Shown: one piece after another, positions 1 through 64,000 of the stretch
Layout of the letters: the number at the start of each line of letters is the position of its first letter
How positions within the stretch are numbered: position 1 is the first letter of the stretch
Source: Promethearchaeota archaeon
GTDB lineage: Archaea > Asgardarchaeota > Thorarchaeia > Thorarchaeales > Thorarchaeaceae
Direction: 5' to 3'
Assembly (NCBI GenBank): GCA_014728035.1
Contig: WJMJ01000046.1
Location: 124,001 to 188,000, forward strand
DNA length: 64,000 nt
Notes under the pieces: generated by a model
Seen by the model: the letters and a program-made list of their open reading frames with translations, nothing else
What the model was told of the DNA's origin: nothing
Database searches by the model: none
Translations under genes and position numbers: made by a program

Positions 1-186
1 TTTATGATCCCATTGATTTGCAATAGGACACGCCGCAGTACATGTGGAGCAGGCGAAACACGCTGAAAGCTCCTCCCCATTTGGCATACTATGTATTGCA
101 TCTCGGAAAGATGAATCTAATGAAGACATTTCAATTGGTTCGATTAGAGTATCTGGCACACCGGCCTTGTCTTTAGTTTCGGCCAT
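1..186 (-). CDS. HdrC-like iron-sulfur protein, N-terminal fragment
   Basis: The first 62 residues are present and the frame runs off the left edge of the window. The visible part carries the motif CFACSTCTAACP (CX2CX2CX3CP, residues about 43-54), a classical 4Fe-4S ligand set. A short acidic N-terminus followed by this motif is typical of heterodisulfide reductase subunit C and related ferredoxin-like electron carriers, which pass electrons between cytoplasmic redox partners. Only one of the two clusters expected for HdrC is visible. A related 4Fe-4S subunit of another oxidoreductase is possible. Confidence 0.7.
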   Translation of the reverse strand, partial: MAETKDKAGVPDTLIEPIEMSSLDSSFRDAIHSMPNGEELSACFACSTCTAACPIANQWDHK

Positions 187-283
187 GATTTCACCACAGG
201 TTTGAATGCCTGAATAGTTATGTTTGCGAACTTACTGCCTATATTTAATCTTTGCAGAGTGACAACACATTAAGAACTCAATC

Positions 284-502
284 CTATGGTTGTTGTTCAG
301 CTGGAAGACCTCGACGATAAGCCAAGTAGAGAATGCAGAAAATAGGAGGCAGTATGAGTATCTCATAAAGAAGGACAGATAATAGAGGTTCCTCGGTTAA
401 TGGGTATGACATACCACCAATTGCAGCGAATATAACACATATCACTCCTGCAATACCGAGTATCCAGTGTCGAGTTGGCTTCATGGATACAGAACTGAAC
501 AT
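284..502 (-). CDS. Small two-helix membrane protein, unknown
   Basis: I do not recognise this 72-residue protein. It has two hydrophobic stretches, about residues 14-31 and 41-60, separated by a short acidic loop, followed by a basic end (YRRGLP). This predicts two membrane-spanning helices. An AGAGGT-like ribosome binding site about five bases before the ATG supports the start at the first methionine. It lies in line with the replication genes upstream and the HdrC-like gene downstream, but nothing ties its function to either. Confidence 0.5.
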   Translation of the reverse strand: MFSSVSMKPTRHWILGIAGVICVIFAAIGGMSYPLTEEPLLSVLLYEILILPPIFCILYLAYRRGLPAEQQP

Positions 503-529
503 TCTACCTCTTAGTGCTTTCGTTCTGCA

Positions 530-811
530 CTAAATTGAATCACGAACCAAAATAAGTTGAGAAAGAAGATTATCATGACTGGCATCAATGTACACTTGAA
601 GTTTGTTAGTAAGTTCAAGTATGTAAGTAATCAGATTGTTAGGATTTCCATGTAAGGCTACCAGGGTGGTAGTTCGTTCATCTTTCAATAATCTGAACAC
701 ATTAGATAATGCAACACGTAACTTTTCAAAATTAGATGCAGTATCAGTTTTTGTCTTAACCAAATCAGCAATTATAGCGGATAGTTGTTCTTCCACAAAA
801 TTTTCACTCAT
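530..811 (-). CDS. Small helical protein, unknown
   Basis: A 93-residue, charged, probably all-helical protein with no cysteines or membrane segments that I cannot assign to a family. The start is set at the ATG of MSENF because AGGTGA sits five bases before it. It follows the GINS15 gene by only 13 bases, so it probably shares its transcript with the replication operon. Nothing in the sequence defines its role. Confidence 0.5.
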   Translation of the reverse strand: MSENFVEEQLSAIIADLVKTKTDTASNFEKLRVALSNVFRLLKDERTTTLVALHGNPNNLITYILELTNKLQVYIDASHDNLLSQLILVRDSI

Positions 812-824
812 GATTTTCACCTAA

Positions 825-1436
825 TTATTTTTGAGAAACTACTCTTACTGCTACATGATTATGAATCATATTTTTCGCATTAGGCGCTGGAACCGAAGCT
901 ATATCCTCAGCTTTGAACGGACCAAGTGTGGTTCCATCGATGCCAACACTCGCCGGAACATCGGTTAGAAATTTCAATGTTATATATTCGATTTCTCCTT
1001 CGGATTCAGGTGGCTTTTCCACGATATCATCAGTTGGACGAGTTTTGGAAGCTCTGTCAGATGAAACAGATCCAGCAAGCGATTCTTCTATGAACTTACT
1101 ATGAGCTTCCATTCCTCTAAGAACGCGATTATACAGCTCTTCTTCGGAGATTGTCATTAGACCTACTGGTCGCTTTCCTGCCAAAGCGGCATCAACTATT
1201 TTTCTACTTCGGATTTGAAGCAAATCACGAATCATAAATTCAAGATTCTGAATCTCTTGAGTAAAGAGGTTAGCTTGCAATTGATTATCAGCATCAGTGT
1301 GAGCAAGAGATAGACGTGTTTTTGATAGGTAGGAAATCATGTCGCCTAATCGCAAATCCTCAAGATCCCCTAATTCATCGAATTTTACTTCGGATTTCCA
1401 AATACGATATACATCATCATAGCTTAGTTTACTCAA
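825..1436 (-). CDS. GINS complex subunit, Gins15 type
   Basis: GINS binds MCM and the Cdc45/RecJ-like protein to form the archaeal CMG replicative helicase. The order here is an N-terminal helical A domain (from about residue 1 to 110, with the conserved LLQIRSRKIVD segment), a low-complexity linker, and a small C-terminal beta-rich B domain (YITLKFLTDVPASVGID...GPF). That is the Sld5/Psf1 (Gins15) arrangement. The reading frame is open further upstream, but a TTG at 1436 preceded by AAAGGAG is the likely start. It gives 203 residues beginning MSKLSYDD and overlaps the end of priS by 8 bases, indicating translational coupling. The second GINS subunit lies next to MCM at 42.3-42.9 kb. Confidence 0.85.
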   Translation of the reverse strand: MSKLSYDDVYRIWKSEVKFDELGDLEDLRLGDMISYLSKTRLSLAHTDADNQLQANLFTQEIQNLEFMIRDLLQIRSRKIVDAALAGKRPVGLMTISEEELYNRVLRGMEAHSKFIEESLAGSVSSDRASKTRPTDDIVEKPPESEGEIEYITLKFLTDVPASVGIDGTTLGPFKAEDIASVPAPNAKNMIHNHVAVRVVSQK

Positions 1437-2865
1437 GATAAGCCACTCCTTTGCATAACAGGAATACTGCAGCAGGCATCGGTAACTCCAATGTTTCATC
1501 TCCATACGGACCAAATAATTCAGAGTCTATTTTGAATGAGGGAACTTTGATAATGCCACCAAGTGTACGAACCTTCAATGTACCCGTATTGAAAGCAATT
1601 GCATCGGAAAAGGGGTTGAAAGAGTCTATTTGCTCTCGGGTCAGTCTATTAACCTTGAAACCAGTCTTGCCATTTATACTGCCAATTAGCCGGATTACTC
1701 GCTTTATGTCATGTGTGACGGGTTCGTCAATATTTGCACCATATGCTTCAACTGCACGAACCGCAATTTCTTGCCAAGATTTTTCACCCACACCTCTGAC
1801 CTTGGGACTTAGTGTTGGTGGAACTTTTTTCAAGCCATGAATGGCTTCTTGCTTACTAGCTTTAAGAGGTTTCACCCATCTTTCTGTACCCGAATAAGTT
1901 TCAATATTACGTATGAATTCAATCATTGCCTCTGGAACGCGATTTGCCCAACCTGGAACACTCAGCTCTTTGATAGCAGAGGTTTGTAAGGGGATTTTCT
2001 CAGAAACCATTACCAATGGTGTTTTGTAATCATCAGCAGCGACCTTTGATCTAAGTGACGCAGTTGTAAAACCAGTACCTTGAAGATAATGAACAATTTC
2101 GACTCGTGCTGAGGAATCAAGAGAGTATATTCGAGGATCTTGAATACGAAGGTGATATCCACGATGGCCGCTATAGTTTAGCACAATATTCTCTGATGCA
2201 AACCCAAAATCCTCTGTAAGAAAAATGTCATACAATTTCAGGGTGTTCTCTTTTGCATCCTTCAAACAATCATCGCAAATCCATTTACGGGTGCTAAAGC
2301 TCGAACCTCCACAGGAGGAGCATCCTTCAGAAGGAGGTCTTCCGAGTCCAGCCTCGTCACAATCGGGAGTGTTGCATTTCCAAGAATCATGTCTATTCGT
2401 ACAATCAGAGTCTAAATGATCAGCATCGATATCGAAAACCAATTCAGCACCTTGCCATTTTTTTTCGTGCATGAATCGGGCAACCGGAGTTTCGTAAAAA
2501 GCTGCTGAATGATATACACTATGAGGTGCAGCTTGTACAAGTTCATGCAACAGAGCATCTCTATTCTGAAAACCTAAATGGCGTACCCAATTTGTCATCT
2601 GAATTTCACTCGAGTGACAAAAAGGACAGTTAGATAATCGTACATAAGAAGTTCCAGACCGACCACATCCTATTTCCTTTTGCTCACCAGATTCGGATAG
2701 GAAAGAGCGATTAGGACATCGCCAAGTCAGAGTAAGTAGTTCCATTCCAAACTCGCGTGTATTTAGTTTAGAGGGGATATCAATAAGGTCAGCATTTTCA
2801 ATATAATAGTCTTGAAAAGTAAGCTGCAGAAACTTCTGTTTTCGTTGAATGGGATTTATCGCCAT
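1429..2865 (-). CDS. priS: DNA primase catalytic subunit PriS
   Basis: Catalytic subunit of the archaeo-eukaryotic primase, which makes the primers for DNA replication. The active-site acidic motif VFDIDADH is at residues 143-150, the SGHRGYHLRI basic/histidine motif is further on, and the conserved region DIKRVIRLIGSINGKTG follows in the C-terminal half. A cysteine-rich zinc knuckle lies just after the DxD motif (several CxxC pairs, residues about 155-200). At 478 residues it is longer than most archaeal PriS proteins. The excess includes a second four-cysteine cluster at residues 50-83, inserted between the REFG and WVRHLGF blocks. It is in an operon with PCNA upstream and GINS15 downstream. 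The PriL subunit is not in the window. Confidence 0.93.
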   Translation of the reverse strand: MAINPIQRKQKFLQLTFQDYYIENADLIDIPSKLNTREFGMELLTLTWRCPNRSFLSESGEQKEIGCGRSGTSYVRLSNCPFCHSSEIQMTNWVRHLGFQNRDALLHELVQAAPHSVYHSAAFYETPVARFMHEKKWQGAELVFDIDADHLDSDCTNRHDSWKCNTPDCDEAGLGRPPSEGCSSCGGSSFSTRKWICDDCLKDAKENTLKLYDIFLTEDFGFASENIVLNYSGHRGYHLRIQDPRIYSLDSSARVEIVHYLQGTGFTTASLRSKVAADDYKTPLVMVSEKIPLQTSAIKELSVPGWANRVPEAMIEFIRNIETYSGTERWVKPLKASKQEAIHGLKKVPPTLSPKVRGVGEKSWQEIAVRAVEAYGANIDEPVTHDIKRVIRLIGSINGKTGFKVNRLTREQIDSFNPFSDAIAFNTGTLKVRTLGGIIKVPSFKIDSELFGPYGDETLELPMPAAVFLLCKGVAYLE

Positions 2866-2929
2866 TTTTACTGCAACTCACAATTCAAGGAAGCAAATGA
2901 AGATTGATTTATTCTTTGTATTATAACAG

Positions 2930-3682
2930 TTATCTTCTTTCAACACGTGGTGCTAAGATAAAACTAATTCTGCCAGCTTCTGCTATTGAGAATTCCATGA
3001 GAATTGGTTTGTTCGAGCTGAATTGAATAATGACACTGTCACTGGCCATAGCTTTGGATATATCGGACAAGTATGTAATTGCATACATTGATGACGATTT
3101 CTTCTTGCTCTTCAAATCACACAATGCAGATTCTTCACCTGTTTTTAGAATCACTTCAGCTTCTCCTGTGTCACTATCACCAAGAAATGTTAACGAATTT
3201 TCATCTGCAGTTATTCTGAGGTAAGTTGAAACTACACTGATGTCTTTGACAGCCTGTTTAAACGCATCAGCAAAAAGTTCAGCTTGTACATCAAACTGAA
3301 TTGAGGGTTGTTTTGTACGTTCAGAGGGAGGTGTTAAAAGCTGAAGACTGAATCTTCGCTCAGCTTGTCCAAACATTTCAATCTCAAACCGGCTATCGGA
3401 TTCGTTATGAGTGAATACAAGCTTATCATCACCTGCCATTCTCTTACTGACTTTAGTAAGCTCATCAACTCCAAGACAGATTTCTATCTCACCGTCACAC
3501 TCAAATTCCTGAAATATTGCGGCAGGTAAATCAAGTGAGATCATTGCTGCTTTTGAGGAATCTAGTTGTCGCAAGGACATTCCTTTTTCAGATATTACAA
3601 AATGAGTTTCTGTCAGTAAAGTGGCTAAAGCATCAACTATTAGTTTCCAAGTCTTTGAACTATCAAGGGTCGCATGAAACAT
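2930..3682 (-). CDS. pcn: DNA polymerase sliding clamp (PCNA)
   Basis: A 250-residue protein of normal PCNA length. Recognisable landmarks are the N-terminal MFHATLDSSKTWKLIVDAL block, the segment SLRQLDSSKAAMISLDLP, and the C-terminal ILAPRVE tail that forms part of the docking pocket for PIP-box partners. It forms the ring that tethers PolD, RFC, Fen1 and ligase to DNA. It sits between an OB-fold gene and priS, in the same direction. Only one PCNA gene is present in this window, and the clamp loader genes are at 43-45 kb. Confidence 0.95.
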   Translation of the reverse strand: MFHATLDSSKTWKLIVDALATLLTETHFVISEKGMSLRQLDSSKAAMISLDLPAAIFQEFECDGEIEICLGVDELTKVSKRMAGDDKLVFTHNESDSRFEIEMFGQAERRFSLQLLTPPSERTKQPSIQFDVQAELFADAFKQAVKDISVVSTYLRITADENSLTFLGDSDTGEAEVILKTGEESALCDLKSKKKSSSMYAITYLSDISKAMASDSVIIQFSSNKPILMEFSIAEAGRISFILAPRVERR

Positions 3683-3694
3683 CTTCTATCATCC

Positions 3695-4057
3695 TCAACT
3701 GATTTCAATATCAGGATTTAACTCAAGTGCCTCTTTGTAAAGCTTAACATCAAGCGAGTTAACATTATGTGCAAATGAAACAGCAATCATAAGTTCGTTG
3801 CCATCAGTACTTGTTCGTTCAACAACATCTCCAATAAGTAAATATTTCTCGTCAACGTTGAGAGTTCCTTCTACTTGTACTTGAATTGATTTATGCTGAT
3901 TTGGTTCATCCATTACATCCTGAACAAGTGCAATTCCTGCTTTTGCTTGTACAACAATACCAATTATGCGAACCGGACTTTGGGTTTCAGCAGTGATTTC
4001 ACGTACTCTTACCAATCGTGCTGGCTCGCGTCGTTTGAATTCTTTTTCCTCACTCAA
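3695..4057 (-). CDS. OB-fold protein, RPA-small-subunit-like
   Basis: A 120-residue protein with the alternating hydrophobic pattern of one OB fold: RIIGIVVQAK, ALVQDVMDE, SIQVQVEG and YLLIGDVVE form likely strands, and a helix follows at the C-terminus (VKLYKEALEL). This resembles the small RPA14/RPA32-type single-strand DNA binding subunits, and its place directly before pcn and priS fits. The start is a TTG preceded by GGTG. The exact family is not certain, and an RNA-binding OB protein is an alternative. Confidence 0.5.
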   Translation of the reverse strand: MSEEKEFKRREPARLVRVREITAETQSPVRIIGIVVQAKAGIALVQDVMDEPNQHKSIQVQVEGTLNVDEKYLLIGDVVERTSTDGNELMIAVSFAHNVNSLDVKLYKEALELNPDIEIS

Positions 4058-4198
4058 ATCGATTCACACCGTATTGTGTATTTTCCAGAATTGCTCATCA
4101 ATGATTAATTTTTCGTACCTATAAAGGCTGATATGTCTCAAACTATAAGAACTAATATGCAGAGAACTGTATCTCATACAGCACTTATTAATCCATAA

Positions 4199-4522
4199 TC
4201 AATATCGCCGCCAAGTAGAAGAACATTTCGTACATCGATAAAATTCTGTTGCACCTTCATCTCCACGACGAGTTTGAAGAGTCCAATAGTATGCTTCATT
4301 ATGTCCACATTTTGGACAAGACGCCTTAGTAATAGGCATTGGAATCGAATCATCTTCGACAACAATTATTTTGTCACGAGGGGTCTTCTCAATTGGTTGG
4401 GATACCATCATATCGCCTTCTGGATTTTCAATATACCCACAACTACGACATCGCAAAACTCGAGTTCCATCTTCTTTCGTAAAGGGAACCATCATTGCAC
4501 CACATTCATCACAAAACTGCAT
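4199..4522 (-). CDS. tfs: Transcription factor S (TFIIS-like cleavage factor)
   Basis: Stimulates transcript cleavage by stalled RNA polymerase. The 107 residues contain two zinc ribbons: an N-terminal one (CDEC...CRSC, residues 4-33) and a C-terminal one (CPKC...CTKC, residues about 69-100). The second carries the acidic tip RRGDEGATEF, whose Asp-Glu pair enters the polymerase active site. AGGTGA seven bases before the ATG supports the start. The next genes downstream encode the OB-fold protein and PCNA. Confidence 0.93.
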   Translation of the reverse strand: MQFCDECGAMMVPFTKEDGTRVLRCRSCGYIENPEGDMMVSQPIEKTPRDKIIVVEDDSIPMPITKASCPKCGHNEAYYWTLQTRRGDEGATEFYRCTKCSSTWRRY

Positions 4523-4573
4523 AATCGAGTCACCTCGTGTATCGCAGAGGATGATAAAGAGGTCAATTAAGGC

Positions 4574-5008
4574 TTACTGAACCTCTGTAAGTCGCTTAGG
4601 AAATAATGTTGAAACTTTCTCAAGAAAGACTGTAAATGCGTGAGACGCGATTCTACGTTCTTCTTTCCTACTCACATCCATTGTAAGAGGTAAATGAGGC
4701 ACCAAACTATCGACAATGAAAGCGATAGTTATTTTATTTTTCATCCAGAGATATGCAATAAGTGCTTCATATGCATCAGCTGCCCGGCCAGCATCAGTAC
4801 GACCACTTATGTATGAATAAAAATTGGTTGAACGAATAGCATTTGCAAGAATTCGGTCTTGTACTTTTTCACCAGTCGCATGCCCTAGAACAACAGATTT
4901 AGCAAGAGAATAGCACAGATTGACAACACCATCCCCAATCTGTGCTAATCCTTGGTCGGATACGATTTGACTCATATGATTGTGAAGAACCAAAGAGTCC
5001 CAAATCAT
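4574..5008 (-). CDS. RNase III-like helical protein (archaeal family)
   Basis: Matches the small archaeal RNase-III-like family by the block LAQIGDGVVNLCYSLAKS, followed by ATGEKVQDRILANAIR and DAYEALIAYLW. These reproduce the helical nuclease-domain pattern, but without a double-strand RNA binding domain. At about 144 residues it has the usual length. The ORF is open to 5023 from a TTG, but the ATG at 5008 (MIWDSL) is the more likely start. It lies between tfs and rpo11. Catalytic activity cannot be judged from the sequence. Confidence 0.75.
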   Translation of the reverse strand: MIWDSLVLHNHMSQIVSDQGLAQIGDGVVNLCYSLAKSVVLGHATGEKVQDRILANAIRSTNFYSYISGRTDAGRAADAYEALIAYLWMKNKITIAFIVDSLVPHLPLTMDVSRKEERRIASHAFTVFLEKVSTLFPKRLTEVQ

Positions 5009-5034
5009 TTTGCACAAACCCAAATTGATTTCGA

Positions 5035-5325
5035 TTATTCAATACTGTGGTCTGAAACAGACTGTTCAAACTTCTTTCTAAATTCCTCGGTACGTGCTAG
5101 CATTTTTTCCAATGCATCCCGAAGAACAGTGTTGCATTGGCGCCTTTTAGTTCTAATAGTGAAGACCGGATTTGAGAGTAGAGGATGTTCAATAATATAT
5201 CCTGCAAACTCTACAGTTTCTTCTTCTAAAAGGGTCTTACGAAGAAGGTTTGGAAATGCATGTTTTTCTCCACCTATTTCAAACTTCAATTCATAACGGG
5301 TATTTTCAATGATTTTTGGTTCCAT
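5035..5325 (-). CDS. rpo11: RNA polymerase subunit Rpo11 (RpoL)
   Basis: A 96-residue homologue of eukaryotic Rpb11, which pairs with Rpo3 in the assembly platform of RNA polymerase. The conserved pattern GGEKHAFPNLLRKTLL, then FAGYIIEHPLLSNPVFTIRTK, then a C-terminal helix, is complete. It starts four bases after the csl4 stop codon, so the two genes are probably co-transcribed. Confidence 0.92.
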   Translation of the reverse strand: MEPKIIENTRYELKFEIGGEKHAFPNLLRKTLLEEETVEFAGYIIEHPLLSNPVFTIRTKRRQCNTVLRDALEKMLARTEEFRKKFEQSVSDHSIE

Positions 5326-5328
5326 TTT

Positions 5329-6051
5329 TTATCGCCTCTTTCTCCGCGAACGGTCTCGACTCTTACCACGTCCTCTACCATGCCGGCTATCTCTACGGTC
5401 ACTATACCTTCGATCAGAACGAGATCTTCGTCTAGGAGCTAAATCAGGACGTGTTTCAAGTCTAAAACGTTGACCATAATCTTTTGCAACCTCACGAGTT
5501 TCTCTATTCTCGCAACGAAGACAAATAAGATTGTTATGGCTAGTTAACGTCAGTACATTACCACAACGGACACATTTACCAAGGATAACACCAAAATCCT
5601 TCCCAACTAGACTTAGTTCAGTAGGAATAGTTTGAGAGCTAATAGCTCTTGCACGGACTATATCCTGAGGCTTGAGCACATCACGCATACTCTTAACATA
5701 TCGACGAGTAACATTGCTAATATGAATTTCACCAACGAAAGGACTTAGTGCATTCTCATCATTTCGTTTTACAATACTAACTTCAGCACGTTGGTCCCAA
5801 ACATTAGTTACTTCTCCCATCAATATATCATCCTCTACGGGAAGAGATAATTTGTCATTGCCCTCAGCAGATAATACTTGGATACTTCTTTCCTTAAAAT
5901 CAATTGATACACCGCCAAAAGTTGCGGCATAGACGACGCCATCTCTTTCAAAAGTCCCTAAACTGGGGCTCAGCTCTTCAATCACACATAATTGATCCCC
6001 TGGGACCACAACATCGCCACTTTTTACATCAGCCATTCTATTCACACTCAT
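5329..6051 (-). CDS. csl4: Exosome subunit Csl4 with an RS-rich tail
   Basis: RNA-binding cap subunit of the archaeal exosome. The N-terminal domain (VVVPGDQLCVIEELSPSLGTFERDG), the central S1-like beta barrel (ILMGEVTNVWDQRAEVSI...GEIHISNV) and the zinc ribbon (CVRCGNVL...CLRC) are all present in the usual order. Unusually, the last 35 or so residues are almost entirely Arg, Ser, Asp and Gly, with repeated RS/SR and DRR units. Translation may start at the first ATG, inside the upstream methyltransferase gene (14-base overlap), or at the ATG of MADVKSG at 6036. Confidence 0.9.
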   Translation of the reverse strand: MSVNRMADVKSGDVVVPGDQLCVIEELSPSLGTFERDGVVYAATFGGVSIDFKERSIQVLSAEGNDKLSLPVEDDILMGEVTNVWDQRAEVSIVKRNDENALSPFVGEIHISNVTRRYVKSMRDVLKPQDIVRARAISSQTIPTELSLVGKDFGVILGKCVRCGNVLTLTSHNNLICLRCENRETREVAKDYGQRFRLETRPDLAPRRRSRSDRRYSDRRDSRHGRGRGKSRDRSRRKRR

Positions 6052-6667
6052 CGGATTTTATACGGTACAAGTCAACTCGTGTCAGATGCCTTGCCTTCTT
6101 ATGAAACGAATAAAGTTTGGGAATTGGGAATTGAAAGGTTTCAATTTGAGTAACTGTTCCACCCATTTCTTCAATAGCGTTTTTCAAGAAGATTCTATTT
6201 TTTTCACCTGCAAGATGTATACTGTAAATTACTCGGGCAATGGACAATGCTGTTTCTAGAAATGCTACATCAGCACCTCGTTTTTTGACTCCGAAAGGAG
6301 GATTACACACAACTGTATCAACTGACCTTTGAAGTGTGAAAGAGGAAACATTTGCTAAAACCCAGTCCGTTAATTCTTCAATCCCGAGTGTAGAAGAATT
6401 TTGTTGAGACACCTTTAAGGCTTTGGATTGGATGTCAATTCCAAGGGAAAAAGAAGCTCCCAATAGTGCTGCCCCAAGTGCAAAGATGCCATCACCACAA
6501 CCCAAATCAACAACAAATCGATTTCTGATATCGTTGTGATCCATCTCAGCAGAATACAGAATGGACGCAACAATAGATGCAGGAGTTGGATATTGCTCGT
6601 ATCGTATTTCGTGGTCTTGAGACCTGTCTATCTGCTGCAACGCGATTTCCAAATCTCTTAGACGCAT
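6038..6667 (-). CDS. METTL5-like N6-adenine RNA methyltransferase
   Basis: A SAM-dependent methyltransferase with motif I VDLGCGDGIFALGAALLGA and the adenine-N6 catalytic motif NPPFG. Upstream it has the YPTPASIVASIL segment found in the METTL5/archaeal rRNA methyltransferase group. The probable substrate is an adenosine in small-subunit rRNA. The ATG at 6667 (MRLRDLEIAL) is preferred because AAGGTG lies six bases upstream. It heads the operon with csl4, rpo11 and tfs and is divergent from orc1/cdc6 across the putative origin. Confidence 0.82.
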   Translation of the reverse strand: MRLRDLEIALQQIDRSQDHEIRYEQYPTPASIVASILYSAEMDHNDIRNRFVVDLGCGDGIFALGAALLGASFSLGIDIQSKALKVSQQNSSTLGIEELTDWVLANVSSFTLQRSVDTVVCNPPFGVKKRGADVAFLETALSIARVIYSIHLAGEKNRIFLKNAIEEMGGTVTQIETFQFPIPKLYSFHKKARHLTRVDLYRIKSDECE

Positions 6668-6802
6668 GAGAAACACCTTGAATATAGTCTATACGGAATT
6701 ATATCCGAATAGATGTTTTGATAAAACCACAACTAATGTATTACGTAGCTTTATCTTGTTCCATTCTCCAGTGGAAATGCAAGTGTTCCACTAGAACTAC
6801 CC
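6668..6802. other. Putative replication origin next to orc1/cdc6
   Basis: The 135-base intergenic region between the METTL5-like gene and orc1/cdc6 holds a near-canonical origin recognition box, TTCTCCAGTGGAAAT (6764-6778). A facing, slightly diverged copy, GTTCCACTAGAAC (6785-6797), forms an inverted pair. A second inverted repeat, CGGA-ATTATA-TCCG, lies around 6692-6705 and overlaps a TATA-like element on the minus strand that probably drives the METTL5-csl4 operon. Archaeal origins are commonly found beside orc1/cdc6 and carry such paired ORBs. No long AT-rich unwinding tract is obvious. Confidence 0.65.
6764..6797. repeat. Facing pair of ORB-like boxes
   Basis: The left box contains CTCCAGTGGAAA and the right box, read on the minus strand, GTTCTAGTGGAAC. 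They share the AGTGGAA core of archaeal origin recognition boxes and are separated by about six bases. The G-string expected beside a full-length ORB is weak or absent, so these resemble mini-ORBs. Confidence 0.65.
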
Positions 6803-8077
6803 TTGCTTTCGAATGGAGCTGAAAAGAAGTTGGAAAAACCATTAGACAAATTATTTGACAAATTTCTTCAAGGGCAAGCTATCTTTAGACAAAGAAACAC
6901 ATTACGACCAACCTACGTTCCAGAAGAATTACCGTATCGAGATGAACAGATGGGAAGGATAGGCTCGATTCTGGGACCTGCTTTGAGAGGAGCTCCTCCT
7001 TCAAACATCCTTTGTTATGGAAAGACGGGTACAGGAAAAACAGTGGTCGCAAAATACGTTCTTCAGTTATTGGTAAGCAAGGCGGAACAAAGTGGAATAA
7101 AACCACCACTAGCAGCTTTTGTAAACTGCAGAATAGTTGGGACTAACTATCGAGTATTGAAAAGGCTTTGCGATCAAATTGGAGCTACAATGCCAGATGG
7201 TTCAGAGGTCCCATTCACAGGACTACCAACTGATGAAATCAGATCAATACTCAAGAAGAAACTTGACAAAGAGCCAAGTATTCTTGTTGTTGTGCTTGAT
7301 GAAGTAGATAGTCTGGTGAAAAGGGATGTCAATCAAGGAAACGATATACTCTACAGTTTAACAAGAATGAATAGTGAGCTGGCAAATAGTAGAATTTCAA
7401 TAATAGGAATTAGTAATGACCTTAAATTTAAAGAGGTCTTAGATCCAAGAGTTCTCAGTACATTAGGAGAAGAAGAAGTAATATTTCCTCCGTACAATGC
7501 AGTTGAACTCAAGGGGATTTTGCAACAGAGAGTCAAGATTGCATTTAATGAAGGTGCAATATCGGATGAGGGTGTGATTAATCTTGTTGGCGCCCTAGCC
7601 GCACAAGAACATGGTGATGCCCGTAGAGCACTAGACCTGCTCAGAACAGCTGGAGAATTAGCAGAACGTAGAGGAGACGAAACAGTCAGTCAAGAACATG
7701 TCAGAGAGGCTCAAAAGGTAATTGAAAGAGATACCATTACGGAAACGGTCAAAACACTTCCGCTACAATCAAAAGCAGTTCTGTTTGCAGTATATGCACT
7801 TGCAAATAAAGGGAAAAGAGACATCTTCACTGGCGAATGCTACAATGTATATACAGAGATTGCCAAAGTTCTGTCAATAGATACATTGACTCAAAGACGT
7901 ATTAGTGATCTTATAAGCGAGCTTGATATGCTGGGCTTGATTAACACTACGGTGATATCAAAGGGGCGATATGGACGAACCAAAAAAATCCGGTTAGCTG
8001 TAAGTAAGCGTCAAATTGGAACAATTCTGAACGAGGACACGCGATTAGGCAAAATCTCAAAAGAACTATTGACCTAG
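6803..8077 (+). CDS. cdc6: Replication initiator Orc1/Cdc6 (first copy)
   Basis: AAA+ initiator that binds origin recognition boxes and loads MCM. It has the N-terminal YVPEELPYRDEQ motif, Walker A YGKTGTGKTVV (about residues 72-82), Walker B VVVLDEVDSL, sensor 1 IIGISND, sensor 2 HGDARRALDLLR and a C-terminal winged-helix domain (RRISDLISELDMLGLI). The 424 residues are a full-length protein. The frame begins with a TTG at 6803. A second TTG downstream (before GAAAAACCA) is also possible because GGAG precedes it. It converges with the DP1 gene, overlapping by 4 bases. The adjacent ORB-like boxes suggest that this protein marks the origin. Confidence 0.93.
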   Translation: MLSNGAEKKLEKPLDKLFDKFLQGQAIFRQRNTLRPTYVPEELPYRDEQMGRIGSILGPALRGAPPSNILCYGKTGTGKTVVAKYVLQLLVSKAEQSGIKPPLAAFVNCRIVGTNYRVLKRLCDQIGATMPDGSEVPFTGLPTDEIRSILKKKLDKEPSILVVVLDEVDSLVKRDVNQGNDILYSLTRMNSELANSRISIIGISNDLKFKEVLDPRVLSTLGEEEVIFPPYNAVELKGILQQRVKIAFNEGAISDEGVINLVGALAAQEHGDARRALDLLRTAGELAERRGDETVSQEHVREAQKVIERDTITETVKTLPLQSKAVLFAVYALANKGKRDIFTGECYNVYTEIAKVLSIDTLTQRRISDLISELDMLGLINTTVISKGRYGRTKKIRLAVSKRQIGTILNEDTRLGKISKELLT

Positions 8078-9675
8078 ACATGCATTTCCGAGAAATCGAA
8101 AAACGGTTTGACACTAGGAAATCCGTTTCTCAAATTTAGAAACGTTACAATTCCGGGAGTAGGAATAATGCCCTGTTTTCGCATGAAATCAGTTTGTCCT
8201 TGGAAAGTTCCAGAATTAATTATCTGTACACCCCGGTAGTTATCAACTGCATTGTGATGGGCATGACCAAAATGTACGACATCGGGAGGTGTTTCAATAA
8301 CCATCCAATCTCTTGGAAGAGGAGCTAGTTCCGTTTTAGAGCCATAGAGAGGTGCAAGATGCCGTTTTCTAAGTAATTCCTTCATTGGTATTTCGGGTTG
8401 TTTGTAAGATGCGCCAGGAATATTTGTTACAAGGTCATCCAAGCTATCACCATGAGTCACCAAGATGTTGGTACCCTCAACAGAAACGATACAAGGGTCA
8501 CCCAACATGAGGATTTGGTCATTTAACTCGTACAGGGGTTCCGCAAACTCTACAGGAATCGGGGGTTTCGGAAGAGCTTGTCGACAAGCGTCATGATTGC
8601 CAGGAATACATATTATTTTGATTTTTGAGGGTATATCTCGTAATTTCTTTGCAAGAAGGCTATACTGCTCATAAAGATCCGGAACTAACAAATTCTTTTC
8701 CTGTCCGGGATAGACTCCAATTCCATCCACCATATCACCTGCAATAAACAAGTAGTGTGTTTGTTCGTTCATAGGTTTGTCAGGTTCATCAACATCCACT
8801 CCTCGTAACCAATCAATGAACTCGTTGAATGAATCCTCCAAAAACTCCTCACTACCAAAATGTAAGTCTGAAATAAATGCCGCATAGATGTCTCGTTTTG
8901 CTCTGCTGATTGTACGAGCTGTTGGAATATCCGGATAGATAATATCATCAGCAATGAGTCTTGCGTCATTATCAACAAATCCAGAAATACAAACAACTTC
9001 ATCCAACAGGAGTGCATTTCCTTTTTCGATTAAAGTTCGACCTTTGATACCAGACCTTCCCGAAGGAATGATGCAGGTTATTGACCCGTCAGAATCTTCA
9101 AGTTGAACAATGATGTTTTTTGACTGAGATTCTCTTTTGCTTGTAATCATTCCAATTGTCTTTTGACTTCCAGGGCGTTTGCCATACTTTCCTTCTCGGT
9201 ACATAGCTTTTCGTCTTTTTGCATCGCCTTTCATTTTCCGTAAAACTGCAGGAGATAATGCGGTTCTAGTATCAATCCGCTTCATGTATATCTTCTGGAT
9301 TCTTCGAAAACGATCTTGAAATAGATGCAAAAAATCTTCAGCAGTGCCACCTGAGCCAACCAAATCCGCGGTAGGATTCTTGATGATTTTCAACCTCCAT
9401 TCTGAAAATTCAATATCTGACTCCATTTCGGATTCTGATTCGGAGTCTGTATGTGTTGATCTTGTAATTCTACTCTTGCTTGGTTCTGATTTATACGCCA
9501 AAAGAAAATCTTTTGAAATAATCATGGGGCAATCAGATTGAGGGTTGTTTATGATATTCTCAATAACCTGAAGTGGTGATTCTATTGATAAAAGAAAATC
9601 TAACGCATCAGGAGATATTTGATATCCTGACATAATCAATCGTTTTAGGATAGATTGTCTGGAAAGCGTAGTCAA
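8074..9675 (-). CDS. polB: DNA polymerase D small subunit DP1
   Basis: Small, proofreading subunit of the archaeal family D replicative polymerase. The phosphoesterase motifs are intact and in order: FISDLHFG, IAGDMVDGIG, IPGNHDACR, VTHGDSLDD and HFGHAHHN, so 3'-5' exonuclease activity is expected. An OB-fold region precedes them (VVCISGFVDN...). An acidic, serine-rich linker (SESESEMESD, around residue 80) separates the N-terminal helical domain from the rest. The DP2 large subunit is not in this window. Presence of PolD argues against a crenarchaeal host. Confidence 0.93.
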   Translation of the reverse strand: MTTLSRQSILKRLIMSGYQISPDALDFLLSIESPLQVIENIINNPQSDCPMIISKDFLLAYKSEPSKSRITRSTHTDSESESEMESDIEFSEWRLKIIKNPTADLVGSGGTAEDFLHLFQDRFRRIQKIYMKRIDTRTALSPAVLRKMKGDAKRRKAMYREGKYGKRPGSQKTIGMITSKRESQSKNIIVQLEDSDGSITCIIPSGRSGIKGRTLIEKGNALLLDEVVCISGFVDNDARLIADDIIYPDIPTARTISRAKRDIYAAFISDLHFGSEEFLEDSFNEFIDWLRGVDVDEPDKPMNEQTHYLFIAGDMVDGIGVYPGQEKNLLVPDLYEQYSLLAKKLRDIPSKIKIICIPGNHDACRQALPKPPIPVEFAEPLYELNDQILMLGDPCIVSVEGTNILVTHGDSLDDLVTNIPGASYKQPEIPMKELLRKRHLAPLYGSKTELAPLPRDWMVIETPPDVVHFGHAHHNAVDNYRGVQIINSGTFQGQTDFMRKQGIIPTPGIVTFLNLRNGFPSVKPFFDFSEMHV

Positions 9676-9811
9676 GCACTCACCATCAATTCAAGAACAT
9701 TATCATGATTTAAACATCTGTAAACGGATAATGTGAACGCGCTTAAGGAACTATAATAAGAGCAGTACAACAAATAGGTTAGCTGTCATATAAGCGGATG
9801 GTATCCATAGA

Positions 9812-10783
9812 ATGGTAAATATCAGAAAGCTGCAGCAGACTGGCGGCAAGAATGGGAAATCATATCTAATTATCCTGCCAAAAGAGTGGATAGAACGTCA
9901 AAAACTGAAGAAAGGCACTCCGATTATGATTGCAGAAAGAGAAGATGGCTGTTTAATCATCGATCCACGACTTCCACAAACAAAAGAAACACGAAGTACA
10001 AAAATTCAGATGGAATCCAATTTGCGTTGGAGTATCACCAGCAAATATCTATTGGGATTTGATGAAATTCTTGTCGAAAGTAAAAATCCAATTACGAGTG
10101 CACAAAGACAGGAATTGAAGAAAATAATCAAGCGTTTTGTTGCATTGGAGGTAACAGATGAAAACGAAAACCAAATTGTTGTACAATGCTTGGTGGACCC
10201 GACAACCCTTCCAGTAAAAAAAGCTATGCGAAGAATGCACGTCATCGCTTCGAGGATGTTACGAGAGGCACTGAAAGCATATTTTTCAGGAAAATCAGAT
10301 ACCGCTGAAGAAGTGGTTAATCAAGACGAGGAGGTTGATAGATTATTCTTTTTAATTGTGAGAGAATTAAGATCTGCAATTCAATATTCAAAAATGTCTG
10401 AAGAAATGGGGATAACTCCAGTTGAAGCACTTGATTTACGACTAGCAACCCAATATATCGAGAGAATTGCAGATTTGGCAGTAGATATTGCTTCAAGAAC
10501 AGGGGCACAAGTTGAAACCAAATTGACAGAGCATTTACAACCTGTTGCTGACAAAGTACGAGAGATGTTATCAAAATCTGTTGCAAATTTGTTCCGATTC
10601 GATTCACAGAAAGTGGCTTGGGTCATAGAAGCAGAAAAGGAGCTCATTGATGAGATAGCTATTCTAAGAAATGAAACACTAACAAAAATCAAAGGAGATG
10701 TGCCATCGCATCTCTATGTAATAGACAGTCTTCTCAGAATTGGAGAAGCTGCAAAAGATATTGCAGACCTTGCATTACCTTAG
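9812..10783 (+). CDS. PhoU-domain regulator with AbrB-like N-terminus
   Basis: The first 45 residues (RKLQQTGGKNGKSYLIILPKEWIERQKLKKGTPI) form a SpoVT/AbrB-type swapped-hairpin DNA-binding domain. The rest is helical with the PhoU signature, including LDLRLATQYIERIADLAVDIA and a second copy near the end (SLLRIGEAAKDIADLA). Archaeal proteins of this layout are annotated as phosphate-uptake regulators. It is followed after 19 bases by the phosphoglucosamine mutase gene, so the two are probably co-transcribed. No phosphate transporter genes are nearby. Confidence 0.82.
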   Translation: MVNIRKLQQTGGKNGKSYLIILPKEWIERQKLKKGTPIMIAEREDGCLIIDPRLPQTKETRSTKIQMESNLRWSITSKYLLGFDEILVESKNPITSAQRQELKKIIKRFVALEVTDENENQIVVQCLVDPTTLPVKKAMRRMHVIASRMLREALKAYFSGKSDTAEEVVNQDEEVDRLFFLIVRELRSAIQYSKMSEEMGITPVEALDLRLATQYIERIADLAVDIASRTGAQVETKLTEHLQPVADKVREMLSKSVANLFRFDSQKVAWVIEAEKELIDEIAILRNETLTKIKGDVPSHLYVIDSLLRIGEAAKDIADLALP

Positions 10784-10802
10784 AAAAAAGAAGGCATAAA
10801 GA

Positions 10803-12188
10803 ATGGTAGAAAAACTATTTGGAACTAGTGGAATTAGAGGAAGTATTCAGAGTAAAGTCACAACAGATATGGCACTGAATTTGGGAAGGTCACTTGGTAC
10901 AACTCTGAAAGGTACAGGTATAGTTGGAGTAGGAACAGATGCTCGAACTTCAAAAGATATGTTGAAGAATGCTTTCATTGCTGGAATGCTCTCGACAGGA
11001 GTTAATGTAATCGACCTAGGATTTGCTCCGATGCCCGTTGTTGCAGCTCATAGTACATTCAGTCCAATAAAAACCTCGGTTATAATAACAGCAAGTCATA
11101 ATCCATCCGGAGATAATGGATTCAAGTTTTTCAAAAACGGAAGAGAATACATTAGGAGTGAAGAAAAAAATATTGAACGATGCATATCTATGGAAAAATA
11201 TCATGTCGCGAATTGGACATCGACAGGGACCGTTTCTAAGTATGATATTTATGAAAACTATATGATTCGTGCAAAACATTTCCTAAGTAAGAGAGGTGCG
11301 CAAGGAAGAGGGATGAGAGTATTGGTAGACCTCGCTAATGGAGCAGCTGTGCCATATACCCCTGTTCTTCTGAGAGAATTAGGATTTTCTGTGACTACGA
11401 TTAATGCACATCCTGATGGGCATTTCCCAGGAAGACCTGCTGAACCATCACCAAAAAATCTTGAAGATACAATGCGAATTGCAAGTACCTCGGACTTCTC
11501 TTTAACAGTATGCCACGATGGTGATGGCGACAGGCTTGCAGTAATTGACGAGGCCGGGAACTTCATAGACCAAAACAGAATCATTGCGCTTTTTGCAAGA
11601 GATGAAGTTCGCCGAAGAGATGGTGGGCTTGTTGTGGTGTCAATTGATACATCAAGCGTAATCGATGATGTGATTAAAGCAGAAGGTGGTTCAATAATAC
11701 GGGCACCCTTAGGTTCACTCCAAGAGATTTTCTCAAAGCGGAAAGAAGAGGTTGTATTTTCCTCAGAGCCATGGAAGCCAATTTTTACAGCATTTGGTTG
11801 GTGGATGGATGGTATAGTTGGAGCAGCAAGAATAACTCAGATGGTCCAAGATGAAGGAGAGGAAAGTTGTATACAACTGATGAAATCAATTCCAGAGTAT
11901 CCAATGCTTAGAGAACACATAAAATGTCCAGACAAATGCAAATCAAAATTCATGGATAGCATCAGAATTCTAATAGAGGATCAAGTTACAAACATCGAAC
12001 AAATTATCGATGTCGATGGTGTGAGGGTTGAGAGAAATGATGGCTCTTATGTCCTCATAAGGGTTTCAGGAACGGAACCTAAAGCTAGAGTGTATATTGG
12101 TGCAAAGAAAAGAGAAACTCTAGAGAAGCTTGCAGCACAAGCACGGAAAATAATGGAAACTGCACTCGAACATGCAAAAAAAGAATAG
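10803..12188 (+). CDS. glmM: Phosphoglucosamine / phosphohexomutase
   Basis: Alpha-D-phosphohexomutase family enzyme of 461 residues. It has the N-terminal KLFGTSGIRGS loop, the phosphoserine catalytic loop TASHNPSGDNGFKFF, the metal-binding loop DGDGDRLAV and the C-terminal phosphate-binding SGTEPKARVY. In archaea this group converts glucosamine-6-phosphate to glucosamine-1-phosphate, but phosphomannomutase activity cannot be excluded by sequence. GlmS, which makes the substrate, begins at 62.5 kb in the same window but is not in the same operon. Confidence 0.85.
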   Translation: MVEKLFGTSGIRGSIQSKVTTDMALNLGRSLGTTLKGTGIVGVGTDARTSKDMLKNAFIAGMLSTGVNVIDLGFAPMPVVAAHSTFSPIKTSVIITASHNPSGDNGFKFFKNGREYIRSEEKNIERCISMEKYHVANWTSTGTVSKYDIYENYMIRAKHFLSKRGAQGRGMRVLVDLANGAAVPYTPVLLRELGFSVTTINAHPDGHFPGRPAEPSPKNLEDTMRIASTSDFSLTVCHDGDGDRLAVIDEAGNFIDQNRIIALFARDEVRRRDGGLVVVSIDTSSVIDDVIKAEGGSIIRAPLGSLQEIFSKRKEEVVFSSEPWKPIFTAFGWWMDGIVGAARITQMVQDEGEESCIQLMKSIPEYPMLREHIKCPDKCKSKFMDSIRILIEDQVTNIEQIIDVDGVRVERNDGSYVLIRVSGTEPKARVYIGAKKRETLEKLAAQARKIMETALEHAKKE

Positions 12189-12234
12189 AGTTGCGTCGGT
12201 AATATTAAATCGAAAGATACTATCGAATGACCAA

Positions 12235-12362
12235 GCCGAGGTATCCAAGCGGCTACGGAGACGGTCTCGAAATCTCGTACGAGATAACCGTTGCCCTTGA
12301 GGCTCGTGAGTCCTGATGTAATTCATAGACATTGGGCACGAATTCGAATCTCATCCTCGGCG
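12235..12362 (+). tRNA. tRNA-Ser(CGA) with two introns
   Basis: The acceptor stem GCCGAGG (12235-12241) pairs with CCTCGGC (12355-12361). The D-stem TCC/GGA, anticodon stem ACGGT/ACCGT and anticodon CGA (12268-12270) are clear, and a class II variable arm follows. CCA is encoded at 12363-12365. Two insertions must be removed to give a normal 82-nt tRNA. One is a 14-base perfect palindrome, ATCTCGTACGAGAT (12272-12285), at the canonical 37/38 site. The other is about 32 bases (12311-12342) between the T-stem GTGAG and the T-loop TTCGAAT, with an internal hairpin of about 8 pairs. A TATA-like AATATTAAAT lies about 25 bases upstream. Intron borders in the T-arm are ambiguous by one base. Confidence 0.88.
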
Positions 12363-12371
12363 CCAATTATT

Positions 12372-12713
12372 CTAGAATGTGATTATCGAATAGCCACGAT
12401 CAGAAAATGCATGTAAATTGGAGTGTCCACTAAGGTCTCCTTTCAATGATATTCCAAGGCTTTTTGCAGCTTCGGTAGCTGAAAAAGTGTCAGTACATGC
12501 CATACAAGAGTGATCAATTAGCCCTAATTCTTTAGCTTTGAAAAACAAAGGCATTTTCAGTGTCCCTTTTGAGATATCAATAAGCAATTTGGGAGACGCA
12601 CATTCTAGAACCACTGCAATCTCATTTCCGAGTTCATGGTAGTTTATTGCATTCAATAGTATATGGAATAAATGCATTTTGTTATCATTAGTAGCAAGAA
12701 ACATGAATTTCAT
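12372..12713 (-). CDS. DsrE/DsrF-like small protein
   Basis: A 113-residue alpha/beta protein with the DsrE-family pattern: a beta-1 strand with an Asn-Asp turn (FLATNDNKMHL), EIAVVLECASPKLL, and a late cysteine motif DHSCMACTDTF. Family members act in sulfur transfer or related persulfide chemistry, and the Cys pair is the likely reactive site. It stands alone, downstream of tRNA-Ser on the opposite strand, and has no sulfur-metabolism neighbours in the window, so its partner is unknown. Confidence 0.62.
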   Translation of the reverse strand: MKFMFLATNDNKMHLFHILLNAINYHELGNEIAVVLECASPKLLIDISKGTLKMPLFFKAKELGLIDHSCMACTDTFSATEAAKSLGISLKGDLSGHSNLHAFSDRGYSIITF

Positions 12714-12846
12714 GGAGCTTAATACACAACTCGGAGGGATTAATCTAACGGCATCTAGTGCAGAGTAAATAGTAAATATTATTAATAAATAATATATAGT
12801 ATATTTGTTGGGACTGACAGATGATAGTATAATCGGAGGAAAAATA

Positions 12847-13584
12847 ATGAAAGAAAAAAGTCAGTCCCAAGCTACGATTTGGATTCAAGTAGCTCTAATC
12901 TATTTGAAAAGTGATAATTTGGAAAAAGCTCGAGAAGCAATAATAAGAACAACCATTGAAGAACCAGAAAATTATCTTGGATGGTATGGACTTGGATTAA
13001 TTCAGTTTGCTTCTCGGAATTTTCAACAAGCAAAATCAGCTCTCAAAAAAGCAGTTAAAATTGATACTACCAAAGGCCAACCTTGGTACATACTGGGAAG
13101 AATTGCGTTGGATGAAAACCAATTCCTTGAAGCAATAGAATATTTTGATATGGCGATTGAAAATAGAATGAGAACAATACAACTTTTTCTTGACAAAGGA
13201 ATATGTTTTGAGAAAGAAGAACAGGTTGACAAAGCGCTGAAAAATTACAGATATGCAGTTAAAATCGGTCAGTATAATGAAGAATTATTGCTGCAGCTAG
13301 GAAACTTGCTAGTCACGAGGAAAAAGTTCAATCAGGCGATAGATATCTATATGGAAGCAATTGCAATCAATCCAAAAAATGCCATTGCATGGGCAAATAT
13401 AGGATTCATTCAAATTGCAATAGGAGATATCGAAGAAGCTGAAATTTCATTCAGGCGTGCAATCACATTAGAACCAAACTGTGAAGAGGTGCAAACAGCT
13501 CTAAACGAAATACAAACAAACCTAATTGGAAAAGAGAATTCTCAAACCATGCAAGAGGATTATGAAGAAATATATGCGTTATAA
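12847..13584 (+). CDS. Tetratricopeptide-repeat protein
   Basis: A 245-residue protein made of about six TPR units (for example WYGLGLIQFASRNFQQAKSA, then WANIGFIQIAIGDIEEAEIS) ending in a short acidic tail. TPR arrays form superhelical protein-binding scaffolds and no catalytic domain is present. The ATG at 12847 is chosen because CGGAGGA lies seven to eight bases upstream, rather than the TTG at 12805. An AT-rich promoter (ATATATAGTATATTT, about 12792-12806) precedes it. Confidence 0.75.
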   Translation: MKEKSQSQATIWIQVALIYLKSDNLEKAREAIIRTTIEEPENYLGWYGLGLIQFASRNFQQAKSALKKAVKIDTTKGQPWYILGRIALDENQFLEAIEYFDMAIENRMRTIQLFLDKGICFEKEEQVDKALKNYRYAVKIGQYNEELLLQLGNLLVTRKKFNQAIDIYMEAIAINPKNAIAWANIGFIQIAIGDIEEAEISFRRAITLEPNCEEVQTALNEIQTNLIGKENSQTMQEDYEEIYAL

Positions 13585-13607
13585 GATCATAGCAAAAGTG
13601 AATCTGG

Positions 13608-13721
13608 TGCGGAGGGCGTGATTTGAACACGCGAACCCCTACGGGATTATCCTCTTAGAACCGAGGTCCTAAGATCTGGATCCTAAGTCCAGCGCCTTTG
13701 GCCTGGCTTGGCAACCTCCGC
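13608..13721 (-). tRNA. tRNA-Leu(UAG) with a non-canonical intron
   Basis: On the minus strand the acceptor GCGGAGG pairs with CCTCCGC, followed by discriminator A and an encoded CCA (13605-13607). The anticodon stem CTGGA/TCCAG closes a normal seven-base loop CTTAGGA, giving anticodon UAG. The T-stem is GCGTG/CACGC with loop TTCAAAT. The gene is 114 bases, but a class II tRNA-Leu needs about 85. About 29 extra bases (13647-13675) lie between the anticodon stem and the variable arm TCCCGTAGGGGTTC and can form a hairpin (TTAG/CTAA) with a three-base bulge. The anticodon loop is uninterrupted, so this is not the usual 37/38 intron. A TATA-like ATTATATCTT sits about 32 bases upstream. Confidence 0.85.
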
Positions 13722-13772
13722 CGATACTGCAACCTATTATCGGTCAAGATATAATCATTTTGGCAAGAACAT

Positions 13773-13913
13773 TCAAGTTTTTTTGGTCCAAGTATGACTA
13801 CATCGTGGACATCTGAAATGTCGGTTTACGCCACCCCCACTAATCATTTCCTTCTTTACTAGTGCAATATCATCGTATCCACATCTTGGACAGACTATTT
13901 TAGAACCAGACAT
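13773..13913 (-). CDS. Stand-alone zinc ribbon, TFS-C-like
   Basis: A 46-residue protein that is essentially one zinc ribbon: CPRCGYDD ... FRCPRCSHTW. It aligns with the C-terminal ribbon of TFS/TFIIS and small RNA polymerase subunits but lacks the catalytic acidic Asp-Glu pair at the tip (the equivalent loop reads MISGGGVN). GGAG nine bases before the ATG at 13913 supports this short start. It could bind RNA polymerase or nucleic acid, but no function is established. Confidence 0.6.
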   Translation of the reverse strand: MSGSKIVCPRCGYDDIALVKKEMISGGGVNRHFRCPRCSHTWTKKT

Positions 13914-14097
13914 TATTTGTAACTCCATTTCATCAAAATACAAGATACTAATATCTAGTTTATTGGTGGGGGCTAACAAGAATATAACCATGTCACAATC
14001 TTTTTATTTGACTCAAGGGATGTCGGCCAGAATCGTATCCAAGTACGAGTCAAACCCGTCTCCAGAAGCAACCCGCATCGTGAGAGTGTGATTAAAA

Positions 14098-14742
14098 ATG
14101 TCCTCGAAAGGTCGTCAAGCAGCAAGAACCCGTGATAAATGGAGAGAAAAAGCCTGGTATAATATCATAGCACCAGATTACTTTGAAAATAAACCAATTG
14201 GAGAAACTCCAGCAGGAGACCCCGCTCAAGTTGTAGGAAGAACTGTGCAACCAACACTATATGATATCACTGGAGATTTCGATAAGATTCATGTGAAATT
14301 GACATTCAAAATATTGGAAGTTTCTGGACAGGATGCAAAAACGGTCTTTCATGGTCATGAGTGGAGCTCTGATTATCTTCGAGGACTTGTCAGAAGAGGT
14401 ACAACTCGTATTGATTGGATTGGCCCCATCCTTACAAAAGACGACTTCATGATGAGAATATCAGTGATTGTATTCACCAACTCTCGAGCAAAGAGTAGCC
14501 AAAAACATTCTATAAGAAAAGGCATTGAGAAAGTCATTAAAACCCATGCAAAGAAACATTCCTTTGATGAGCTTGTTCAGAAAGTTGTTCTGGGAGATTT
14601 AGCCAGCGAAGTTTATGAAGAGGTTAAAACAATCATTCCAATCAGACAATGTGAAATAAGAAAGAGTAAAGTTCTGAAAGCACCTGAAGAAGTTAAAGCA
14701 AGAAGAGCAAGACTCAGAAGAGGCTCTGGAAAGAAAGACTAA
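14098..14742 (+). CDS. rps3ae: Ribosomal protein eS1 (S3Ae)
   Basis: A 214-residue small-subunit ribosomal protein. The N-terminal DKWREKAWYNIIAPDYF, the core GHEWSSDYLRGLVRRGTTRID and the IIPIRQCEIRKSKVL segment are characteristic, and the basic tail (RARLRRGSGKK) suits rRNA binding. It is preceded by a TATA-like TTTTTATTTG around 14010 and lies upstream of genes of the KEOPS/uS15 neighbourhood, a common archaeal association. Confidence 0.95.
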   Translation: MSSKGRQAARTRDKWREKAWYNIIAPDYFENKPIGETPAGDPAQVVGRTVQPTLYDITGDFDKIHVKLTFKILEVSGQDAKTVFHGHEWSSDYLRGLVRRGTTRIDWIGPILTKDDFMMRISVIVFTNSRAKSSQKHSIRKGIEKVIKTHAKKHSFDELVQKVVLGDLASEVYEEVKTIIPIRQCEIRKSKVLKAPEEVKARRARLRRGSGKKD

Positions 14743-14769
14743 TTGAGAAGAAACCATGTTGGTTTCTTT

Positions 14770-15123
14770 TCAATCTTCATGAATAGTCCCAAGTTTATGA
14801 AGAGCTTGGAGTAAAAGAACCATAAGATTTGCAAGTTTAGTTAATTTGTCAGTATCTGTTTCCGATTCAATAATTTCGTTTAAAGACTGTAACTTCCTCA
14901 TCAATGTTTCACGTAATTTGGGAAGCATAGTTTTAACGGCGGTAGACTCTGCTTCTTCATCAGATCGTACTACAACAATACGTCGATCACAAGACGCACA
15001 ATACAAATCATCCTGAATTTTTAGAATCGGCGATCCACATTGTGGACATGACTGTGCAAGCATTGTAGCACCACGCCGAAGTAGCTCAGCCATTTTCTTA
15101 ATTGAATCGTCATTGTCAGTCAT
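14770..15123 (-). CDS. SSSCA1/autoantigen p27-family zinc protein
   Basis: A small protein with the signature of the Sjogren syndrome/scleroderma autoantigen 1 family: MAELLRRGATMLAQSCPQCGSPIL followed by LYCASCDRR, a four-cysteine zinc site, then a long helical C-terminus. The family is widespread in archaea with no agreed function. The ATG at 15123 (MTDNDDS) is the likely start. It is divergent from the UPF0147 gene across a region containing a 19-base inverted repeat. Confidence 0.8.
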   Translation of the reverse strand: MTDNDDSIKKMAELLRRGATMLAQSCPQCGSPILKIQDDLYCASCDRRIVVVRSDEEAESTAVKTMLPKLRETLMRKLQSLNEIIESETDTDKLTKLANLMVLLLQALHKLGTIHED

Positions 15124-15178
15124 CAAGAACACAGGAAAGATAGGGATAAAGTCGAATATAAGACTAGTTTGATTATCG

Positions 15179-15197
15179 CATGTTCAAAATGAACATG
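15179..15197. promoter_or_regulatory. Perfect 8+8 inverted repeat, candidate operator
   Basis: CATGTTCA-AAA-TGAACATG is a perfect inverted repeat in the 176-base divergent region between the SSSCA1-family gene and the UPF0147 gene. Its position between two likely promoters fits a dimeric repressor site. A second short stem, CGCAC/GTGCG (15257-15273), lies in the probable 5' leader of the UPF0147 gene. Confidence 0.4.
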
Positions 15198-15299
15198 TGT
15201 ATTTTCGTTATGCCAAAACGTCTATATGGAAATTGCCATTTTGAGTCGATGTAGTTCGCACACCTTTCGTGCGTCGAGACAAATCATGAGGTGAGTCCA

Positions 15300-15563
15300 T
15301 TGGACCCCGAAACGCAGAGAAGCATCGACCAGTCCAAGTATCTGTTAAAGCAGGTATCGGAAGATTCCAATGTGCCTCGAAATATAAGACGTGCAGCAGT
15401 CGAGGCCATCGCAATCTTAGAAAAAGAAGAAGACTCTCCGGCTATACGGGCACAGAATGTCATATCCATTCTTGAAGAACCAAGTCTGGACCCGAATTGC
15501 CCAAGACAGGCAAGGACCAAGATTTGGCAGGTGTCCAGTCTGCTTGAGCCAATACGTGACTAG
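15300..15563 (+). CDS. UPF0147-family helical protein
   Basis: An 87-residue protein matching the archaeal UPF0147 family, with the conserved core DSNVPRNIRRAAVEAIAILE and a helical repeat ending near PNCPRQARTKIWQVSSLLE. The family folds as a small helical bundle and has no known role. The TTG at 15300 is favoured because GAGGTGA ends five bases before it. The earlier in-frame GTG at 15291 lies inside that ribosome binding site. Confidence 0.8.
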   Translation: MDPETQRSIDQSKYLLKQVSEDSNVPRNIRRAAVEAIAILEKEEDSPAIRAQNVISILEEPSLDPNCPRQARTKIWQVSSLLEPIRD

Positions 15564-15648
15564 TACAATCTGCTCGATTTGGAGTAAATGTCACCTTCCT
15601 TGTGAAATAGTCCAAGGTAGGTGTTTGAAGTATGGCCAGTGTTGAAAT

Positions 15649-17094
15649 ATGATCAAGGCGAGAGTAAGAGGAATTTATTCACAATCGTTAACGCAAATAA
15701 TGCTGCAAAATCACTTTGACATAGTTCAACCCACAGTAGATGTTGCAAGACATTTTGGTTTGCCTGTTAAGAAAAGTATCCCGGATATTGATATCTGGGA
15801 CAGAAGTGATTTACAGGGAATAGTAGCTATTGCATACGAATCGCTATTGGACCGTCTAATAGATGTATTAAGGAGAAGACTTGGTGACGTGATTACCAGA
15901 ACTCCAAAAGTAGCAAAAAGCTCCATATACCGAGGGATTGCAGTAGGAAGAGATGAGAAAACAGGCCATACGCGAATCAATTTAGGAAAAGCATCAGGAC
16001 TACTTCCCGAAAAAAAAATGAAGCGGGGAACTCCTATAATGGTTCAAGTGAGAGCTCATGATTATGGGAGAAAAGCCCCGGTACTTTCAACTAATATCAC
16101 AGTTCCAGGACGAGCAGTAGTTTTACTTCCAGAACCAGTAGTAAGAATCAGTACAAAGATTAAGGATCCAGAAAAGAGAAAATGGCTTATTCGACTAGGC
16201 AAAAATTTACAAGAGCATACCGATAATTGGGGGATTCTTTGGAGAACTGCAGCGGAAAAACTTACTGAAAAGGAACTTCGCGAAGAAACAGACGATCTAT
16301 TGGACGCAGCTCAACAAATGCATACTCGATATTCAGAACTCGAAGAAACTGGCATATTATTTGAAGGAACAAGTAATGCGGATATCGAGTTCTCATCAGA
16401 AGTGAAAACCGCACTGGATAGAACAAGGTCCAAAATAAAACCAACTGTTTCTCAACACCATTTCTACAAAAGCGCAGGATATGCACCCTTAGTTGATCTA
16501 TCCGAATTGATAATTGAAGAGAGACCAGATGAAAGAAAGTATATCACTGCAAAATTAGAACAAATTATATCCAAAGATGCACCAAAAGTGAATGACCCTA
16601 TAAATATTGAACATGTCAAACTAGATGGCAGAAATATCATTCTATCACGAGGGCGAGTAGTCGAAGTTAATCCGAAAGGTTTAGTCTTAAGACGACAATT
16701 CCGGCATACAACAAGAAAATTGAAGATGAGTAGAGACCATCCAGATGGGACAAAAGTAGCAAGAGACGAGGGAGACTACGCAGTAACATATGTTGTAATT
16801 GGATCTCGACTATTGGTCACAAAATACTATTCAAAGAAAGGTGACTTAAAGGGCACATACGTAAACATCAATACGGGCGTCGAATTATATCCAGCTAATA
16901 ATGGACCAAGTAGAGTCCGATATATAGACCTTGAAATTGATGTGATTCAACAGACAAATGGAGATGTCAGAATAGTAGACCAACATATGCTAAAACGTGC
17001 GATTCAAAGAGGTTTTCTAACTGAAGATGTTGCAACACGAGCTTTGAAAAAAGCACAAAATGTTTACAATGATTTAATTGAGGGGAGATTGTAA
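15649..17094 (+). CDS. FAU-1 / RNase E-G-like RNA-binding nuclease
   Basis: A 481-residue archaeal protein with the order seen in FAU-1. It has an N-terminal RNase E/G-like region (RVRGIYSQSLTQIM, GRDEKTGHTRINLG, ITVPGRAVVLLPE, a helical middle part) and a C-terminal DUF402 domain (RQFRHTTRKLKMSRDHPDG, then YIDLEIDVIQQTNGDVRIVD). Members bind AU-rich RNA and process 5S rRNA precursors or triphosphorylated RNA. It ends by overlapping the pcc1 gene (20 bases, convergent). Confidence 0.82.
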   Translation: MIKARVRGIYSQSLTQIMLQNHFDIVQPTVDVARHFGLPVKKSIPDIDIWDRSDLQGIVAIAYESLLDRLIDVLRRRLGDVITRTPKVAKSSIYRGIAVGRDEKTGHTRINLGKASGLLPEKKMKRGTPIMVQVRAHDYGRKAPVLSTNITVPGRAVVLLPEPVVRISTKIKDPEKRKWLIRLGKNLQEHTDNWGILWRTAAEKLTEKELREETDDLLDAAQQMHTRYSELEETGILFEGTSNADIEFSSEVKTALDRTRSKIKPTVSQHHFYKSAGYAPLVDLSELIIEERPDERKYITAKLEQIISKDAPKVNDPINIEHVKLDGRNIILSRGRVVEVNPKGLVLRRQFRHTTRKLKMSRDHPDGTKVARDEGDYAVTYVVIGSRLLVTKYYSKKGDLKGTYVNINTGVELYPANNGPSRVRYIDLEIDVIQQTNGDVRIVDQHMLKRAIQRGFLTEDVATRALKKAQNVYNDLIEGRL

Positions 17095-17337
17095 ACCTTT
17101 ATCGAAGTCTTCAGATACACGAATAATCAAGTCAACAGAAGACAGAAAGTCTTCAGCTGTTGCACTTAAACTGTTAATTCCTTTATTCGATTGAATTTCA
17201 ATTACAAGTTCATTTTCTTCTACCCAAGATTGAAAATCAAGCCCTTCTGGAATAGGGTTGTTATCAGGGTCTGTGGATTGGCGTACAATCTCTGCATCGT
17301 TAGTCCGTCTGAATATAATTGTAATGCGAGCTCTCAA
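17074..17337 (-). CDS. pcc1: KEOPS complex subunit Pcc1
   Basis: An 87-residue protein with the Pcc1 fold pattern: a first strand RARITIIFR, a loop with SWVEENELVIEIQSNKGINSLSATAEDFLSSVDLIIRV, and a helical end. Pcc1 dimerises the KEOPS complex that makes t6A37 in tRNAs. It is the last gene of the run kae1-bud32-rps15-recJ/cdc45-like-pcc1, six bases after the DHH-family gene. Confidence 0.83.
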   Translation of the reverse strand: MRARITIIFRRTNDAEIVRQSTDPDNNPIPEGLDFQSWVEENELVIEIQSNKGINSLSATAEDFLSSVDLIIRVSEDFDKGLQSPLN

Positions 17338-17343
17338 ATGAAT

Positions 17344-18675
17344 TCACTCAGATAATTCTGTAAGAATAGATAGTACTTGTGTTTTAGATTCAGGTGTTTT
17401 TTTGGATATTGCAATCGATCTATAAGATAGTGTTTTGTATTCCAGTCCTGCCTTTGCAACTTCAGAAACGATATGGCGAAATTCGAGTAGTGAGGGAGGC
17501 CATATAACTACAAGTTCAATACTAGAATCGAAAACTAAAATCCGATCGGAGTCTATGAAACTATTTTGTAGTGCGATAGTTCCAACCAGAGATAGAACAC
17601 TCGAAGTTTCATTCAGTTCTATTATAGAAATACTTCCTATTTCATTTGCATCAAAATCTTTGGACTTTAAGGCCAAATCACGAACGGTATCAATTACTTT
17701 TATTGCTTGGTCGCTATATAGGTCTAATAGTTCCCGTAGGAGTCTCGCACGATCTCCAATCCACACCCCAGTCAATAAACCAGGATGTGAATTTGCCCAA
17801 GATATTATCGAGAGTGCCTGAATTGCCGATAGACGGTACATTGGTGACTCCTCTTTTTCACTAAGAATCTTATAATCAGTTCCTGAAACCAGAGGGATAA
17901 TGTCAAGATTTACATGAGGAAGTAATTCGCTAGATAGGTTTCTAATTTGGTCGTTGTTCAACCTCATTAGAGGTTCTGTTCTATGAGAGAAGGAGATGTC
18001 TGCACCATCAAATAGTTTCTCCACAGCAATCTGATTCCCACTTATCCCCTGAATATAAGGATGAATACTTTTCAAGAATATCTCTTTCAGTGGGAGGAAA
18101 TTAACACCATAAACACGAAGTTCTTTATTTTTAGAAACAAGCCCTAATTCCAATGCGATATCTACAGCTTCACCAGCACAAATAGAAGATTCGGAGGGGT
18201 TGCCAGTTCTCAAAAGTGAGCTAATAGCAGCTAATGCAAGATCTTCTTCTTTAGCAATGAAGTGATTTCGAATTATCATGTATGATGCGCAACCCAAATC
18301 AGAGTCAGCAAGATTGATGCAGTTTATCAAGTCAGAAGAGTTATTGGGTGTTCCACCGACTGATATCAGGCTTCTATCACTTAACGCTAAAGGAGTATCA
18401 TCCACGGTTGAAACACCAATTACTATTGGATACAGATGGGGATATGAAAGAATTAGTTTTGATAAGGTGTTTGAAGAAACAATAGGTTCAACAAAGGTAA
18501 GGTGAAATCTACAGTTGGACCTAATTAGCCCCTTACATAAGATTCCGCTGGCAAGGCAAGATTCAGAGGAAGAAGAACTAACTATCAGAAAGGACGAATC
18601 CTCTTTGATATCGATACCATCTAGGGTTTCATCTATTGAAACAATAATTGGAGGCTTGTCAGGGCGCTCACTCAT
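17344..18675 (-). CDS. Degenerate RecJ/GAN (Cdc45-like) protein
   Basis: Its place between rps15 and pcc1 is where many archaea carry the RecJ-like nuclease that binds GINS. The 443-residue length and alternating alpha/beta pattern fit a DHH-family protein. However, every catalytic motif looks lost. The first motif (usually HxDxDG) reads SSSSSESCLASG, the expected DHH region reads SVGGTPNNS, and no GGGH is seen near the C-terminus (SYRSIAISKK). This parallels eukaryotic and some archaeal Cdc45 proteins, which are inactive RecJ relatives and act as helicase scaffold. Assignment rests on synteny and motif alignment by eye. A diverged unrelated protein is less likely. Confidence 0.62.
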   Translation of the reverse strand: MSERPDKPPIIVSIDETLDGIDIKEDSSFLIVSSSSSESCLASGILCKGLIRSNCRFHLTFVEPIVSSNTLSKLILSYPHLYPIVIGVSTVDDTPLALSDRSLISVGGTPNNSSDLINCINLADSDLGCASYMIIRNHFIAKEEDLALAAISSLLRTGNPSESSICAGEAVDIALELGLVSKNKELRVYGVNFLPLKEIFLKSIHPYIQGISGNQIAVEKLFDGADISFSHRTEPLMRLNNDQIRNLSSELLPHVNLDIIPLVSGTDYKILSEKEESPMYRLSAIQALSIISWANSHPGLLTGVWIGDRARLLRELLDLYSDQAIKVIDTVRDLALKSKDFDANEIGSISIIELNETSSVLSLVGTIALQNSFIDSDRILVFDSSIELVVIWPPSLLEFRHIVSEVAKAGLEYKTLSYRSIAISKKTPESKTQVLSILTELSE

Positions 18676-18710
18676 CGGTATAAGCGATGAGTGAAATCTA
18701 TATGATAAAC

Positions 18711-19166
18711 CTATCTAAGAAGCACAGCTGCTTGTGCTGGGCTGTATTTCCAATCTGCAGGAAGAACCCCTTTCTTTCGATAATATTTTGATAAGCGATG
18801 AATCTTGCTCTCCACAAGTTGAAGACCTCTTTTTGAAACAAAATCTTTCTTGTTTTCTTCGAGATGACGACGAATTCTAAGAGCTTTAGCAATCATATTT
18901 CTGAGGTCTTCAGGAACTCTTCTTTCAAGGTCGTTTTCTCGAATGATATCTAAAATTCGTTTACCAGTTATGACATGGACAAGAGGCACCCCATATTGAT
19001 CACGGAGAATTGTACCTATCATTGAAGGCGTATTCCCAGTTTTGGCAAGTTCAATGACTTTTTCTTCAACCCATTCTGCATCCTTATCAACCCAATCAGG
19101 AACTATCAATGTGGAGGGGCGTTTGCTTCCGGATTGTCCTTTTCTTCTTGTATGCATTCTTGCCAT
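18711..19166 (-). CDS. rps15: Ribosomal protein uS15
   Basis: Small-subunit protein with the archaeal start MARMHTRRKGQSGSKRP, which fixes the ATG at 19166 although the frame is open 90 bases further upstream. The DWVDKDAEWVEEKVIELAKTG extension is typical of archaeal/eukaryotic uS15, followed by the conserved HRLSKYYRKKGVLPADWKY. It has 151 residues and is flanked by bud32 upstream and the RecJ/Cdc45-like gene downstream. Confidence 0.95.
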   Translation of the reverse strand: MARMHTRRKGQSGSKRPSTLIVPDWVDKDAEWVEEKVIELAKTGNTPSMIGTILRDQYGVPLVHVITGKRILDIIRENDLERRVPEDLRNMIAKALRIRRHLEENKKDFVSKRGLQLVESKIHRLSKYYRKKGVLPADWKYSPAQAAVLLR

Positions 19167-19259
19167 TTTTATTGCCTCGGAATAAATGTCTAGTACGAGT
19201 CTTTTGGAACGCGTATCAGTAGAGATATAAACATTACTTTGTGGAGTATTGTTCACAGT

Positions 19260-19907
19260 TTAGTGATAGCGTCCTCGCTCTCGAATGGCATTCATTCGTG
19301 CGATAATTAGATTGGAATCGCTGCCATAATTAGAAGAATATCCATCAAGTATAGATTGGTTCATTATTTCTTGATGTTTCCAGTGAGTTGTTTCAATAGC
19401 CCGATTGACTAAATGTAGGTCAGTCCCTTTCATCTCAATAGTGGCATTTCGTTCAGAAAGCCCGAAGTCAATAAGCCACATTTTATCAAATTCATCAAGG
19501 ATAACATTACTTGTTGTGGGATCTCCGTGAATAGTATCGCCCTTATGTAATTCCGCTAATAGATACCCAAAAGTTTTGCATAGTTGTGCAAGTTTTTCGT
19601 TTGTGAGTGACTCGACTAAATTCTTCAAGGATTCGCCTCTAATGAAATCCATCAAAATAGAGCTTGTTTGAACATCAATCCAATATACAGAAGGCGTGGG
19701 AACACCAAGTGTTCGAGCAAAAGTAAGCATTCGTGATTCTCGAACAGTACGGCTAATACGAAGCATTCTATCAATTGGAGTAATTAGATATGATTTACAA
19801 GGACGTACTTTTAGAATAACTTCTTTATTAGACCAGTAGCCATGAAAGATGGTGGATTCTGCCCCTAAAGCAAGAACATCCCAAGGGACCACTAAATATC
19901 CCTCCAA
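19260..19907 (-). CDS. bud32: KEOPS kinase/ATPase Bud32
   Basis: Small atypical kinase of the KEOPS complex. It has the glycine-poor ATP loop LGAESTIFHG, the Lys of VILKVRPCKSY, the RxxRE helix (RTVRESRML), the catalytic loop IHGDPTTSNVIL and the metal-binding DFG in WLIDFGLSE. The C-terminus is short, as in archaeal Bud32. The start codon overlaps the kae1 gene by 16 bases, so the pair is translationally coupled. In some archaea the two are fused, but here they are separate. Confidence 0.92.
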   Translation of the reverse strand: MEGYLVVPWDVLALGAESTIFHGYWSNKEVILKVRPCKSYLITPIDRMLRISRTVRESRMLTFARTLGVPTPSVYWIDVQTSSILMDFIRGESLKNLVESLTNEKLAQLCKTFGYLLAELHKGDTIHGDPTTSNVILDEFDKMWLIDFGLSERNATIEMKGTDLHLVNRAIETTHWKHQEIMNQSILDGYSSNYGSDSNLIIARMNAIRERGRYH

Positions 19908-20884
19908 ATGATATCTTGTTCATCGGTACGCCATTTGGGCAATACACTAGATTCATTGATTGTAACCGAGTCACCAGCCCTATGTTGTAAGAGACCGGTC
20001 CATGCAATCATCGCACCCTGGTCTCCTGCAAGAGTAGGAGTAACACGATGAAAACTTGCATCGTGTCTTTTCGCCATACCTTCAAGAATAGCAGTTAACC
20101 GATTATTTTTAGCTACTCCTCCAGTAAGAAGTACCTCATTTTTTTTGGTATGTGCTAGTGCACGTTCACTAACTTCAGCTAACATACTAAATGCGGTTTC
20201 TTGGATGCTGTAACAGATGCTAGAGAGAGAAACACCTTCTGAGTGAAGACGGCGCGCTGCAGTAAGCATTCCAGAATAACTTAGGTCCATTCCTTTTACA
20301 GAATAAGGTAATTCATAATAATCAGACACCTCGGATGCAGCTTCTTCAATTTTTGGGCCTGCGGGAAAACGCATACCAATACTACGACCAAAAGTATCAA
20401 GCATATTTCCCAATGCAATATCAAGTGTTTCTCCAAAAGTTCGAAAACGACCACCTGAAAATGCAATAGTTTGGGTATTGCCACCAGACACATAGACTGT
20501 AACAGGGTCTCGAAAACCAGAATCCAAGCATCCAATTTCAATATGAGCTACACAATGATTCACACCAACCAATGGTACATTCAATTTTATGGCAATGGTA
20601 CGAGCTATCGTCGCAGTTGTTCTTAGACAAGGACCAAGACCAGGGCCCCTTGAGAACGAAACAATATCAATTTCATTCGGAGAAACACCTGATGTCTTAA
20701 TAGCCTCGCGAATTATTTGTGGGCCCAGCTCAGAGTGATGACGACTTGCCTCTCGTGGATGAATCCCACCTTCTGAAGGAGTCAACATATCCCAGACATT
20801 AGACAGGATCACCCCATCTTCAGACACGATTCCTGCACCAAATGAGTGTGCAGTGCCTTCTATACCTAGCGAGATAAGAGTCAT
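19892..20884 (-). CDS. kae1: tRNA t6A transferase Kae1 (TsaD family)
   Basis: Catalytic subunit of KEOPS, transferring threonylcarbamoyl to A37 of ANN-decoding tRNAs. It has the ASKHA fold with GIEGTAHSFGAGIV, the metal-binding HCVAHIEIG motif, SGGNTQTI, a GNMLDTFGRSIG block and the nucleotide-binding TGGVAKNNRL. The length of 330 residues is normal. It is the first gene of the KEOPS/uS15 operon and is divergent from the Sm gene. Confidence 0.94.
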   Translation of the reverse strand: MTLISLGIEGTAHSFGAGIVSEDGVILSNVWDMLTPSEGGIHPREASRHHSELGPQIIREAIKTSGVSPNEIDIVSFSRGPGLGPCLRTTATIARTIAIKLNVPLVGVNHCVAHIEIGCLDSGFRDPVTVYVSGGNTQTIAFSGGRFRTFGETLDIALGNMLDTFGRSIGMRFPAGPKIEEAASEVSDYYELPYSVKGMDLSYSGMLTAARRLHSEGVSLSSICYSIQETAFSMLAEVSERALAHTKKNEVLLTGGVAKNNRLTAILEGMAKRHDASFHRVTPTLAGDQGAMIAWTGLLQHRAGDSVTINESSVLPKWRTDEQDIIWRDI

Positions 20885-20992
20885 TATCTTTCACCAAAGA
20901 CCTATGATGCATGTTACTTAATATTGCTGGAAAATATGCCCTCTGCAAAGGTTTAAATTCCATCCAATGAGGCACAGAGATGAGGCGATTCA

Positions 20993-21220
20993 TTGTCCGA
21001 AAAGATGCCGATAAAAGCTCTTGAAGCAGCACTAAATGATGTAATTTCGATTAAGTTGAAAGACCAGAGGATATTCAGAGGACGCCTCACAAGATGTGAC
21101 GTTTACATGAACCTTACTCTTGCAGATGCAGAAGAGATTGAAGAAGATCAAGTCAGAGCCAAATATGGGCAGCTTTTACTTCGAGGAAACAATATATTGT
21201 GGATTCAAATTCCAGAGTGA
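20993..21220 (+). CDS. Sm-like RNA-binding protein
   Basis: A 75-residue Sm/LSm protein. Sm1 is seen as VISIKLKDQRIFRGRLTRCDVYMNLTLADAEE and Sm2 as LLLRGNNILWIQIP. It should form a ring that binds U-rich RNA 3' ends. The start is a TTG with GAGG seven bases upstream, and a TATA-like TTTAAATT lies about 40 bases before the start. It is followed by a convergent DUF460 gene four bases away. Confidence 0.92.
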   Translation: MSEKMPIKALEAALNDVISIKLKDQRIFRGRLTRCDVYMNLTLADAEEIEEDQVRAKYGQLLLRGNNILWIQIPE

Positions 21221-21224
21221 AAGA

Positions 21225-23273
21225 TTACCTACTATCAATTCCATCTCTACGATAACGTTCTACTAACTCAATAAGAGCTTCCTCGCCTTTTTGGCGGGCT
21301 CGTTCCTTGGTTTCATCAACAAAATCTTTCATTTGTTGTTCGAATTTTGAACGGTTAATAAATGCGAATTCATCTATTCGACGCAACTCAACACAATCTG
21401 CATCAATGACAGGAATAATAGCACGAATAAGTTCTTCACGTGAGAGATGAGAGATGGGTGTATCAACAATAACAGCACGAATTTCGTTCTCTATCAGAAT
21501 ACGTGCTGTTTGAGGGCCCCCGCCAGATGCATCCTCAAATAGAATAATATCACCGGATTTCAATGGAGAAACTTTTCTTGTAAACTCTTCAATACTTTCT
21601 CTAGTGAAATGAGGAATTGATTTCACAGCAATCATATCTCCACGCATTTCTAGGCGTCTAACACCTCTTAGTTGAGATAGTCGTTTCTTCAGTTTTCCAA
21701 GACGTTTTCGTAGTCTTTTGTTTTCTTTCTTAGATTTTCTTAGTTGGTCTTTTTGCTTAACCAGTTCGCGATCAAGTTTTATTTTCCAATAATTCTCTTT
21801 CTGAACAATCTCAAGACTACGGGATAGCTCACTCTCTCGGAACCGGAGAAATTCGACAAGTCTTTTCGAGTCCTCTAATTTCTCTTTAAGAGTTTCATTC
21901 TCAGACTTCAGCAAACTATATTGCTCTTTTAAAGAATCGAATCTTTCAGGAGTTAACGCAACTGGTTCTTCTTCAACAATAGTTTCTGACGATTCTTCAA
22001 CAGGTTCGGCTGCTTGTTCAATAAGTTGAGAAATAGCATCGTCTATTGATGTTCCCTTTACAACAAGCGCCTTCAGATGAGTTCTATCGACTGCAATTTG
22101 TTCCTCACGTACTTTTCTATCAATCTGATTTAGCTTTGAAAGTATGCTGCGATATGCATAGACCGCGGCGGTAAGGGCATCTCTTTCATGTGCATTCCGA
22201 ACCCGAGTTTCTTCAGCGTATTCTCTTGCAATTTGTTGCTTTTCAGAAACAGGTATATCACGGTGAGGGGTATAGATATCAGTATTGATAGTACTAGCTA
22301 TTTTTTTCAATAGACTTGGTGCTTTTTGAACATCAGACGCGACTAAAATTGGAATTCCCTCTTGGTAAACCATACGAATGATGTCAGCACGTGTTAGGTG
22401 TTTCTTACTTGTGATTTTGTGAATTTTTCCATAGAGAGTTAAAAGACAAATCGCGGCAGTAGTACCTGGATCAATACCCAGTATGAAATATTTTGCACGA
22501 GAATGAATTGGAGATGGTTTGGGTTCAAGAGGCAAAAATTCTGTACGTTTTCGAACTGGAGATACAATTACTCGAAAATCACGTCCACGTGATGGTTCAA
22601 CAAGACCCCTAATAGCTGGAAGAGGAGCATACGCTACTATTCTGGATCGTGAATAACCAAAATCAGCTTCTCTTACAGCAACATCATATTCTATCTCTGC
22701 ACCTTTTAAGGTTGATTCGATATGACGAGTCATTTGTTGAATACGCGAGTGCATTTTTCGCCTATAACGATTAACACTTTGCCCACCACGCCCTAACTTT
22801 CTACCTCGAACTACCTTAATTTCAGTTTGCCCACTAAAACATTCAATGGTATACCCAACACCTAAAGCTGCCAATTCTGCAGCAAGTCTGGCGGATTCAA
22901 GGGGTGTAGGTTTGCCTTGGACTTTTAATTTATACTTGCGAGCAAGACGCTTCAGGGGAACCTGTTTGGGAGGCACTCCAGTTACTTGAACAATTCGTGT
23001 TTCATGTGGCAATCTATCCACAAAAGAAAACAATGATTTACTATCTGGAACTATTTCAAAGATATTGTCTGTACAAAGCCATTTGGGTTCAAACTCATTT
23101 ACACGGCGTATCAATGCATTACGAGAGATATTGGAATACTCATTTAGCACAACACCATCAAGCATAACCACACACGCATATTTTGCAGGTTTTTGAGACC
23201 GTATACTATGTGATGGGAGAATATCAAACCCCATAATGAATTCGCGATCATCGCCCATAGGCTCTGCACTCAA
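21225..23273 (-). CDS. DUF460 RNase-H-fold protein with coiled coil
   Basis: A 682-residue archaeal DUF460-family protein. The N-terminal half is basic. Around residues 258-370 there is a RNase-H-like core (FILGIDPGTTAAICLLTL ... IPILVASDVQK ... AHERDALTAAVYAYRS) containing acidic residues in nuclease-like positions. A long coiled coil follows (about 420-540, with heptads of Leu/Glu/Lys), then a C-terminal domain with DIILFEDASGGGPQTARIL. The family is predicted to bind or cut nucleic acid, but the activity is not known. Confidence 0.78.
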   Translation of the reverse strand: MSAEPMGDDREFIMGFDILPSHSIRSQKPAKYACVVMLDGVVLNEYSNISRNALIRRVNEFEPKWLCTDNIFEIVPDSKSLFSFVDRLPHETRIVQVTGVPPKQVPLKRLARKYKLKVQGKPTPLESARLAAELAALGVGYTIECFSGQTEIKVVRGRKLGRGGQSVNRYRRKMHSRIQQMTRHIESTLKGAEIEYDVAVREADFGYSRSRIVAYAPLPAIRGLVEPSRGRDFRVIVSPVRKRTEFLPLEPKPSPIHSRAKYFILGIDPGTTAAICLLTLYGKIHKITSKKHLTRADIIRMVYQEGIPILVASDVQKAPSLLKKIASTINTDIYTPHRDIPVSEKQQIAREYAEETRVRNAHERDALTAAVYAYRSILSKLNQIDRKVREEQIAVDRTHLKALVVKGTSIDDAISQLIEQAAEPVEESSETIVEEEPVALTPERFDSLKEQYSLLKSENETLKEKLEDSKRLVEFLRFRESELSRSLEIVQKENYWKIKLDRELVKQKDQLRKSKKENKRLRKRLGKLKKRLSQLRGVRRLEMRGDMIAVKSIPHFTRESIEEFTRKVSPLKSGDIILFEDASGGGPQTARILIENEIRAVIVDTPISHLSREELIRAIIPVIDADCVELRRIDEFAFINRSKFEQQMKDFVDETKERARQKGEEALIELVERYRRDGIDSR

Positions 23274-23398
23274 TACAGAAATGAAAATAATTGCTATAAG
23301 CCTTGAGATTAAGTCAGAAATACTACTAGCATCCTAAAACAACAAGTATAATAAAGAGTCACTTGAACAACTCCCCACACTCTTGCGAGGTGCGATAT

Positions 23399-23680
23399 TT
23401 GTCAGAAACAATTGAAATAAGCAACGACGATGCCATAATACGCCTTGGACGTGCCTTATCATCTAAGACACGCCTAAAGATACTAAGACTGCTGCTTGAG
23501 GAAGAAAAAGATGTGACACGAGTCGCACGACACCTCGGGGGCACTGAAGCAAATGCAAGTGCACAAATCAAGATCTTGCAGGAAACAGACCTACTAGATT
23601 GCAGATATGAGCCGGGTCAACATGGACTCAAGAAAATATCTTCAACAAAAGTCAAAAAGATAATAATTAGTTTTGAATAA
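23399..23680 (+). CDS. Winged-helix transcriptional regulator, ArsR-like
   Basis: A 93-residue protein containing an ArsR-type winged helix: IRLGRALSSKTRLKILRLLLEEEKDVTRVARHLGGTEANASAQIKIL then a wing (CRYEPGQHGLKKISS). The TTG at 23399 (MSETIEIS) is chosen because GAGGTG lies about seven bases upstream, while the earlier TTG at 23363 has no such site. It is divergent from the DUF460 gene and convergent with the next gene. Target genes are unknown. Confidence 0.72.
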   Translation: MSETIEISNDDAIIRLGRALSSKTRLKILRLLLEEEKDVTRVARHLGGTEANASAQIKILQETDLLDCRYEPGQHGLKKISSTKVKKIIISFE

Positions 23681-23725
23681 TCAAAATTATGATGCTGAGC
23701 AATCAATGCTCAGCGATTTTTAATT

Positions 23726-24349
23726 CTATTCAGAAGAAAATCTGCCATCAGCTGAAAGATGTGCTTTCCATCGTTTTATCCTTCGCAATATATTATCTCG
23801 TTCTTCATCACGAATTCCACGCTTTCCTCTAGCTTTTAGGAATTTTAAAACAACATCCATATCACGAGATACTTTTTCATTTGGATGCTCATCCGTGATA
23901 AGGTATTCTTTTGCAGCGAGAAGGTATTCTGCTATTATTTCAGCGGGAGCCTCTCCAGTATTAAGTTCATGAGAGATTGGATCCAATAAACGAGCTACTC
24001 GAGCCGCTGCTACTGTCGCTGTATCAGGTTTGGAGACCTTCTCTACAGGAGCCCTATCCTCTTCATCCAAGGGAGAAACATCTGATGGCTTTTCTGGAGT
24101 GGGGTCTGCAGAGGATTTGGGAATGGAGTCCTCAGTAGGGGTTGCCGCTATTGGTTTTGGAGTGTCTTCAGCAGGAGAGGAACGAATGATTTCAGAAAAA
24201 AGGGCCTCGGGTTTTATAGAAGGAGGCAATTTGATATCAGCTTCATCCAATCTTCTTCGTAATTCTCGTAACTGATCAAATAACTCAACTAGTCCAGACT
24301 GCATTGATTCTATGATTTGTAAAATTTCAGTCAGATTATCTTTTGACAC
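23726..24349 (-). CDS. Unknown protein at the end of the herA-nurA operon
   Basis: I do not recognise this 207-residue protein. It has an N-terminal coiled coil (about residues 5-40, LRELRRRLDEADI), then a Pro/Ser/Glu-rich linker of about 70 residues. A compact helical C-terminal domain (about 115-200, LLDPISHELN ... VVLKFLKARGKRGIRDEERDNILRRIKRW) follows. It lies downstream of herA on the same strand with a 71-base gap, so it may be co-expressed with the HerA-NurA resection machinery, but there is no direct evidence for a shared role. Confidence 0.5.
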   Translation of the reverse strand: MSKDNLTEILQIIESMQSGLVELFDQLRELRRRLDEADIKLPPSIKPEALFSEIIRSSPAEDTPKPIAATPTEDSIPKSSADPTPEKPSDVSPLDEEDRAPVEKVSKPDTATVAAARVARLLDPISHELNTGEAPAEIIAEYLLAAKEYLITDEHPNEKVSRDMDVVLKFLKARGKRGIRDEERDNILRRIKRWKAHLSADGRFSSE

Positions 24350-24420
24350 TATAACAGAACCCCAGATTCTTTTTCAAGCTCAATTGGAGCGTGTATTCTT
24401 ATCAGCATTTTGGACATTGT

Positions 24421-25929
24421 CTATTTTTCAGCTCGTAACAATGCATCAGACAGAGATTTAGCTTTTCCAGATGGCTCAAAATATCGTTTTCTTATTTTTA
24501 CAAAAGTTGGTACTGAAACAGTTTCGCCGACAAAAAGTGATTCTCCAACCTCCAAGGTAGTGATTGCATCCAATGCAGCTCTATCAATGCCCTCACTGCT
24601 TCTTCCGATATGATCCAAATCATATGGATTAGTACACCGGAAAATAGCTTGATTACTACACTGACTCAGAACAGTTGTAGAAAGCTTGACAGGACGTTGA
24701 GAAATCAAACATAAAAGTGCAAAGAATTTTCGACCTTCTCGTGCAATGGTTTCAATACGACTTTTTGGAAGAGCTAAATCATGTCGACTCTCAGGACAAA
24801 ACTGATGAGCTTCTTCAAGAACTAATAGAAAAGGAGGAATAGATTCTCTTCGCCGAAGATAGAGTAGCTCGTTAGCCAAATGAGCTACCACAATTTGCTT
24901 TTTTCTAAGGCTAATGAAATCGCTGAGGTCTATGATTGTTAACCTACCAGGTTGTACAATTGACTTAATATCTGGAACTGCCTCCTTCCCAAATAATCGT
25001 GTTTCTTCTAGATTATAGAGCCAGCCAATCAGTGCATCGCGAGTGTTACCTTTGATAGTGTCATCATCTCGTATATAGTCAATCAATTCCTTCAGAGAAT
25101 AACCATCCTTATAGAAAGATTGAATTTCGGATAATACCCGCTTTAGTTCTCTTTTTTGTACGGTACTCATATCCGAAACAAGAGACCCAATGCCTTCTGC
25201 TGTCATCGAATTAACCGGGATTTGTAGATGAGCCCCACGGATATGCTCAACATCAACTATCGAGCTTTCGGTTTTGGTAAGAGGCTCAATGTCTTTTAGA
25301 TATCTGTACTCACCATGAACATCTATTAAGACAATTGCAATCCGTCCCTGCTTCTTTGTACGTGTAAGTAATTCTTCAAGCAAAACTGAAACAAAGTAGG
25401 ACTTGCCAGCCCCACTCATAGCGAGAATAGCAAGATGTTTTGACAATAATCTATCGATACTGGGAGTAAATGCAAGATTGTGATGACCTAAAGAACCGAG
25501 ATTTAAGCCGTTATTGGGATCTAGTCTGAGAAATTGGGATAGTACTGATGCATCAACCTGTCGAACTACAGAACCAGGTGACACTGCGAAATATGGACGA
25601 ACCGGTCGATTGTTTGCCCATAGCCCAACCACACGTGCAGAAGCAACCGTGTATTGCCATCGATCGGTTGGAAAAATTGAACGAAGGGGTTCTCCACGTG
25701 ATTGATATTCCCTAACAGCTTCTGCATGTTGATAGTATCTATTAGTACGAATTAAATCTTGAACCCGAGATATTACCTCTCCTGCAGGAGTTACAACTGA
25801 TACAAATTCACCCCTTTTAACAATTATTTCATTGGAAACTCCCTCTAGAACAAAAGAAAATTCCATGACATTTGGCGTGCCATTTTCACAAACCACGGTT
25901 CCAAGACGATTATGAGTGTCAGATACCAT
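24421..25929 (-). CDS. herA: DNA helicase/translocase HerA
   Basis: Hexameric FtsK-HerA family ATPase that works with NurA in DNA end resection. It has an N-terminal HAS-barrel-like beta domain (residues about 1-140), Walker A LAMSGAGKSYF, the IVLIDVHGEYRYL segment, Walker B FLLVLEEAHQFCPE and the arginine-finger region (ISQRPVKLSTTVLSQC). The length of 502 residues is typical. nurA ends seven bases upstream and is transcribed in the same direction, the standard archaeal pairing. Mre11 and Rad50 genes are not seen here. Confidence 0.93.
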   Translation of the reverse strand: MVSDTHNRLGTVVCENGTPNVMEFSFVLEGVSNEIIVKRGEFVSVVTPAGEVISRVQDLIRTNRYYQHAEAVREYQSRGEPLRSIFPTDRWQYTVASARVVGLWANNRPVRPYFAVSPGSVVRQVDASVLSQFLRLDPNNGLNLGSLGHHNLAFTPSIDRLLSKHLAILAMSGAGKSYFVSVLLEELLTRTKKQGRIAIVLIDVHGEYRYLKDIEPLTKTESSIVDVEHIRGAHLQIPVNSMTAEGIGSLVSDMSTVQKRELKRVLSEIQSFYKDGYSLKELIDYIRDDDTIKGNTRDALIGWLYNLEETRLFGKEAVPDIKSIVQPGRLTIIDLSDFISLRKKQIVVAHLANELLYLRRRESIPPFLLVLEEAHQFCPESRHDLALPKSRIETIAREGRKFFALLCLISQRPVKLSTTVLSQCSNQAIFRCTNPYDLDHIGRSSEGIDRAALDAITTLEVGESLFVGETVSVPTFVKIRKRYFEPSGKAKSLSDALLRAEK

Positions 25930-25935
25930 ATTGGA

Positions 25936-27099
25936 TTAACCCCCAAAAGGATTTCTAGACCGACGCTTTTCAAGTGTTGCATAAGTTAAACCAGATAGCG
26001 CCATTAGTCTATCAATAATTAACTGAGTTTCATTCAAACTTATCTTCGCTCGGGCATCTGCCTCTAAAATAGGAGATGGGATGCCATATTCAGGATGTTG
26101 CCACGAAAGAGGTAATATGGCAGCAAGAGCTTTGTCAATTTTACTTGAAACATTGACTTCATTATCTTTTACCAGTATTTCAACCCGTAGTGGTAAATCA
26201 TCTCTTGCTGTTTTCAGATAGGTTACCCAAATTGAAGACGCCCAATCAGTCAAGTCTTTAGGTACAGAATTAGGAGTTTGAGTAAACTCAACAGAGTATC
26301 TGAATGCAAAAGTTCGTTCAGCTTCCTCTAAAAAGGTGTCAAGTAAATCACAGTCCCTAGAAATTTTCAATAACCACCTATAGTCAATACCATGCATTTT
26401 ATCAAAAACGGAGGGTTTTCGGATGATGTGTGGAAGGACATCACCCAGCATGTTGACAATTCTAGCAGATCTGCTATCTTTGACTATACCAACCAATGTG
26501 GTTTTTTTCTTTGTTGCAGTAGAATATAATTGTCGATATAAGGCTAAAACTTGTTCATATTTCTCATAAACCAATGAGCCAGAAGGAGGACGATCTTTTG
26601 GATGGTAGAAAAGAGACCCATCAATAAGAATCAAATCAGTATGAAACTCTTCAAGGACTGCAAGAGTCACACGTAGTTCTGTGGCAATTCTTTCAAGTGA
26701 CGCTAGCTGATCTAATTCGGTACTTGAAAGTGTTAACATAATGGGACGGACAGTTGGTTCTGGAAAAGCATCAGGATAAAAATCAACTGTTGGGCCTTCG
26801 GACGACTGAAAGCTGAACACAACCGCAACTCCACGAGTTAGAAGTAAATCCATTGAACGGAAACGGCGACGAACTAATCCACCATCAACACCAGCAATTC
26901 GAAGCCCTGAAAGTGGTGTTGGTTGAATGGATTTGATAAAATCAAATTCGTCAGTGCTTTTGGCAAGTAATGGAAATCTGTTTAGTTCAATTTCGCCTTT
27001 TATTTCTCTTAGGACAGAACCAAAACGAGACCTTGTAGATTCGATTCGCTCAATCTCTTCCACAAGTAAAGACAACATTCGATCAAGATTCTTATCCAT
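25936..27099 (-). CDS. nurA: 5'-3' nuclease NurA
   Basis: RNase-H-fold nuclease that partners HerA. It has the N-terminal catalytic Asp motif RIAGVDGGLVRRRFRSMD, a second acidic motif in LILIDGSLFYHPKDRP, and later VGIVKDSRSARI and PILEADARAKI. Its start overlaps the pyrG stop by 8 bases and its end is seven bases before herA, so the three form one operon. The length of 387 residues is within the family range. Confidence 0.9.
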   Translation of the reverse strand: MDKNLDRMLSLLVEEIERIESTRSRFGSVLREIKGEIELNRFPLLAKSTDEFDFIKSIQPTPLSGLRIAGVDGGLVRRRFRSMDLLLTRGVAVVFSFQSSEGPTVDFYPDAFPEPTVRPIMLTLSSTELDQLASLERIATELRVTLAVLEEFHTDLILIDGSLFYHPKDRPPSGSLVYEKYEQVLALYRQLYSTATKKKTTLVGIVKDSRSARIVNMLGDVLPHIIRKPSVFDKMHGIDYRWLLKISRDCDLLDTFLEEAERTFAFRYSVEFTQTPNSVPKDLTDWASSIWVTYLKTARDDLPLRVEILVKDNEVNVSSKIDKALAAILPLSWQHPEYGIPSPILEADARAKISLNETQLIIDRLMALSGLTYATLEKRRSRNPFGG

Positions 27100-28771
27100 C
27101 AGTCCTCACACTTCTATATTTCATTGCTGCCCTTATTAGACCCAAGTATAATGGATGTGGACTACCTGGACGAGAGAGAAATTCTGGATGAAATTGCACA
27201 CCAATCCAGAAGGGATGCTTCGGTATCTCAATAGCATTAATGATAGTATCGGATTCATCGAGTGCAGAAACAACTAAACCTTTTTCATGCATTTTACTGA
27301 TATATCGGTCAATTAAATGAAAACGATGCCTAAATCTTTCGAAAGTTTCAGTTGCTCCATAGATGCTATGAAGTTTTGTACCTTCCTTAATAATAACTTT
27401 CTGACCACCCAAACGCATTGTTCCTCCCTTATTTTCAATTATTTTTTGTTCATCCATCAAATCAACAACGGGATAGAGACTGTCATCGTTCACTTCGGTA
27501 GTATGAGCATCTTTCCATTTCATAATCTTCCTTGCAAAAGCAACTGTTCCCAGCTGACCACCATAACAAATTCCAAGAAATGGGATCTTTGAACTCAGTG
27601 TAACCGCCGCGGCACTGATCATTCCCTCAACACCACGAGCTCCAAAACCAGGTGTGAGAAGTACTCCATCAACATCCTTCAAATCTTCTGTCAAGCAAGA
27701 TTCATCACACCGTTCATCAGTTTCAATCCATTTGATTTTTATTTTCACACCACAGGCTGCTCCTGCATGAGAGAGAGCTTCATTGATGCTTTTGTAAGAA
27801 TCACTGAGGAGGGTGTATTTCCCTGGCATTGCAATAGTAATTGTGCCTTTTGTACTTTCAAACGATTCAACAATTTCTGCCCATTTTCTTGTATCAGGTT
27901 CATGATCTGTAAGATTGAAATGGCGTGTGAGAATAGAACCCAATTTCTGTTCTTCAAAGTATAAAGGAAGGCGATAAATCACAGGGATATCAGGATTAGA
28001 AATAACATTATCTTCTGAAACATTACAAAACAAAGCAACTTTAGCTGTAGCTGAAGGAGTTAGTTGTTTCTCTGCACGGCAAACAACTATATCAGGCTGC
28101 AACCCAAGACCTTGTAGTGTACGAACACTATGTTGCGTTGGTTTTGTCTTAAATTCTCCCACGGACTTCATGTATGGAACCAATGTGACATGTACAAATG
28201 CAACATTCTGACGCCCGATTTCAAGTGCCAATTGACGAACTGCCTCAAGGAAAGGCATAGCTTCTATGTCACCGACAGTGCCACCAATTTCTACAAGCAA
28301 TACGTCAGGACGAGGTGTTTTTTCAATTAATTCCCAAATTCGCTGTTTTATTTTATCAGTGATATGAGGTATTATTTGAACGGTTCTGCCTAAAAAACTC
28401 CCTTTCCTTTCACCCAAAATTACCGAGATATAGATTTGCCCCGATGTGATATTATGAGAGGGGTGGGCGTTCATTCCCGTAAATCTTTCATATGTTCCAA
28501 AATCCAAATCTATTTCTGATATTGTAAAATCTAAATCACCTGCAGGTCTGAAGTTCCATGCTTGTTCAGTAACAAAAACTTCACCGTGTTCTATTGGATT
28601 CAATGTGCCAGGGTCAATATTTAGATATGGATCTATTTTCACAATACGTACACTATATCCCCGAAATTGAAAGAGCTTTGCAAGAGATGCAGTTGTCACG
28701 CCTTTACCAATACCAGACAGTACGCCTCCAGTCACAAACACCAAACGAGTTGATTCGGTTTTTTCATTCAA
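27092..28771 (-). CDS. pyrG: CTP synthase
   Basis: Converts UTP to CTP with glutamine. The synthetase domain begins FVTGGVLSGIGKG and includes PYLNIDPGTLNPIEHGEVFV and LVEIGGTVGDIEAMPF. The C-terminal glutamine amidotransferase domain has the nucleophile motif LGICYGGQLG and the catalytic HPEF near the end. The open frame extends to 28804, but the TTG at 28771 (MNEKTESTRLVF) gives the family's usual N-terminus. It heads an operon with nurA and herA, an unusual partner for DNA repair genes. Confidence 0.92.
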   Translation of the reverse strand: MNEKTESTRLVFVTGGVLSGIGKGVTTASLAKLFQFRGYSVRIVKIDPYLNIDPGTLNPIEHGEVFVTEQAWNFRPAGDLDFTISEIDLDFGTYERFTGMNAHPSHNITSGQIYISVILGERKGSFLGRTVQIIPHITDKIKQRIWELIEKTPRPDVLLVEIGGTVGDIEAMPFLEAVRQLALEIGRQNVAFVHVTLVPYMKSVGEFKTKPTQHSVRTLQGLGLQPDIVVCRAEKQLTPSATAKVALFCNVSEDNVISNPDIPVIYRLPLYFEEQKLGSILTRHFNLTDHEPDTRKWAEIVESFESTKGTITIAMPGKYTLLSDSYKSINEALSHAGAACGVKIKIKWIETDERCDESCLTEDLKDVDGVLLTPGFGARGVEGMISAAAVTLSSKIPFLGICYGGQLGTVAFARKIMKWKDAHTTEVNDDSLYPVVDLMDEQKIIENKGGTMRLGGQKVIIKEGTKLHSIYGATETFERFRHRFHLIDRYISKMHEKGLVVSALDESDTIINAIEIPKHPFWIGVQFHPEFLSRPGSPHPLYLGLIRAAMKYRSVRTDG

Positions 28772-28862
28772 TAGCAGCAACACCAGACCAAGATATCTGG
28801 ACACATCCAGAATTTATTGCTGGAAGATATGAATCATGTATAAGTGATTCGTTATCTTCCAT

Positions 28863-29450
28863 TCATCCAGTAGCTTGAGCTAAAACACTAGCTCTAAGAG
28901 AGTCTTGGAAAATTAGCTGGAAAGCTTCCATAATCATATTCCCCTCTTTAGCTATACTTTTGAAAATAGGGATCGAATCAGGTAAGCGAAGATAGGATCT
29001 AAATCGAGTCTCATCAATTGCATTTGGTAAATCTTGTTTGTTTAAACAAACAGCAATAGGAAGTGACGTGTCTTCTTCGGAAAGCATCGAAAGTAACTCA
29101 TTCCAGCTTTGCAGGTTCTCTTCCAGAAGATTGTCTTGTGAATCAGCAACGAAGATGATGCCATCCGTTCCAACTAAAACAACCTCTCGAGTAGAACGGT
29201 AGAAATCCTGTCCGGTTGCAGACCAGATATGTGCATTCACCATCCAGCTATTCCCAAGTGGAATTGGAATAGTACCGAAATCACAAAACATGGTTCTACC
29301 AACAGTATTCTCAATTGATGTCAGCCGATCACTGAAATCTAATGCTGAGAATAACCATTGAATGGATGTTGTTTTTCCACTCATGGCCGGTCCAAAGAAC
29401 ACAATTTTCACATTGACTGTTTTATTGCCATAATCTATTATCAAACTCAT
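28863..29450 (-). CDS. MglA-type small GTPase
   Basis: A 195-residue Ras-like GTPase of the MglA/Arf-like group. G1 is GPAMSGKTT (about 20-28), then NTVGRTMFCDFGTI with the switch I Thr. A G3 region reads WSATGQDFYRSTREVVL, in which the usual DxxG Asp is missing. It is preceded by PIPLGNSWMVNAHI, an order that matches MglA (TVPGQ) rather than Ras. G4 is NKQD and G5 is likely SIAKEG. No C-terminal lipidation motif is seen. It is the last gene of a three-gene unit whose first gene encodes a double roadblock protein, the fold of MglB GTPase-activating partners. Confidence 0.85.
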   Translation of the reverse strand: MSLIIDYGNKTVNVKIVFFGPAMSGKTTSIQWLFSALDFSDRLTSIENTVGRTMFCDFGTIPIPLGNSWMVNAHIWSATGQDFYRSTREVVLVGTDGIIFVADSQDNLLEENLQSWNELLSMLSEEDTSLPIAVCLNKQDLPNAIDETRFRSYLRLPDSIPIFKSIAKEGNMIMEAFQLIFQDSLRASVLAQATG

Positions 29451-29462
29451 AACCTCCTAATT

Positions 29463-30380
29463 TCATGTACCCCACATGCTATCAACCCAAGCACCAAGCC
29501 CAGATAAGGTGCCATTTTTTACACAGTCTGAAAAATCTTCATGCCACTCAGCTCGAATGAACTGAATCAAATCAGATACAGTGCCACCTTTCCAACCAAT
29601 AGTTTCGAAAAGGTTTCGCTCTGTCAAAGATGTGGAAGTACCAAGTTCTCGTGCAAGACGAATTCTTGAAAGAAGAGTAACAGCTCTTCTTGCAGCATGC
29701 ACATAATTGTTAATTTCTTCTACGAATACATCACGAGTTAATTTTTCAGCTTCATCATCAAGATTTAGAACCACTTTGGTTATATGTTCAGAATTTTCAA
29801 TATCACGTAAAGATTTTCTTAGTAATCTTCTAATTCGTTCAAGAGATTGATTTTTTCGTTCCAAAATTTTTGATACAATATTCTTCTCGACATCCAAAGA
29901 CCTAGCAATAGAACTAATCAATGAAAACGAGAAATCAGAGGGGGACATAATTCTCAAGATTCCACAATTTCCGGATTCGGCTACTTTTTCAGTAATGGAA
30001 CTCAGTGTTTCCGAATTTATTTCCATGCCCAAAGACTTGGAACCAAGAGGAACTGAAATAACCCAGCTTGAAAAGGTGTTAATTCTTTCCAGCGCTAAAC
30101 GAAGATTGGACGAAAGACAACAAACAACAGTACGATTTACTTCATAATTGTGCTTTTCTTCTTCCAAAACGGATACGATATCATTTTCAGTCGTGAAATC
30201 ACGCCAGAAGACTAGTTTATGCCGGTGAGAGCAAAGTGATGATAGGCTCTCTGTGAGATCATCAACCAACTCGATATCTTCACCAACAACTAGAACAGGA
30301 ATTCGAGATAAGATCGTATTCAGAAGAAGGTGAAACTCCGAATTCATGATCTCAATTAGATTCAATATAGAATAAGTCAT
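29463..30380 (-). CDS. Unrecognised protein of the GTPase/roadblock module
   Basis: I do not recognise this 305-residue protein. The N-terminal 120 residues alternate strands and helices (IPVLVVGEDIELVDDLT, VVCCLSSNLRLALERI, SWVISVPLG) like a small Rossmann or receiver-like domain, but have no P-loop. Residues about 165-245 are strongly helical and charged, probably a coiled coil (LERIRRLLRKSLRDIE). The C-terminal 60 residues form a separate helical part with several Trp. Its start overlaps the stop of the roadblock gene (ATGA) and the GTPase gene follows 12 bases after its own stop. That tight coupling suggests it acts with both. Confidence 0.6.
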   Translation of the reverse strand: MTYSILNLIEIMNSEFHLLLNTILSRIPVLVVGEDIELVDDLTESLSSLCSHRHKLVFWRDFTTENDIVSVLEEEKHNYEVNRTVVCCLSSNLRLALERINTFSSWVISVPLGSKSLGMEINSETLSSITEKVAESGNCGILRIMSPSDFSFSLISSIARSLDVEKNIVSKILERKNQSLERIRRLLRKSLRDIENSEHITKVVLNLDDEAEKLTRDVFVEEINNYVHAARRAVTLLSRIRLARELGTSTSLTERNLFETIGWKGGTVSDLIQFIRAEWHEDFSDCVKNGTLSGLGAWVDSMWGT

Positions 30381-31324
30381 TTATCGCGCCCCACCATTAA
30401 CAGGCTTTTTCCAGGCCCACCAGAAAGCAATAGATCCTTCAATTCTTCCGGAACAGATGGTTTTGTCAGTGATGCATTCTCCAATAATTGTCTTGACTCC
30501 TCAATGTAATGCTTGAGAAGTAAACGCATTAACCCTAATTTCTGGCTGTCCTTATCAACATAAAGACTGAAGACGCCATTGGGCACTGCATAAATGAAAT
30601 GACGCATATTGTCTGTTTCACAAAGAACTGTTTGGAGAGAACTATTACGAAGAGTTCGGATTACTCGTTCAGAAGCATCATGAAGGGCGAAAGACATGGC
30701 TGCTAAACGGTCATCGGTAAAGCCATCAAGTGAAACTCTAACACCACCACTTAGAGCAAGAAAAACAGTGGAGATATTTGGGATACTATCATGGACCTGA
30801 CGAAGAAGAGACCTTAAACTTAACGCACGCGACCTATCTAATGATACAATAGAACGTTTTAGTGAGTACTGGGTTGTATCAATTTCAGAAACAGAAAATC
30901 CTTGAAGCACTTTCTGGGTTTCATCAGAACTGAATGAACGAAGTGGCGGAAGGTTCCCTTCTAGATGTTGTTTCAAAAGGAATGAAACACGAGACAAATT
31001 ATCTTTCATTTCAATGAACAATGCAGCGAGGTTAACACGTGGTGCAGTCGTAACGGCAAGAAAGTAATTCGAGTCTTTAGGTAAAGATGCTAAGAATACT
31101 TTTGATGTTTCTGATTCCATAAGAAGATATTTGAAATTCCCATGGATTAATCGCGCAACTCCAAATATTGCACATGTGGAGGATGCAACCGCAAAGACCT
31201 CATCCTTACTGAACCACACTCCAGCACTTGCAACAGGTAAGCCATCTTTTTGAATCAGAACTACATTTTCAACGCCAGTTATGTTCTTAATCTTTTGAAG
31301 AGTTTCATTCAACTCGTCGGTCAT
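30377..31324 (-). CDS. Double roadblock/LC7-domain protein
   Basis: A 315-residue protein with two roadblock-like domains. The first covers residues 1-115 (LQKIKNITGVENVVLIQKDGLPVASAG ... YLLMESETSKVFLASLPKDSNYFLAVTT). The second covers about 175-285 (LRQVHDSIPNISTVFLALSGGVRVSLDG ... TVLCETDNMRHFIYAVPNGVFSLYVDKD). Roadblock proteins bind small GTPases, and MglB is the activator of MglA. A tandem fusion could mimic the usual dimer. It is the first gene of the module, 47 bases downstream of a TATA-like element. Confidence 0.78.
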   Translation of the reverse strand: MTDELNETLQKIKNITGVENVVLIQKDGLPVASAGVWFSKDEVFAVASSTCAIFGVARLIHGNFKYLLMESETSKVFLASLPKDSNYFLAVTTAPRVNLAALFIEMKDNLSRVSFLLKQHLEGNLPPLRSFSSDETQKVLQGFSVSEIDTTQYSLKRSIVSLDRSRALSLRSLLRQVHDSIPNISTVFLALSGGVRVSLDGFTDDRLAAMSFALHDASERVIRTLRNSSLQTVLCETDNMRHFIYAVPNGVFSLYVDKDSQKLGLMRLLLKHYIEESRQLLENASLTKPSVPEELKDLLLSGGPGKSLLMVGRDK

Positions 31325-31370
31325 TCATTCAGCCTCGAACCGATATGGTCCGTAGTATGATTAAGACTCT

Positions 31371-31381
31371 CAATATATAAT
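31371..31381 (-). promoter_or_regulatory. TATA box of the GTPase/roadblock operon
   Basis: On the minus strand the sequence ATTATATATTG lies 47-57 bases before the ATG of the roadblock gene, in the 81-base gap to the HD-domain gene. It is the best TATA match in the gap and would place the transcript start about 20-25 bases before the start codon. Confidence 0.5.
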
Positions 31382-31405
31382 CCCCACACAGATTTGAGAG
31401 GACAA

Positions 31406-32698
31406 TTACATATGAATAAGAGCTGCATCTGGAACTTCTTGAAAAATTTCTCGTGAGGCCTTACCTACCTTTTTCCTAAATGGTTCACGAGTATACACTC
31501 GGATTACGTCAAGGTAAACTTTCATCATTTCTGCTATATTGGAGAGATCTGATAGATTTCTAGTGATTTTTTTACCTTCTATGATTTCGTAAATACTTAT
31601 TTCCATTGGATCCATTTGATGCGGATTATATGGGACAGAAGGAAGTGTAGGAACATCAACAATGACTTCCTCAGGAGGCACATCAGCTGATTCTGCAATC
31701 TCGTCTTGAATGCTCTCTCTAACTCTTTTCTTTGTTAGAAGTTTTGATACAAAACGGTCTTGAGTATGTAGAACTTTCTCAAAGGATGATTTGTATAATT
31801 TTCGGGAGTCAAGCAAGTTAACCATTTTTACAGCCTCTTGAGCATCCTCAGAAATAGAAGAATCAAGATCTCTTATTTGTGAAAAGAGAGACATATCATC
31901 TAACTCCAGAAAGTGATCAGGCTCAGAAAAGCTAGTTAATCCTAATTCACTATCAGCCGCATTCATCAAATGTACTAGCATAACTTCTACACTTCTGACA
32001 GTTTTATGATAATAAACATTTAGAAACATTTCATAACGAGCAACTAAGAATGACTCCAACGCCCCTCTTGCATTTATATCAAATTCAAGAGTACCAGTAT
32101 CAGAAACTTCGAGACTATTGATTAAACGATGGATATCGACGAGTCCGTAATTAACCCCACAATAAAAAGAGTCGCGAATTAGATAGTCCATCTTATCAGC
32201 ATCTACTTGACCAGCAACAATCCCACTTGTGATTATATCATTGGGTTCAATCACACGCCCCCTAACAAGGTGAGATATACGATTCTTTGAAACACCACCA
32301 TCCCCAAGAATATCTCCTACTACACTATTTAGTATAAGCCACTCAGTTACATCTTCATGATTCCAACCTCTATGTTCGATTAAACATTCTTCGAATACAT
32401 GACTAAATGGACCATGGCCTAAATCATGAAGAAGAGCAGCTAATCGGATATCTTGCAAATCGTCTTCATCTAATCCAATCTGTGGCAACAACCGTTCACC
32501 AAGAAGCCCAGCTAGATATAGTGCACCAATACAATGACCAAATCTACTGTGTTCTGCGGTGGGATACACAAAATGGCCTCCAGACAGTTGCCGAACTCGG
32601 CGTAATCGTTGATATGGTTCAGAGTCAATTATTTTCATTTCAATAGGAGTAAGATGAATAAATCCATGTACCGGATCATTAATTTCAATGGTGGTCAT
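31406..32698 (-). CDS. HD-domain phosphohydrolase, SAMHD1/dGTPase-like
   Basis: A 430-residue metal-dependent HD protein. The ligands are visible: His in EHSRFGHCIGAL, the HD pair in LLHDLGHGPFSH and the late Asp in QVDADKMDYLIRDSFYCG. The opening IEINDPVHGFIHLTPIE and the VDADKMDYL motif place it with the SAMHD1/YdhJ group of dNTP triphosphohydrolases, which lower dNTP pools. It is preceded 14 bases upstream by an XRE regulator on the same strand, probably in one operon. Substrate is inferred from the family. Confidence 0.85.
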   Translation of the reverse strand: MTTIEINDPVHGFIHLTPIEMKIIDSEPYQRLRRVRQLSGGHFVYPTAEHSRFGHCIGALYLAGLLGERLLPQIGLDEDDLQDIRLAALLHDLGHGPFSHVFEECLIEHRGWNHEDVTEWLILNSVVGDILGDGGVSKNRISHLVRGRVIEPNDIITSGIVAGQVDADKMDYLIRDSFYCGVNYGLVDIHRLINSLEVSDTGTLEFDINARGALESFLVARYEMFLNVYYHKTVRSVEVMLVHLMNAADSELGLTSFSEPDHFLELDDMSLFSQIRDLDSSISEDAQEAVKMVNLLDSRKLYKSSFEKVLHTQDRFVSKLLTKKRVRESIQDEIAESADVPPEEVIVDVPTLPSVPYNPHQMDPMEISIYEIIEGKKITRNLSDLSNIAEMMKVYLDVIRVYTREPFRKKVGKASREIFQEVPDAALIHM

Positions 32699-32712
32699 TA
32701 TTATACCCCAAT

Positions 32713-33456
32713 CTATACTTGTGGCTCAAAGCTCCTTAATTTTTTTACTAGAAGCTCTGCGGTTTTCAACTCGGATACACAAAGTGGAAGATGTATACTA
32801 TCAGCAATTTTAACAGCTAATGGGTCTAATTCTTTAACACCTTGTAACACAACAACAGCGGGTTTTACAGCCAAGGAGGTTCCTATCTGACTGGCTTTTA
32901 TTGCAACCATTGGAGACCTCCCCGAACTGACATTTGTCAGAATAGCAGCCCTCTGAGTTGTGCCTCCATAAAGACGTAAAAGCTGCTGTGGAGTTAGAGA
33001 AACTATCGCATTTACACTGTCCAGTGCGGTAAACCCATAAATGTCACGGTCTAAAAGGGATCGATGTGTTAGAATTCGACAGTCTAAGCATTCAATGAGA
33101 TATCGGGCGGGTACTGGAACTCCAAATTCACGACTATCTAGAATTGCCTCTGAAGAAATTTCTGGAGCAATAAGCTTTTCCAATGCCATAGCGATTCTCC
33201 CACCTCTAGCTGCATCCATCTCAATTAGGCCTTCAACAAACCGTTTAATTGTATCTACACGAGGAGATTTTCTTCTCCCACTTTCATAATCACTAATTAC
33301 AGATGGAAAAACATCCAAATGTTTCGCTAAGTCTTTTTGAGAGATTTGGAAGCGTTCACGCCATCGTTTCATAATAGACCCAGGATTAGTTTCAGATAAA
33401 CAAATCTCACCAGCCATTTCTTCTGCTAGTCTTTGAATTGTTCCACTTTGAACCAT
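32713..33456 (-). CDS. XRE-family transcriptional regulator
   Basis: A 247-residue protein. Residues about 30-80 form an XRE helix-turn-helix (RERFQISQKDLAKHLDVFPSVISDYESGRRKSP). The C-terminal part (about 110-245) is an alpha/beta domain, probably ligand-binding (YGFTALDSVNAIVSLTPQQLLRLYGG ... VVLQGVKELDPLAVKIADS). Archaea commonly carry this architecture, whose ligand is unknown. It is divergent from the GPN GTPase gene, and its frame overlaps only the 5' open extension of that gene, not its likely coding part. Confidence 0.8.
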   Translation of the reverse strand: MVQSGTIQRLAEEMAGEICLSETNPGSIMKRWRERFQISQKDLAKHLDVFPSVISDYESGRRKSPRVDTIKRFVEGLIEMDAARGGRIAMALEKLIAPEISSEAILDSREFGVPVPARYLIECLDCRILTHRSLLDRDIYGFTALDSVNAIVSLTPQQLLRLYGGTTQRAAILTNVSSGRSPMVAIKASQIGTSLAVKPAVVVLQGVKELDPLAVKIADSIHLPLCVSELKTAELLVKKLRSFEPQV

Positions 33457-33522
33457 ACCACTATTTTTGTATGTGACGCTGATAAGACTTGCGAGCTACA
33501 ACCGAAGCACTCAAAGAGTAAT

Positions 33523-34320
33523 ATGAAAATTGAAATCACGGTTCAGAATATGTTCTTCATATTTGTAATTGGTACCGCAGGTAGCGGAAAATCAGCTCTA
33601 ACAGCAGCGTTTGAAAAATGGCTGGCCACATCAGAGTTAGGTGTTACTGTCGTAAATCTTGATCCCGGAGTTGAAGACCCACCATACACCAGTGATGTGG
33701 ATATCAGAGAGTACGTTGATTATGGACAGATTATGCACGAATTTGGTCTAGGTCCAAATGGAGCTCTTGTTGCAGCACTGGATATGGCTATAAGTCATAT
33801 CGATGATCTGAAGGAAGAGATAATCGATTATGGAAGAAATTATGTATTGATAGACTGTCCGGGACAAATGGAATTATTTGCATATAGAAATTCAGGTCCT
33901 CTCCTCATATCTAGTTTGAAGGGAAATAATCCCGCCTTATCGTTATACCTATTGGATGCAAATATCGTACGAACCCCACCAGGCTACCTATCATCTATGT
34001 TATTAGGAATTTCAATAAACATTCGATTCTCATTGCCACAAATTGGTATTCTGAGTAAATCTGATTTGTTATCCGAAGAGAAAGTAAACGAAATTATTTC
34101 ATGGTCAACACAGCCATTCATTCTACAGGATGCTTTGGATATAACAGCAGAAGGAATGCTTAAGGAATATTCTTCTTCGATTTTGCGAGTGCTTGAAGAT
34201 ATTGGAAGTGGGTCATCTGTGTTGCCTATATCATCACGTCAGATGGAAGGAATGGAGATTCTATATGGGGAAATCCAGAGAATTCTTGCGGGAGGAGAAA
34301 ACTACCAAACATACGAGTAG
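33523..34320 (+). CDS. GPN-loop GTPase
   Basis: Homologue of eukaryotic GPN1-3 (XAB1) GTPases, which aid RNA polymerase II assembly. It has Walker A VIGTAGSGKSAL, the diagnostic FGLGPNGALVAAL loop, VLIDCPGQMELF as the G3 motif, and SKSD as the G4-like motif. The frame is open upstream, but MKIEITVQNMFF at 33523 or the MFFIF at 33550 gives the normal N-terminus. It is followed one base after the stop by the tRNA methyltransferase gene. Confidence 0.9.
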   Translation: MKIEITVQNMFFIFVIGTAGSGKSALTAAFEKWLATSELGVTVVNLDPGVEDPPYTSDVDIREYVDYGQIMHEFGLGPNGALVAALDMAISHIDDLKEEIIDYGRNYVLIDCPGQMELFAYRNSGPLLISSLKGNNPALSLYLLDANIVRTPPGYLSSMLLGISINIRFSLPQIGILSKSDLLSEEKVNEIISWSTQPFILQDALDITAEGMLKEYSSSILRVLEDIGSGSSVLPISSRQMEGMEILYGEIQRILAGGENYQTYE

Positions 34321-34321
34321 G

Positions 34322-35350
34322 ATGTCCCTAATGCACGAATACTTAATTGATATTTCAGGCGAAATTCCACATCTTGGAAAAGCCGAAGTTGATTCGCTTG
34401 TTGAAAATCATGATGGGGTATATAATCTCACATGGAATGGTACAGATGGAACATTGAAAACACAAAATAATCCAATTGAATTTCTGATAGATAGAGCTGC
34501 ATACTTGAAGAGAATCGTGAAAATCCTAAACAAAATTCCACGTGATACCTTGATTGCTCATTTGATGGATAAGGATATACTATCACGAATTGCACCATTT
34601 TCAAGCTTCAGTGTAAGAACGGAGTCTAGAATAAATGACTCATCTGAAGTTCGCGAGAGAATAACAAGAAAAATTGGAGCAAAAATTAAGAGTGTTTCAG
34701 GAGCTAAGGTATGTTTGGATTATCCCGAAAGAAAGTTTCTTGTTATCATGGACTCTTCAGAAATCATCCTAGGAGAGTATTACAATTCTAGAGTTCGCCC
34801 AAAACTTAGAAAACTAAAAACTGGAATGAGAAGATACTTTCATCCCTCAATGATGAATGCTTTTTTAGCTCGATCCATGTGTAACCTCGCAGGAGTAAAA
34901 AAGGGAAATATTGTGTTGGACCCATTCTGTGGAGCTGGTGGTTTGTTATGCGAGATTGCAGATGTAGGAGCAATTCCAGTAGGCATTGATTTGAGTTGGA
35001 AATTGGTAAATGGGGCACGTCTGAATCTGGAGGAGGATAGAATTCAGAGATATGGACTAGTCCAAGGTGATGCTTTTTCAATTCCAATCGAGAGATGTGA
35101 CTGTATTGTTACGGACCCGCCCTATGGAAGGTGTAGTTCAACTAGGGGAGCTCATTCAAAGCATCTTGTAAGGAGTCTAATCGAACAAGCACCGGAAATA
35201 GTCAAGCCAACAGGAAAAATATGCATTGGAGCTAGTTCTAAAATGAATGTGGATCAGATTATTGAGGATTTCGATATATCTACAAAATATAAAATATCTA
35301 TACCAGTTCATAAAGGGCTTATTAGAGAGATATTTGTTTTTAATGTCTAG
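34322..35350 (+). CDS. tRNA G10 N2-methyltransferase (TrmG10/Trm11-like)
   Basis: A 343-codon gene. The N-terminal half is a THUMP-containing RNA-binding region (SSEVRERITRKIGAKIKSVSGAKVCLDYPERKFLVIM). The C-terminal half is a Rossmann methyltransferase with motif I VLDPFCGAGGLLCEIA and the catalytic TDPPYGR. The HPSMMNAFLARSMCNLAG linker is typical of the Trm11/TrmG10 group, which modifies G10 in tRNA. The ATG is one base after the GPN GTPase stop. It converges with the UPF0201 gene with a 4-base overlap. Confidence 0.88.
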   Translation: MSLMHEYLIDISGEIPHLGKAEVDSLVENHDGVYNLTWNGTDGTLKTQNNPIEFLIDRAAYLKRIVKILNKIPRDTLIAHLMDKDILSRIAPFSSFSVRTESRINDSSEVRERITRKIGAKIKSVSGAKVCLDYPERKFLVIMDSSEIILGEYYNSRVRPKLRKLKTGMRRYFHPSMMNAFLARSMCNLAGVKKGNIVLDPFCGAGGLLCEIADVGAIPVGIDLSWKLVNGARLNLEEDRIQRYGLVQGDAFSIPIERCDCIVTDPPYGRCSSTRGAHSKHLVRSLIEQAPEIVKPTGKICIGASSKMNVDQIIEDFDISTKYKISIPVHKGLIREIFVFNV

Positions 35351-35772
35351 TTTTGAACAATACGTCCACCTTTTGTTGGAGGAGTAAACCATTTGAGAAA
35401 TATTTCAAATCGATTCATTTCTTCAAAAAACAGCTCAACAAGTATACTTCCAAGAGGGGGGTCTTCAGCAGAATCATCCAAGATACGAAAACGTCCAACA
35501 GTAATTGCTTGTTTATCAAACTTGAAGAAAGTACTTGTTCCATTCCAGTTTTGTTCAAGTCGTTTCCGGACAGTATCAATTATTCTTAAATTATGAATCA
35601 AGTCTCTCAAAAGTTCAAGCGTTTCTTGGTCATTTGATGTATAAATTAGATAGCGAGTACCCATTATCTCCGTTATTTCAAAAGAAAGTGGAAAGAAGAT
35701 CACCTCAATGCTACTTTTGATAACTTCAACAGATTCAGTAGAGTATACGGGACAACGAACAGCATATTTCAA
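35347..35772 (-). CDS. UPF0201-family RNA-binding protein
   Basis: About 141 residues matching the archaeal UPF0201 (DUF54) family, which resembles an L5-like RNA-binding fold. It has AVRCPVYSTESVEVIKSSIEVIFFP, a middle helix LELLRDLIHNLRIIDTVRKRLEQN and FFKFDKQAITVGRFRILDD. A TTG at 35772, one base after the stop of the UPF0200 gene, is the probable start. The longer open frame would lie inside that gene. In some archaea UPF0200 and UPF0201 are fused, so the adjacency is expected. Confidence 0.75.
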   Translation of the reverse strand: MKYAVRCPVYSTESVEVIKSSIEVIFFPLSFEITEIMGTRYLIYTSNDQETLELLRDLIHNLRIIDTVRKRLEQNWNGTSTFFKFDKQAITVGRFRILDDSAEDPPLGSILVELFFEEMNRFEIFLKWFTPPTKGGRIVQN

Positions 35773-35773
35773 T

Positions 35774-36313
35774 TCACAACAACTCTTTGATGGTATTGGT
35801 ACATATAATCTGAAATTTTTCAAGTGATAATTCATTGACAAGCATTATATCACTCATAGCAATTACCCCACCCAGTCCAACAGAGAGTTCCCTAATATCT
35901 CGCTCTTTGAAGGATTCCCAGTCTGTTGGGGCGTCATCGCGCTTTCTTTCTTGTAGACGATTGAATCGAGTATTAGGAGAAGCATGAACGCATACTATCT
36001 TTAGATTGTCGCAATAGGACTGGAAAACATCTATTTCAGCCAAACTTCTACAACCTTCTATTAGAATCACATCATTGTTTAATTTTAATATGGCGTCGAT
36101 ACAGTATTTGGCGACTGCTCCAGGCCCTTCCTTTTCTCTAATTTCAAGCATAGTAATACGAGTGTTCGTGGGGGTTGGTTTGAGCCCCTTTCTACAAGTA
36201 ATTTCGCGTATTATGTCACCCATTACAATAACAGGGACATCTAAATCACTTGCAGCCTTGGCAATTTCACTTTTTCCAGCACCAGGCATACCTGTAACAA
36301 CAATAAGATTCAT
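35774..36313 (-). CDS. UPF0200-family P-loop nucleotide kinase-like protein
   Basis: A 179-residue P-loop protein. It has Walker A VTGMPGAGKSEIAKAA, the family block VPVIVMGDIIREIT, then KEGPGAVAKYCIDAIL and VILIEGCRSLAEIDVF. It resembles dephospho-CoA and adenylate kinases and is grouped as UPF0200, with the substrate not settled. The lid region has QERKRDDAPTDWESFKERD. It is upstream of and nearly abutting the UPF0201 gene. Confidence 0.82.
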   Translation of the reverse strand: MNLIVVTGMPGAGKSEIAKAASDLDVPVIVMGDIIREITCRKGLKPTPTNTRITMLEIREKEGPGAVAKYCIDAILKLNNDVILIEGCRSLAEIDVFQSYCDNLKIVCVHASPNTRFNRLQERKRDDAPTDWESFKERDIRELSVGLGGVIAMSDIMLVNELSLEKFQIICTNTIKELL

Positions 36314-36429
36314 TTTTCTTGCCCCTTAGCTCATACGCTCTATTTGGAACGGTCAAAACCATTATGCTTTAAGAGTTCCTAATTGCTAAATATCGGATGA
36401 CATCAATCGTTTTTGGAGAGCAAAAATTA

Positions 36430-36993
36430 ATGGATAACAAATTAAGATCATTTATCAGTGTGAATATTTCGAATGAAACACTACTAGAAAGAATTATGGA
36501 CATACAAAATGCACTAGATTATACTGCAGCAAAGATTAAAAAAATAAAGCCAGAGAATATCCATTTTACATTACGCTTTCTCGGAAACACATCTGAATCA
36601 AAGCTCGCCCTAATAAAAAAAGAGCTTGAAAAAGCATCATTCAACCCATTTAGAATCATCATCGAAGGAGTTGGCGTTTTCCCCAAGGTAAATAAACCAA
36701 GAATCATCTGGGTAGGAGTTACCCATAATGCACCCCAATTTGTAGAATTGAAAGAACAAATTGACAATGGACTAAAAAATTTAGGTTATGATAAAGATAG
36801 AAAATTTATTCCACATGCTACGATAGCTAGAGTAAGATACATCAAGAAAAAAGAACTGCTTAAGCAAAATATAACACATCTTTCAGAACGTATGATAGGA
36901 GAAATGGAAATATATCAATTTTCAATGATGATTAGCACTCTCACACCAGATGGACCAATTTATAAAAAATTATGGAGTATTAGCAGTTCGTAG
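36430..36993 (+). CDS. thpR: RNA 2',3'-cyclic phosphodiesterase (ThpR/LigT)
   Basis: A 2H-phosphoesterase family enzyme that opens 2',3'-cyclic phosphates on RNA. Both histidine motifs are present: HFTLRFLG (H-x-T) and HATIARVR (H-x-T). The N-terminal LRSFISVNIS is typical. The ATG at 36430 (MDNKLRSF) follows GGAGAG by nine bases and is preferred over the upstream ATG at 36397. The 187 residues are the usual length. It precedes tRNA-Pro on the opposite strand. Confidence 0.9.
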   Translation: MDNKLRSFISVNISNETLLERIMDIQNALDYTAAKIKKIKPENIHFTLRFLGNTSESKLALIKKELEKASFNPFRIIIEGVGVFPKVNKPRIIWVGVTHNAPQFVELKEQIDNGLKNLGYDKDRKFIPHATIARVRYIKKKELLKQNITHLSERMIGEMEIYQFSMMISTLTPDGPIYKKLWSISSS

Positions 36994-37008
36994 GTCGAGG
37001 AGGAGTGG

Positions 37009-37082
37009 TGGGCCGGGGGCGACTTGAACGCCCGATCTCTTGCACCCCAAGCAAGAATCATACCAAGCTAGACTACCGACCC
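37009..37082 (-). tRNA. tRNA-Pro(GGG), uninterrupted
   Basis: On the minus strand the acceptor GGGTCGG pairs with CCGGCCC (one G-U pair), then discriminator A and an encoded CCA (37006-37008). The anticodon stem CTTGC/GCAAG closes the loop TTGGGGT, giving anticodon GGG. The T-arm is GGGCG-TTCAAGT-CGCCC. At 74 bases it needs no intron, unlike the other four tRNA genes in the window. Confidence 0.92.
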
Positions 37083-37195
37083 GAATTCATGTATGAGGGT
37101 GATACTTGCGATAATGAAAGAGAAAATAAACGTTACCAATCACCTATGAATGTTGGAACACGTGTTCTAGTTTATAGAATGACACAGTTTATAGG

Positions 37196-38281
37196 ATGAA
37201 AACGTGTGATATACAAACAGGGATAGCAATGGTGACCAAGATAGTATATGATGAAATATTCAAGCTTCATGAGATGGCGCCAGGACACCCAGAGAATCCA
37301 CTTCGTTTAGAAGCAGCATTAGAAGGGATTAGAGAAATTAACACCATTGAGGGAGAAATTGGATTCCTTAAACCAAAGAGAGCAGAATTAGAAGATATTT
37401 ACAAAATTCATGACAAAAAGTATATTGAACATGTAAAAGATCAATCGGAAAAAGGAGGCGGATTTTTCACGCTAGATACTACATCCAATGAGCACACATA
37501 TTTAGCATCACTTTTCGCAGCTGGAGGAGGAGTATTAGCAGTTAATGAAATAGTTCGTAATTCTGTAAAGAATGCATTGGTACTTTGTCGTCCACCAGGA
37601 CATCATGCAGAGTTCGGACGAGCTTTCGGATTCTGCTTCGTTAACAATATAGCAATTGCTGCAAAATATCTAATTGATACAACAGATTGCAACAGAGTAA
37701 TGATTATAGATTATGATGCACATCATGGGAACGGAACACAGAATGCATTCTATTCAACAAATGATGTGATGTACATTGGATTACACCAAGATGGTAGAAC
37801 TCTTTTCCCTGGGACAGGATTTGTAGGAGAAATTGGAGAAGGGGACGGAAAAGGATACAACATTAATATTCCCATGATACCTACTGCAGGAGATTGGGCA
37901 TATGGAATAGCCTTTGATGAAGTGATTCAACCTATTGCAGAATCGTATAATCCAGACTTCATTCTCGTATCATCGGGATTTGATTGCCATTATCAAGACC
38001 CATTAGCTCAACTAGGACTTACATATCAAGGAATAATTAATATCAATCAAAGGCTAATAGATATCGCTGAAAAAATAGCAAGTGGAAGAATTGCATTTTT
38101 CTTAGAGGGCGGATATAATCTTGGAGTGATAAAACAAGCTAGTAAACATCTTGTAGAACAATTAGCTGGAATTCCAATTGAAAAAATTCCAGAGCAACAT
38201 CACAAAGAGAACAAACATGAAGAGAATATACAATTAATAATCCAAGAATTAAAAAAACAACTAACAGAATTATGCTTCTAA
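37196..38281 (+). CDS. Histone deacetylase-family amidohydrolase
   Basis: A class II HDAC/acetoin-utilisation family zinc enzyme of about 350-361 residues. It has the HPENPLRLEAALEGI opening, RPPGHHAEFGRAFGFCFVNNIAIAA with the catalytic His pair, the zinc ligands in DYDAHHGNGTQ and GFDCHYQDPLAQLG, and FFLEGGYNLG near the end. In archaea likely substrates are acetylated proteins or polyamines, and this cannot be told from the sequence. The ATG at 37229 (MVTKIVYDE) is an alternative start. A charged tail rich in His, Glu and Lys follows the catalytic domain. Confidence 0.88.
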   Translation: MKTCDIQTGIAMVTKIVYDEIFKLHEMAPGHPENPLRLEAALEGIREINTIEGEIGFLKPKRAELEDIYKIHDKKYIEHVKDQSEKGGGFFTLDTTSNEHTYLASLFAAGGGVLAVNEIVRNSVKNALVLCRPPGHHAEFGRAFGFCFVNNIAIAAKYLIDTTDCNRVMIIDYDAHHGNGTQNAFYSTNDVMYIGLHQDGRTLFPGTGFVGEIGEGDGKGYNINIPMIPTAGDWAYGIAFDEVIQPIAESYNPDFILVSSGFDCHYQDPLAQLGLTYQGIININQRLIDIAEKIASGRIAFFLEGGYNLGVIKQASKHLVEQLAGIPIEKIPEQHHKENKHEENIQLIIQELKKQLTELCF

Positions 38282-38529
38282 TTATCTTCAAAATTTTCGT
38301 GTGTGATTCGAGTGGAATGTTCTATGTGGCATAGAAGTTCTGGACTTTCTTGAACTTAAACAACGAAACATCAAATCTCAACTGTTTCGAAATAGAAAAT
38401 ATTTCTAGGAAATCATCTTGTTGTGACAGAGGGGATTCAGTGATACTATGGTGTGTCGAAAGAGAGACAATTCTGTCATGGATAAGCACATCAAATACTC
38501 CGATTAATTTTCATCAGGTTTTCGGATTT
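38282..38529. other. Gene-free region, nothing recognised
   Basis: This 248-base stretch between the convergent ends of the deacetylase-family and MCM genes holds no convincing CDS or structured RNA that I can identify. A 78-codon plus-strand frame starting at 38350 has no ribosome binding site or protein-like composition and runs into the MCM gene. Confidence 0.4.
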
Positions 38530-41500
38530 TTATGGCCGCTTTATTTTTTCTCCGCCAGGATTAAAGAGGATACCTTCTGTAAGTAACTTACTTAATGCCT
38601 CTTCTGCACGTTCTTTTGAAAGACCCATTTCGCTTACTCTTTGCAATAAAGTTTCTTTCTCAATAGACGATTTTCCTTCTGCTTCAAAGGCCTTCATAGC
38701 AGCTAATATGATTTCTGATGCATTGCGTTGAGATGCACTAATAGGAGATGCAATACGATCAATATCGATTCTCTTTGTTACGGGATCAAAAGCAACCATT
38801 CGTAACGATTCTTCCATAAGATGTACCGCAGCCTGTGCGTCTTCTCGACTCACTTCAGTATTTAGTGAAACTCTTGCACGTGCTTCCGATAAGCGAACCA
38901 ATGCTTCAAGCTGCCTAGCGGTGATAGGAACAGGAGCAGCACCACCTTCAGCTCGAGACCTAAGACCTACATAAAAGGATTCTATTACTTCAGCAGCTTC
39001 AGCTGTAAGTTGAGGCGTCACATGAATATTTGCGTATCCAATGTATTTTTTCAGAAAATCGGGTTCAATAGGAGGAATTGTTTCTTTCTCTTTTGTTGTC
39101 TGCATACGGTGCATACCCAAAATGAATTTTGCTAATTCCCGGTCTTTACTTTCTTCAACAGTATCTACTAGAATCCATATGAGGTCGAATCGAGACAATA
39201 TAGTAAAAGGAAGCTTAATGTTATCTTGAATTGACAACGAGGGTTCGTATCGACCAAGAGTGGGATTTGCTGCAGCCAATATAGAGGTACGTGCATTTAG
39301 TGTAGCGACAATTCCAGCTTTAGCAATGCTAACGGTATTATGAAGAATGGTACCTTGACTGATGAAGCTGTGTTCGGGTTCAACCGTTACATCATACACG
39401 TATTCCGTGGAATATGGGCCTGCATTATCAATACGCCGTATACTTTCAATTCTTAGAAAGCTAAGAATTCCTTCAAGATGGGATTCTATTTTCTCGATTT
39501 CGGAGTCAAGTACATCCAATTCAGCTCTGATAGATCTTTTCAGTTTCTCAATAGTCTTCTCTAGTAATTCAATTGAATAGTCACCATTTTCAAGATGGTA
39601 TATGGAAGATTTACTTATACCAATCTTTTGAGCAGCTGTTTCCTGTGACCATTTGAGAATTTTTCGTAACGATTTCAAAGAGTCTGATGCATTTTCAAAA
39701 TTTTCTCCAACCTGCTTTCTTGCATTTATGATGGAATCGAGACATTTTCTAAGCATATATCTTGTAATTCCGAATCCATCTTGTATCGAACGATAGAAAT
39801 CGCAATCATGGGTAATGCCTACCCGCCTACTCAGTTGCATCAGTCTTTCACCAAAGCTTTGTAGAAAGACATCATGATGGTCGTTTCTTCTACTAGATTG
39901 TTTAATAATCTGGTCGATTCTCTCAAGACGTGAGTCCCACTCTTCAACAAATTTATCCCTGAAAAGAGGAAGAGAATTACTTCGAATGACGACCTTGTAA
40001 GAATTATTATGGGAGTCAGCCAATATTTTACTTTGTAATCCAATTCCTAGAAGAAGATCTTGATAATCGCAAGCTAATCCTGATGATGCAGTTCGATAAG
40101 ACACCTCTTCAGATTCAACAGCTCCAGCTCCTATGAAAGCAGATTTTAGAAAACTAATTATCGCCTTCTCTCCAGACTTAAAAAGCTGAGAAGGTATACG
40201 TTTCTGAGTTGAAAGATTCATTATCTCGGGAAAATTCTCAGAAAAGAAATCCATCAGTTGAACCGAAACAAAACGAATCGTACGATTCCGTTCAACATAA
40301 TCAACACTTTCAATTCCAAAAATATCTTGCATCAAATTAAGAAGATCATTCTTAATTTGGACTGAAGTTGTGGAGAATTCAATTTCATTAGTAGATTCAT
40401 CATAGCGATATCCTTCTGTAACAAAATAACCCAGAATTCGAGCCAAATTGTTCGACATACGTGCTGGTTGAATTATTGCTTCTACAGGCTTGTGAGATGC
40501 TTGAACTGCTGTCAGAATTGCCCCAGGATTGTGACCACAGGGCATTTTTCGTGGAGCAGGAACAAAAGCACCAACCATAGCATCCTCTGCAGGAATTGTT
40601 CTAACATCTCCATCCTTGTATATAAACAAGGGATGGTCTGGAGTTACGACAATCTTCCGACCATTACCAAATGCGACTTCAATGAAATAATCAGGGGCGG
40701 TATGACGGCTGACTCTATCCACTTTCACCTTTCTGACAGTAATGAAGTTGGTGGTATAAAGTTCCAAATTGAGAGAGATTGTATCAACTATCTCACAATT
40801 TACACCTTGAACAACTCTTTTAGGATGCGCATCGAACAATCTATCAACAATGGACCCAATGGGAAGCCTGCGTCCATCAGTAAGAAGAATCTCTGTCGAG
40901 GGATGGAAACTATGTTGTTCCATCGCCTCATGAATTGCAGTTCTGTCATTAGGGTCCATTTTATCAAATTCATCAATGCACGCAATACCTTGGTCAGCTA
41001 AAACTAATGCTCCAGCTTCGAGTGTCATTGAGCCGGTATCGGTATCATGGACAACAGCAGCAGTAAGTCCTGCAGCTGTGGTGCCTTTTCCAGAAGTATA
41101 CAAACTTCGTGATGCTAACTTTGCCACGAATTTTAGAATTTGGCTCTTACCTGTGCCAGGGTCTCCAATCATCAGAATATTGGAACGCCCCCTTAATCGA
41201 GTTCCATCGGGAAGAGTTTTTCCAACCCCACCAAATAGAAGTAAAGCAATTGATTCTTTTATGAATTCATGACCATGTATTGAAGGAGCAATTGAAGCGA
41301 AAATACGCTCGTGAATGTAGGGGTCCTCAGATAGCTCGTGAATCCGTTTTTCTTCTTCATCTGATATTTCCAACTGTTCATATTCTTTTTCGGTTATTTC
41401 AACTCCATTAGCTTCAATGAATACATTGAAAGTAGCTAGTTTGCCACCGCGACGAGAGAAATCAGGAGATGTTTGAAGAATTCCTGAAACCTTCACCAAA

Positions 41501-42171
41501 TCACCTGGTCTAGATATATCGACAATATCACCTTCAAGAGTAACATCAACTGATCGAGGCATTTGGCCGGGAGGTAATTCTTCAGGAGACTCCTGAATAC
41601 GTACTCTTTGCCAATCGATGAATTGAGATTCTTCTGGCAATAGTTTCATTGGAGTCTTTTTCATACAGGTTGGACACATTACAGGTTCGGAGTATCGACC
41701 ACCTTCCAGCTCATGTGACAAAGGATTAGAACAGATTCGACATTCAAACACAGCTTTAACTAGCAAGGGTTTAACTTCACTTGCACGCATCATTATTCCA
41801 CTAATACGAATCAAATGACCAATATGTCTAGAACGAATAGCTCTTAGGGGTACAGTATCAAGGTAGTTGGTTATTCGTACCTTGATAATACCCTCATCAA
41901 TACTTTCAATATAATCAGGATCTTCGATTCTTAAAATCGACACTAGTGCATTACTTATACTTCTAATAAATTCAGAGGGGGTTTCAGCAGCTTCTGTAAT
42001 AAAGATGCTATCAAAACTAGCTAAATCTTGAAAATCAACAGATAATGAGGTTTCATCATTTAAGGACATTCTCTGGACGCGATTCCAGTATGTCAAAGCA
42101 CCTTGTTCATCCGTATAGCTTCGTAGAAAATTTTGGAATCTTTCTTCCAATGAGTCTAACTCGGTCGTCAT
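38530..42171 (-). CDS. mcm: MCM replicative helicase precursor with an intein
   Basis: AAA+ helicase core of the CMG complex. The N-terminal part (residues 1-270) has a zinc site (CRIC ... CPTC, 144-169) and OB-fold. The ATPase part has Walker A IGDPGTGKSQIL (335-346), Walker B ACIDEFDKM (397-405), sensor 1 LAAANP and the arginine finger SRFDL, followed by a C-terminal winged helix. The 1213-residue frame is interrupted at residues 421-945 by an intein placed between AIHEAMEQH and TVSIAKAG, a highly conserved site. Removal leaves a 688-residue MCM of normal length. GINS23 lies 140 bases upstream on the same strand, a frequent archaeal pairing. Confidence 0.95.
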   Translation of the reverse strand: MTTELDSLEERFQNFLRSYTDEQGALTYWNRVQRMSLNDETSLSVDFQDLASFDSIFITEAAETPSEFIRSISNALVSILRIEDPDYIESIDEGIIKVRITNYLDTVPLRAIRSRHIGHLIRISGIMMRASEVKPLLVKAVFECRICSNPLSHELEGGRYSEPVMCPTCMKKTPMKLLPEESQFIDWQRVRIQESPEELPPGQMPRSVDVTLEGDIVDISRPGDLVKVSGILQTSPDFSRRGGKLATFNVFIEANGVEITEKEYEQLEISDEEEKRIHELSEDPYIHERIFASIAPSIHGHEFIKESIALLLFGGVGKTLPDGTRLRGRSNILMIGDPGTGKSQILKFVAKLASRSLYTSGKGTTAAGLTAAVVHDTDTGSMTLEAGALVLADQGIACIDEFDKMDPNDRTAIHEAMEQHSFHPSTEILLTDGRRLPIGSIVDRLFDAHPKRVVQGVNCEIVDTISLNLELYTTNFITVRKVKVDRVSRHTAPDYFIEVAFGNGRKIVVTPDHPLFIYKDGDVRTIPAEDAMVGAFVPAPRKMPCGHNPGAILTAVQASHKPVEAIIQPARMSNNLARILGYFVTEGYRYDESTNEIEFSTTSVQIKNDLLNLMQDIFGIESVDYVERNRTIRFVSVQLMDFFSENFPEIMNLSTQKRIPSQLFKSGEKAIISFLKSAFIGAGAVESEEVSYRTASSGLACDYQDLLLGIGLQSKILADSHNNSYKVVIRSNSLPLFRDKFVEEWDSRLERIDQIIKQSSRRNDHHDVFLQSFGERLMQLSRRVGITHDCDFYRSIQDGFGITRYMLRKCLDSIINARKQVGENFENASDSLKSLRKILKWSQETAAQKIGISKSSIYHLENGDYSIELLEKTIEKLKRSIRAELDVLDSEIEKIESHLEGILSFLRIESIRRIDNAGPYSTEYVYDVTVEPEHSFISQGTILHNTVSIAKAGIVATLNARTSILAAANPTLGRYEPSLSIQDNIKLPFTILSRFDLIWILVDTVEESKDRELAKFILGMHRMQTTKEKETIPPIEPDFLKKYIGYANIHVTPQLTAEAAEVIESFYVGLRSRAEGGAAPVPITARQLEALVRLSEARARVSLNTEVSREDAQAAVHLMEESLRMVAFDPVTKRIDIDRIASPISASQRNASEIILAAMKAFEAEGKSSIEKETLLQRVSEMGLSKERAEEALSKLLTEGILFNPGGEKIKRP
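39337..40911 (-). mobile_element. MCM intein with degenerate LAGLIDADG nuclease and HTH
   Basis: Residues 421-945 of the MCM frame (525 aa). It starts with Ser (SFHPSTEILLTDGRRLPIG, block A) instead of the more common Cys. It has a block B-like PDHPLFI, ends HSFISQGTILHN (blocks F and G) and is followed by Thr as the +1 residue. The endonuclease part has a first motif ARILGYFVTEGY, but the second reads FLKSAFIGAGAV, where the usual catalytic Asp is replaced, so DNA cutting is probably lost. A helix-turn-helix segment (WSQETAAQKIGISKSSIYHLENG) lies near residue 840-864. Splicing residues look intact. Confidence 0.92.
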
Positions 42172-42311
42172 TATTCAGAAGCCTCACTTATAGAGTTACA
42201 TTGTTATCATTTCGAGTCAATCGAAGTTCAAAGAGTGTATCTCTCATAGAGATATTAAAAACACTCTCAAGGATAACGAGTAATATCATTAAGGCAATTA
42301 AGTTCTGTGTA

Positions 42312-42881
42312 TTACTCAAGAAGTTCTTTTCGCCAATCAGAGAGAAGAGAGGTTAATTGTTCACCCAACCAACGTTCTTCCAAGGTCATTTCATTTCGCA
42401 TATCTTGTAATGCACCAGACTTTGCAATTCTCAATATTTTGGATAAGCGGGTTTGAACCAGAAAGGGGAGCATTTGCTGTGTTCTCTCAATTTCATCATA
42501 TCTTCTTTTGTCAAGAATAGTTTTGTCATTTTGTAACCTAGCTATTTTCCTGCATAATGCTTGATACAGTAAAGGAGGAATTGCCTGCATTTTATGAGGA
42601 TGCCGTTCTTCAGCACGGTGAATATTTTGAAGATTTCTTGAAGATTCATATTCATTTTGTGAATCAATTTCAATAATCTGTTCCTTTAGAAGTACTTCAA
42701 TGACCCAATTGGGAAGTTCAACCTTAGAACCGGATTTGAAAGGGCCAATAATACGACCACTGATAGTCATTTTTGGTATATCTTTTTGAAAGATACAACT
42801 TCTTACTTCATGTAAAAATTCCAACCCAAAACGATTCATTACATCTTCAGGCAAATCAACCAGTTGCATTATAGTCACCAT
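42312..42881 (-). CDS. GINS complex subunit, Gins23 type
   Basis: A 189-residue GINS subunit in the Psf2/Psf3 arrangement, with the small B domain first (KMTISGRIIGPFKSGSKVELPNWVIEVLLKEQ) and the helical A domain after (ALCRKIARLQNDKTILDKRRYDEIE ... RLSKILRIAKSG). It forms a tetramer with Gins15 (825-1436). It lies upstream of mcm in the same direction, consistent with coordinated expression of CMG parts. Confidence 0.85.
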   Translation of the reverse strand: MVTIMQLVDLPEDVMNRFGLEFLHEVRSCIFQKDIPKMTISGRIIGPFKSGSKVELPNWVIEVLLKEQIIEIDSQNEYESSRNLQNIHRAEERHPHKMQAIPPLLYQALCRKIARLQNDKTILDKRRYDEIERTQQMLPFLVQTRLSKILRIAKSGALQDMRNEMTLEERWLGEQLTSLLSDWRKELLE

Positions 42882-43022
42882 TAGGATAACGAATTGATAT
42901 CAAGGTATACTCGTTTAAATATCACCATTCAAAGTTAAGCCGGAGAATCTATTAGGATTCTGATGAGGACCAGTACTAGATACCTACTATATGAAATAAA
43001 TGTGTGGATGTGAAATTATCTA

Positions 43023-43970
43023 ATGGATATAGATCTCTGGACAGAAAAATATCGCGCTCGAACGCTCAAAGATGTCTTAGGGCAAAAAGCTGCAATTGAA
43101 AGTCTAACAAAATTTGTTGAGAACAAAACAGTTCCACATTGCCTTTTTGCGGGACCACCAGGAACAGGTAAGACCACTGCAGCTATGGCAATGGCCAGAG
43201 ATTTATTTGGTGATTCTTTTGAGAGAAACTTCATGGAACTCAATGCCAGTGATGAAAGGGGAATAGATGTTGTTCGAAACCAAATAAAACGATTTGCCAG
43301 AATAAAACCAACTGAAAATGCACCCTTCAAAATACTGGTTCTAGATGAAGCAGATCACCTTACAGGAGATGCTCAACATGCACTCAGAAGAACTATGGAA
43401 ACATATGCTTCATCTTGTCGAATAATCTTGATATGCAACTATTCAAGTAGAATAATACCACCAATTCAATCAAGATGTGCAATATTCAAATTCAATAGAT
43501 TAGACAACGAAGCTATTTCAGACAGATTGGAATACATCAGCAAAAATGAAGATGTTGATATTGAAAAAGAAGCGATTGACGCAATTCTTTATTTGTCCGA
43601 AGGGGATATGCGTGCAGCAATTAATCTTTTACAAGCATCCTCATCTAGTTCAAGTAAAATTTCTGAAGGGATTGTATTTTCAATTTCGGGTAAAGCAAAT
43701 CCACAGTTAATTGAAGATATGCTTGAACTTGCTCTAACGGGCAATTACGAAAAATCCATCAGCGAAATGAAAAACCTTCTCTACAAAGTAGGTATTGCAC
43801 CCATTGACTTGGTGAGGCAAATTCATCGCCAAATAATGAGAAAAGAAATACCATCAAAACAAAGAACAACCATATTAGAGAAAATGGCGGATACGGAGTT
43901 TCGGATAACAGAAGGAGCAAATGGAGAAATTCAACTCACATCCCTACTTATCTCAATGCACGGGTTGTAG
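43023..43970 (+). CDS. rfcS: Clamp loader small subunit RfcS
   Basis: AAA+ subunit that loads PCNA on DNA. It begins WTEKYRARTLKDVLGQ, has Walker A FAGPPGTGKTTAAMA, the MELNASDERGIDVVR motif, Walker B ILVLDEADHL, the SRC motif IQSRCAIFKF and a C-terminal collar domain. The length of 315 residues is normal. The large-subunit gene starts three bases after its stop codon, so the two are translated from one message. Confidence 0.95.
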   Translation: MDIDLWTEKYRARTLKDVLGQKAAIESLTKFVENKTVPHCLFAGPPGTGKTTAAMAMARDLFGDSFERNFMELNASDERGIDVVRNQIKRFARIKPTENAPFKILVLDEADHLTGDAQHALRRTMETYASSCRIILICNYSSRIIPPIQSRCAIFKFNRLDNEAISDRLEYISKNEDVDIEKEAIDAILYLSEGDMRAAINLLQASSSSSSKISEGIVFSISGKANPQLIEDMLELALTGNYEKSISEMKNLLYKVGIAPIDLVRQIHRQIMRKEIPSKQRTTILEKMADTEFRITEGANGEIQLTSLLISMHGL

Positions 43971-43973
43971 AAA

Positions 43974-45170
43974 ATGATTGATGGAATGCCTTGGCCAGAA
44001 AGATTTCGTCCGAAGTCAATTTCAGAGGTAGTTGGTAATAGACACGCGATGAAGACAATTCTTGGATGGATTGAAACATGGAAAAATGGAATACCTAAAA
44101 AGAAGGGCTTGCTTTTAGTAGGACCACCAGGTGTTGGAAAAACAGCATCAGTAATTGCAATTGCAAGCGAATTTGATGTCGAGCTTGTTGAATTCAATGC
44201 CAGTGATAAACGCAACAAAGCACACATAGAAAACCAAGTATGGATAGCTGCAACACAACATACACTCGACGACCGAATGAGAATAATATTGTTAGATGAA
44301 GTAGATGGGCTTTCAGGAACAAGTGATAGGGGTGGAGCTGGAGCAATATCCAAGGTAATTGACCAAGCAGTGCATCCAATAATCATGACTGCAAATGATC
44401 CAGACAGTTCACGCCTTAAGAAAATTACTAAGAAATCACTAGTTATCGAGTTTAGTTTTTTAGAAAAAGAAGATGTAAAAATAGTGCTACAAAGAATTCT
44501 AACCGAAGTCGCCAAAGAAGTAGCTGAGAGCGATTTAGAGCAAATCATTCAACAATCGGGAGGCGATCTGAGAGCGGCTATAGCCGATTTGCAAACTTTC
44601 ATCGAGGGAAGTAAAAATCTTACAAGAAGCTACAGCAGAGATACGCAGAGGAATATCACAGAAACTTTGCAAAGAATGTTTATGACAACCGAGATTTCTA
44701 CTGCAAAGAGAATCATTTCCGAAGGCGATATTGGATTTGAAGACTTGTTATTATGGTTAGAAGAGAATATACATCTTCACCTAAGAGATACTGTTGAGCT
44801 TGAAATGGGATTGGAAGCTCTCTCACTTGCAGATTTAACGTTGGGAAGAATAATGCAGAAACAAAGTTGGAAGCTTCTTTCTTATTTCTACGATTTAATA
44901 GCTAACGGAATTACATCAAGTCGATACAAAACACCGTACAGAAAAGTATCATATTCAAGACCATCATGGCCTCTTACAATGTGGAAAGGAGGAAGGAGAA
45001 GTAACAAGAAAAAGAAACTCTACAAACAAATAGGAAACAAATCAGGAGTTTCAAATCAAAGAGTATGGAAAACTCATGCTGAAGCCATAGATCGAATAAT
45101 TAAAAAGAATCCGAAAATGTTATCCGAATTTGCTACATGGCTCAAAGTTAAAAGGTCTGTCTTTGGATAG
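43974..45170 (+). CDS. rfcL: Clamp loader large subunit RfcL
   Basis: Large subunit of RFC. It begins PWPERFRPKSISEVVGNRHA, has Walker A VGPPGVGKTASVIAIA, VEFNASDKRNKAHIE, Walker B IILLDEVDGLSG and sensor 2 GGDLRAAIADLQ, then a long C-terminal collar region with a basic stretch (GGRRSNKKKKLYKQ). The usual C-terminal PIP box is not obvious. At 398 residues it is shorter than many archaeal RfcL proteins. It converges with truA with a 23-base overlap. Confidence 0.93.
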   Translation: MIDGMPWPERFRPKSISEVVGNRHAMKTILGWIETWKNGIPKKKGLLLVGPPGVGKTASVIAIASEFDVELVEFNASDKRNKAHIENQVWIAATQHTLDDRMRIILLDEVDGLSGTSDRGGAGAISKVIDQAVHPIIMTANDPDSSRLKKITKKSLVIEFSFLEKEDVKIVLQRILTEVAKEVAESDLEQIIQQSGGDLRAAIADLQTFIEGSKNLTRSYSRDTQRNITETLQRMFMTTEISTAKRIISEGDIGFEDLLLWLEENIHLHLRDTVELEMGLEALSLADLTLGRIMQKQSWKLLSYFYDLIANGITSSRYKTPYRKVSYSRPSWPLTMWKGGRRSNKKKKLYKQIGNKSGVSNQRVWKTHAEAIDRIIKKNPKMLSEFATWLKVKRSVFG

Positions 45171-45981
45171 CGGTGATTTCGCGCTTTATGAATTCCAAAG
45201 TTTCTAAAGTTCTAGTAAACCGAGAAGAATAATCGTTTAGCGTACGAAGTGCTTTTCGAATTGCATATTTACTGAGTGTGAAAATAAAGGGAACTACAGA
45301 TTCCACCAGAACTAGTGATTCCGGAGGAGAAGGTTGGATACCTCCAGGATAAATTTTATCCCCATCTAGCATTCGACTAATTGCATCACATCGTACATAA
45401 CCAGACCCGATATCTTTCAATACCGTAACAATTTTTCGAATCATTTTCCACAAAAAACTATTACCGACGAAATCAAAGGATAATGGGTTATCTCTTGAGG
45501 ATATACAGGCATTCAGCATAGTAATTGTGGTTGTACGTGGACCATCAGGTTTAGAGAGCAACCTAAAGTCATTTGTCCCAATTAACGACTGCAATTCCTT
45601 TTGAATGGAATCAAAATTAGAAAACGAATGATTTCGTATATAGTATCTGTAATGCCGATGTAAGACATCGTATCTTGGATGAAAGGTAGAAGGAATTTTT
45701 GACCGAGCCCAAATTACTATATCATCTGGGAGATATCTATTTATTTTGTCTATGTTCAAAGACGAATCGGAATCAATTCGAACAACTTGACCAATGCTAT
45801 GAACTCCACGGTCTGTTCTTCCAGCAAATTGCACAGAGGAATTGGTGAAAGGTAAACCACTCCAAGATTGCAATGCATCTACAAGATTTCCTGCAACTGT
45901 TCGGAAACCAGGTTGAATTTGAGACCCATGATACCTATTTCCAAGATAAAATAGTCGAATTAGATAGGAACTCATTGCCAA
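45148..45981 (-). CDS. truA: tRNA pseudouridine synthase TruA
   Basis: Makes pseudouridine at tRNA positions 38-40. The catalytic Asp is in FAGRTDRGVHSIGQVV, preceded by IRLFYLGNRYHGSQIQPG and followed by YDVLHRHYRYYI and FLWKMIRKIVTVL. The 277 residues are a full-length archaeal TruA. It starts seven bases after the stop of the winged-helix gene, downstream in the cdc6 operon. Confidence 0.92.
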   Translation of the reverse strand: MAMSSYLIRLFYLGNRYHGSQIQPGFRTVAGNLVDALQSWSGLPFTNSSVQFAGRTDRGVHSIGQVVRIDSDSSLNIDKINRYLPDDIVIWARSKIPSTFHPRYDVLHRHYRYYIRNHSFSNFDSIQKELQSLIGTNDFRLLSKPDGPRTTTITMLNACISSRDNPLSFDFVGNSFLWKMIRKIVTVLKDIGSGYVRCDAISRMLDGDKIYPGGIQPSPPESLVLVESVVPFIFTLSKYAIRKALRTLNDYSSRFTRTLETLEFIKREITAIQRQTF

Positions 45982-45987
45982 ATTGCC

Positions 45988-46278
45988 TCAAGACTTCCAA
46001 ATTTCAAGCAAGTTCTTAAGAGACCGAGCACGCATGTCTTCATTACGATATCTGTAAATTTTAATTCTTCCAAATATTTTTTCCTCGATTAAACCAGATT
46101 CGAGTAGGACTTCTAAATGTGATTTAGTGGTACTATGATTCAATCCAACTCTTCGACAAATCTCGGATATATTCAACTCTGTTTTATGTGCCAGTTCTTT
46201 AAGAATTTTAATTCTCCCTTTTGATGAAAGTAATTCTTCAATAGGAATACGTGATTCGAATTCGGATTCATCTTTAAT
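45988..46278 (-). CDS. Winged-helix regulator with a likely AUU start
   Basis: A 96-codon winged-helix protein containing SSKGRIKILKELAHKTELNISEICRRV (in two parts) and NHSTTKSHLEVLLESGLIEE, then the wing GRIKIYRYRN. A shorter version starting at the TTG at 46176 would cut the first helix of the fold. The open frame upstream has no ATG, GTG or TTG. An ATT at 46276-46278 lies eight bases after a strong AAGGAGG and overlaps the stop of the second cdc6. I infer an AUU start, though the reading could instead reflect a start-codon error in the assembly. Confidence 0.62.
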   Translation of the reverse strand: MKDESEFESRIPIEELLSSKGRIKILKELAHKTELNISEICRRVGLNHSTTKSHLEVLLESGLIEEKIFGRIKIYRYRNEDMRARSLKNLLEIWKS

Positions 46279-47506
46279 GAGAATTGCCTCCTTCAGTTAG
46301 TAGGTCTTGAATGAATTGTTCCAGTTTGTCTGCGGGAATCTCAGAAAGTCCAATCAATGTTGTTTGCCCTCTTTGACCAGTACTGGATTTCTTTGTATCC
46401 AATATATCGTGAGCTGTTAAATCTTGAACCCATTCCCAAACTTGAGTATGTGCACGTGCTTCTGTTTTATATTCTTCACAAACAGGATGGTACTCATCCT
46501 CAACCTCACCCATTGTTACATAAGCTGCTCGTGCTTCTTTCAGCCGTCTAGCTGTAGCAAGAAGCAATAGCTTATGATGGAAAGGAAGAGTTGTAAAAAC
46601 TTCGTTGATTAGTTCCGGATGGGTATCAGCTTTTGCACGACGAACATAATCAGGAATTACAATGTTGTTTTGTTCATGATCTGCTTGTTTTCCTGCACGC
46701 CATAACAACTCTATTGCATATCTTGCATCACCACGTTCTGCAGCAATATCAGAAATAACATGCACTGTATCATCCAAAACAGTTTTTTTTTCAAACGCCA
46801 TTTCAATTCTATCATATAAAATATCCATTAATTCAGCGGCATTGTATTTCTCAAAACGTAAAATATTCCGTTGTAATGTACTTAACGTGCTAGAGTCAAA
46901 TAATTCATCACTAAGAGGAATGTTTCGTCCAATTCCAATCATTGAAACTCTTTGAGGTGCATTTAACCGATCATCCATTAGACGAGTTAAATCGTATATT
47001 ATATCCACACCTTTGTTCCTGATGAAATAATCCAACTCATCTAGCACAAGTATTAGAAAACGATCTTCCATATCAAGAACTTCAACTATTAATTGAAGTA
47101 TCTCTTCTGGAGAATGACCACGTCTTGGGAATTTTGGTCTAAACTCACGCAAAATCCTAAGAAAAACAAGATACGTACTCTTGTTAACTCTACAATTTAT
47201 GTGAATTTTATGAAGTCGAATATTTCTTCTATCCGCTGCTTGAATCAATTGCTCTGTGAATTTTTTTGTGACTGCAGTTTTGCCAGTTCCAACTGAACCT
47301 TCAATGATGAATTTTTGACTTGTTCTACCAGGTGAAGAAATAAGGCTCTTAAAAGATTGAGCTAAAATCCGCAATTCTTCATCCCGATGATGTAGCCTTT
47401 CAGGAACATAATCAATAGACAGGAAATGCTCTGATTTAAATACACTGTCCTTACCTAATTCATCCTCAACAAAGTCCCGAGTCATCACTCTCGTGAATAT
47501 TGGCAT
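46274..47506 (-). CDS. Orc1/Cdc6-family protein (second copy)
   Basis: A second, 410-residue AAA+ initiator relative, divergent from the first copy. It has YVPERLHHRDEELR, Walker A GSVGTGKTAVTKKF, Walker B LILVLDELDYFI, sensor 1 MIGIGRN, sensor 2 RGDARYAIELLWRAG and a C-terminal winged helix. Strict ORB-like boxes are not seen next to it, unlike the first copy. It may therefore regulate initiation or bind a different origin. It is the first gene of an operon with the winged-helix regulator and truA. Confidence 0.88.
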   Translation of the reverse strand: MPIFTRVMTRDFVEDELGKDSVFKSEHFLSIDYVPERLHHRDEELRILAQSFKSLISSPGRTSQKFIIEGSVGTGKTAVTKKFTEQLIQAADRRNIRLHKIHINCRVNKSTYLVFLRILREFRPKFPRRGHSPEEILQLIVEVLDMEDRFLILVLDELDYFIRNKGVDIIYDLTRLMDDRLNAPQRVSMIGIGRNIPLSDELFDSSTLSTLQRNILRFEKYNAAELMDILYDRIEMAFEKKTVLDDTVHVISDIAAERGDARYAIELLWRAGKQADHEQNNIVIPDYVRRAKADTHPELINEVFTTLPFHHKLLLLATARRLKEARAAYVTMGEVEDEYHPVCEEYKTEARAHTQVWEWVQDLTAHDILDTKKSSTGQRGQTTLIGLSEIPADKLEQFIQDLLTEGGNSH

Positions 47507-47579
47507 ACTTTTAACTTAAAAGGATTATGTGGTTGTTCATTTAAACAGATATTCGGAGAGGGGGTGCCCGAAAGTATTG

Positions 47580-47655
47580 TTGGCGAGCTCCTTACTCAAG
47601 ATCTCTATCATCATCATAAAGATTCAAAGGGGTCATATCAGTCATCGCTCGCCAA
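47580..47655. repeat. Nine-base inverted repeat bounding 58 bases
   Basis: TTGGCGAGC (47580-47588) and GCTCGCCAA (47647-47655) are perfect inverted copies, so a transcript could close a nine-pair stem. The gene-free space between the second cdc6 gene and tRNA-Gly holds this element. The enclosed part has a run TCATCATCATAAA on the plus strand, but no good C/D or H/ACA boxes. It could be a small RNA, a regulatory hairpin or a relic. Function is unknown. Confidence 0.35.
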
Positions 47656-47695
47656 GTAATAAGAGAAGATTTTGTCCTTAAGTATACCTAAAAGA

Positions 47696-47798
47696 TGCGA
47701 GCGCCGGGATTCGAATTCCCGCGATTTCACAAAGTGCAAAATCGTCCCGGGTCAAAAGCTTGGGAAGCTTCCGTCCTAACCAACTAGACTACGCTCGC
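47696..47798 (-). tRNA. tRNA-Gly(CCC) with a T-arm intron
   Basis: On the minus strand GCGAGCG pairs with CGCTCGC, with discriminator A and no encoded CCA. The anticodon stem GAAGC/GCTTT closes TTCCCAA, giving anticodon CCC. The T-stem 5' half CCGGG is separated from the T-loop TTCGAAT and its 3' half CCCGG by a 30-base insertion (47716-47745). That insertion contains the hairpin CGATTT/AAATCG. Removing it leaves a normal 73-base tRNA. The insertion site corresponds to that of the second intron in tRNA-Ser. A TATA-like ATAAAATTTT lies about 20-30 bases upstream. Confidence 0.88.
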
Positions 47799-47909
47799 TC
47801 AACGAATTCTGAAAATTTTATCAAGATAAGATTATCGGATAGAGATATTAAATGACTGCATCTTAATGCTTATCTTCACATTTTAGAATCAAAATTTGTG
47901 TGGCAGATC

Positions 47910-49037
47910 ATGGCTCAAAATTCAGTCGATATCAACTTCTGGCAAGGAAATCAAGCATGTGCAGAAGCAGCACTAAAAGCAGGATGTGAATTTTTCGCAG
48001 GATATCCTATCACACCAGCTTCGGAAATCGCAGAAATTATGGCAGAGAAATTGCCAACTGATGTTGGGACCTACATCCAAATGGAAGATGAAATAGGAGC
48101 AATTTCTGCAGTTATTGGAGCTTCATGGGGAGGTAAATTGTCAATGACTGCAACATCTGGACCTGGTTTTAGTCTTATGCAAGAAAATATTGGTTATGCA
48201 ATTATGACTGAAACACCTTGTGTCATTGTAAACGTGCAAAGAGCTGGGCCAAGTACCGGACAAGCAACAAAAGCAGCTCAAGGAGATATAATGCAAACAA
48301 GATGGGGTACTCATGGAGACCATAGTAGCATTGTCCTTGCCCCAAATTCGGCACAAGAAACCTTTGAGTTAACAATCCGTGCTTTTGAAATATCAGAAAG
48401 ATTACGGCATCCAGTTATTTTGTTATCAGATGAAATAGTAGCTCATACTCGTGAGAAGGTAATTACTTGCAAATCAGACAAGTATAAGGTAAAACGTAAA
48501 TATACTCGAAAAGGAGACAATCCATACTCCACTGTTGAAAACGGACATATTCTAATGCCAAAATTTGGAGAGGACCAAAATCTACTGATTACTGGTTCAA
48601 CTCATGATGATTTTGGTTTCAGAAAAACGTCAGATCCAAATGCACATGATTCTTTGGTCAGAAGAATTGTTAGAAAAGTTGATGCATCATCAGAATACCT
48701 CACTGATTTTGTAACGAATGGCCCTGAAGAAGCAGAATGGGGGATTATTTCTTTCGGTTGTACATCACGATCTGTTGAAGAAGTTATGATACAAGATGAC
48801 ACTAACTCGATCAAATCTTTAAGATTGAGAACCATTTGGCCATTCCCAGATGTGACAATTAGAGAATTCTCAGACTCTGTTGAAAGAATCTTAGTTCCTG
48901 AGCTAAATCTTGGGCAATTATCGCTTGAAGTATCTCGTGTTGTGTCTAAATCAAAAGATGTTGTGCAATTCAATAAAATTGGAGGTGGACTAATGATTGA
49001 GCCAGAAGAGATATTAAAAACATTAGAATCTTCTTGA
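47910..49037 (+). CDS. korA: 2-oxoacid:ferredoxin oxidoreductase alpha subunit (KorA-like)
   Basis: Alpha subunit of a ferredoxin-linked 2-oxoacid (probably 2-oxoglutarate) oxidoreductase, producing acyl-CoA and reduced ferredoxin. It begins FWQGNQACAEAALKAGCEFFAGYPITPASEIAE, has QMEDEIGAISAVIGASWGGKLSMTATSGPGFSLM and TRWGTHGDH, and ends in a complete C-terminal domain (RLRTIWPFPD). The ATG at 47910 is chosen over the GTG at 47898. The beta subunit gene (KorB), which normally follows directly, is absent: the sequence after the stop runs into a convergent secreted-protein frame. Confidence 0.9.
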   Translation: MAQNSVDINFWQGNQACAEAALKAGCEFFAGYPITPASEIAEIMAEKLPTDVGTYIQMEDEIGAISAVIGASWGGKLSMTATSGPGFSLMQENIGYAIMTETPCVIVNVQRAGPSTGQATKAAQGDIMQTRWGTHGDHSSIVLAPNSAQETFELTIRAFEISERLRHPVILLSDEIVAHTREKVITCKSDKYKVKRKYTRKGDNPYSTVENGHILMPKFGEDQNLLITGSTHDDFGFRKTSDPNAHDSLVRRIVRKVDASSEYLTDFVTNGPEEAEWGIISFGCTSRSVEEVMIQDDTNSIKSLRLRTIWPFPDVTIREFSDSVERILVPELNLGQLSLEVSRVVSKSKDVVQFNKIGGGLMIEPEEILKTLESS

Positions 49038-51310
49038 TCAATCAACGTATAATTGGCATCATTATCAGAAGATTCTACTTTCAGAATCATTTGTGTTTTC
49101 ATCCAAATAGTCAAATCACATGTATAATTTACAGAATAGTAGTTAGTCTTGTTAAAGATAAAAGTGATAGTGTGGATGCCAGGATATATAATAGAGGGAA
49201 GGTCAATTCCTTCCAAAGATGAAATAGAAATATTGTGTGCTGCATAAATCGATGATTCGAAATCATCAATGTAGATTAGAACAGATGTATAAGATATCTC
49301 AACATCAAGATCATCAAAAAGAAGGCATGATAAATTTAGCATTTCACTATAAAATGCTGTAGAAACCTCAACAGAAGCATTCAATTTTCCAAATATATAG
49401 TATTCGATAGTAAAGTCATTATAAAACACATAGGATTGATTTACAGGAGATATAGTAATAGTATGTAGCCCAATAGGCGTGTCCTGCGATGAGGGTATAT
49501 AGAGTAGAGTTGTTGTGTTAAAGGGAATTGTTGTGAACATACTGATTGCCGAGTCTTCATCAATCAATGAGAAATTGATACTGTTATAGTTCCAGAAAGA
49601 TGAATGTACAGAAAATAAAAGAGTCCAGTTACTACTCCTTTCAATAGTATATACAGAACTTGATACATTCAAGTAAATTGGACATCTCAAAAAAAATTGT
49701 AATTCTTTAGTTGTATTCATTTGAAATAGTATTGAATTACCTCGAACAAGGAGAAAGTAACATATTTCAGTACTCGAAATTTCTGGAATGCGCCACCTAA
49801 GAGATACATACCCATTAAAAGAAATATTTTGAGTAATACATGTTTCTGATGAATCCAGAAGCAATATATCAAGATTTGATAATTTTATACCATTGGGGTC
49901 AAAAATAGCTACTTCAAGTTCCATAAATTCACCTATAACTGCAAAAGGAGTGGAATTGACATCAATATCTAACATATAACTAATATTGACTGGAGTTATA
50001 AAATCCAAACTACGATAATATTGAGATTCATTTATCTGTATCTGAAGTTCTCCTAGTCCCCAGTTATTTGGTGGAAGCGAAAATTCTATTGAAAAATAAC
50101 CAGATGAATTACTGCTTGATATGCTTTCACAAATGAGTTCTGAGTTTAGAAATAGACTTGCTTTTGCTGGAATATCTGAGATTCCATAACCTGCGATATA
50201 ATCAGATATCAAATAAGCTATTTTGTATGTTCGATTACATATTGCATCATTAAGTGGACTGTAAAATCCGTCAATAAGACGGGGATGAACAGTGACATTT
50301 GTGAAGACACTGGCCGCTTGATATGCTGAATTCTCTGCAGATATATTCAATTCATAAGATCCAGAAGTAACATTGAATGGGATAGCTGCAAAATAAGATC
50401 CATTACCAATTGAAGTGAGATAACCGATAGAGAATGAGGTATGCCAAGTTATGATACTGTCAGATAGACTCACGCCACCATAACCAACATGTTCAATCAC
50501 AACATCAACCAGGTCGTAAAACAGTCCATCTGGAGAAACCCCCATTATTTCTGTAGTACAATTAGTGATTATGAGAGAGGATTTAGGGGGTAATATCTCT
50601 AAAGTGTAATTCTTTTCATAAGGTTCAAAACAAGCAGTGCCTTCGAATAACAGATTGAGGATATATTGACCGGATGACGCGTCACTGCCCCAAGTGTTAC
50701 TTACAAATCCACTTGAATTTGTTCTGCTGAGATTTTCAAAAACGGTTGTAGATTCCGCATTATAAATTCGTAAGCTTAGGTTTTCATTTGATAGAGGTAT
50801 TGAATCATTTTCAAAGGAGTACATCCGAAAGTCAAGGGTACTATTTTCTCCATAGTTTACTGAATCAGATGAACAAAACTCCGATTCCACTTTACCTTTA
50901 GAAACATTGACACTAATTGTATCAGTGCCACCCTTAGAATAGGTATCATAAACTTCAGTAGTGAAAATAATTAACAAAGTTTCACCGTCAACACCAGGTT
51001 CAACTAGATCTGGTAATAAAGAGCATCTTGAGATAAACGTTCGTTGGTTAGGAGATGACTCGATGAAATAGGTATCATCATGAATAACAGTGCCATTGAG
51101 TACTTTCACAATAAAAGATACATAGCACCATCCAGTTTCACTAAAATCTGCTAACAAATCTGCAGTCATAGTGATGGATTCTCCTACAGAATATGCCATC
51201 TTGTCGGTTTCAAAACTAATGAACTCAAAAGACAGGGCCTGTACTGGAGAAACTAAACAGAAACATATTGATATAGACAAGATTATTGCAGCAAAGTAAT
51301 GAGGTTTCAC
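48602..51310 (-). CDS. Large secreted Ig-like protein; 3' end runs antisense into korA
   Basis: A 902-codon frame beginning with a signal peptide (MKPHYFAAIILSISICFCLVSPVQA). It then has repeated beta-sandwich units of 90-100 residues rich in Tyr, Ser, Asn and Thr, resembling Ig-like/invasin-type surface domains of archaea. No adhesion motif is identifiable. Residues from about 758 onward are the antisense of the korA coding sequence (48602-49037), and no membrane anchor is present. The genuine protein probably ends near the korA stop, and its natural C-terminus appears lost. A similar protein at 55.3-57.3 kb keeps a C-terminal membrane helix. Confidence 0.65.
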   Translation of the reverse strand: MKPHYFAAIILSISICFCLVSPVQALSFEFISFETDKMAYSVGESITMTADLLADFSETGWCYVSFIVKVLNGTVIHDDTYFIESSPNQRTFISRCSLLPDLVEPGVDGETLLIIFTTEVYDTYSKGGTDTISVNVSKGKVESEFCSSDSVNYGENSTLDFRMYSFENDSIPLSNENLSLRIYNAESTTVFENLSRTNSSGFVSNTWGSDASSGQYILNLLFEGTACFEPYEKNYTLEILPPKSSLIITNCTTEIMGVSPDGLFYDLVDVVIEHVGYGGVSLSDSIITWHTSFSIGYLTSIGNGSYFAAIPFNVTSGSYELNISAENSAYQAASVFTNVTVHPRLIDGFYSPLNDAICNRTYKIAYLISDYIAGYGISDIPAKASLFLNSELICESISSSNSSGYFSIEFSLPPNNWGLGELQIQINESQYYRSLDFITPVNISYMLDIDVNSTPFAVIGEFMELEVAIFDPNGIKLSNLDILLLDSSETCITQNISFNGYVSLRWRIPEISSTEICYFLLVRGNSILFQMNTTKELQFFLRCPIYLNVSSSVYTIERSSNWTLLFSVHSSFWNYNSINFSLIDEDSAISMFTTIPFNTTTLLYIPSSQDTPIGLHTITISPVNQSYVFYNDFTIEYYIFGKLNASVEVSTAFYSEMLNLSCLLFDDLDVEISYTSVLIYIDDFESSIYAAHNISISSLEGIDLPSIIYPGIHTITFIFNKTNYYSVNYTCDLTIWMKTQMILKVESSDNDANYTLIDQEDSNVFNISSGSIISPPPILLNCTTSFDLDTTRDTSSDNCPRFSSGTKILSTESENSLIVTSGNGQMVLNLKDLIELVSSCIITSSTDRDVQPKEIIPHSASSGPFVTKSVRYSDDASTFLTILLTKESCAFGSDVFLKPKSS

Positions 51311-51415
51311 CTAATCACCTAAGGGTAGTCTAAATCGGCCCTAAAAAACAGCACGTGAATGAAACGACAAGTTTTTCTACGGTATGCAAACTTTGAAAAT
51401 GGAGCGTCTTTGAAG

Positions 51416-51781
51416 ATGGCAATAAGATTGAATAGTTCAATAGTTGAAACAATAGAAGATACCGAAACTAAGAAACTGAAACTGATTAAAATAAGAGATA
51501 AAGAAGTAGACGCATCCATTGAACTTGAACTTCCAAAGGCATTATCAGATACATTTCAGATAAAGGAGGAAGTTAGTGTTGTTATTGATAGTGAAGAGAT
51601 TCCAAAAGGAGAAAGTGCAAGATTATACGGAGAGGGCACGATTTTCAAAATGAAACACGAAGAGCCATTTGAGGTTGTTGCAACATTAGGGGGACTACGA
51701 CTTATCATTGAAATTACTAAACCAAAAAAATCGCAAACCAAAGCCTTCGAAAAACATAACTTCTTCATTGCAATAAAATGA
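51416..51781 (+). CDS. Rpo8 (RpoG)-like RNA polymerase subunit
   Basis: A 121-residue, all-beta protein. Its second half reads ARLYGEGTIFKMKHEEPFEVVATLGGLRLIIEI, which mirrors the YGxxY ... SxGGLLM region of Rpb8/Rpo8. The first half (IELELPKALSDTFQIKEEVSVVIDS) fits the paired OB-like strands. Rpo8 is known from crenarchaea, korarchaea and Asgard archaea, but not most euryarchaea. The start at the ATG of MAIRLNSS is tentative. A TTG six bases upstream is closer to GGAG. It is upstream of TFB. Confidence 0.58.
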   Translation: MAIRLNSSIVETIEDTETKKLKLIKIRDKEVDASIELELPKALSDTFQIKEEVSVVIDSEEIPKGESARLYGEGTIFKMKHEEPFEVVATLGGLRLIIEITKPKKSQTKAFEKHNFFIAIK

Positions 51782-51942
51782 ACTAAGCGAATACTTTCGG
51801 TCATCCCTTTCCGTCGGGGCCGTCAGAGTTCATTCAAAGGCCTCGATTATTCACTCTATCGGATAATATGACCTCTGTAACGTACAAACATACACTGAAA
51901 GTCAGATAGGATATAATTACGGATTCTATCTGGGTGTGGTCT
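51782..51942 (+). promoter_or_regulatory. TFB upstream region with TATA box
   Basis: The region ahead of the TFB gene contains GATATAATTA (about 51909-51918), the best TATA match. It would place the transcript start close to 51940, giving a leaderless or nearly leaderless message beginning at the TTG at 51943. The G+C-richer part upstream (51800-51850) holds no structured RNA I can identify. Confidence 0.45.
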
Positions 51943-52977
51943 TTGTTTGAAGGAACATGCAGATCAATAAGAAATCAACCAGTAAGATGTCCAGATTGTT
52001 CTGGACAGATAGTAAGTAGCCATGGACATAAGGTGTGTTCAGAATGCGGTCTTGTTATGTCACGAGACTATGTGGACCCTACATTTCAGATGGGTGAAAA
52101 AGTAAAAGAAGGGGATCCAACAGCTTCAGTATATGGGTCTCTTGGAAAACGACTACATATTGTTGATGGGTTAGGTAGTTACATCGACTTTCATAAAACA
52201 AGATATTTTCGAGATGCTCAAGGACGAATTCTGAGAAGCAGGAGACAGAAACAGTTCAAACGACTCAAAACAGTATATAGTACACGAATAAGAATTGGCC
52301 AAGATGAAGCAAAATATAGAGCATTACGTACACTAAATCATGTATCAAAATTACTAATGATACATGAACAAGTACGTGACCGAACCGCATACATATATCA
52401 AAAAATCTTGGACGATGCTAAAGATAAGATTTCGAATAACATCCTGCTTATTGCTGTCTGCCTGTTAATGGCAGTGAGAGAGTTTAAGGATAGTGCTCCT
52501 ATAACACTTGAGGAAATAGCTGAAGTTTTCGAAAGATGTGGACATCGAGTTAGTGTTAGATCGATTGTAAGAGAAGCTCTGAGATTAAGAACAATTACTG
52601 GATACTCACCAGAAATTAGAAAACCCGAGGATTATGTGCCAAGAGTAATTTCGATGTTAGTAAACAATTCACAAGTCATTAAGAAGATTGAATCAAGAGG
52701 ATGGCAGATTATACAGTATGAAAACGTGTTGAGGAATAAAATGAACGAAATAATTGAGATGGTTCCTGCTTCAAAAAGAGGCGGTCGAAATCCGTTTATT
52801 TTTGCAGTTTCTTCAGCATATGCAGGCGACCGTATAATATCTGAAGAGTATGGAAAACGATCTGTTCTAACACAGAAATTGACTGCAAAAGCAACAGAGG
52901 TTGCAGAATACAGCATAAGAGATCATTATGGCATGATGAAGAAAATAATTGAACCACTTATGAAGGCAACACAATGA
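51943..52977 (+). CDS. tfb: Transcription initiation factor TFB
   Basis: TFIIB-family general factor that recruits RNA polymerase to TBP-bound promoters. The N-terminal zinc ribbon is CPDCSGQIVSSHGHKVCSECG, with one CxxC at each end. A B-reader/linker region (GKRLHIVDGLGSYIDFHKTRYFRDAQGRILRSRRQK) and two cyclin-like repeats follow. The TATA position suggests a start at the TTG of MFEGTCRS (51943). The frame is open from a GTG at 51934. The cyclin repeats are rather diverged, so it may be one of several TFB paralogues. Confidence 0.85.
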   Translation: MFEGTCRSIRNQPVRCPDCSGQIVSSHGHKVCSECGLVMSRDYVDPTFQMGEKVKEGDPTASVYGSLGKRLHIVDGLGSYIDFHKTRYFRDAQGRILRSRRQKQFKRLKTVYSTRIRIGQDEAKYRALRTLNHVSKLLMIHEQVRDRTAYIYQKILDDAKDKISNNILLIAVCLLMAVREFKDSAPITLEEIAEVFERCGHRVSVRSIVREALRLRTITGYSPEIRKPEDYVPRVISMLVNNSQVIKKIESRGWQIIQYENVLRNKMNEIIEMVPASKRGGRNPFIFAVSSAYAGDRIISEEYGKRSVLTQKLTAKATEVAEYSIRDHYGMMKKIIEPLMKATQ

Positions 52978-53027
52978 GTTAAGCTCATTTATCATAAATT
53001 GTGCCATTTCATGAAATAGGAGATTAT

Positions 53028-53138
53028 ATGCAAAAAAACATAACAAGGTGCGAAAAGAGCTCTAAAAATACAAACGCATTAAATGGTCAACTGGTCATTG
53101 GATGGCGAAGCTTGTTTTTCACCAAGAGGAGAGTATGA
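53028..53138 (+). CDS. 36-residue small ORF ahead of the secretion ATPase
   Basis: An ATG at 53028, with AGGAG five bases upstream, opens a 36-residue frame ending in a TGA immediately before the ATG of the ATPase gene. The product is polar and basic (ends FFTKRRV) with no recognisable domain. A TATA-like CTAAAAATA around 53061 could instead start the message inside this frame, so it may be untranslated leader. Confidence 0.28.
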   Translation: MQKNITRCEKSSKNTNALNGQLVIGWRSLFFTKRRV

Positions 53139-54791
53139 ATGGCAAAAAGAAACAATCAATTTCTAAAGATTATATGTCATCCTGAGCGCTGCCATAGTTG
53201 CGAAAATGCTGAAGACCAAATTTGTGCAAAGCAAAGATATGCTGAGAAATCATCAAAGCTCGTAATAATCGAAGCAACCAGAGGCATAATTCATTTCATT
53301 GACTCGAAAAAGAAGATTCCAAATGATTTGCCTTGGAAATCTTCTGGTTGGATAACAGTATTCATTGGTAAAGATTATGCAAATAGTTTGTCTAATGATC
53401 AAATTATTGACTTGTATGTAATTGAGCCCTATGTGGTAATATTTACTCAGAAGGAACAAAAAAAATACTTCAAAGCATATCCATTTCTACAAACTACATT
53501 AGAACGAGCTTTATTCGAAGAGTTATCCAGCCGGATCGAAATGCAAACTTGTAAATTAATAGAAAGAACCACATTAGATAATAAAATAAAGCAGATAAAA
53601 AACAAAGTATTAACTGAGATATCAGAATATGTTCCAGAAATGACCAGTGATGTAAGAAACCGTATTGCTCTACTGATCGCCCATAAATCAACTGTTTTAG
53701 AAAAAATGATACCAATCATTTTAGATGAGAAAGTTGAAGAAATATTCCTAGATCAACCAGATTCAAACATCTATTTCGACCATGGGGAATGGGGGAGATG
53801 CGAATCATTCATTTCCGTAAATAAAAGTGATGCCAAACGAATTGTTACAATGATACGAGCTATTAGTAACTATCATTTGGATAGAACAAATCCATCGCTC
53901 AAGTCAGATATTCATTTCTTGGGAACCAATTTGCGCTTCTCGGTAGCGCTGCCGCCGCTTAGTTCTCGTGGTCTAAACCTGGAAATTCGTCGAGCAAGGA
54001 AGATTCCATTTTCAGTAAAAGACCTTATTCTAAATGGAACATTGACAAAAGAAGCAGCGATCGTTCTAATAATAGCAATGAATCTAAGATATAATATCAC
54101 AATAACAGGCGCACCTGGTTCAGGAAAAACTACACTTATGAATGCACTGGATATGACAACACCCGATATTTGGAGAAAAGTCTACATTGAAGATGCAATA
54201 GAAAGCAGGACAATTGAGGGGCACCATCAAATAAGAATTAGAGTGGATCCATTTGATGAAAGAAGTGGAATTTTGGATAAAGAGTCAGAAATAGTGAAAA
54301 CCCTGCATAGATCTCCAGACTACTTAATCCTAGGAGAAATACAAACTGCAGAACACACCAAAGCTCTATTTCACGCGATGGCAGCTGGTCTTAGAAGTAT
54401 CCAAACAACACATAGCAGATCAGCATCCAATCTAATTACAAGATGGAAAAACAATCATGGAGTGAATTTGTCGAATCTTGCACTTATGGACCTAATTGTA
54501 ACTATGGATCGCCCGAATCCAGGAAAATCTTTTCGATTTGTTTCGGAAATCGTAGAAGTGAAGAGGAAAATTAATTCCCAAGGAATTTTGGTATTTGCAG
54601 GGCTAAATACAATATATGATAACGAAAGAGGAATTATTGAACTGGCAAATGAGGAATCATATTTTGAACAAATAATGAAATTAAAATCAATCGAGGAAAT
54701 TCACAAAATTTTAGAAATATGCCAGATAAATGAAGATAATTCATACCTATTTAGATTTCTCTCATCACAAATTGACAGACATCAGCAGTAA
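53139..54791 (+). CDS. Type IV pilus/secretion ATPase (CpaF/VirB11-like)
   Basis: A 550-residue assembly or secretion ATPase. Residues about 8-28 form a Cys cluster (CHPERCHSCENAEDQIC). A middle domain (about 150-310, with EKVEEIFLDQPDSNIYFDH and LRFSVALPPLSSRGLNLEIRR) matches the N-terminal domain of CpaF/GspE-type ATPases. Walker A is TGAPGSGKTTLM (about 324-335), followed by an Asp box (VYIEDAIESR), Walker B YLILGEIQ and the His box AMAAGLRSIQTTH. It drives pilus or archaellum-like polymerisation. No TadC-type membrane platform gene is adjacent, but a pilin-like gene follows. Confidence 0.87.
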   Translation: MAKRNNQFLKIICHPERCHSCENAEDQICAKQRYAEKSSKLVIIEATRGIIHFIDSKKKIPNDLPWKSSGWITVFIGKDYANSLSNDQIIDLYVIEPYVVIFTQKEQKKYFKAYPFLQTTLERALFEELSSRIEMQTCKLIERTTLDNKIKQIKNKVLTEISEYVPEMTSDVRNRIALLIAHKSTVLEKMIPIILDEKVEEIFLDQPDSNIYFDHGEWGRCESFISVNKSDAKRIVTMIRAISNYHLDRTNPSLKSDIHFLGTNLRFSVALPPLSSRGLNLEIRRARKIPFSVKDLILNGTLTKEAAIVLIIAMNLRYNITITGAPGSGKTTLMNALDMTTPDIWRKVYIEDAIESRTIEGHHQIRIRVDPFDERSGILDKESEIVKTLHRSPDYLILGEIQTAEHTKALFHAMAAGLRSIQTTHSRSASNLITRWKNNHGVNLSNLALMDLIVTMDRPNPGKSFRFVSEIVEVKRKINSQGILVFAGLNTIYDNERGIIELANEESYFEQIMKLKSIEEIHKILEICQINEDNSYLFRFLSSQIDRHQQ

Positions 54792-54858
54792 CTCGCTTCA
54801 GTTTTTTTACGGGTTTAAATGTTCAGAGAAAAACACACATGTATCAGAGGGATAAACC

Positions 54859-55059
54859 ATGACAAAAGAAATTATTAAAGATGAAATGGGTGGTCCACTT
54901 GTTGAGGAAAGTCTTCTTCTAGGTTTAGCAGTTGTAACAATTTCTATCGTAATAGCGGTAATATTACAGGCAACTGGTTGGGCACAAGAAGTTATTACAG
55001 GATTAGTGGATATGCTCGAAAATAGCTGGAATAACCTGAATCAGCTTTTTGTGCCATAA
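54859..55059 (+). CDS. Pilin-like small protein (Flp/archaeal type IV class)
   Basis: A 66-residue protein with the layout of a type IV prepilin. A charged leader (MTKEIIKDEMGG) comes before PLVEESLLLGLAVVTISIVIAVIL, a hydrophobic helix with the conserved Glu at +4/+5 that follows the cleavage site (after Gly-Gly). A short helical tail follows. The cleavage site would be recognised by a PibD/EppA-like peptidase, not seen here. TATA-like GTTTAAAT at about 54812 and GAGGG before the ATG support expression. Sequence suggests Flp-type, but the family is short and divergent. Confidence 0.68.
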   Translation: MTKEIIKDEMGGPLVEESLLLGLAVVTISIVIAVILQATGWAQEVITGLVDMLENSWNNLNQLFVP

Positions 55060-55169
55060 AGATAATGAGCAATCGTTATAGTAATCTACAGCTATATCGT
55101 TGTTAAAAACCGCCCGAAACCCTTATTTGGAAATAGACTGGTTCTGAACCGCTCCGGACTGGTGCATCT

Positions 55170-55270
55170 GCTCCGGTAGATCCGTAATCAATTTATGGAG
55201 CCGAGTGTAGTCCGGCCCAGCATGAAGGACTCTCGATCCTTCGACCCGGGTTCGAATCCCGGCCGGAGCA
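55170..55270 (+). tRNA. tRNA-Glu(CTC) with an intron before the D-arm
   Basis: The acceptor GCTCCGG (55170-55176) pairs with CCGGAGC (55263-55269), discriminator A is at 55270, and CCA is encoded at 55271-55273. The anticodon stem AAGGA/TCCTT closes CTCTCGA, giving anticodon CTC. The T-arm is CCGGG-TTCGAAT-CCCGG. About 26 extra bases (near 55179-55204) lie between positions 8-9 and the D-stem GTG and fold into a strong hairpin, TCCGTAA/TTTATGGA. Without them the tRNA is a normal 75-mer. A second copy of GCTCCGG lies 19 bases upstream (55151-55157). Confidence 0.85.
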
Positions 55271-55282
55271 CCAATCTTGTTT

Positions 55283-57250
55283 TTAGCTTAGTAAATATTT
55301 TCGCCTGAAGAACGGAATACATACTATTAGTGTGGATATTGAACTTGTTATAAAAATCCCCGGAAGGCCAATTCCTTGTGATGCTAATATCTCATCATGA
55401 CTTATACAAATTGCTACAATGCCAGTTTTATTTAAGAATCTACTATTTTCTTCGATTTCGTATTTCAAAATATAACAACCAGAGGTGTTGGGCATAGGAA
55501 TAACAATATGTAAATATCCATCAGAATTAGATACAACGGAATGAGATATATTTAGCCATTCATAGGTGAACCCCATATTTTCTGCAGCAACACCATTCAA
55601 ACCAATTAGTGAAAAATCTAGATGAATTTGTTGCAAGGGACAACTTGTGAATCTATCTATCAATAGTACTGTTAAGGGAACCTGTTCGCATATATTTATC
55701 GAATATATGAAGCACACCGGAGTTTCATATCTAGTTTCATTCCCATCATATTGTATTACGTACTGATATTTTCCAGTTTCAGAAGGACAGGTGATATCAA
55801 ATGAAGCTAAACCATTAACGGTGGTGTAAATGGACATAAGAACTGAACTTTCCAGTAATACATATAATACACAATGTGAAAGAGGATGTGTTTCATTAAT
55901 AATAGTGAACTCAAAGTGGATAACCTGACGAGGGAAGGCATATCCATCGATGGATGAATTTATTAAAGTAATAGTAGGCCTTGACCAGATTGTTGCGATA
56001 TATGAAACTGATTGATTGACAAACTGATTCTGAATCAATATAGCAAATTTTCTAAGCCCTTTTTTCCCTACTATTTCAAATCTGAAAGCAGCAGAAATGT
56101 TAGAAAGAGAATCAATTGGATAGTGAAAAATATCTAAAGATAAGTCATGAATAACCACATTCAGATCATAAAGAGTACGATTAAAAATATCTGAAACTGT
56201 CACATTAATTGATACAAGTTCATTCAATATATAGGAAGAGTTGGTACTGATAACTGCAAGAGGTGATGAGAGGATTATTGAGTGTTTTGTAGTTACAGTA
56301 TTATAACGTGAGTTACCATCAAAAACAATAGCAAGAGAATGATTGAACAGTTCAAAGGATTCATCAAATTCTAGAAAGAAATCAATGAACCCACTTTCAT
56401 TTGTTTGTTGAATCTCATATACTTCATAATCTATCAATATGGTAATGGGTACTCCTGCAATGGGAGAATCAAATGAAGCAAGTTGGAAATGGAATGATGA
56501 TGAATCATTCAGAGATGCATGAATGATTTCAGAATAATTGGAATGAAATTGAGTTTCCAATTTATGAATCTCAAAAGTATAAAGGGAACTACTTGAGGAA
56601 TAGAAACGATTCGAATCATCATGCACGGTTATTAGAAGTTGGTTATCACCCAAGCTAAAAACATCTAATTCACATTTAATACGAAAAGAAGTCGATCCAT
56701 TTTGGTTAGTTGTCGATGTATCAAGAATTGTATCTTCAAAAAATACTGATACATTCACATCACCTAATGTGAAACCAGAATCATCGAATACAGATACATC
56801 TAGTTGCATAAAATCATCAGGAACATAAATCGAAGCGTTAGCTTCGATATTAGCAGTGGTGGATGAATATAATTCAAAGAAGTAAAATTGAACTGAAGGA
56901 TAAAGATATTCAGACTGATTTCCTCTGAAGGTGGCATTCAAAAGAGTGGGGCCTAATGAATGAGTGTATGGAATTGTCCACTCAATACAAGCATAGCCTG
57001 TTTCATCTGTAATACTAAAACCTAACAAAGTATTCTCAGTTTCATCATAAAACTGGATTTTTTGATTAGGAACAGGATCTCCATAGGTACCATTTTGAAG
57101 CAAAGTCACCCCAAAAGACAAAGTATCACCACGTTCATAGATATCTGTATTATCTGCCGAAACATCAGAAATTGTGAAAAATAAGAAACAGCATATGAAA
57201 CAGAAAAATAAGAGAGGTGGTGATATTTTGTTCAACGATATACACTCCAA
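55283..57250 (-). CDS. Secreted, membrane-anchored Ig-like protein
   Basis: A 655-residue surface protein. It has an N-terminal signal peptide with the hydrophobic LLFFCFICCFLFFTI ending near SADN. About six beta-sandwich repeats follow (for example YVPDDFMQLDVSVFDDSGFTLGDVNVSVFFEDT, in Ig/invasin style), then a C-terminal membrane helix (GIFITSSISTLIVCIPFF) and basic stop-transfer RRKYLL. It lies between tRNA-Glu and the large ATPase gene on the opposite strand and resembles the 902-codon frame at 48.6-51.3 kb. No binding partner is evident. Confidence 0.72.
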   Translation of the reverse strand: MECISLNKISPPLLFFCFICCFLFFTISDVSADNTDIYERGDTLSFGVTLLQNGTYGDPVPNQKIQFYDETENTLLGFSITDETGYACIEWTIPYTHSLGPTLLNATFRGNQSEYLYPSVQFYFFELYSSTTANIEANASIYVPDDFMQLDVSVFDDSGFTLGDVNVSVFFEDTILDTSTTNQNGSTSFRIKCELDVFSLGDNQLLITVHDDSNRFYSSSSSLYTFEIHKLETQFHSNYSEIIHASLNDSSSFHFQLASFDSPIAGVPITILIDYEVYEIQQTNESGFIDFFLEFDESFELFNHSLAIVFDGNSRYNTVTTKHSIILSSPLAVISTNSSYILNELVSINVTVSDIFNRTLYDLNVVIHDLSLDIFHYPIDSLSNISAAFRFEIVGKKGLRKFAILIQNQFVNQSVSYIATIWSRPTITLINSSIDGYAFPRQVIHFEFTIINETHPLSHCVLYVLLESSVLMSIYTTVNGLASFDITCPSETGKYQYVIQYDGNETRYETPVCFIYSINICEQVPLTVLLIDRFTSCPLQQIHLDFSLIGLNGVAAENMGFTYEWLNISHSVVSNSDGYLHIVIPMPNTSGCYILKYEIEENSRFLNKTGIVAICISHDEILASQGIGLPGIFITSSISTLIVCIPFFRRKYLLS

Positions 57251-57482
57251 ATATCTAGTAATAGTAATTTCAGAACGACTTGAATCATTTCAAGAATAAT
57301 ATCAGATTTGACATATTTAAGGTCCAATCTCAATTAGAATAGAAGCCAAATCAGAAATTGCTAATGAGTTAGCACCAGAATTCAACGATTGAATGAAGTA
57401 TTCAATTTCAAGTGGTGTTCATATGGGTTTGAATGAACATAAGATTGAGCTCCTAAATGGAAAAAATTACGGTGAATAGTGG
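57251..57482. promoter_or_regulatory. Divergent promoter region, 232 bases
   Basis: Lies between the divergent Ig-like protein and HerA/VirB4-like ATPase genes. A TATTTAAGG element (about 57310) is a plausible TATA site. The remaining sequence is AT-rich without an identifiable operator, RNA or CDS. Confidence 0.3.
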
Positions 57483-60400
57483 GTGCAACCTTTGAAATGG
57501 CAAGATTTCACAAAAGATGCTATAGCTCAAAAAATTAGTAGAAATCAGATACAAAAGATATGGTTTTTCTGTTTTATTATTTCATGTGTGTATTTCATCA
57601 TTGGATACCTCTTGCCACTTGTTGTCGAGGATTTTATGTTTATACTGCCAGGGAAAAATCTGATTGAGTATGGTATCTACAGTATACCCGTCATAATATC
57701 AACTCTTTACGCGTACTTGACCATATCTGAAGAGGATATCATCCACAAAATTGATGGGCCCTATCAAACTATTCAAGTTGGAAATAGTTTCGTCTTGACA
57801 CAATGCTTTGAAATTCAGACGGTTTCAAGTAATTTAGAAAGTACTATAGAACCAACATCCAAATACGAAACATCAATGCTTCTTGCCCTAAGGGCAGGTA
57901 TGGACCAGAATGTAAGTATGGCATATGAAACAGGTGTTTTTCAAGGAACTCCTTTTATCAGGTTAGCAATCTCAGTAGTAGGTAAGAATATAGATGAGCT
58001 AAAACAATTTCTCAGAAGAGAAGCGATACGATCTGAAGCAATAATAATTTCTTCCATAGAAGGAGCTAGTCTCAGACTGCTAGAAAATATTGAATTAGAT
58101 GATGCACTATCACAGTTTACCAATACTGAAAATGCCATTATTGATGAGCCTGAATTAATTAAGACAAGTATGATATCAATAAAAGGAAATCCCAAGATAA
58201 ATCCAACATTACAATCAACACAAATTGACAAATTCCTTTCTACTGCTCTTAAACAGCAATATTCTGTTTGTCTTACAACAGTATTTTCAAGAGCTGAATC
58301 AGGTAAAGAAAAAAAGAAACTCGAATCTAAATATAAAAAGATAAGGACAAAAGAAAAAGAGAAAGAAGACTCTTTAACGGATTATGCAGAAAAACAACGA
58401 ATTTTGAAACAGTATGAAAAAGTTCAAAATGACTCTGGATGGTTTGATACTTCAACATATATTCTATTCAGAGAAAGCTTAGACAAAATAGATTCGCTCC
58501 AGCAAGCAGTAAAGGGAATCGTATTATCTATATGGGGAGGCACGAATGAAATCGAACTATCAGAAAAGAATATTGGGACTAAGACTAAAATTCAGCTGCA
58601 ATCAAGAAGACATATCAAGAAGTACAAATTACATGTTACGGAATTAGCAGCTTTTGTGAATCTGCCAATTCAGCCACTTCCTGTAATTTCTTCAATACCA
58701 AAACCCACTTTTTCTGTCCCATCGAAAGAAAGTGTGGATAATGAACTTGTTATCGGAAAAATGATTTTTGAAGACAAACCAATAGGATCTGTTGGTCTAA
58801 AAGAGAACTGGCTTAGAGAACACCTTGCTGTTCTTGGAGCAACTGGAACTGGGAAAACCACCTTAGTGAGGAAACTAATTCACGAAATTAGTACTAAGAC
58901 AAATATTCCCTGGTGGATATTTGATGTGAAAGGTTCCGAATATGCAGATTTAGCTAAAGAAGATCCAAATGGAGTTGTGATTCGTCCAGGACTTGATGAA
59001 ACTTTTACCCTTCATCTTCTGAATCCAAGGAGTAAAGATATTCAACAGGAAAGTCATACAACATTTTTGATACTGAGAGAATTGCTAAGAGAAAGAAATA
59101 GCTCATCAGAACTTTCTCCAGCCATGGAGAGGGTGTTAAGAGAATCTATAATTGAATTAGCAGAAAAAGAAAACCTAGCCAAATCTGTAGAGAATCTTGT
59201 AGAGATAATAAAAAAGAATGCAACTGATAATAGAACAGGAGATCTAACTAAAGACGCACTACTGAATAGACTTGAAATATTATTGAGAGATCCCTTGGGT
59301 ACAATTCTAAGTGGTGGGAAAGGTGCGATTGATATAGAGAATCTCCTTGACAGAAGAGTAGTTTTTGATTTACGATATGTTTCCAGAAAGGGAGGAATGG
59401 ATGCTGCTAGATTATTGTACAATCTTGTTGCTAAAAAGATATTTGACGTTTCAATGAAAAGAGGTATTACTCCAAAAGTACATCATATTGTTGTTCTAGA
59501 AGAGGCTAGTAACCTTGTTCCAGAAAGTTATACTCGAAGCTCTGCAGCTGATGTAACAACTGGGGAGTCCATGGTGCTTCTTCAAAGAGCAACTGGTCAA
59601 GGAGTCATAGTTGTATCAACTAGGCCAAATATATCATCTAACATTTTAGCAAATACAGCAACAAAGATAACGTTCAGATTGCCATATGATAGCTCTATTG
59701 GTGGAAGGTTTTTGGCATTGGAGGAGCTACAAGAAAAATATCTTCGCACCATGCAAAGAGGAAGAGCAATAGCAATATTCCCAGGAACGGAAGCTTTCGA
59801 AATAGCAACGGAAAAACCATCGGACATGATTTCAATATTTGATCAAGATACAGAATCTAAGGATCAAATACGAATTGAAACACATCATTATGAGTCAAGT
59901 GTTCAGGATAAAGAAGAATCTACATCGATATATGATAGGTTTGGAAACATCGCAAATCATATTGTTGCATTTCTTGCATCTAATAAAATGGCAACAGAGG
60001 AGGGGATAATAGGTCACATCGAATCATTAGAGATGAATATTAGTAAAGAAGATGTAAGAGAAATCATTTGGGAACTGATATCTCTTGGGACGATTCAGAG
60101 AGAATCCATATCACTTGTTGGAGGAGGTTTCATTTTCTGTTTGCCAAACTGCGGGAAAGATTCAGTTAAACAAGTTATAGTAGACTACATTGTATCAAAG
60201 CTTACGGAAATAGACGAAGAAATAGATTATCAAACTATGAACGGAAATCCTACTCTAGTAGTTAATAAGACAGGTATAGCTATATTTCCAGAACATATCA
60301 AGGCATCCGAATTAAATCAGATAATGGAGAACATATCAGAAATTTTGAATAACCATACTTCATATCATAGCTTGATTGTGATTGTCAGAGGTAGTGTGGC

Positions 60401-61187
60401 AGCCGCTGAATTGAGAGAGTTAATAGAAAATAGTGAAAGCCATGAAGATGTGTCTGTAATTCCTGCATTCCCTTCATCAATTGATCAAATGCTAAAAACC
60501 CATGTTCAAGAGTCAAGACCTGCAACCGTTACGAAGAAAGCCTCAAAAAGTCAATATATTCCTTCAAAGGATTCACAAATAATAGCTCCTGAAAGAGCAG
60601 AAACAAAAAACAAAAGAACACAGTTAAAAATATGGAAAGACTTGGTTCTTAAATTTGTTAAGATATCTGATGGTAGTATTGAATGGAACAACTTGCTAGA
60701 ATTTATAGAAACTACGGCTATTCAATCGCATAACAAAAGGTCAATTCCATTAGATATCGAAATGGGAACAAAATGTTTGAAAGAGTTACTAGCAGACGAA
60801 GAGCTTATTGCAATTCGTATAGGTGAATATACAACAATTAACGGCTATTCGCCTGGTTTGTGGGTGCTTGGTGCAAATCAAATTATGAAAATCAAAGAAC
60901 ATGTAATTCAAGACATCCAAAAACATCTTTTGAAAAAGTCAAATAAAATTGGATTGGCCCATGAATCATATGATATCTGTGATGGTACGACTTCATATAT
61001 CATTTTACCTTCACAGAAACAACTTTCAGAAATTTCAAATTGTGAAAAAGAGGTGAAATGTGAAGTCTGTGGTGCTACAAAAATAATATGTATAGTTGCA
61101 GCTTCTGAATATATTGATGAAAGGTTGTTGAAAAAAGAAAATATTCAGATTCGAACTATTGAAGAAGGGATAACTATACTGACATAA
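57483..61187 (+). CDS. Membrane-anchored HerA/VirB4-like ATPase, 1234 aa
   Basis: An unusually large P-loop ATPase. Two membrane helices lie at residues about 27-50 and 60-82. A cytoplasmic region with a charged coiled coil (about 275-310) follows. The HerA/VirB4-type ATPase core has Walker A LGATGTGKTTLVRKL (about 451-465) and the aromatic-rich IPWWIFDVKGSEYADL. Walker B is IVVLEEASNLVPE (about 668-680) and the sensor-like segment is VIVVSTRPNISSNI. After it come winged-helix-like and alpha/beta parts, and a late Cys pair (CEVCGA). This layout resembles archaeal conjugation or DNA-transfer ATPases. No relaxase or transfer genes are adjacent. Confidence 0.75.
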   Translation: MQPLKWQDFTKDAIAQKISRNQIQKIWFFCFIISCVYFIIGYLLPLVVEDFMFILPGKNLIEYGIYSIPVIISTLYAYLTISEEDIIHKIDGPYQTIQVGNSFVLTQCFEIQTVSSNLESTIEPTSKYETSMLLALRAGMDQNVSMAYETGVFQGTPFIRLAISVVGKNIDELKQFLRREAIRSEAIIISSIEGASLRLLENIELDDALSQFTNTENAIIDEPELIKTSMISIKGNPKINPTLQSTQIDKFLSTALKQQYSVCLTTVFSRAESGKEKKKLESKYKKIRTKEKEKEDSLTDYAEKQRILKQYEKVQNDSGWFDTSTYILFRESLDKIDSLQQAVKGIVLSIWGGTNEIELSEKNIGTKTKIQLQSRRHIKKYKLHVTELAAFVNLPIQPLPVISSIPKPTFSVPSKESVDNELVIGKMIFEDKPIGSVGLKENWLREHLAVLGATGTGKTTLVRKLIHEISTKTNIPWWIFDVKGSEYADLAKEDPNGVVIRPGLDETFTLHLLNPRSKDIQQESHTTFLILRELLRERNSSSELSPAMERVLRESIIELAEKENLAKSVENLVEIIKKNATDNRTGDLTKDALLNRLEILLRDPLGTILSGGKGAIDIENLLDRRVVFDLRYVSRKGGMDAARLLYNLVAKKIFDVSMKRGITPKVHHIVVLEEASNLVPESYTRSSAADVTTGESMVLLQRATGQGVIVVSTRPNISSNILANTATKITFRLPYDSSIGGRFLALEELQEKYLRTMQRGRAIAIFPGTEAFEIATEKPSDMISIFDQDTESKDQIRIETHHYESSVQDKEESTSIYDRFGNIANHIVAFLASNKMATEEGIIGHIESLEMNISKEDVREIIWELISLGTIQRESISLVGGGFIFCLPNCGKDSVKQVIVDYIVSKLTEIDEEIDYQTMNGNPTLVVNKTGIAIFPEHIKASELNQIMENISEILNNHTSYHSLIVIVRGSVAAAELRELIENSESHEDVSVIPAFPSSIDQMLKTHVQESRPATVTKKASKSQYIPSKDSQIIAPERAETKNKRTQLKIWKDLVLKFVKISDGSIEWNNLLEFIETTAIQSHNKRSIPLDIEMGTKCLKELLADEELIAIRIGEYTTINGYSPGLWVLGANQIMKIKEHVIQDIQKHLLKKSNKIGLAHESYDICDGTTSYIILPSQKQLSEISNCEKEVKCEVCGATKIICIVAASEYIDERLLKKENIQIRTIEEGITILT

Positions 61188-61190
61188 AGA

Positions 61191-61982
61191 TTATAGCTCG
61201 ATTATGGTACATTTTGTATCCTTACCGGATAATAGAGATTTTAATCTTCCAGGAACAAGCAAATTGAATATTATGGTTCTAGAATTCTTAGAAATATGAA
61301 CAAGTTCCTGAATCTTTCTAAGCATACCTCCAGTGACATCTTTAGATTTAGAAGGTCCAACCATTGATAGAACTTGCTCGAGATTGAATCTTTCGATTTT
61401 GGGAATGAATGTGGCGGAGGGGTTTTCTTTAGGATCTTCAATAAAAATACCATCAACATCAGTACCAACAAAAATTGAATCTATTGGCAACTTCTTTGTA
61501 ATCTCAGCAATTATTGTATCTCCACTAAGAATAGCACTTCCTTTCGAGAGGTCGTAACAGACATCTCCATGGATAAGAACGTTGCACCCGGATTCAAGGA
61601 TTTTCAAAATAATGTCTACTGGGAAGGAAAGAGGAACTCCATCTTGTAACATTACAAAATTGAAAGGAGAAACAACTACTGAAGGAATGCCGAGTGAATT
61701 AAAGATGGATTCAACATCTAAGGAGAGAATAGTCATATTATGACGAATAAGTGGAATTCCAGAAAGTAAAGTAGACTTGGAAGTACTGGAATCATTATAT
61801 CCAAATTTGTGAGCTGCTTGATGCCCATGAGCACCCCCACCAAGAACAAAAATCATAGGATTTGAAATATGAGTTATTTCAGTGGCAATCTGTCTAATAA
61901 TTTCACGATTTGATTTGGGCGGTGATTGATTCTTGTACGTAATAACAGACCCACCAAGTTTTACCATACTATAGGAATTCAT
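61191..61982 (-). CDS. Isopentenyl phosphate kinase
   Basis: Amino-acid-kinase fold enzyme of the archaeal alternative mevalonate pathway, making isopentenyl diphosphate from isopentenyl phosphate. It has MVKLGGSVIT, the diagnostic FVLGGGAHGHQAAHKFGY with the catalytic His, LIHGDVCYDLSKGSAILSGD and KSKDVTGGMLRKI. The start is either MNSYSM (61982) or the MVKLGG at 61967. No other mevalonate genes are in the window. It converges with the ATPase gene, three bases apart. Confidence 0.88.
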   Translation of the reverse strand: MNSYSMVKLGGSVITYKNQSPPKSNREIIRQIATEITHISNPMIFVLGGGAHGHQAAHKFGYNDSSTSKSTLLSGIPLIRHNMTILSLDVESIFNSLGIPSVVVSPFNFVMLQDGVPLSFPVDIILKILESGCNVLIHGDVCYDLSKGSAILSGDTIIAEITKKLPIDSIFVGTDVDGIFIEDPKENPSATFIPKIERFNLEQVLSMVGPSKSKDVTGGMLRKIQELVHISKNSRTIIFNLLVPGRLKSLLSGKDTKCTIIEL

Positions 61983-62133
61983 CGCAAACCAAGATTGCAA
62001 AACAGATAAAGGGCTATTAACCTATTTATGGAAGACATCTAAATCTGAATGGAAATATATCAGTCACAAGATAACCTTTTTATCCATATTTAGATTCACC
62101 TGAATGAACAGCCCAGCCAGAAGGGATTGCAAT

Positions 62134-62445
62134 ATGACACAGAGAGCCAGAATTCGTCTTTCAAGTACTAGTACAGAACATCTAGATGGAGTATGCAATC
62201 AAATCAAACGTATAACACGAAAAACAGGTGTACGTATGTCAGGACCAATCCCACTTCCTACTCGTAGAATGGTCATTCCTACAAGGAAAACACCATGTGG
62301 TGATGGATCACAATCCTGGGACAAATGGGAGATGCGAGTTCACAAAAGACTCATTGATATCGATGCAGACGAGCGTGCAATACGTCAGATTATGCGTGTA
62401 AGAATACCAGACTCTGTTTACATTGAAATTGAACTTACAGGATAA
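62134..62445 (+). CDS. rps10: Ribosomal protein uS10
   Basis: A 103-residue uS10. It has the sequence [39 protein letters not shown] followed by [26 protein letters not shown]. The ATG at 62134 ([11 protein letters not shown]) gives the family N-terminus. The 62104 ATG would add ten unrelated residues. The usual archaeal neighbour, elongation factor 1A, is not adjacent here. It is followed by glmS in the same direction with a 70-base gap. Confidence 0.93.
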
Positions 62446-62515
62446 AAGAAAAAGCACAAACCATTTGTGCATAGAATCCTATTTCTTTCTGTAATATCAT
62501 GAGGAGTCATATCCT

Positions 62516-64000
62516 GTGTGTGGAATTATAGCAGTAATACAGAAGAAAGGACAAGTTGCCCCATTTCTTCATCAAGCATTGAAACGTCTAGAATATAGAG
62601 GATATGATTCTGTAGGAATCACAACTATCAGTGAAGATCAACTCTTCACAAAGAAAGACAAAGGAAAAATCGATGAGGTCCATAAGAAACTTAACTTAGA
62701 TAATTTACCAGGTAGTATAGGAATCGGACACACAAGATGGGCAACACATGGAATTCCTTCTTTATATAATTCACATCCACATTTTGATTGTTATGAAAAA
62801 ATAGCTGTGGTTCACAATGGAGTGATAGACAACTTTTTGGAGCTTAGAAAGAAGCTTCTGAAGAAAGGTCATACCTTTGGCTCTGAAACTGATACCGAAG
62901 TCATTCCCCATATGATAGAAGATGAGATGAAATCAGGGAGTTCCTTAAAAGAAGCAATCAAAAATGTAACTGAGCGAATAGAGGGAACATATGCAATAGT
63001 TGCTATGTCAATTCACGAACCAGACAAAATTATCTGTACGAGAAATGGAAATCCATTAGTAATAGGAAAAAAGGAAGGTACATCATATGTGTCATCTGAT
63101 ATTCCAGCATTTCTTCCAATGACGAACAGTATGATTCTACTGTTAGATGGTGAAATTGCTACATTGACAACTGACGATGTAAGAATTGAGAAGCTATCTG
63201 ATGGCAGTGTTATCGAAAGAGATACTATCAAGATTAGCTGGACAGCAAGTCAAGCCCAGAAAGGTGGATTTCCACACTTCATGCTGAAAGAAATCCATGA
63301 ACAACCAGACGCAATCAAACAAACACTACGAATTAGACCTGAAATGTTTGTAAAAGCAGCAAATACAATTCAAGAAGCAAATCGAGTGTATTTTCTTGCA
63401 ATGGGAACCTCGGGACATTCCGCAATGGCCGGAAGGTATATGTTTGCCTCATCCTCAGGAATTGTACCTTCATTTGAACTAGCAAGTGATTTTACAGATA
63501 TCATGTATGACTCTATTTCAGAAGATGATTGTATTATTGCCATTACTCAATCAGGTGAAACAACTGATACGATAACTTCAGTAAAATATGCAAAAGAACA
63601 TGGGGCAAAAATTATTGCTATAACAAATGTAGTTGGTAGTTCGATTACGAGAATTGCAGATCATACTATAATAACACAAGCGGGACCAGAAATAGGAGTA
63701 GCGGCAACAAAAACATTGATGGTGCAGTTGGCTGCACTGGCACAGTTATCAATTCATACTGGACAAATAACCGAGTTTCGAACAAATGAATTTCTTATGA
63801 GAATGAGAGAAAACTTAGAGGAAGTTCCAGATAAAATATCAAATATAATTGCTATCGAGGAAGAAAAAGCAAGAAGACTGGCAAGGATATACTATAACAA
63901 ACCCAGCTTTCTATTCTTGGGTCGGGGCATATCAATCTCAACTGCATTTGAAGGAGCATTAAAGCTAAAGGAGATATCTTATAATCATGCGGAAGGTTAT
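62516..64000 (+). CDS. glmS: Glucosamine-6-phosphate synthase GlmS, partial at right edge
   Basis: Converts fructose-6-phosphate and glutamine to glucosamine-6-phosphate. The N-terminal amidotransferase begins with a GTG followed by the Cys nucleophile (CGIIAVIQKKG). The start is supported by GAGGAG nine bases upstream. RWATHG and EYRGYDSVG are typical. The first sugar isomerase domain (MGTSGHSAMAGRYMF ... QSGETTDT) is also complete. 495 codons are present and the frame runs off the window. It supplies the substrate for the glmM-type enzyme at 10.8 kb. Confidence 0.92.
   Translation, partial: MCGIIAVIQKKGQVAPFLHQALKRLEYRGYDSVGITTISEDQLFTKKDKGKIDEVHKKLNLDNLPGSIGIGHTRWATHGIPSLYNSHPHFDCYEKIAVVHNGVIDNFLELRKKLLKKGHTFGSETDTEVIPHMIEDEMKSGSSLKEAIKNVTERIEGTYAIVAMSIHEPDKIICTRNGNPLVIGKKEGTSYVSSDIPAFLPMTNSMILLLDGEIATLTTDDVRIEKLSDGSVIERDTIKISWTASQAQKGGFPHFMLKEIHEQPDAIKQTLRIRPEMFVKAANTIQEANRVYFLAMGTSGHSAMAGRYMFASSSGIVPSFELASDFTDIMYDSISEDDCIIAITQSGETTDTITSVKYAKEHGAKIIAITNVVGSSITRIADHTIITQAGPEIGVAATKTLMVQLAALAQLSIHTGQITEFRTNEFLMRMRENLEEVPDKISNIIAIEEEKARRLARIYYNKPSFLFLGRGISISTAFEGALKLKEISYNHAEGY

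Follow-up and report, generated by a model that had tools for sequence, protein, structure and literature searches.

Within the 64,000-nucleotide stretch of Thorarchaeia DNA analysed here (hereafter, the window), three closely spaced genes on the minus strand encode a double-roadblock protein (ROB), a DENN-like protein (MID) and a small GTPase (GTP):

30377-31324, minus strand: ROB, double-roadblock protein of 315 aa, gene 1 of the operon (Pfam Robl_LC7, 8e-12)
29463-30380, minus strand: MID, DENN-like protein of 305 aa, gene 2 (no Pfam or NCBIfam family)
28863-29450, minus strand: GTP, MglA-type small GTPase of 195 aa, gene 3 (Pfam Arf/Ras/Roc)
30377-30380, minus strand: ATGA overlap of the ROB stop and the MID start, seen in the sequence

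The first-pass annotation of this DNA had proposed a tight operon of a tandem roadblock protein, an unrecognised middle protein and an MglA-like GTPase, with an ATGA overlap between genes 1 and 2 and a spacing of 12 bases between genes 2 and 3. All three open reading frames were recovered as described, as were the overlap and the 12-base gap between MID and GTP, and the 4-base ROB/MID overlap is retained in most Thorarchaeia loci. The tandem roadblock was borne out by two stretches of ROB that match Robl_LC7, and MID is indeed without a Pfam family.

In Thorarchaeia, the module is usually flanked downstream by genes for CTP synthase, NurA and HerA (24421-28804 in the window) and upstream by HD-domain, HTH and GPN-type P-loop genes (31406-34320). 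This wider order (CTP synthase, NurA, HerA, HD, HTH) was seen in Thorarchaeia only and is not kept in other classes. The genes common to this locus in all nine Asgard families compared, which include Thor, Loki, Hermod, Odin and Baldr members, are ROB, MID and GTP, and no fourth gene at this locus is common to all nine. A DNA-repair link for the module is therefore not claimed, as these neighbours are restricted to Thorarchaeia and no fourth gene is held in common across classes. A Myxococcus-like role in cell polarity was also considered and not adopted, because no conserved motility or polarity partner was found beside the module.

Among solved structures, the best relatives of GTP are MglA proteins (E-values 4.6e-31 to 1.4e-29), with Rab7 as the next family (5e-10), in agreement with its initial description as MglA-like. 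Three of its motifs bear on catalysis:

29370-29393, minus strand: G1 P-loop GPAMSGKT (GTP residues 20-27), near-invariant in 96 operon GTPases
29295-29297, minus strand: Arg52 of GTP, equivalent by alignment to the intrinsic arginine finger Arg53 of MglA
29205-29222, minus strand: G3 region SATGQD (GTP residues 77-82), with Gln81 as the catalytic equivalent and no Asp, as in MglA

Arg53 of MglA is described as an intrinsic arginine finger (PMC10933270). Its counterpart, Arg52, is present in 96 of 96 operon GTPases, as is Gln81, but among 23 neighbouring paralogues that were aligned only 1 has Arg52; the conserved positions of GTP comprise G1, G4, R52, T53 and Q81. The presence of Arg52 and Gln81 throughout these proteins points to MglA-type catalysis that would be positioned by a roadblock platform. 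The absence of the usual G3 Asp, noted in the first pass, stands as an observation, but MglA itself has TVPGQ at this place and, judging from the sequences, the missing Asp is a normal MglA trait. No C-terminal cysteine lipidation motif occurs in GTP as encoded in the window.

The two roadblock domains of ROB are delimited as follows:

30962-31324, minus strand: roadblock domain 1 (ROB residues 1-121), from AF2 secondary structure and an hmmsearch match over residues 3-112 to the Thor roadblock 7f8m
30479-30850, minus strand: roadblock domain 2 (ROB residues 159-282), from AF2 and hmmsearch matches over residues 159-292 to 9jue (9e-9) and, weakly, to MglB (0.03)

Both domains are also apparent in the AF2 model of the full chain (pLDDT 78), for which Foldseek retrieved the Thor roadblock (2.4e-7) as well as Ragulator and MglB (both below 1e-5). 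The two-domain roadblock platform of MglB-type GAPs is thus found in ROB within a single polypeptide.

For MID, an AF2 model built on an alignment of 64 sequences (pLDDT 89.4, pTM 0.85) divides the protein into three parts:

29916-30368, minus strand: alpha/beta domain (MID residues 5-155), cDENN-like, with five beta-alpha units plus a hairpin in the AF2 model and no P-loop
29511-29894, minus strand: all-helical domain (MID residues 163-290) in a d-DENN-like position, with AF2 helices at 163-191, 198-204, 208-245, 254-261 and 268-279
29466-29510, minus strand: C-terminal tail (MID residues 291-305), pLDDT 43-45, predicted to be disordered alone

Within the helical domain, R232, F274, I275, E278, W279 and F283 are invariant. 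The tail has a mean column entropy of 1.51 vs 1.85 for the protein as a whole, with Trp303 invariant; since it is disordered in the monomer model yet well conserved, we regard it as a candidate docking motif. A Walker A motif was found in none of the 64 members, and the modelled chain starts directly with the cDENN-like domain, with no N-terminal longin (u-DENN). The Rossmann-like N-terminus described earlier is accordingly alpha/beta in character, but is better termed a P-loop-free DENN-like alpha/beta domain.

When the MID model was compared with the PDB by Foldseek, 9 of the top 20 matches had a probability of 0.5 or more, and 7 of these 9 were DENN proteins (FLCN complex 8dhb_J, 0.99; DENND10, 0.89; DENND1A/1B, 0.66-0.87; C9orf72 complex, 0.69). 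Several other matches were P-loop ATPases. No match had an E-value below 0.001, the best being 7e-3 (TM about 0.40, rmsd 7), and the alignment covers the helical domain (163-290) but superposes poorly. The DENN domain has been described as a five-stranded alpha/beta sandwich, similar to P-loop NTPases without their motifs, followed by an all-helical d-DENN (PMC3521125), and the predicted topology of MID is consistent with this description. The five-stranded alpha/beta fold free of nucleotide-binding motifs that marks a cDENN domain was recovered for MID from the combination of AF2, Foldseek, the Walker A scan and the profile comparison (hhalign) described below.

A sequence link to the DENN families is provided by the MID profile, which matches Asgard proteins of about 360-380 aa at a segment preceded by a longin-like domain. 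This longin-cDENN family (members of about 350-450 aa) was aligned as A5, and 27 members were checked against Pfam. Comparison of MID with A5 by hhalign gave a probability of 92 and a score of 55.6 over MID residues 6-67 and the cDENN-like segment of A5, as against a maximum of 22.3 in 60 column shuffles, 20.2 for the reversed profile and 15-16 for the ROB and GTP profiles. The A5 members in turn matched Pfam Folliculin (7 of 27, best 6e-7), C9orf72-like (8 of 27) and, precisely at the segment held in common with MID, Pfam DENN (0.0024), while the A5 profile matched the cDENN segment of SMCR8 in the PDB at 0.024. A joint MID and longin-cDENN profile found DENND10 and SMCR8 at the same place, below threshold. 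Direct matches between MID and eukaryotic DENN sequences were all sub-threshold, no single direct step being significant, and single-protein scans of MID against Pfam and NCBIfam, together with a direct sequence-profile search of the PDB, gave nothing above noise, only weak names such as Sec2p, RRF and RRM_9. The Pfam DENN model (PF02141) was not used alone as evidence, because none of 228 Asgard genomes has a match above its curated cut-off and because the bacterial control Thermotoga also matches it at E 0.1. Nor do we count MID as a canonical member of the DENN module, since its own chain lacks a longin and its scores stay under the Pfam cut-off. The case for a relationship rests on two independent lines, the predicted fold and the chain of profiles, which converge on one family, and on these grounds we consider MID very probably a cDENN homologue. 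Structure prediction and profile searching, the checks that the first-pass annotation had proposed for this protein, place it nearest to DENN-type GTPase regulators, and not in a known family unrelated to GTPases.

Full-length longin-cDENN proteins occur, often several per genome, in four families (f18, f20, f21 and f22) in which MID was not found and which, as a guess, are Heimdallarchaeia. Most genomes with MID contain only weak, partial matches to the longin-cDENN family; G129 and G131 hold both kinds of protein. The second domain of the longin-cDENN proteins is probably homologous to the N-terminal domain of MID, but unlike MID they start with a Folliculin-type longin and are present in multiple copies per genome in those four families. 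At three loci (L124:6773-7837, L125:7243-8337 and L126:6225-7310), the encoded longin+cDENN proteins show signals of the Pfam families Folliculin, C9orf72-like and DENN. By their sequences, the Asgard longin+cDENN proteins look like archaeal DENN-module proteins in eukaryotic domain order.

To what extent the three genes belong together can be assessed from their distribution. Of 59 close relatives, 46 have MID, all family members among them. In the phylum as a whole, a profile search with weak cross-matches set aside gave MID in 112 of 228 genomes. MID and full-length ROB were both present in 110 of the 228 genomes, with MID only in 2, ROB only in 4 and neither in 112 (Fisher p 4e-57, uncorrected for phylogeny); as all the genomes counted come from one phylum with a common history, these are non-independent events. 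Rare co-occurrence in relatives had been named at the outset as an outcome that would count against a joint function, and ROB and MID are instead almost always together. The order ROB-MID-GTP is kept, with few exceptions, in nearly every locus whose contig reaches far enough, down to a MID identity of about 23-30%, and the adjacency spans nine families at 22-35% identity; conservation of the order down to such low identity argues that the operon is not due to chance.

A scan of named records with one peptide pattern, a weak test of absence outside Asgard archaea, returned Thor, Loki, Hermod, Odin and Baldr records and one labelled Patescibacteria. The latter (L109, JANBVM010000002.1) contains a Loki-type ROB-MID-GTP operon and is probably mislabelled or contaminated. 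Another record (L085, JAGGSW010000061.1), labelled Odinarchaeota, has a ROB identical to that of a family f12 genome and clusters with Baldr, not Odin. The genus of strain MK-D1 appears to be g52, and in G139 of this genus ROB and MID adjoin; G136 was rejected as MK-D1 itself, its best identity to the MK-D1 roadblock being only 39%.

Exceptions to the three-gene order, which none of the loci examined first had shown where the contig was long enough, were sought afterwards. Some Hermod paralogues consist of ROB and GTP without MID (L177, L178, L179, L180 and L181), indicating that MID is dispensable to the pair. In several cases, these two-gene variants lie amid more small roadblock and GTPase genes. 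In the Loki genus g57 (L182:5448-6347, L183, L184, L185:1653-3348), MID stands alone; in G153, a member of this genus, ROB and GTP are still paired on another contig and MID has been retained after leaving the operon. The second operon copy of G203 (L187:4751-6634) has a MID reduced to its last 89 residues, and in the Loki genome G150 (L176:4543-5559) a full-length ROB occurs with no MID or GTP beside it. In trees of ROB and GTP, Thor and Hermod each cluster by class, and the Hermod two-gene copies fall beside the Hermod three-gene copies, a region for which the tree tool warned of long branches. This placement suggests that the module was inherited vertically and that MID was lost in a Hermod paralogue.

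Taken against known systems, the module is a variant that brings features of MglAB switches together with those of DENN regulators. As in the MglA/MglB systems of Thermus and Myxococcus, the GTPase is nearest to MglA, with its intrinsic arginine finger, Gln and Asp-less G3, and a roadblock partner is encoded nearby. In contrast to those systems, the roadblock dimer is fused into one chain of two diverged domains, an extra DENN-like protein is encoded between the ROB and GTP genes, and the host is an archaeon. An MglA-type GTPase with a roadblock and a dedicated third protein also recalls the bipartite MglB/RomY GAP and the RomR/RomX GEF of Myxococcus, from which the module differs in having MID encoded tightly within the operon. 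Searches of Pfam, NCBIfam and the PDB recognised no homologues of RomR, RomX, RomY or MglC and revealed no similarity of MID to RomR, RomX or RomY. The eukaryotic DENN module (DENND1-6, FLCN/FNIP, C9orf72/SMCR8) is made up of longin, DENN and d-DENN; its longin, a structural cousin of the roadblock, lies ahead of cDENN in the chain and binds the GTPase (PMC3521125). MID resembles it in its alpha/beta-then-helical build without a P-loop, in its Foldseek neighbours and co-linear profile segment, and in its genetic link to a small GTPase. It differs in that there is no longin in cis and a roadblock pair next door, in that the GTPase is of the MglA type and not Rab, Arf or Rag, in falling below the Pfam DENN cut-off, and in being archaeal. 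Because the roadblock pair is encoded by the preceding gene, which overlaps MID, just as longin precedes cDENN, ROB and MID may be read together as a split DENN-like regulator.

Our main interpretation, to which we assign a probability of roughly 0.6, is that ROB and MID make up a DENN-like module divided over two chains, in which the roadblock pair occupies the place of the longin, and that this module regulates the GTPase of the same operon. ROB, MID and GTP would constitute a three-protein GTPase switch, and we predict with considerable confidence that they form a physical complex. By its sequence, GTP is a switch of the MglA type that brings its own arginine finger. If MglB is a guide, the fused roadblock pair would replace the MglB homodimer as the GTPase-binding platform, and by the same analogy ROB is a probable GAP that would act by positioning GTP's own Arg52 and Gln81. 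MID would supply a cDENN-type alpha/beta domain and helices, without a longin, as fold and profile predict, and docking may occur partly through its conserved C-terminal tail. We favour a role for MID in nucleotide exchange on GTP or in its allosteric control, with GAP activity left to ROB; as a putative GEF in the strict sense, we rate it a little short of an even bet. The first-pass idea of a self-contained GTPase switch gains support from the near-perfect co-occurrence and from the likeness of MID to DENN-type regulators, and from fold and profile the suggested effector or exchange factor may be specified as a DENN-like regulator subunit.

Whether MID serves as GEF, GAP co-factor or adaptor is something we infer, and the alternatives deserve to be weighed. 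MID could be DENN-related and yet be no exchange factor, its part being to stabilise ROB or to assist it as a GAP co-factor. RomY has such a part with MglB, and so have DENN domains within the FLCN:FNIP and C9orf72:SMCR8 GAP complexes. The closest fold match of MID is to the FLCN GAP complex, some DENN proteins can act as GAPs (PMC12803157), RomY has a stimulating effect on MglB, itself a roadblock GAP (PMC9481161), and the existence of ROB-GTP pairs without MID makes MID look like an add-on. However, GTP carries its own arginine finger, so that no GAP arginine is required from MID, and we regard a co-factor role as rather unlikely. A localisation adaptor or effector, recruited by GTP in its GTP state and not regulating the cycle, is a distinctly unlikely identity for MID: something other than lipidation may place GTP, given that it lacks the cysteine motif, and the conserved tail suggests docking, but the DENN-like fold points to nucleotide-cycle regulators and the ATGA overlap couples translation of MID to ROB, not to GTP.

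The DENN likeness itself could reflect a shared minimal alpha/beta layout, with MID representing a new and unrelated family of GTPase partners. This would agree with the non-significant Foldseek E-values, with the P-loop ATPases among the other matches and with Pfam DENN scores below cut-off everywhere. We nevertheless find it unlikely in view of the profile link to the longin-cDENN proteins, which lies far above the shuffles in one co-linear segment, and of the Folliculin-type longin that adjoins that segment in those proteins. Finally, some ROB-GTP pairs do without MID, as would be expected of a hitchhiker in the operon that has nothing to do with the GTPase; adjacency over nine families at such low sequence identity, and retention of MID in G153 outside the operon, make this extremely improbable.

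The split DENN-like reading also bears on the origin of the DENN module. Zhang et al. (2012) proposed that this module grew out of a prokaryotic MglA/roadblock pair and described its DENN domains as known from nowhere else (PMC3521125). Their proposal would lead one to expect just such an Asgard operon, in which a DENN-like protein joins an MglA and a double roadblock, with no further member. As a tentative extension, which we hold at under even odds, the operon may preserve, in split form, the state from which the eukaryotic DENN module arose. Its components would have been a GTPase of the MglA type, a roadblock pair like that of MglB and a DENN protein standing on its own, with longin-fused relatives in other Asgard lineages, and the longin-fused arrangement would have passed to eukaryotes as the DENN/FLCN/C9orf72 family. 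In the open-access literature (subscription journals lie mostly outside this scope), we found nothing that joins "Asgard" with "DENN domain", and DENN goes unmentioned in the searched texts on Asgard roadblocks, longins, GTPases and ancestry (PMC10933270, PMC10307638, PMC12872458).

Tran et al. (2024) reported that Asgard GTPases can hardly be matched to regulators because the GTPases of MK-D1 generally lack operons (PMC10933270). ROB-MID-GTP is an exception to this scarcity and gives a matched set of GTPase and regulators. The same module is carried by Thorarchaeota SMTZ1-45 (L057), the source of a roadblock protein that earlier work expressed and crystallised. In eukaryotes, DENN proteins regulate the Rab, Arf and Rag switches that serve membrane traffic and nutrient sensing. 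Where they came from had been unexplained, and becomes a testable question with three small proteins.
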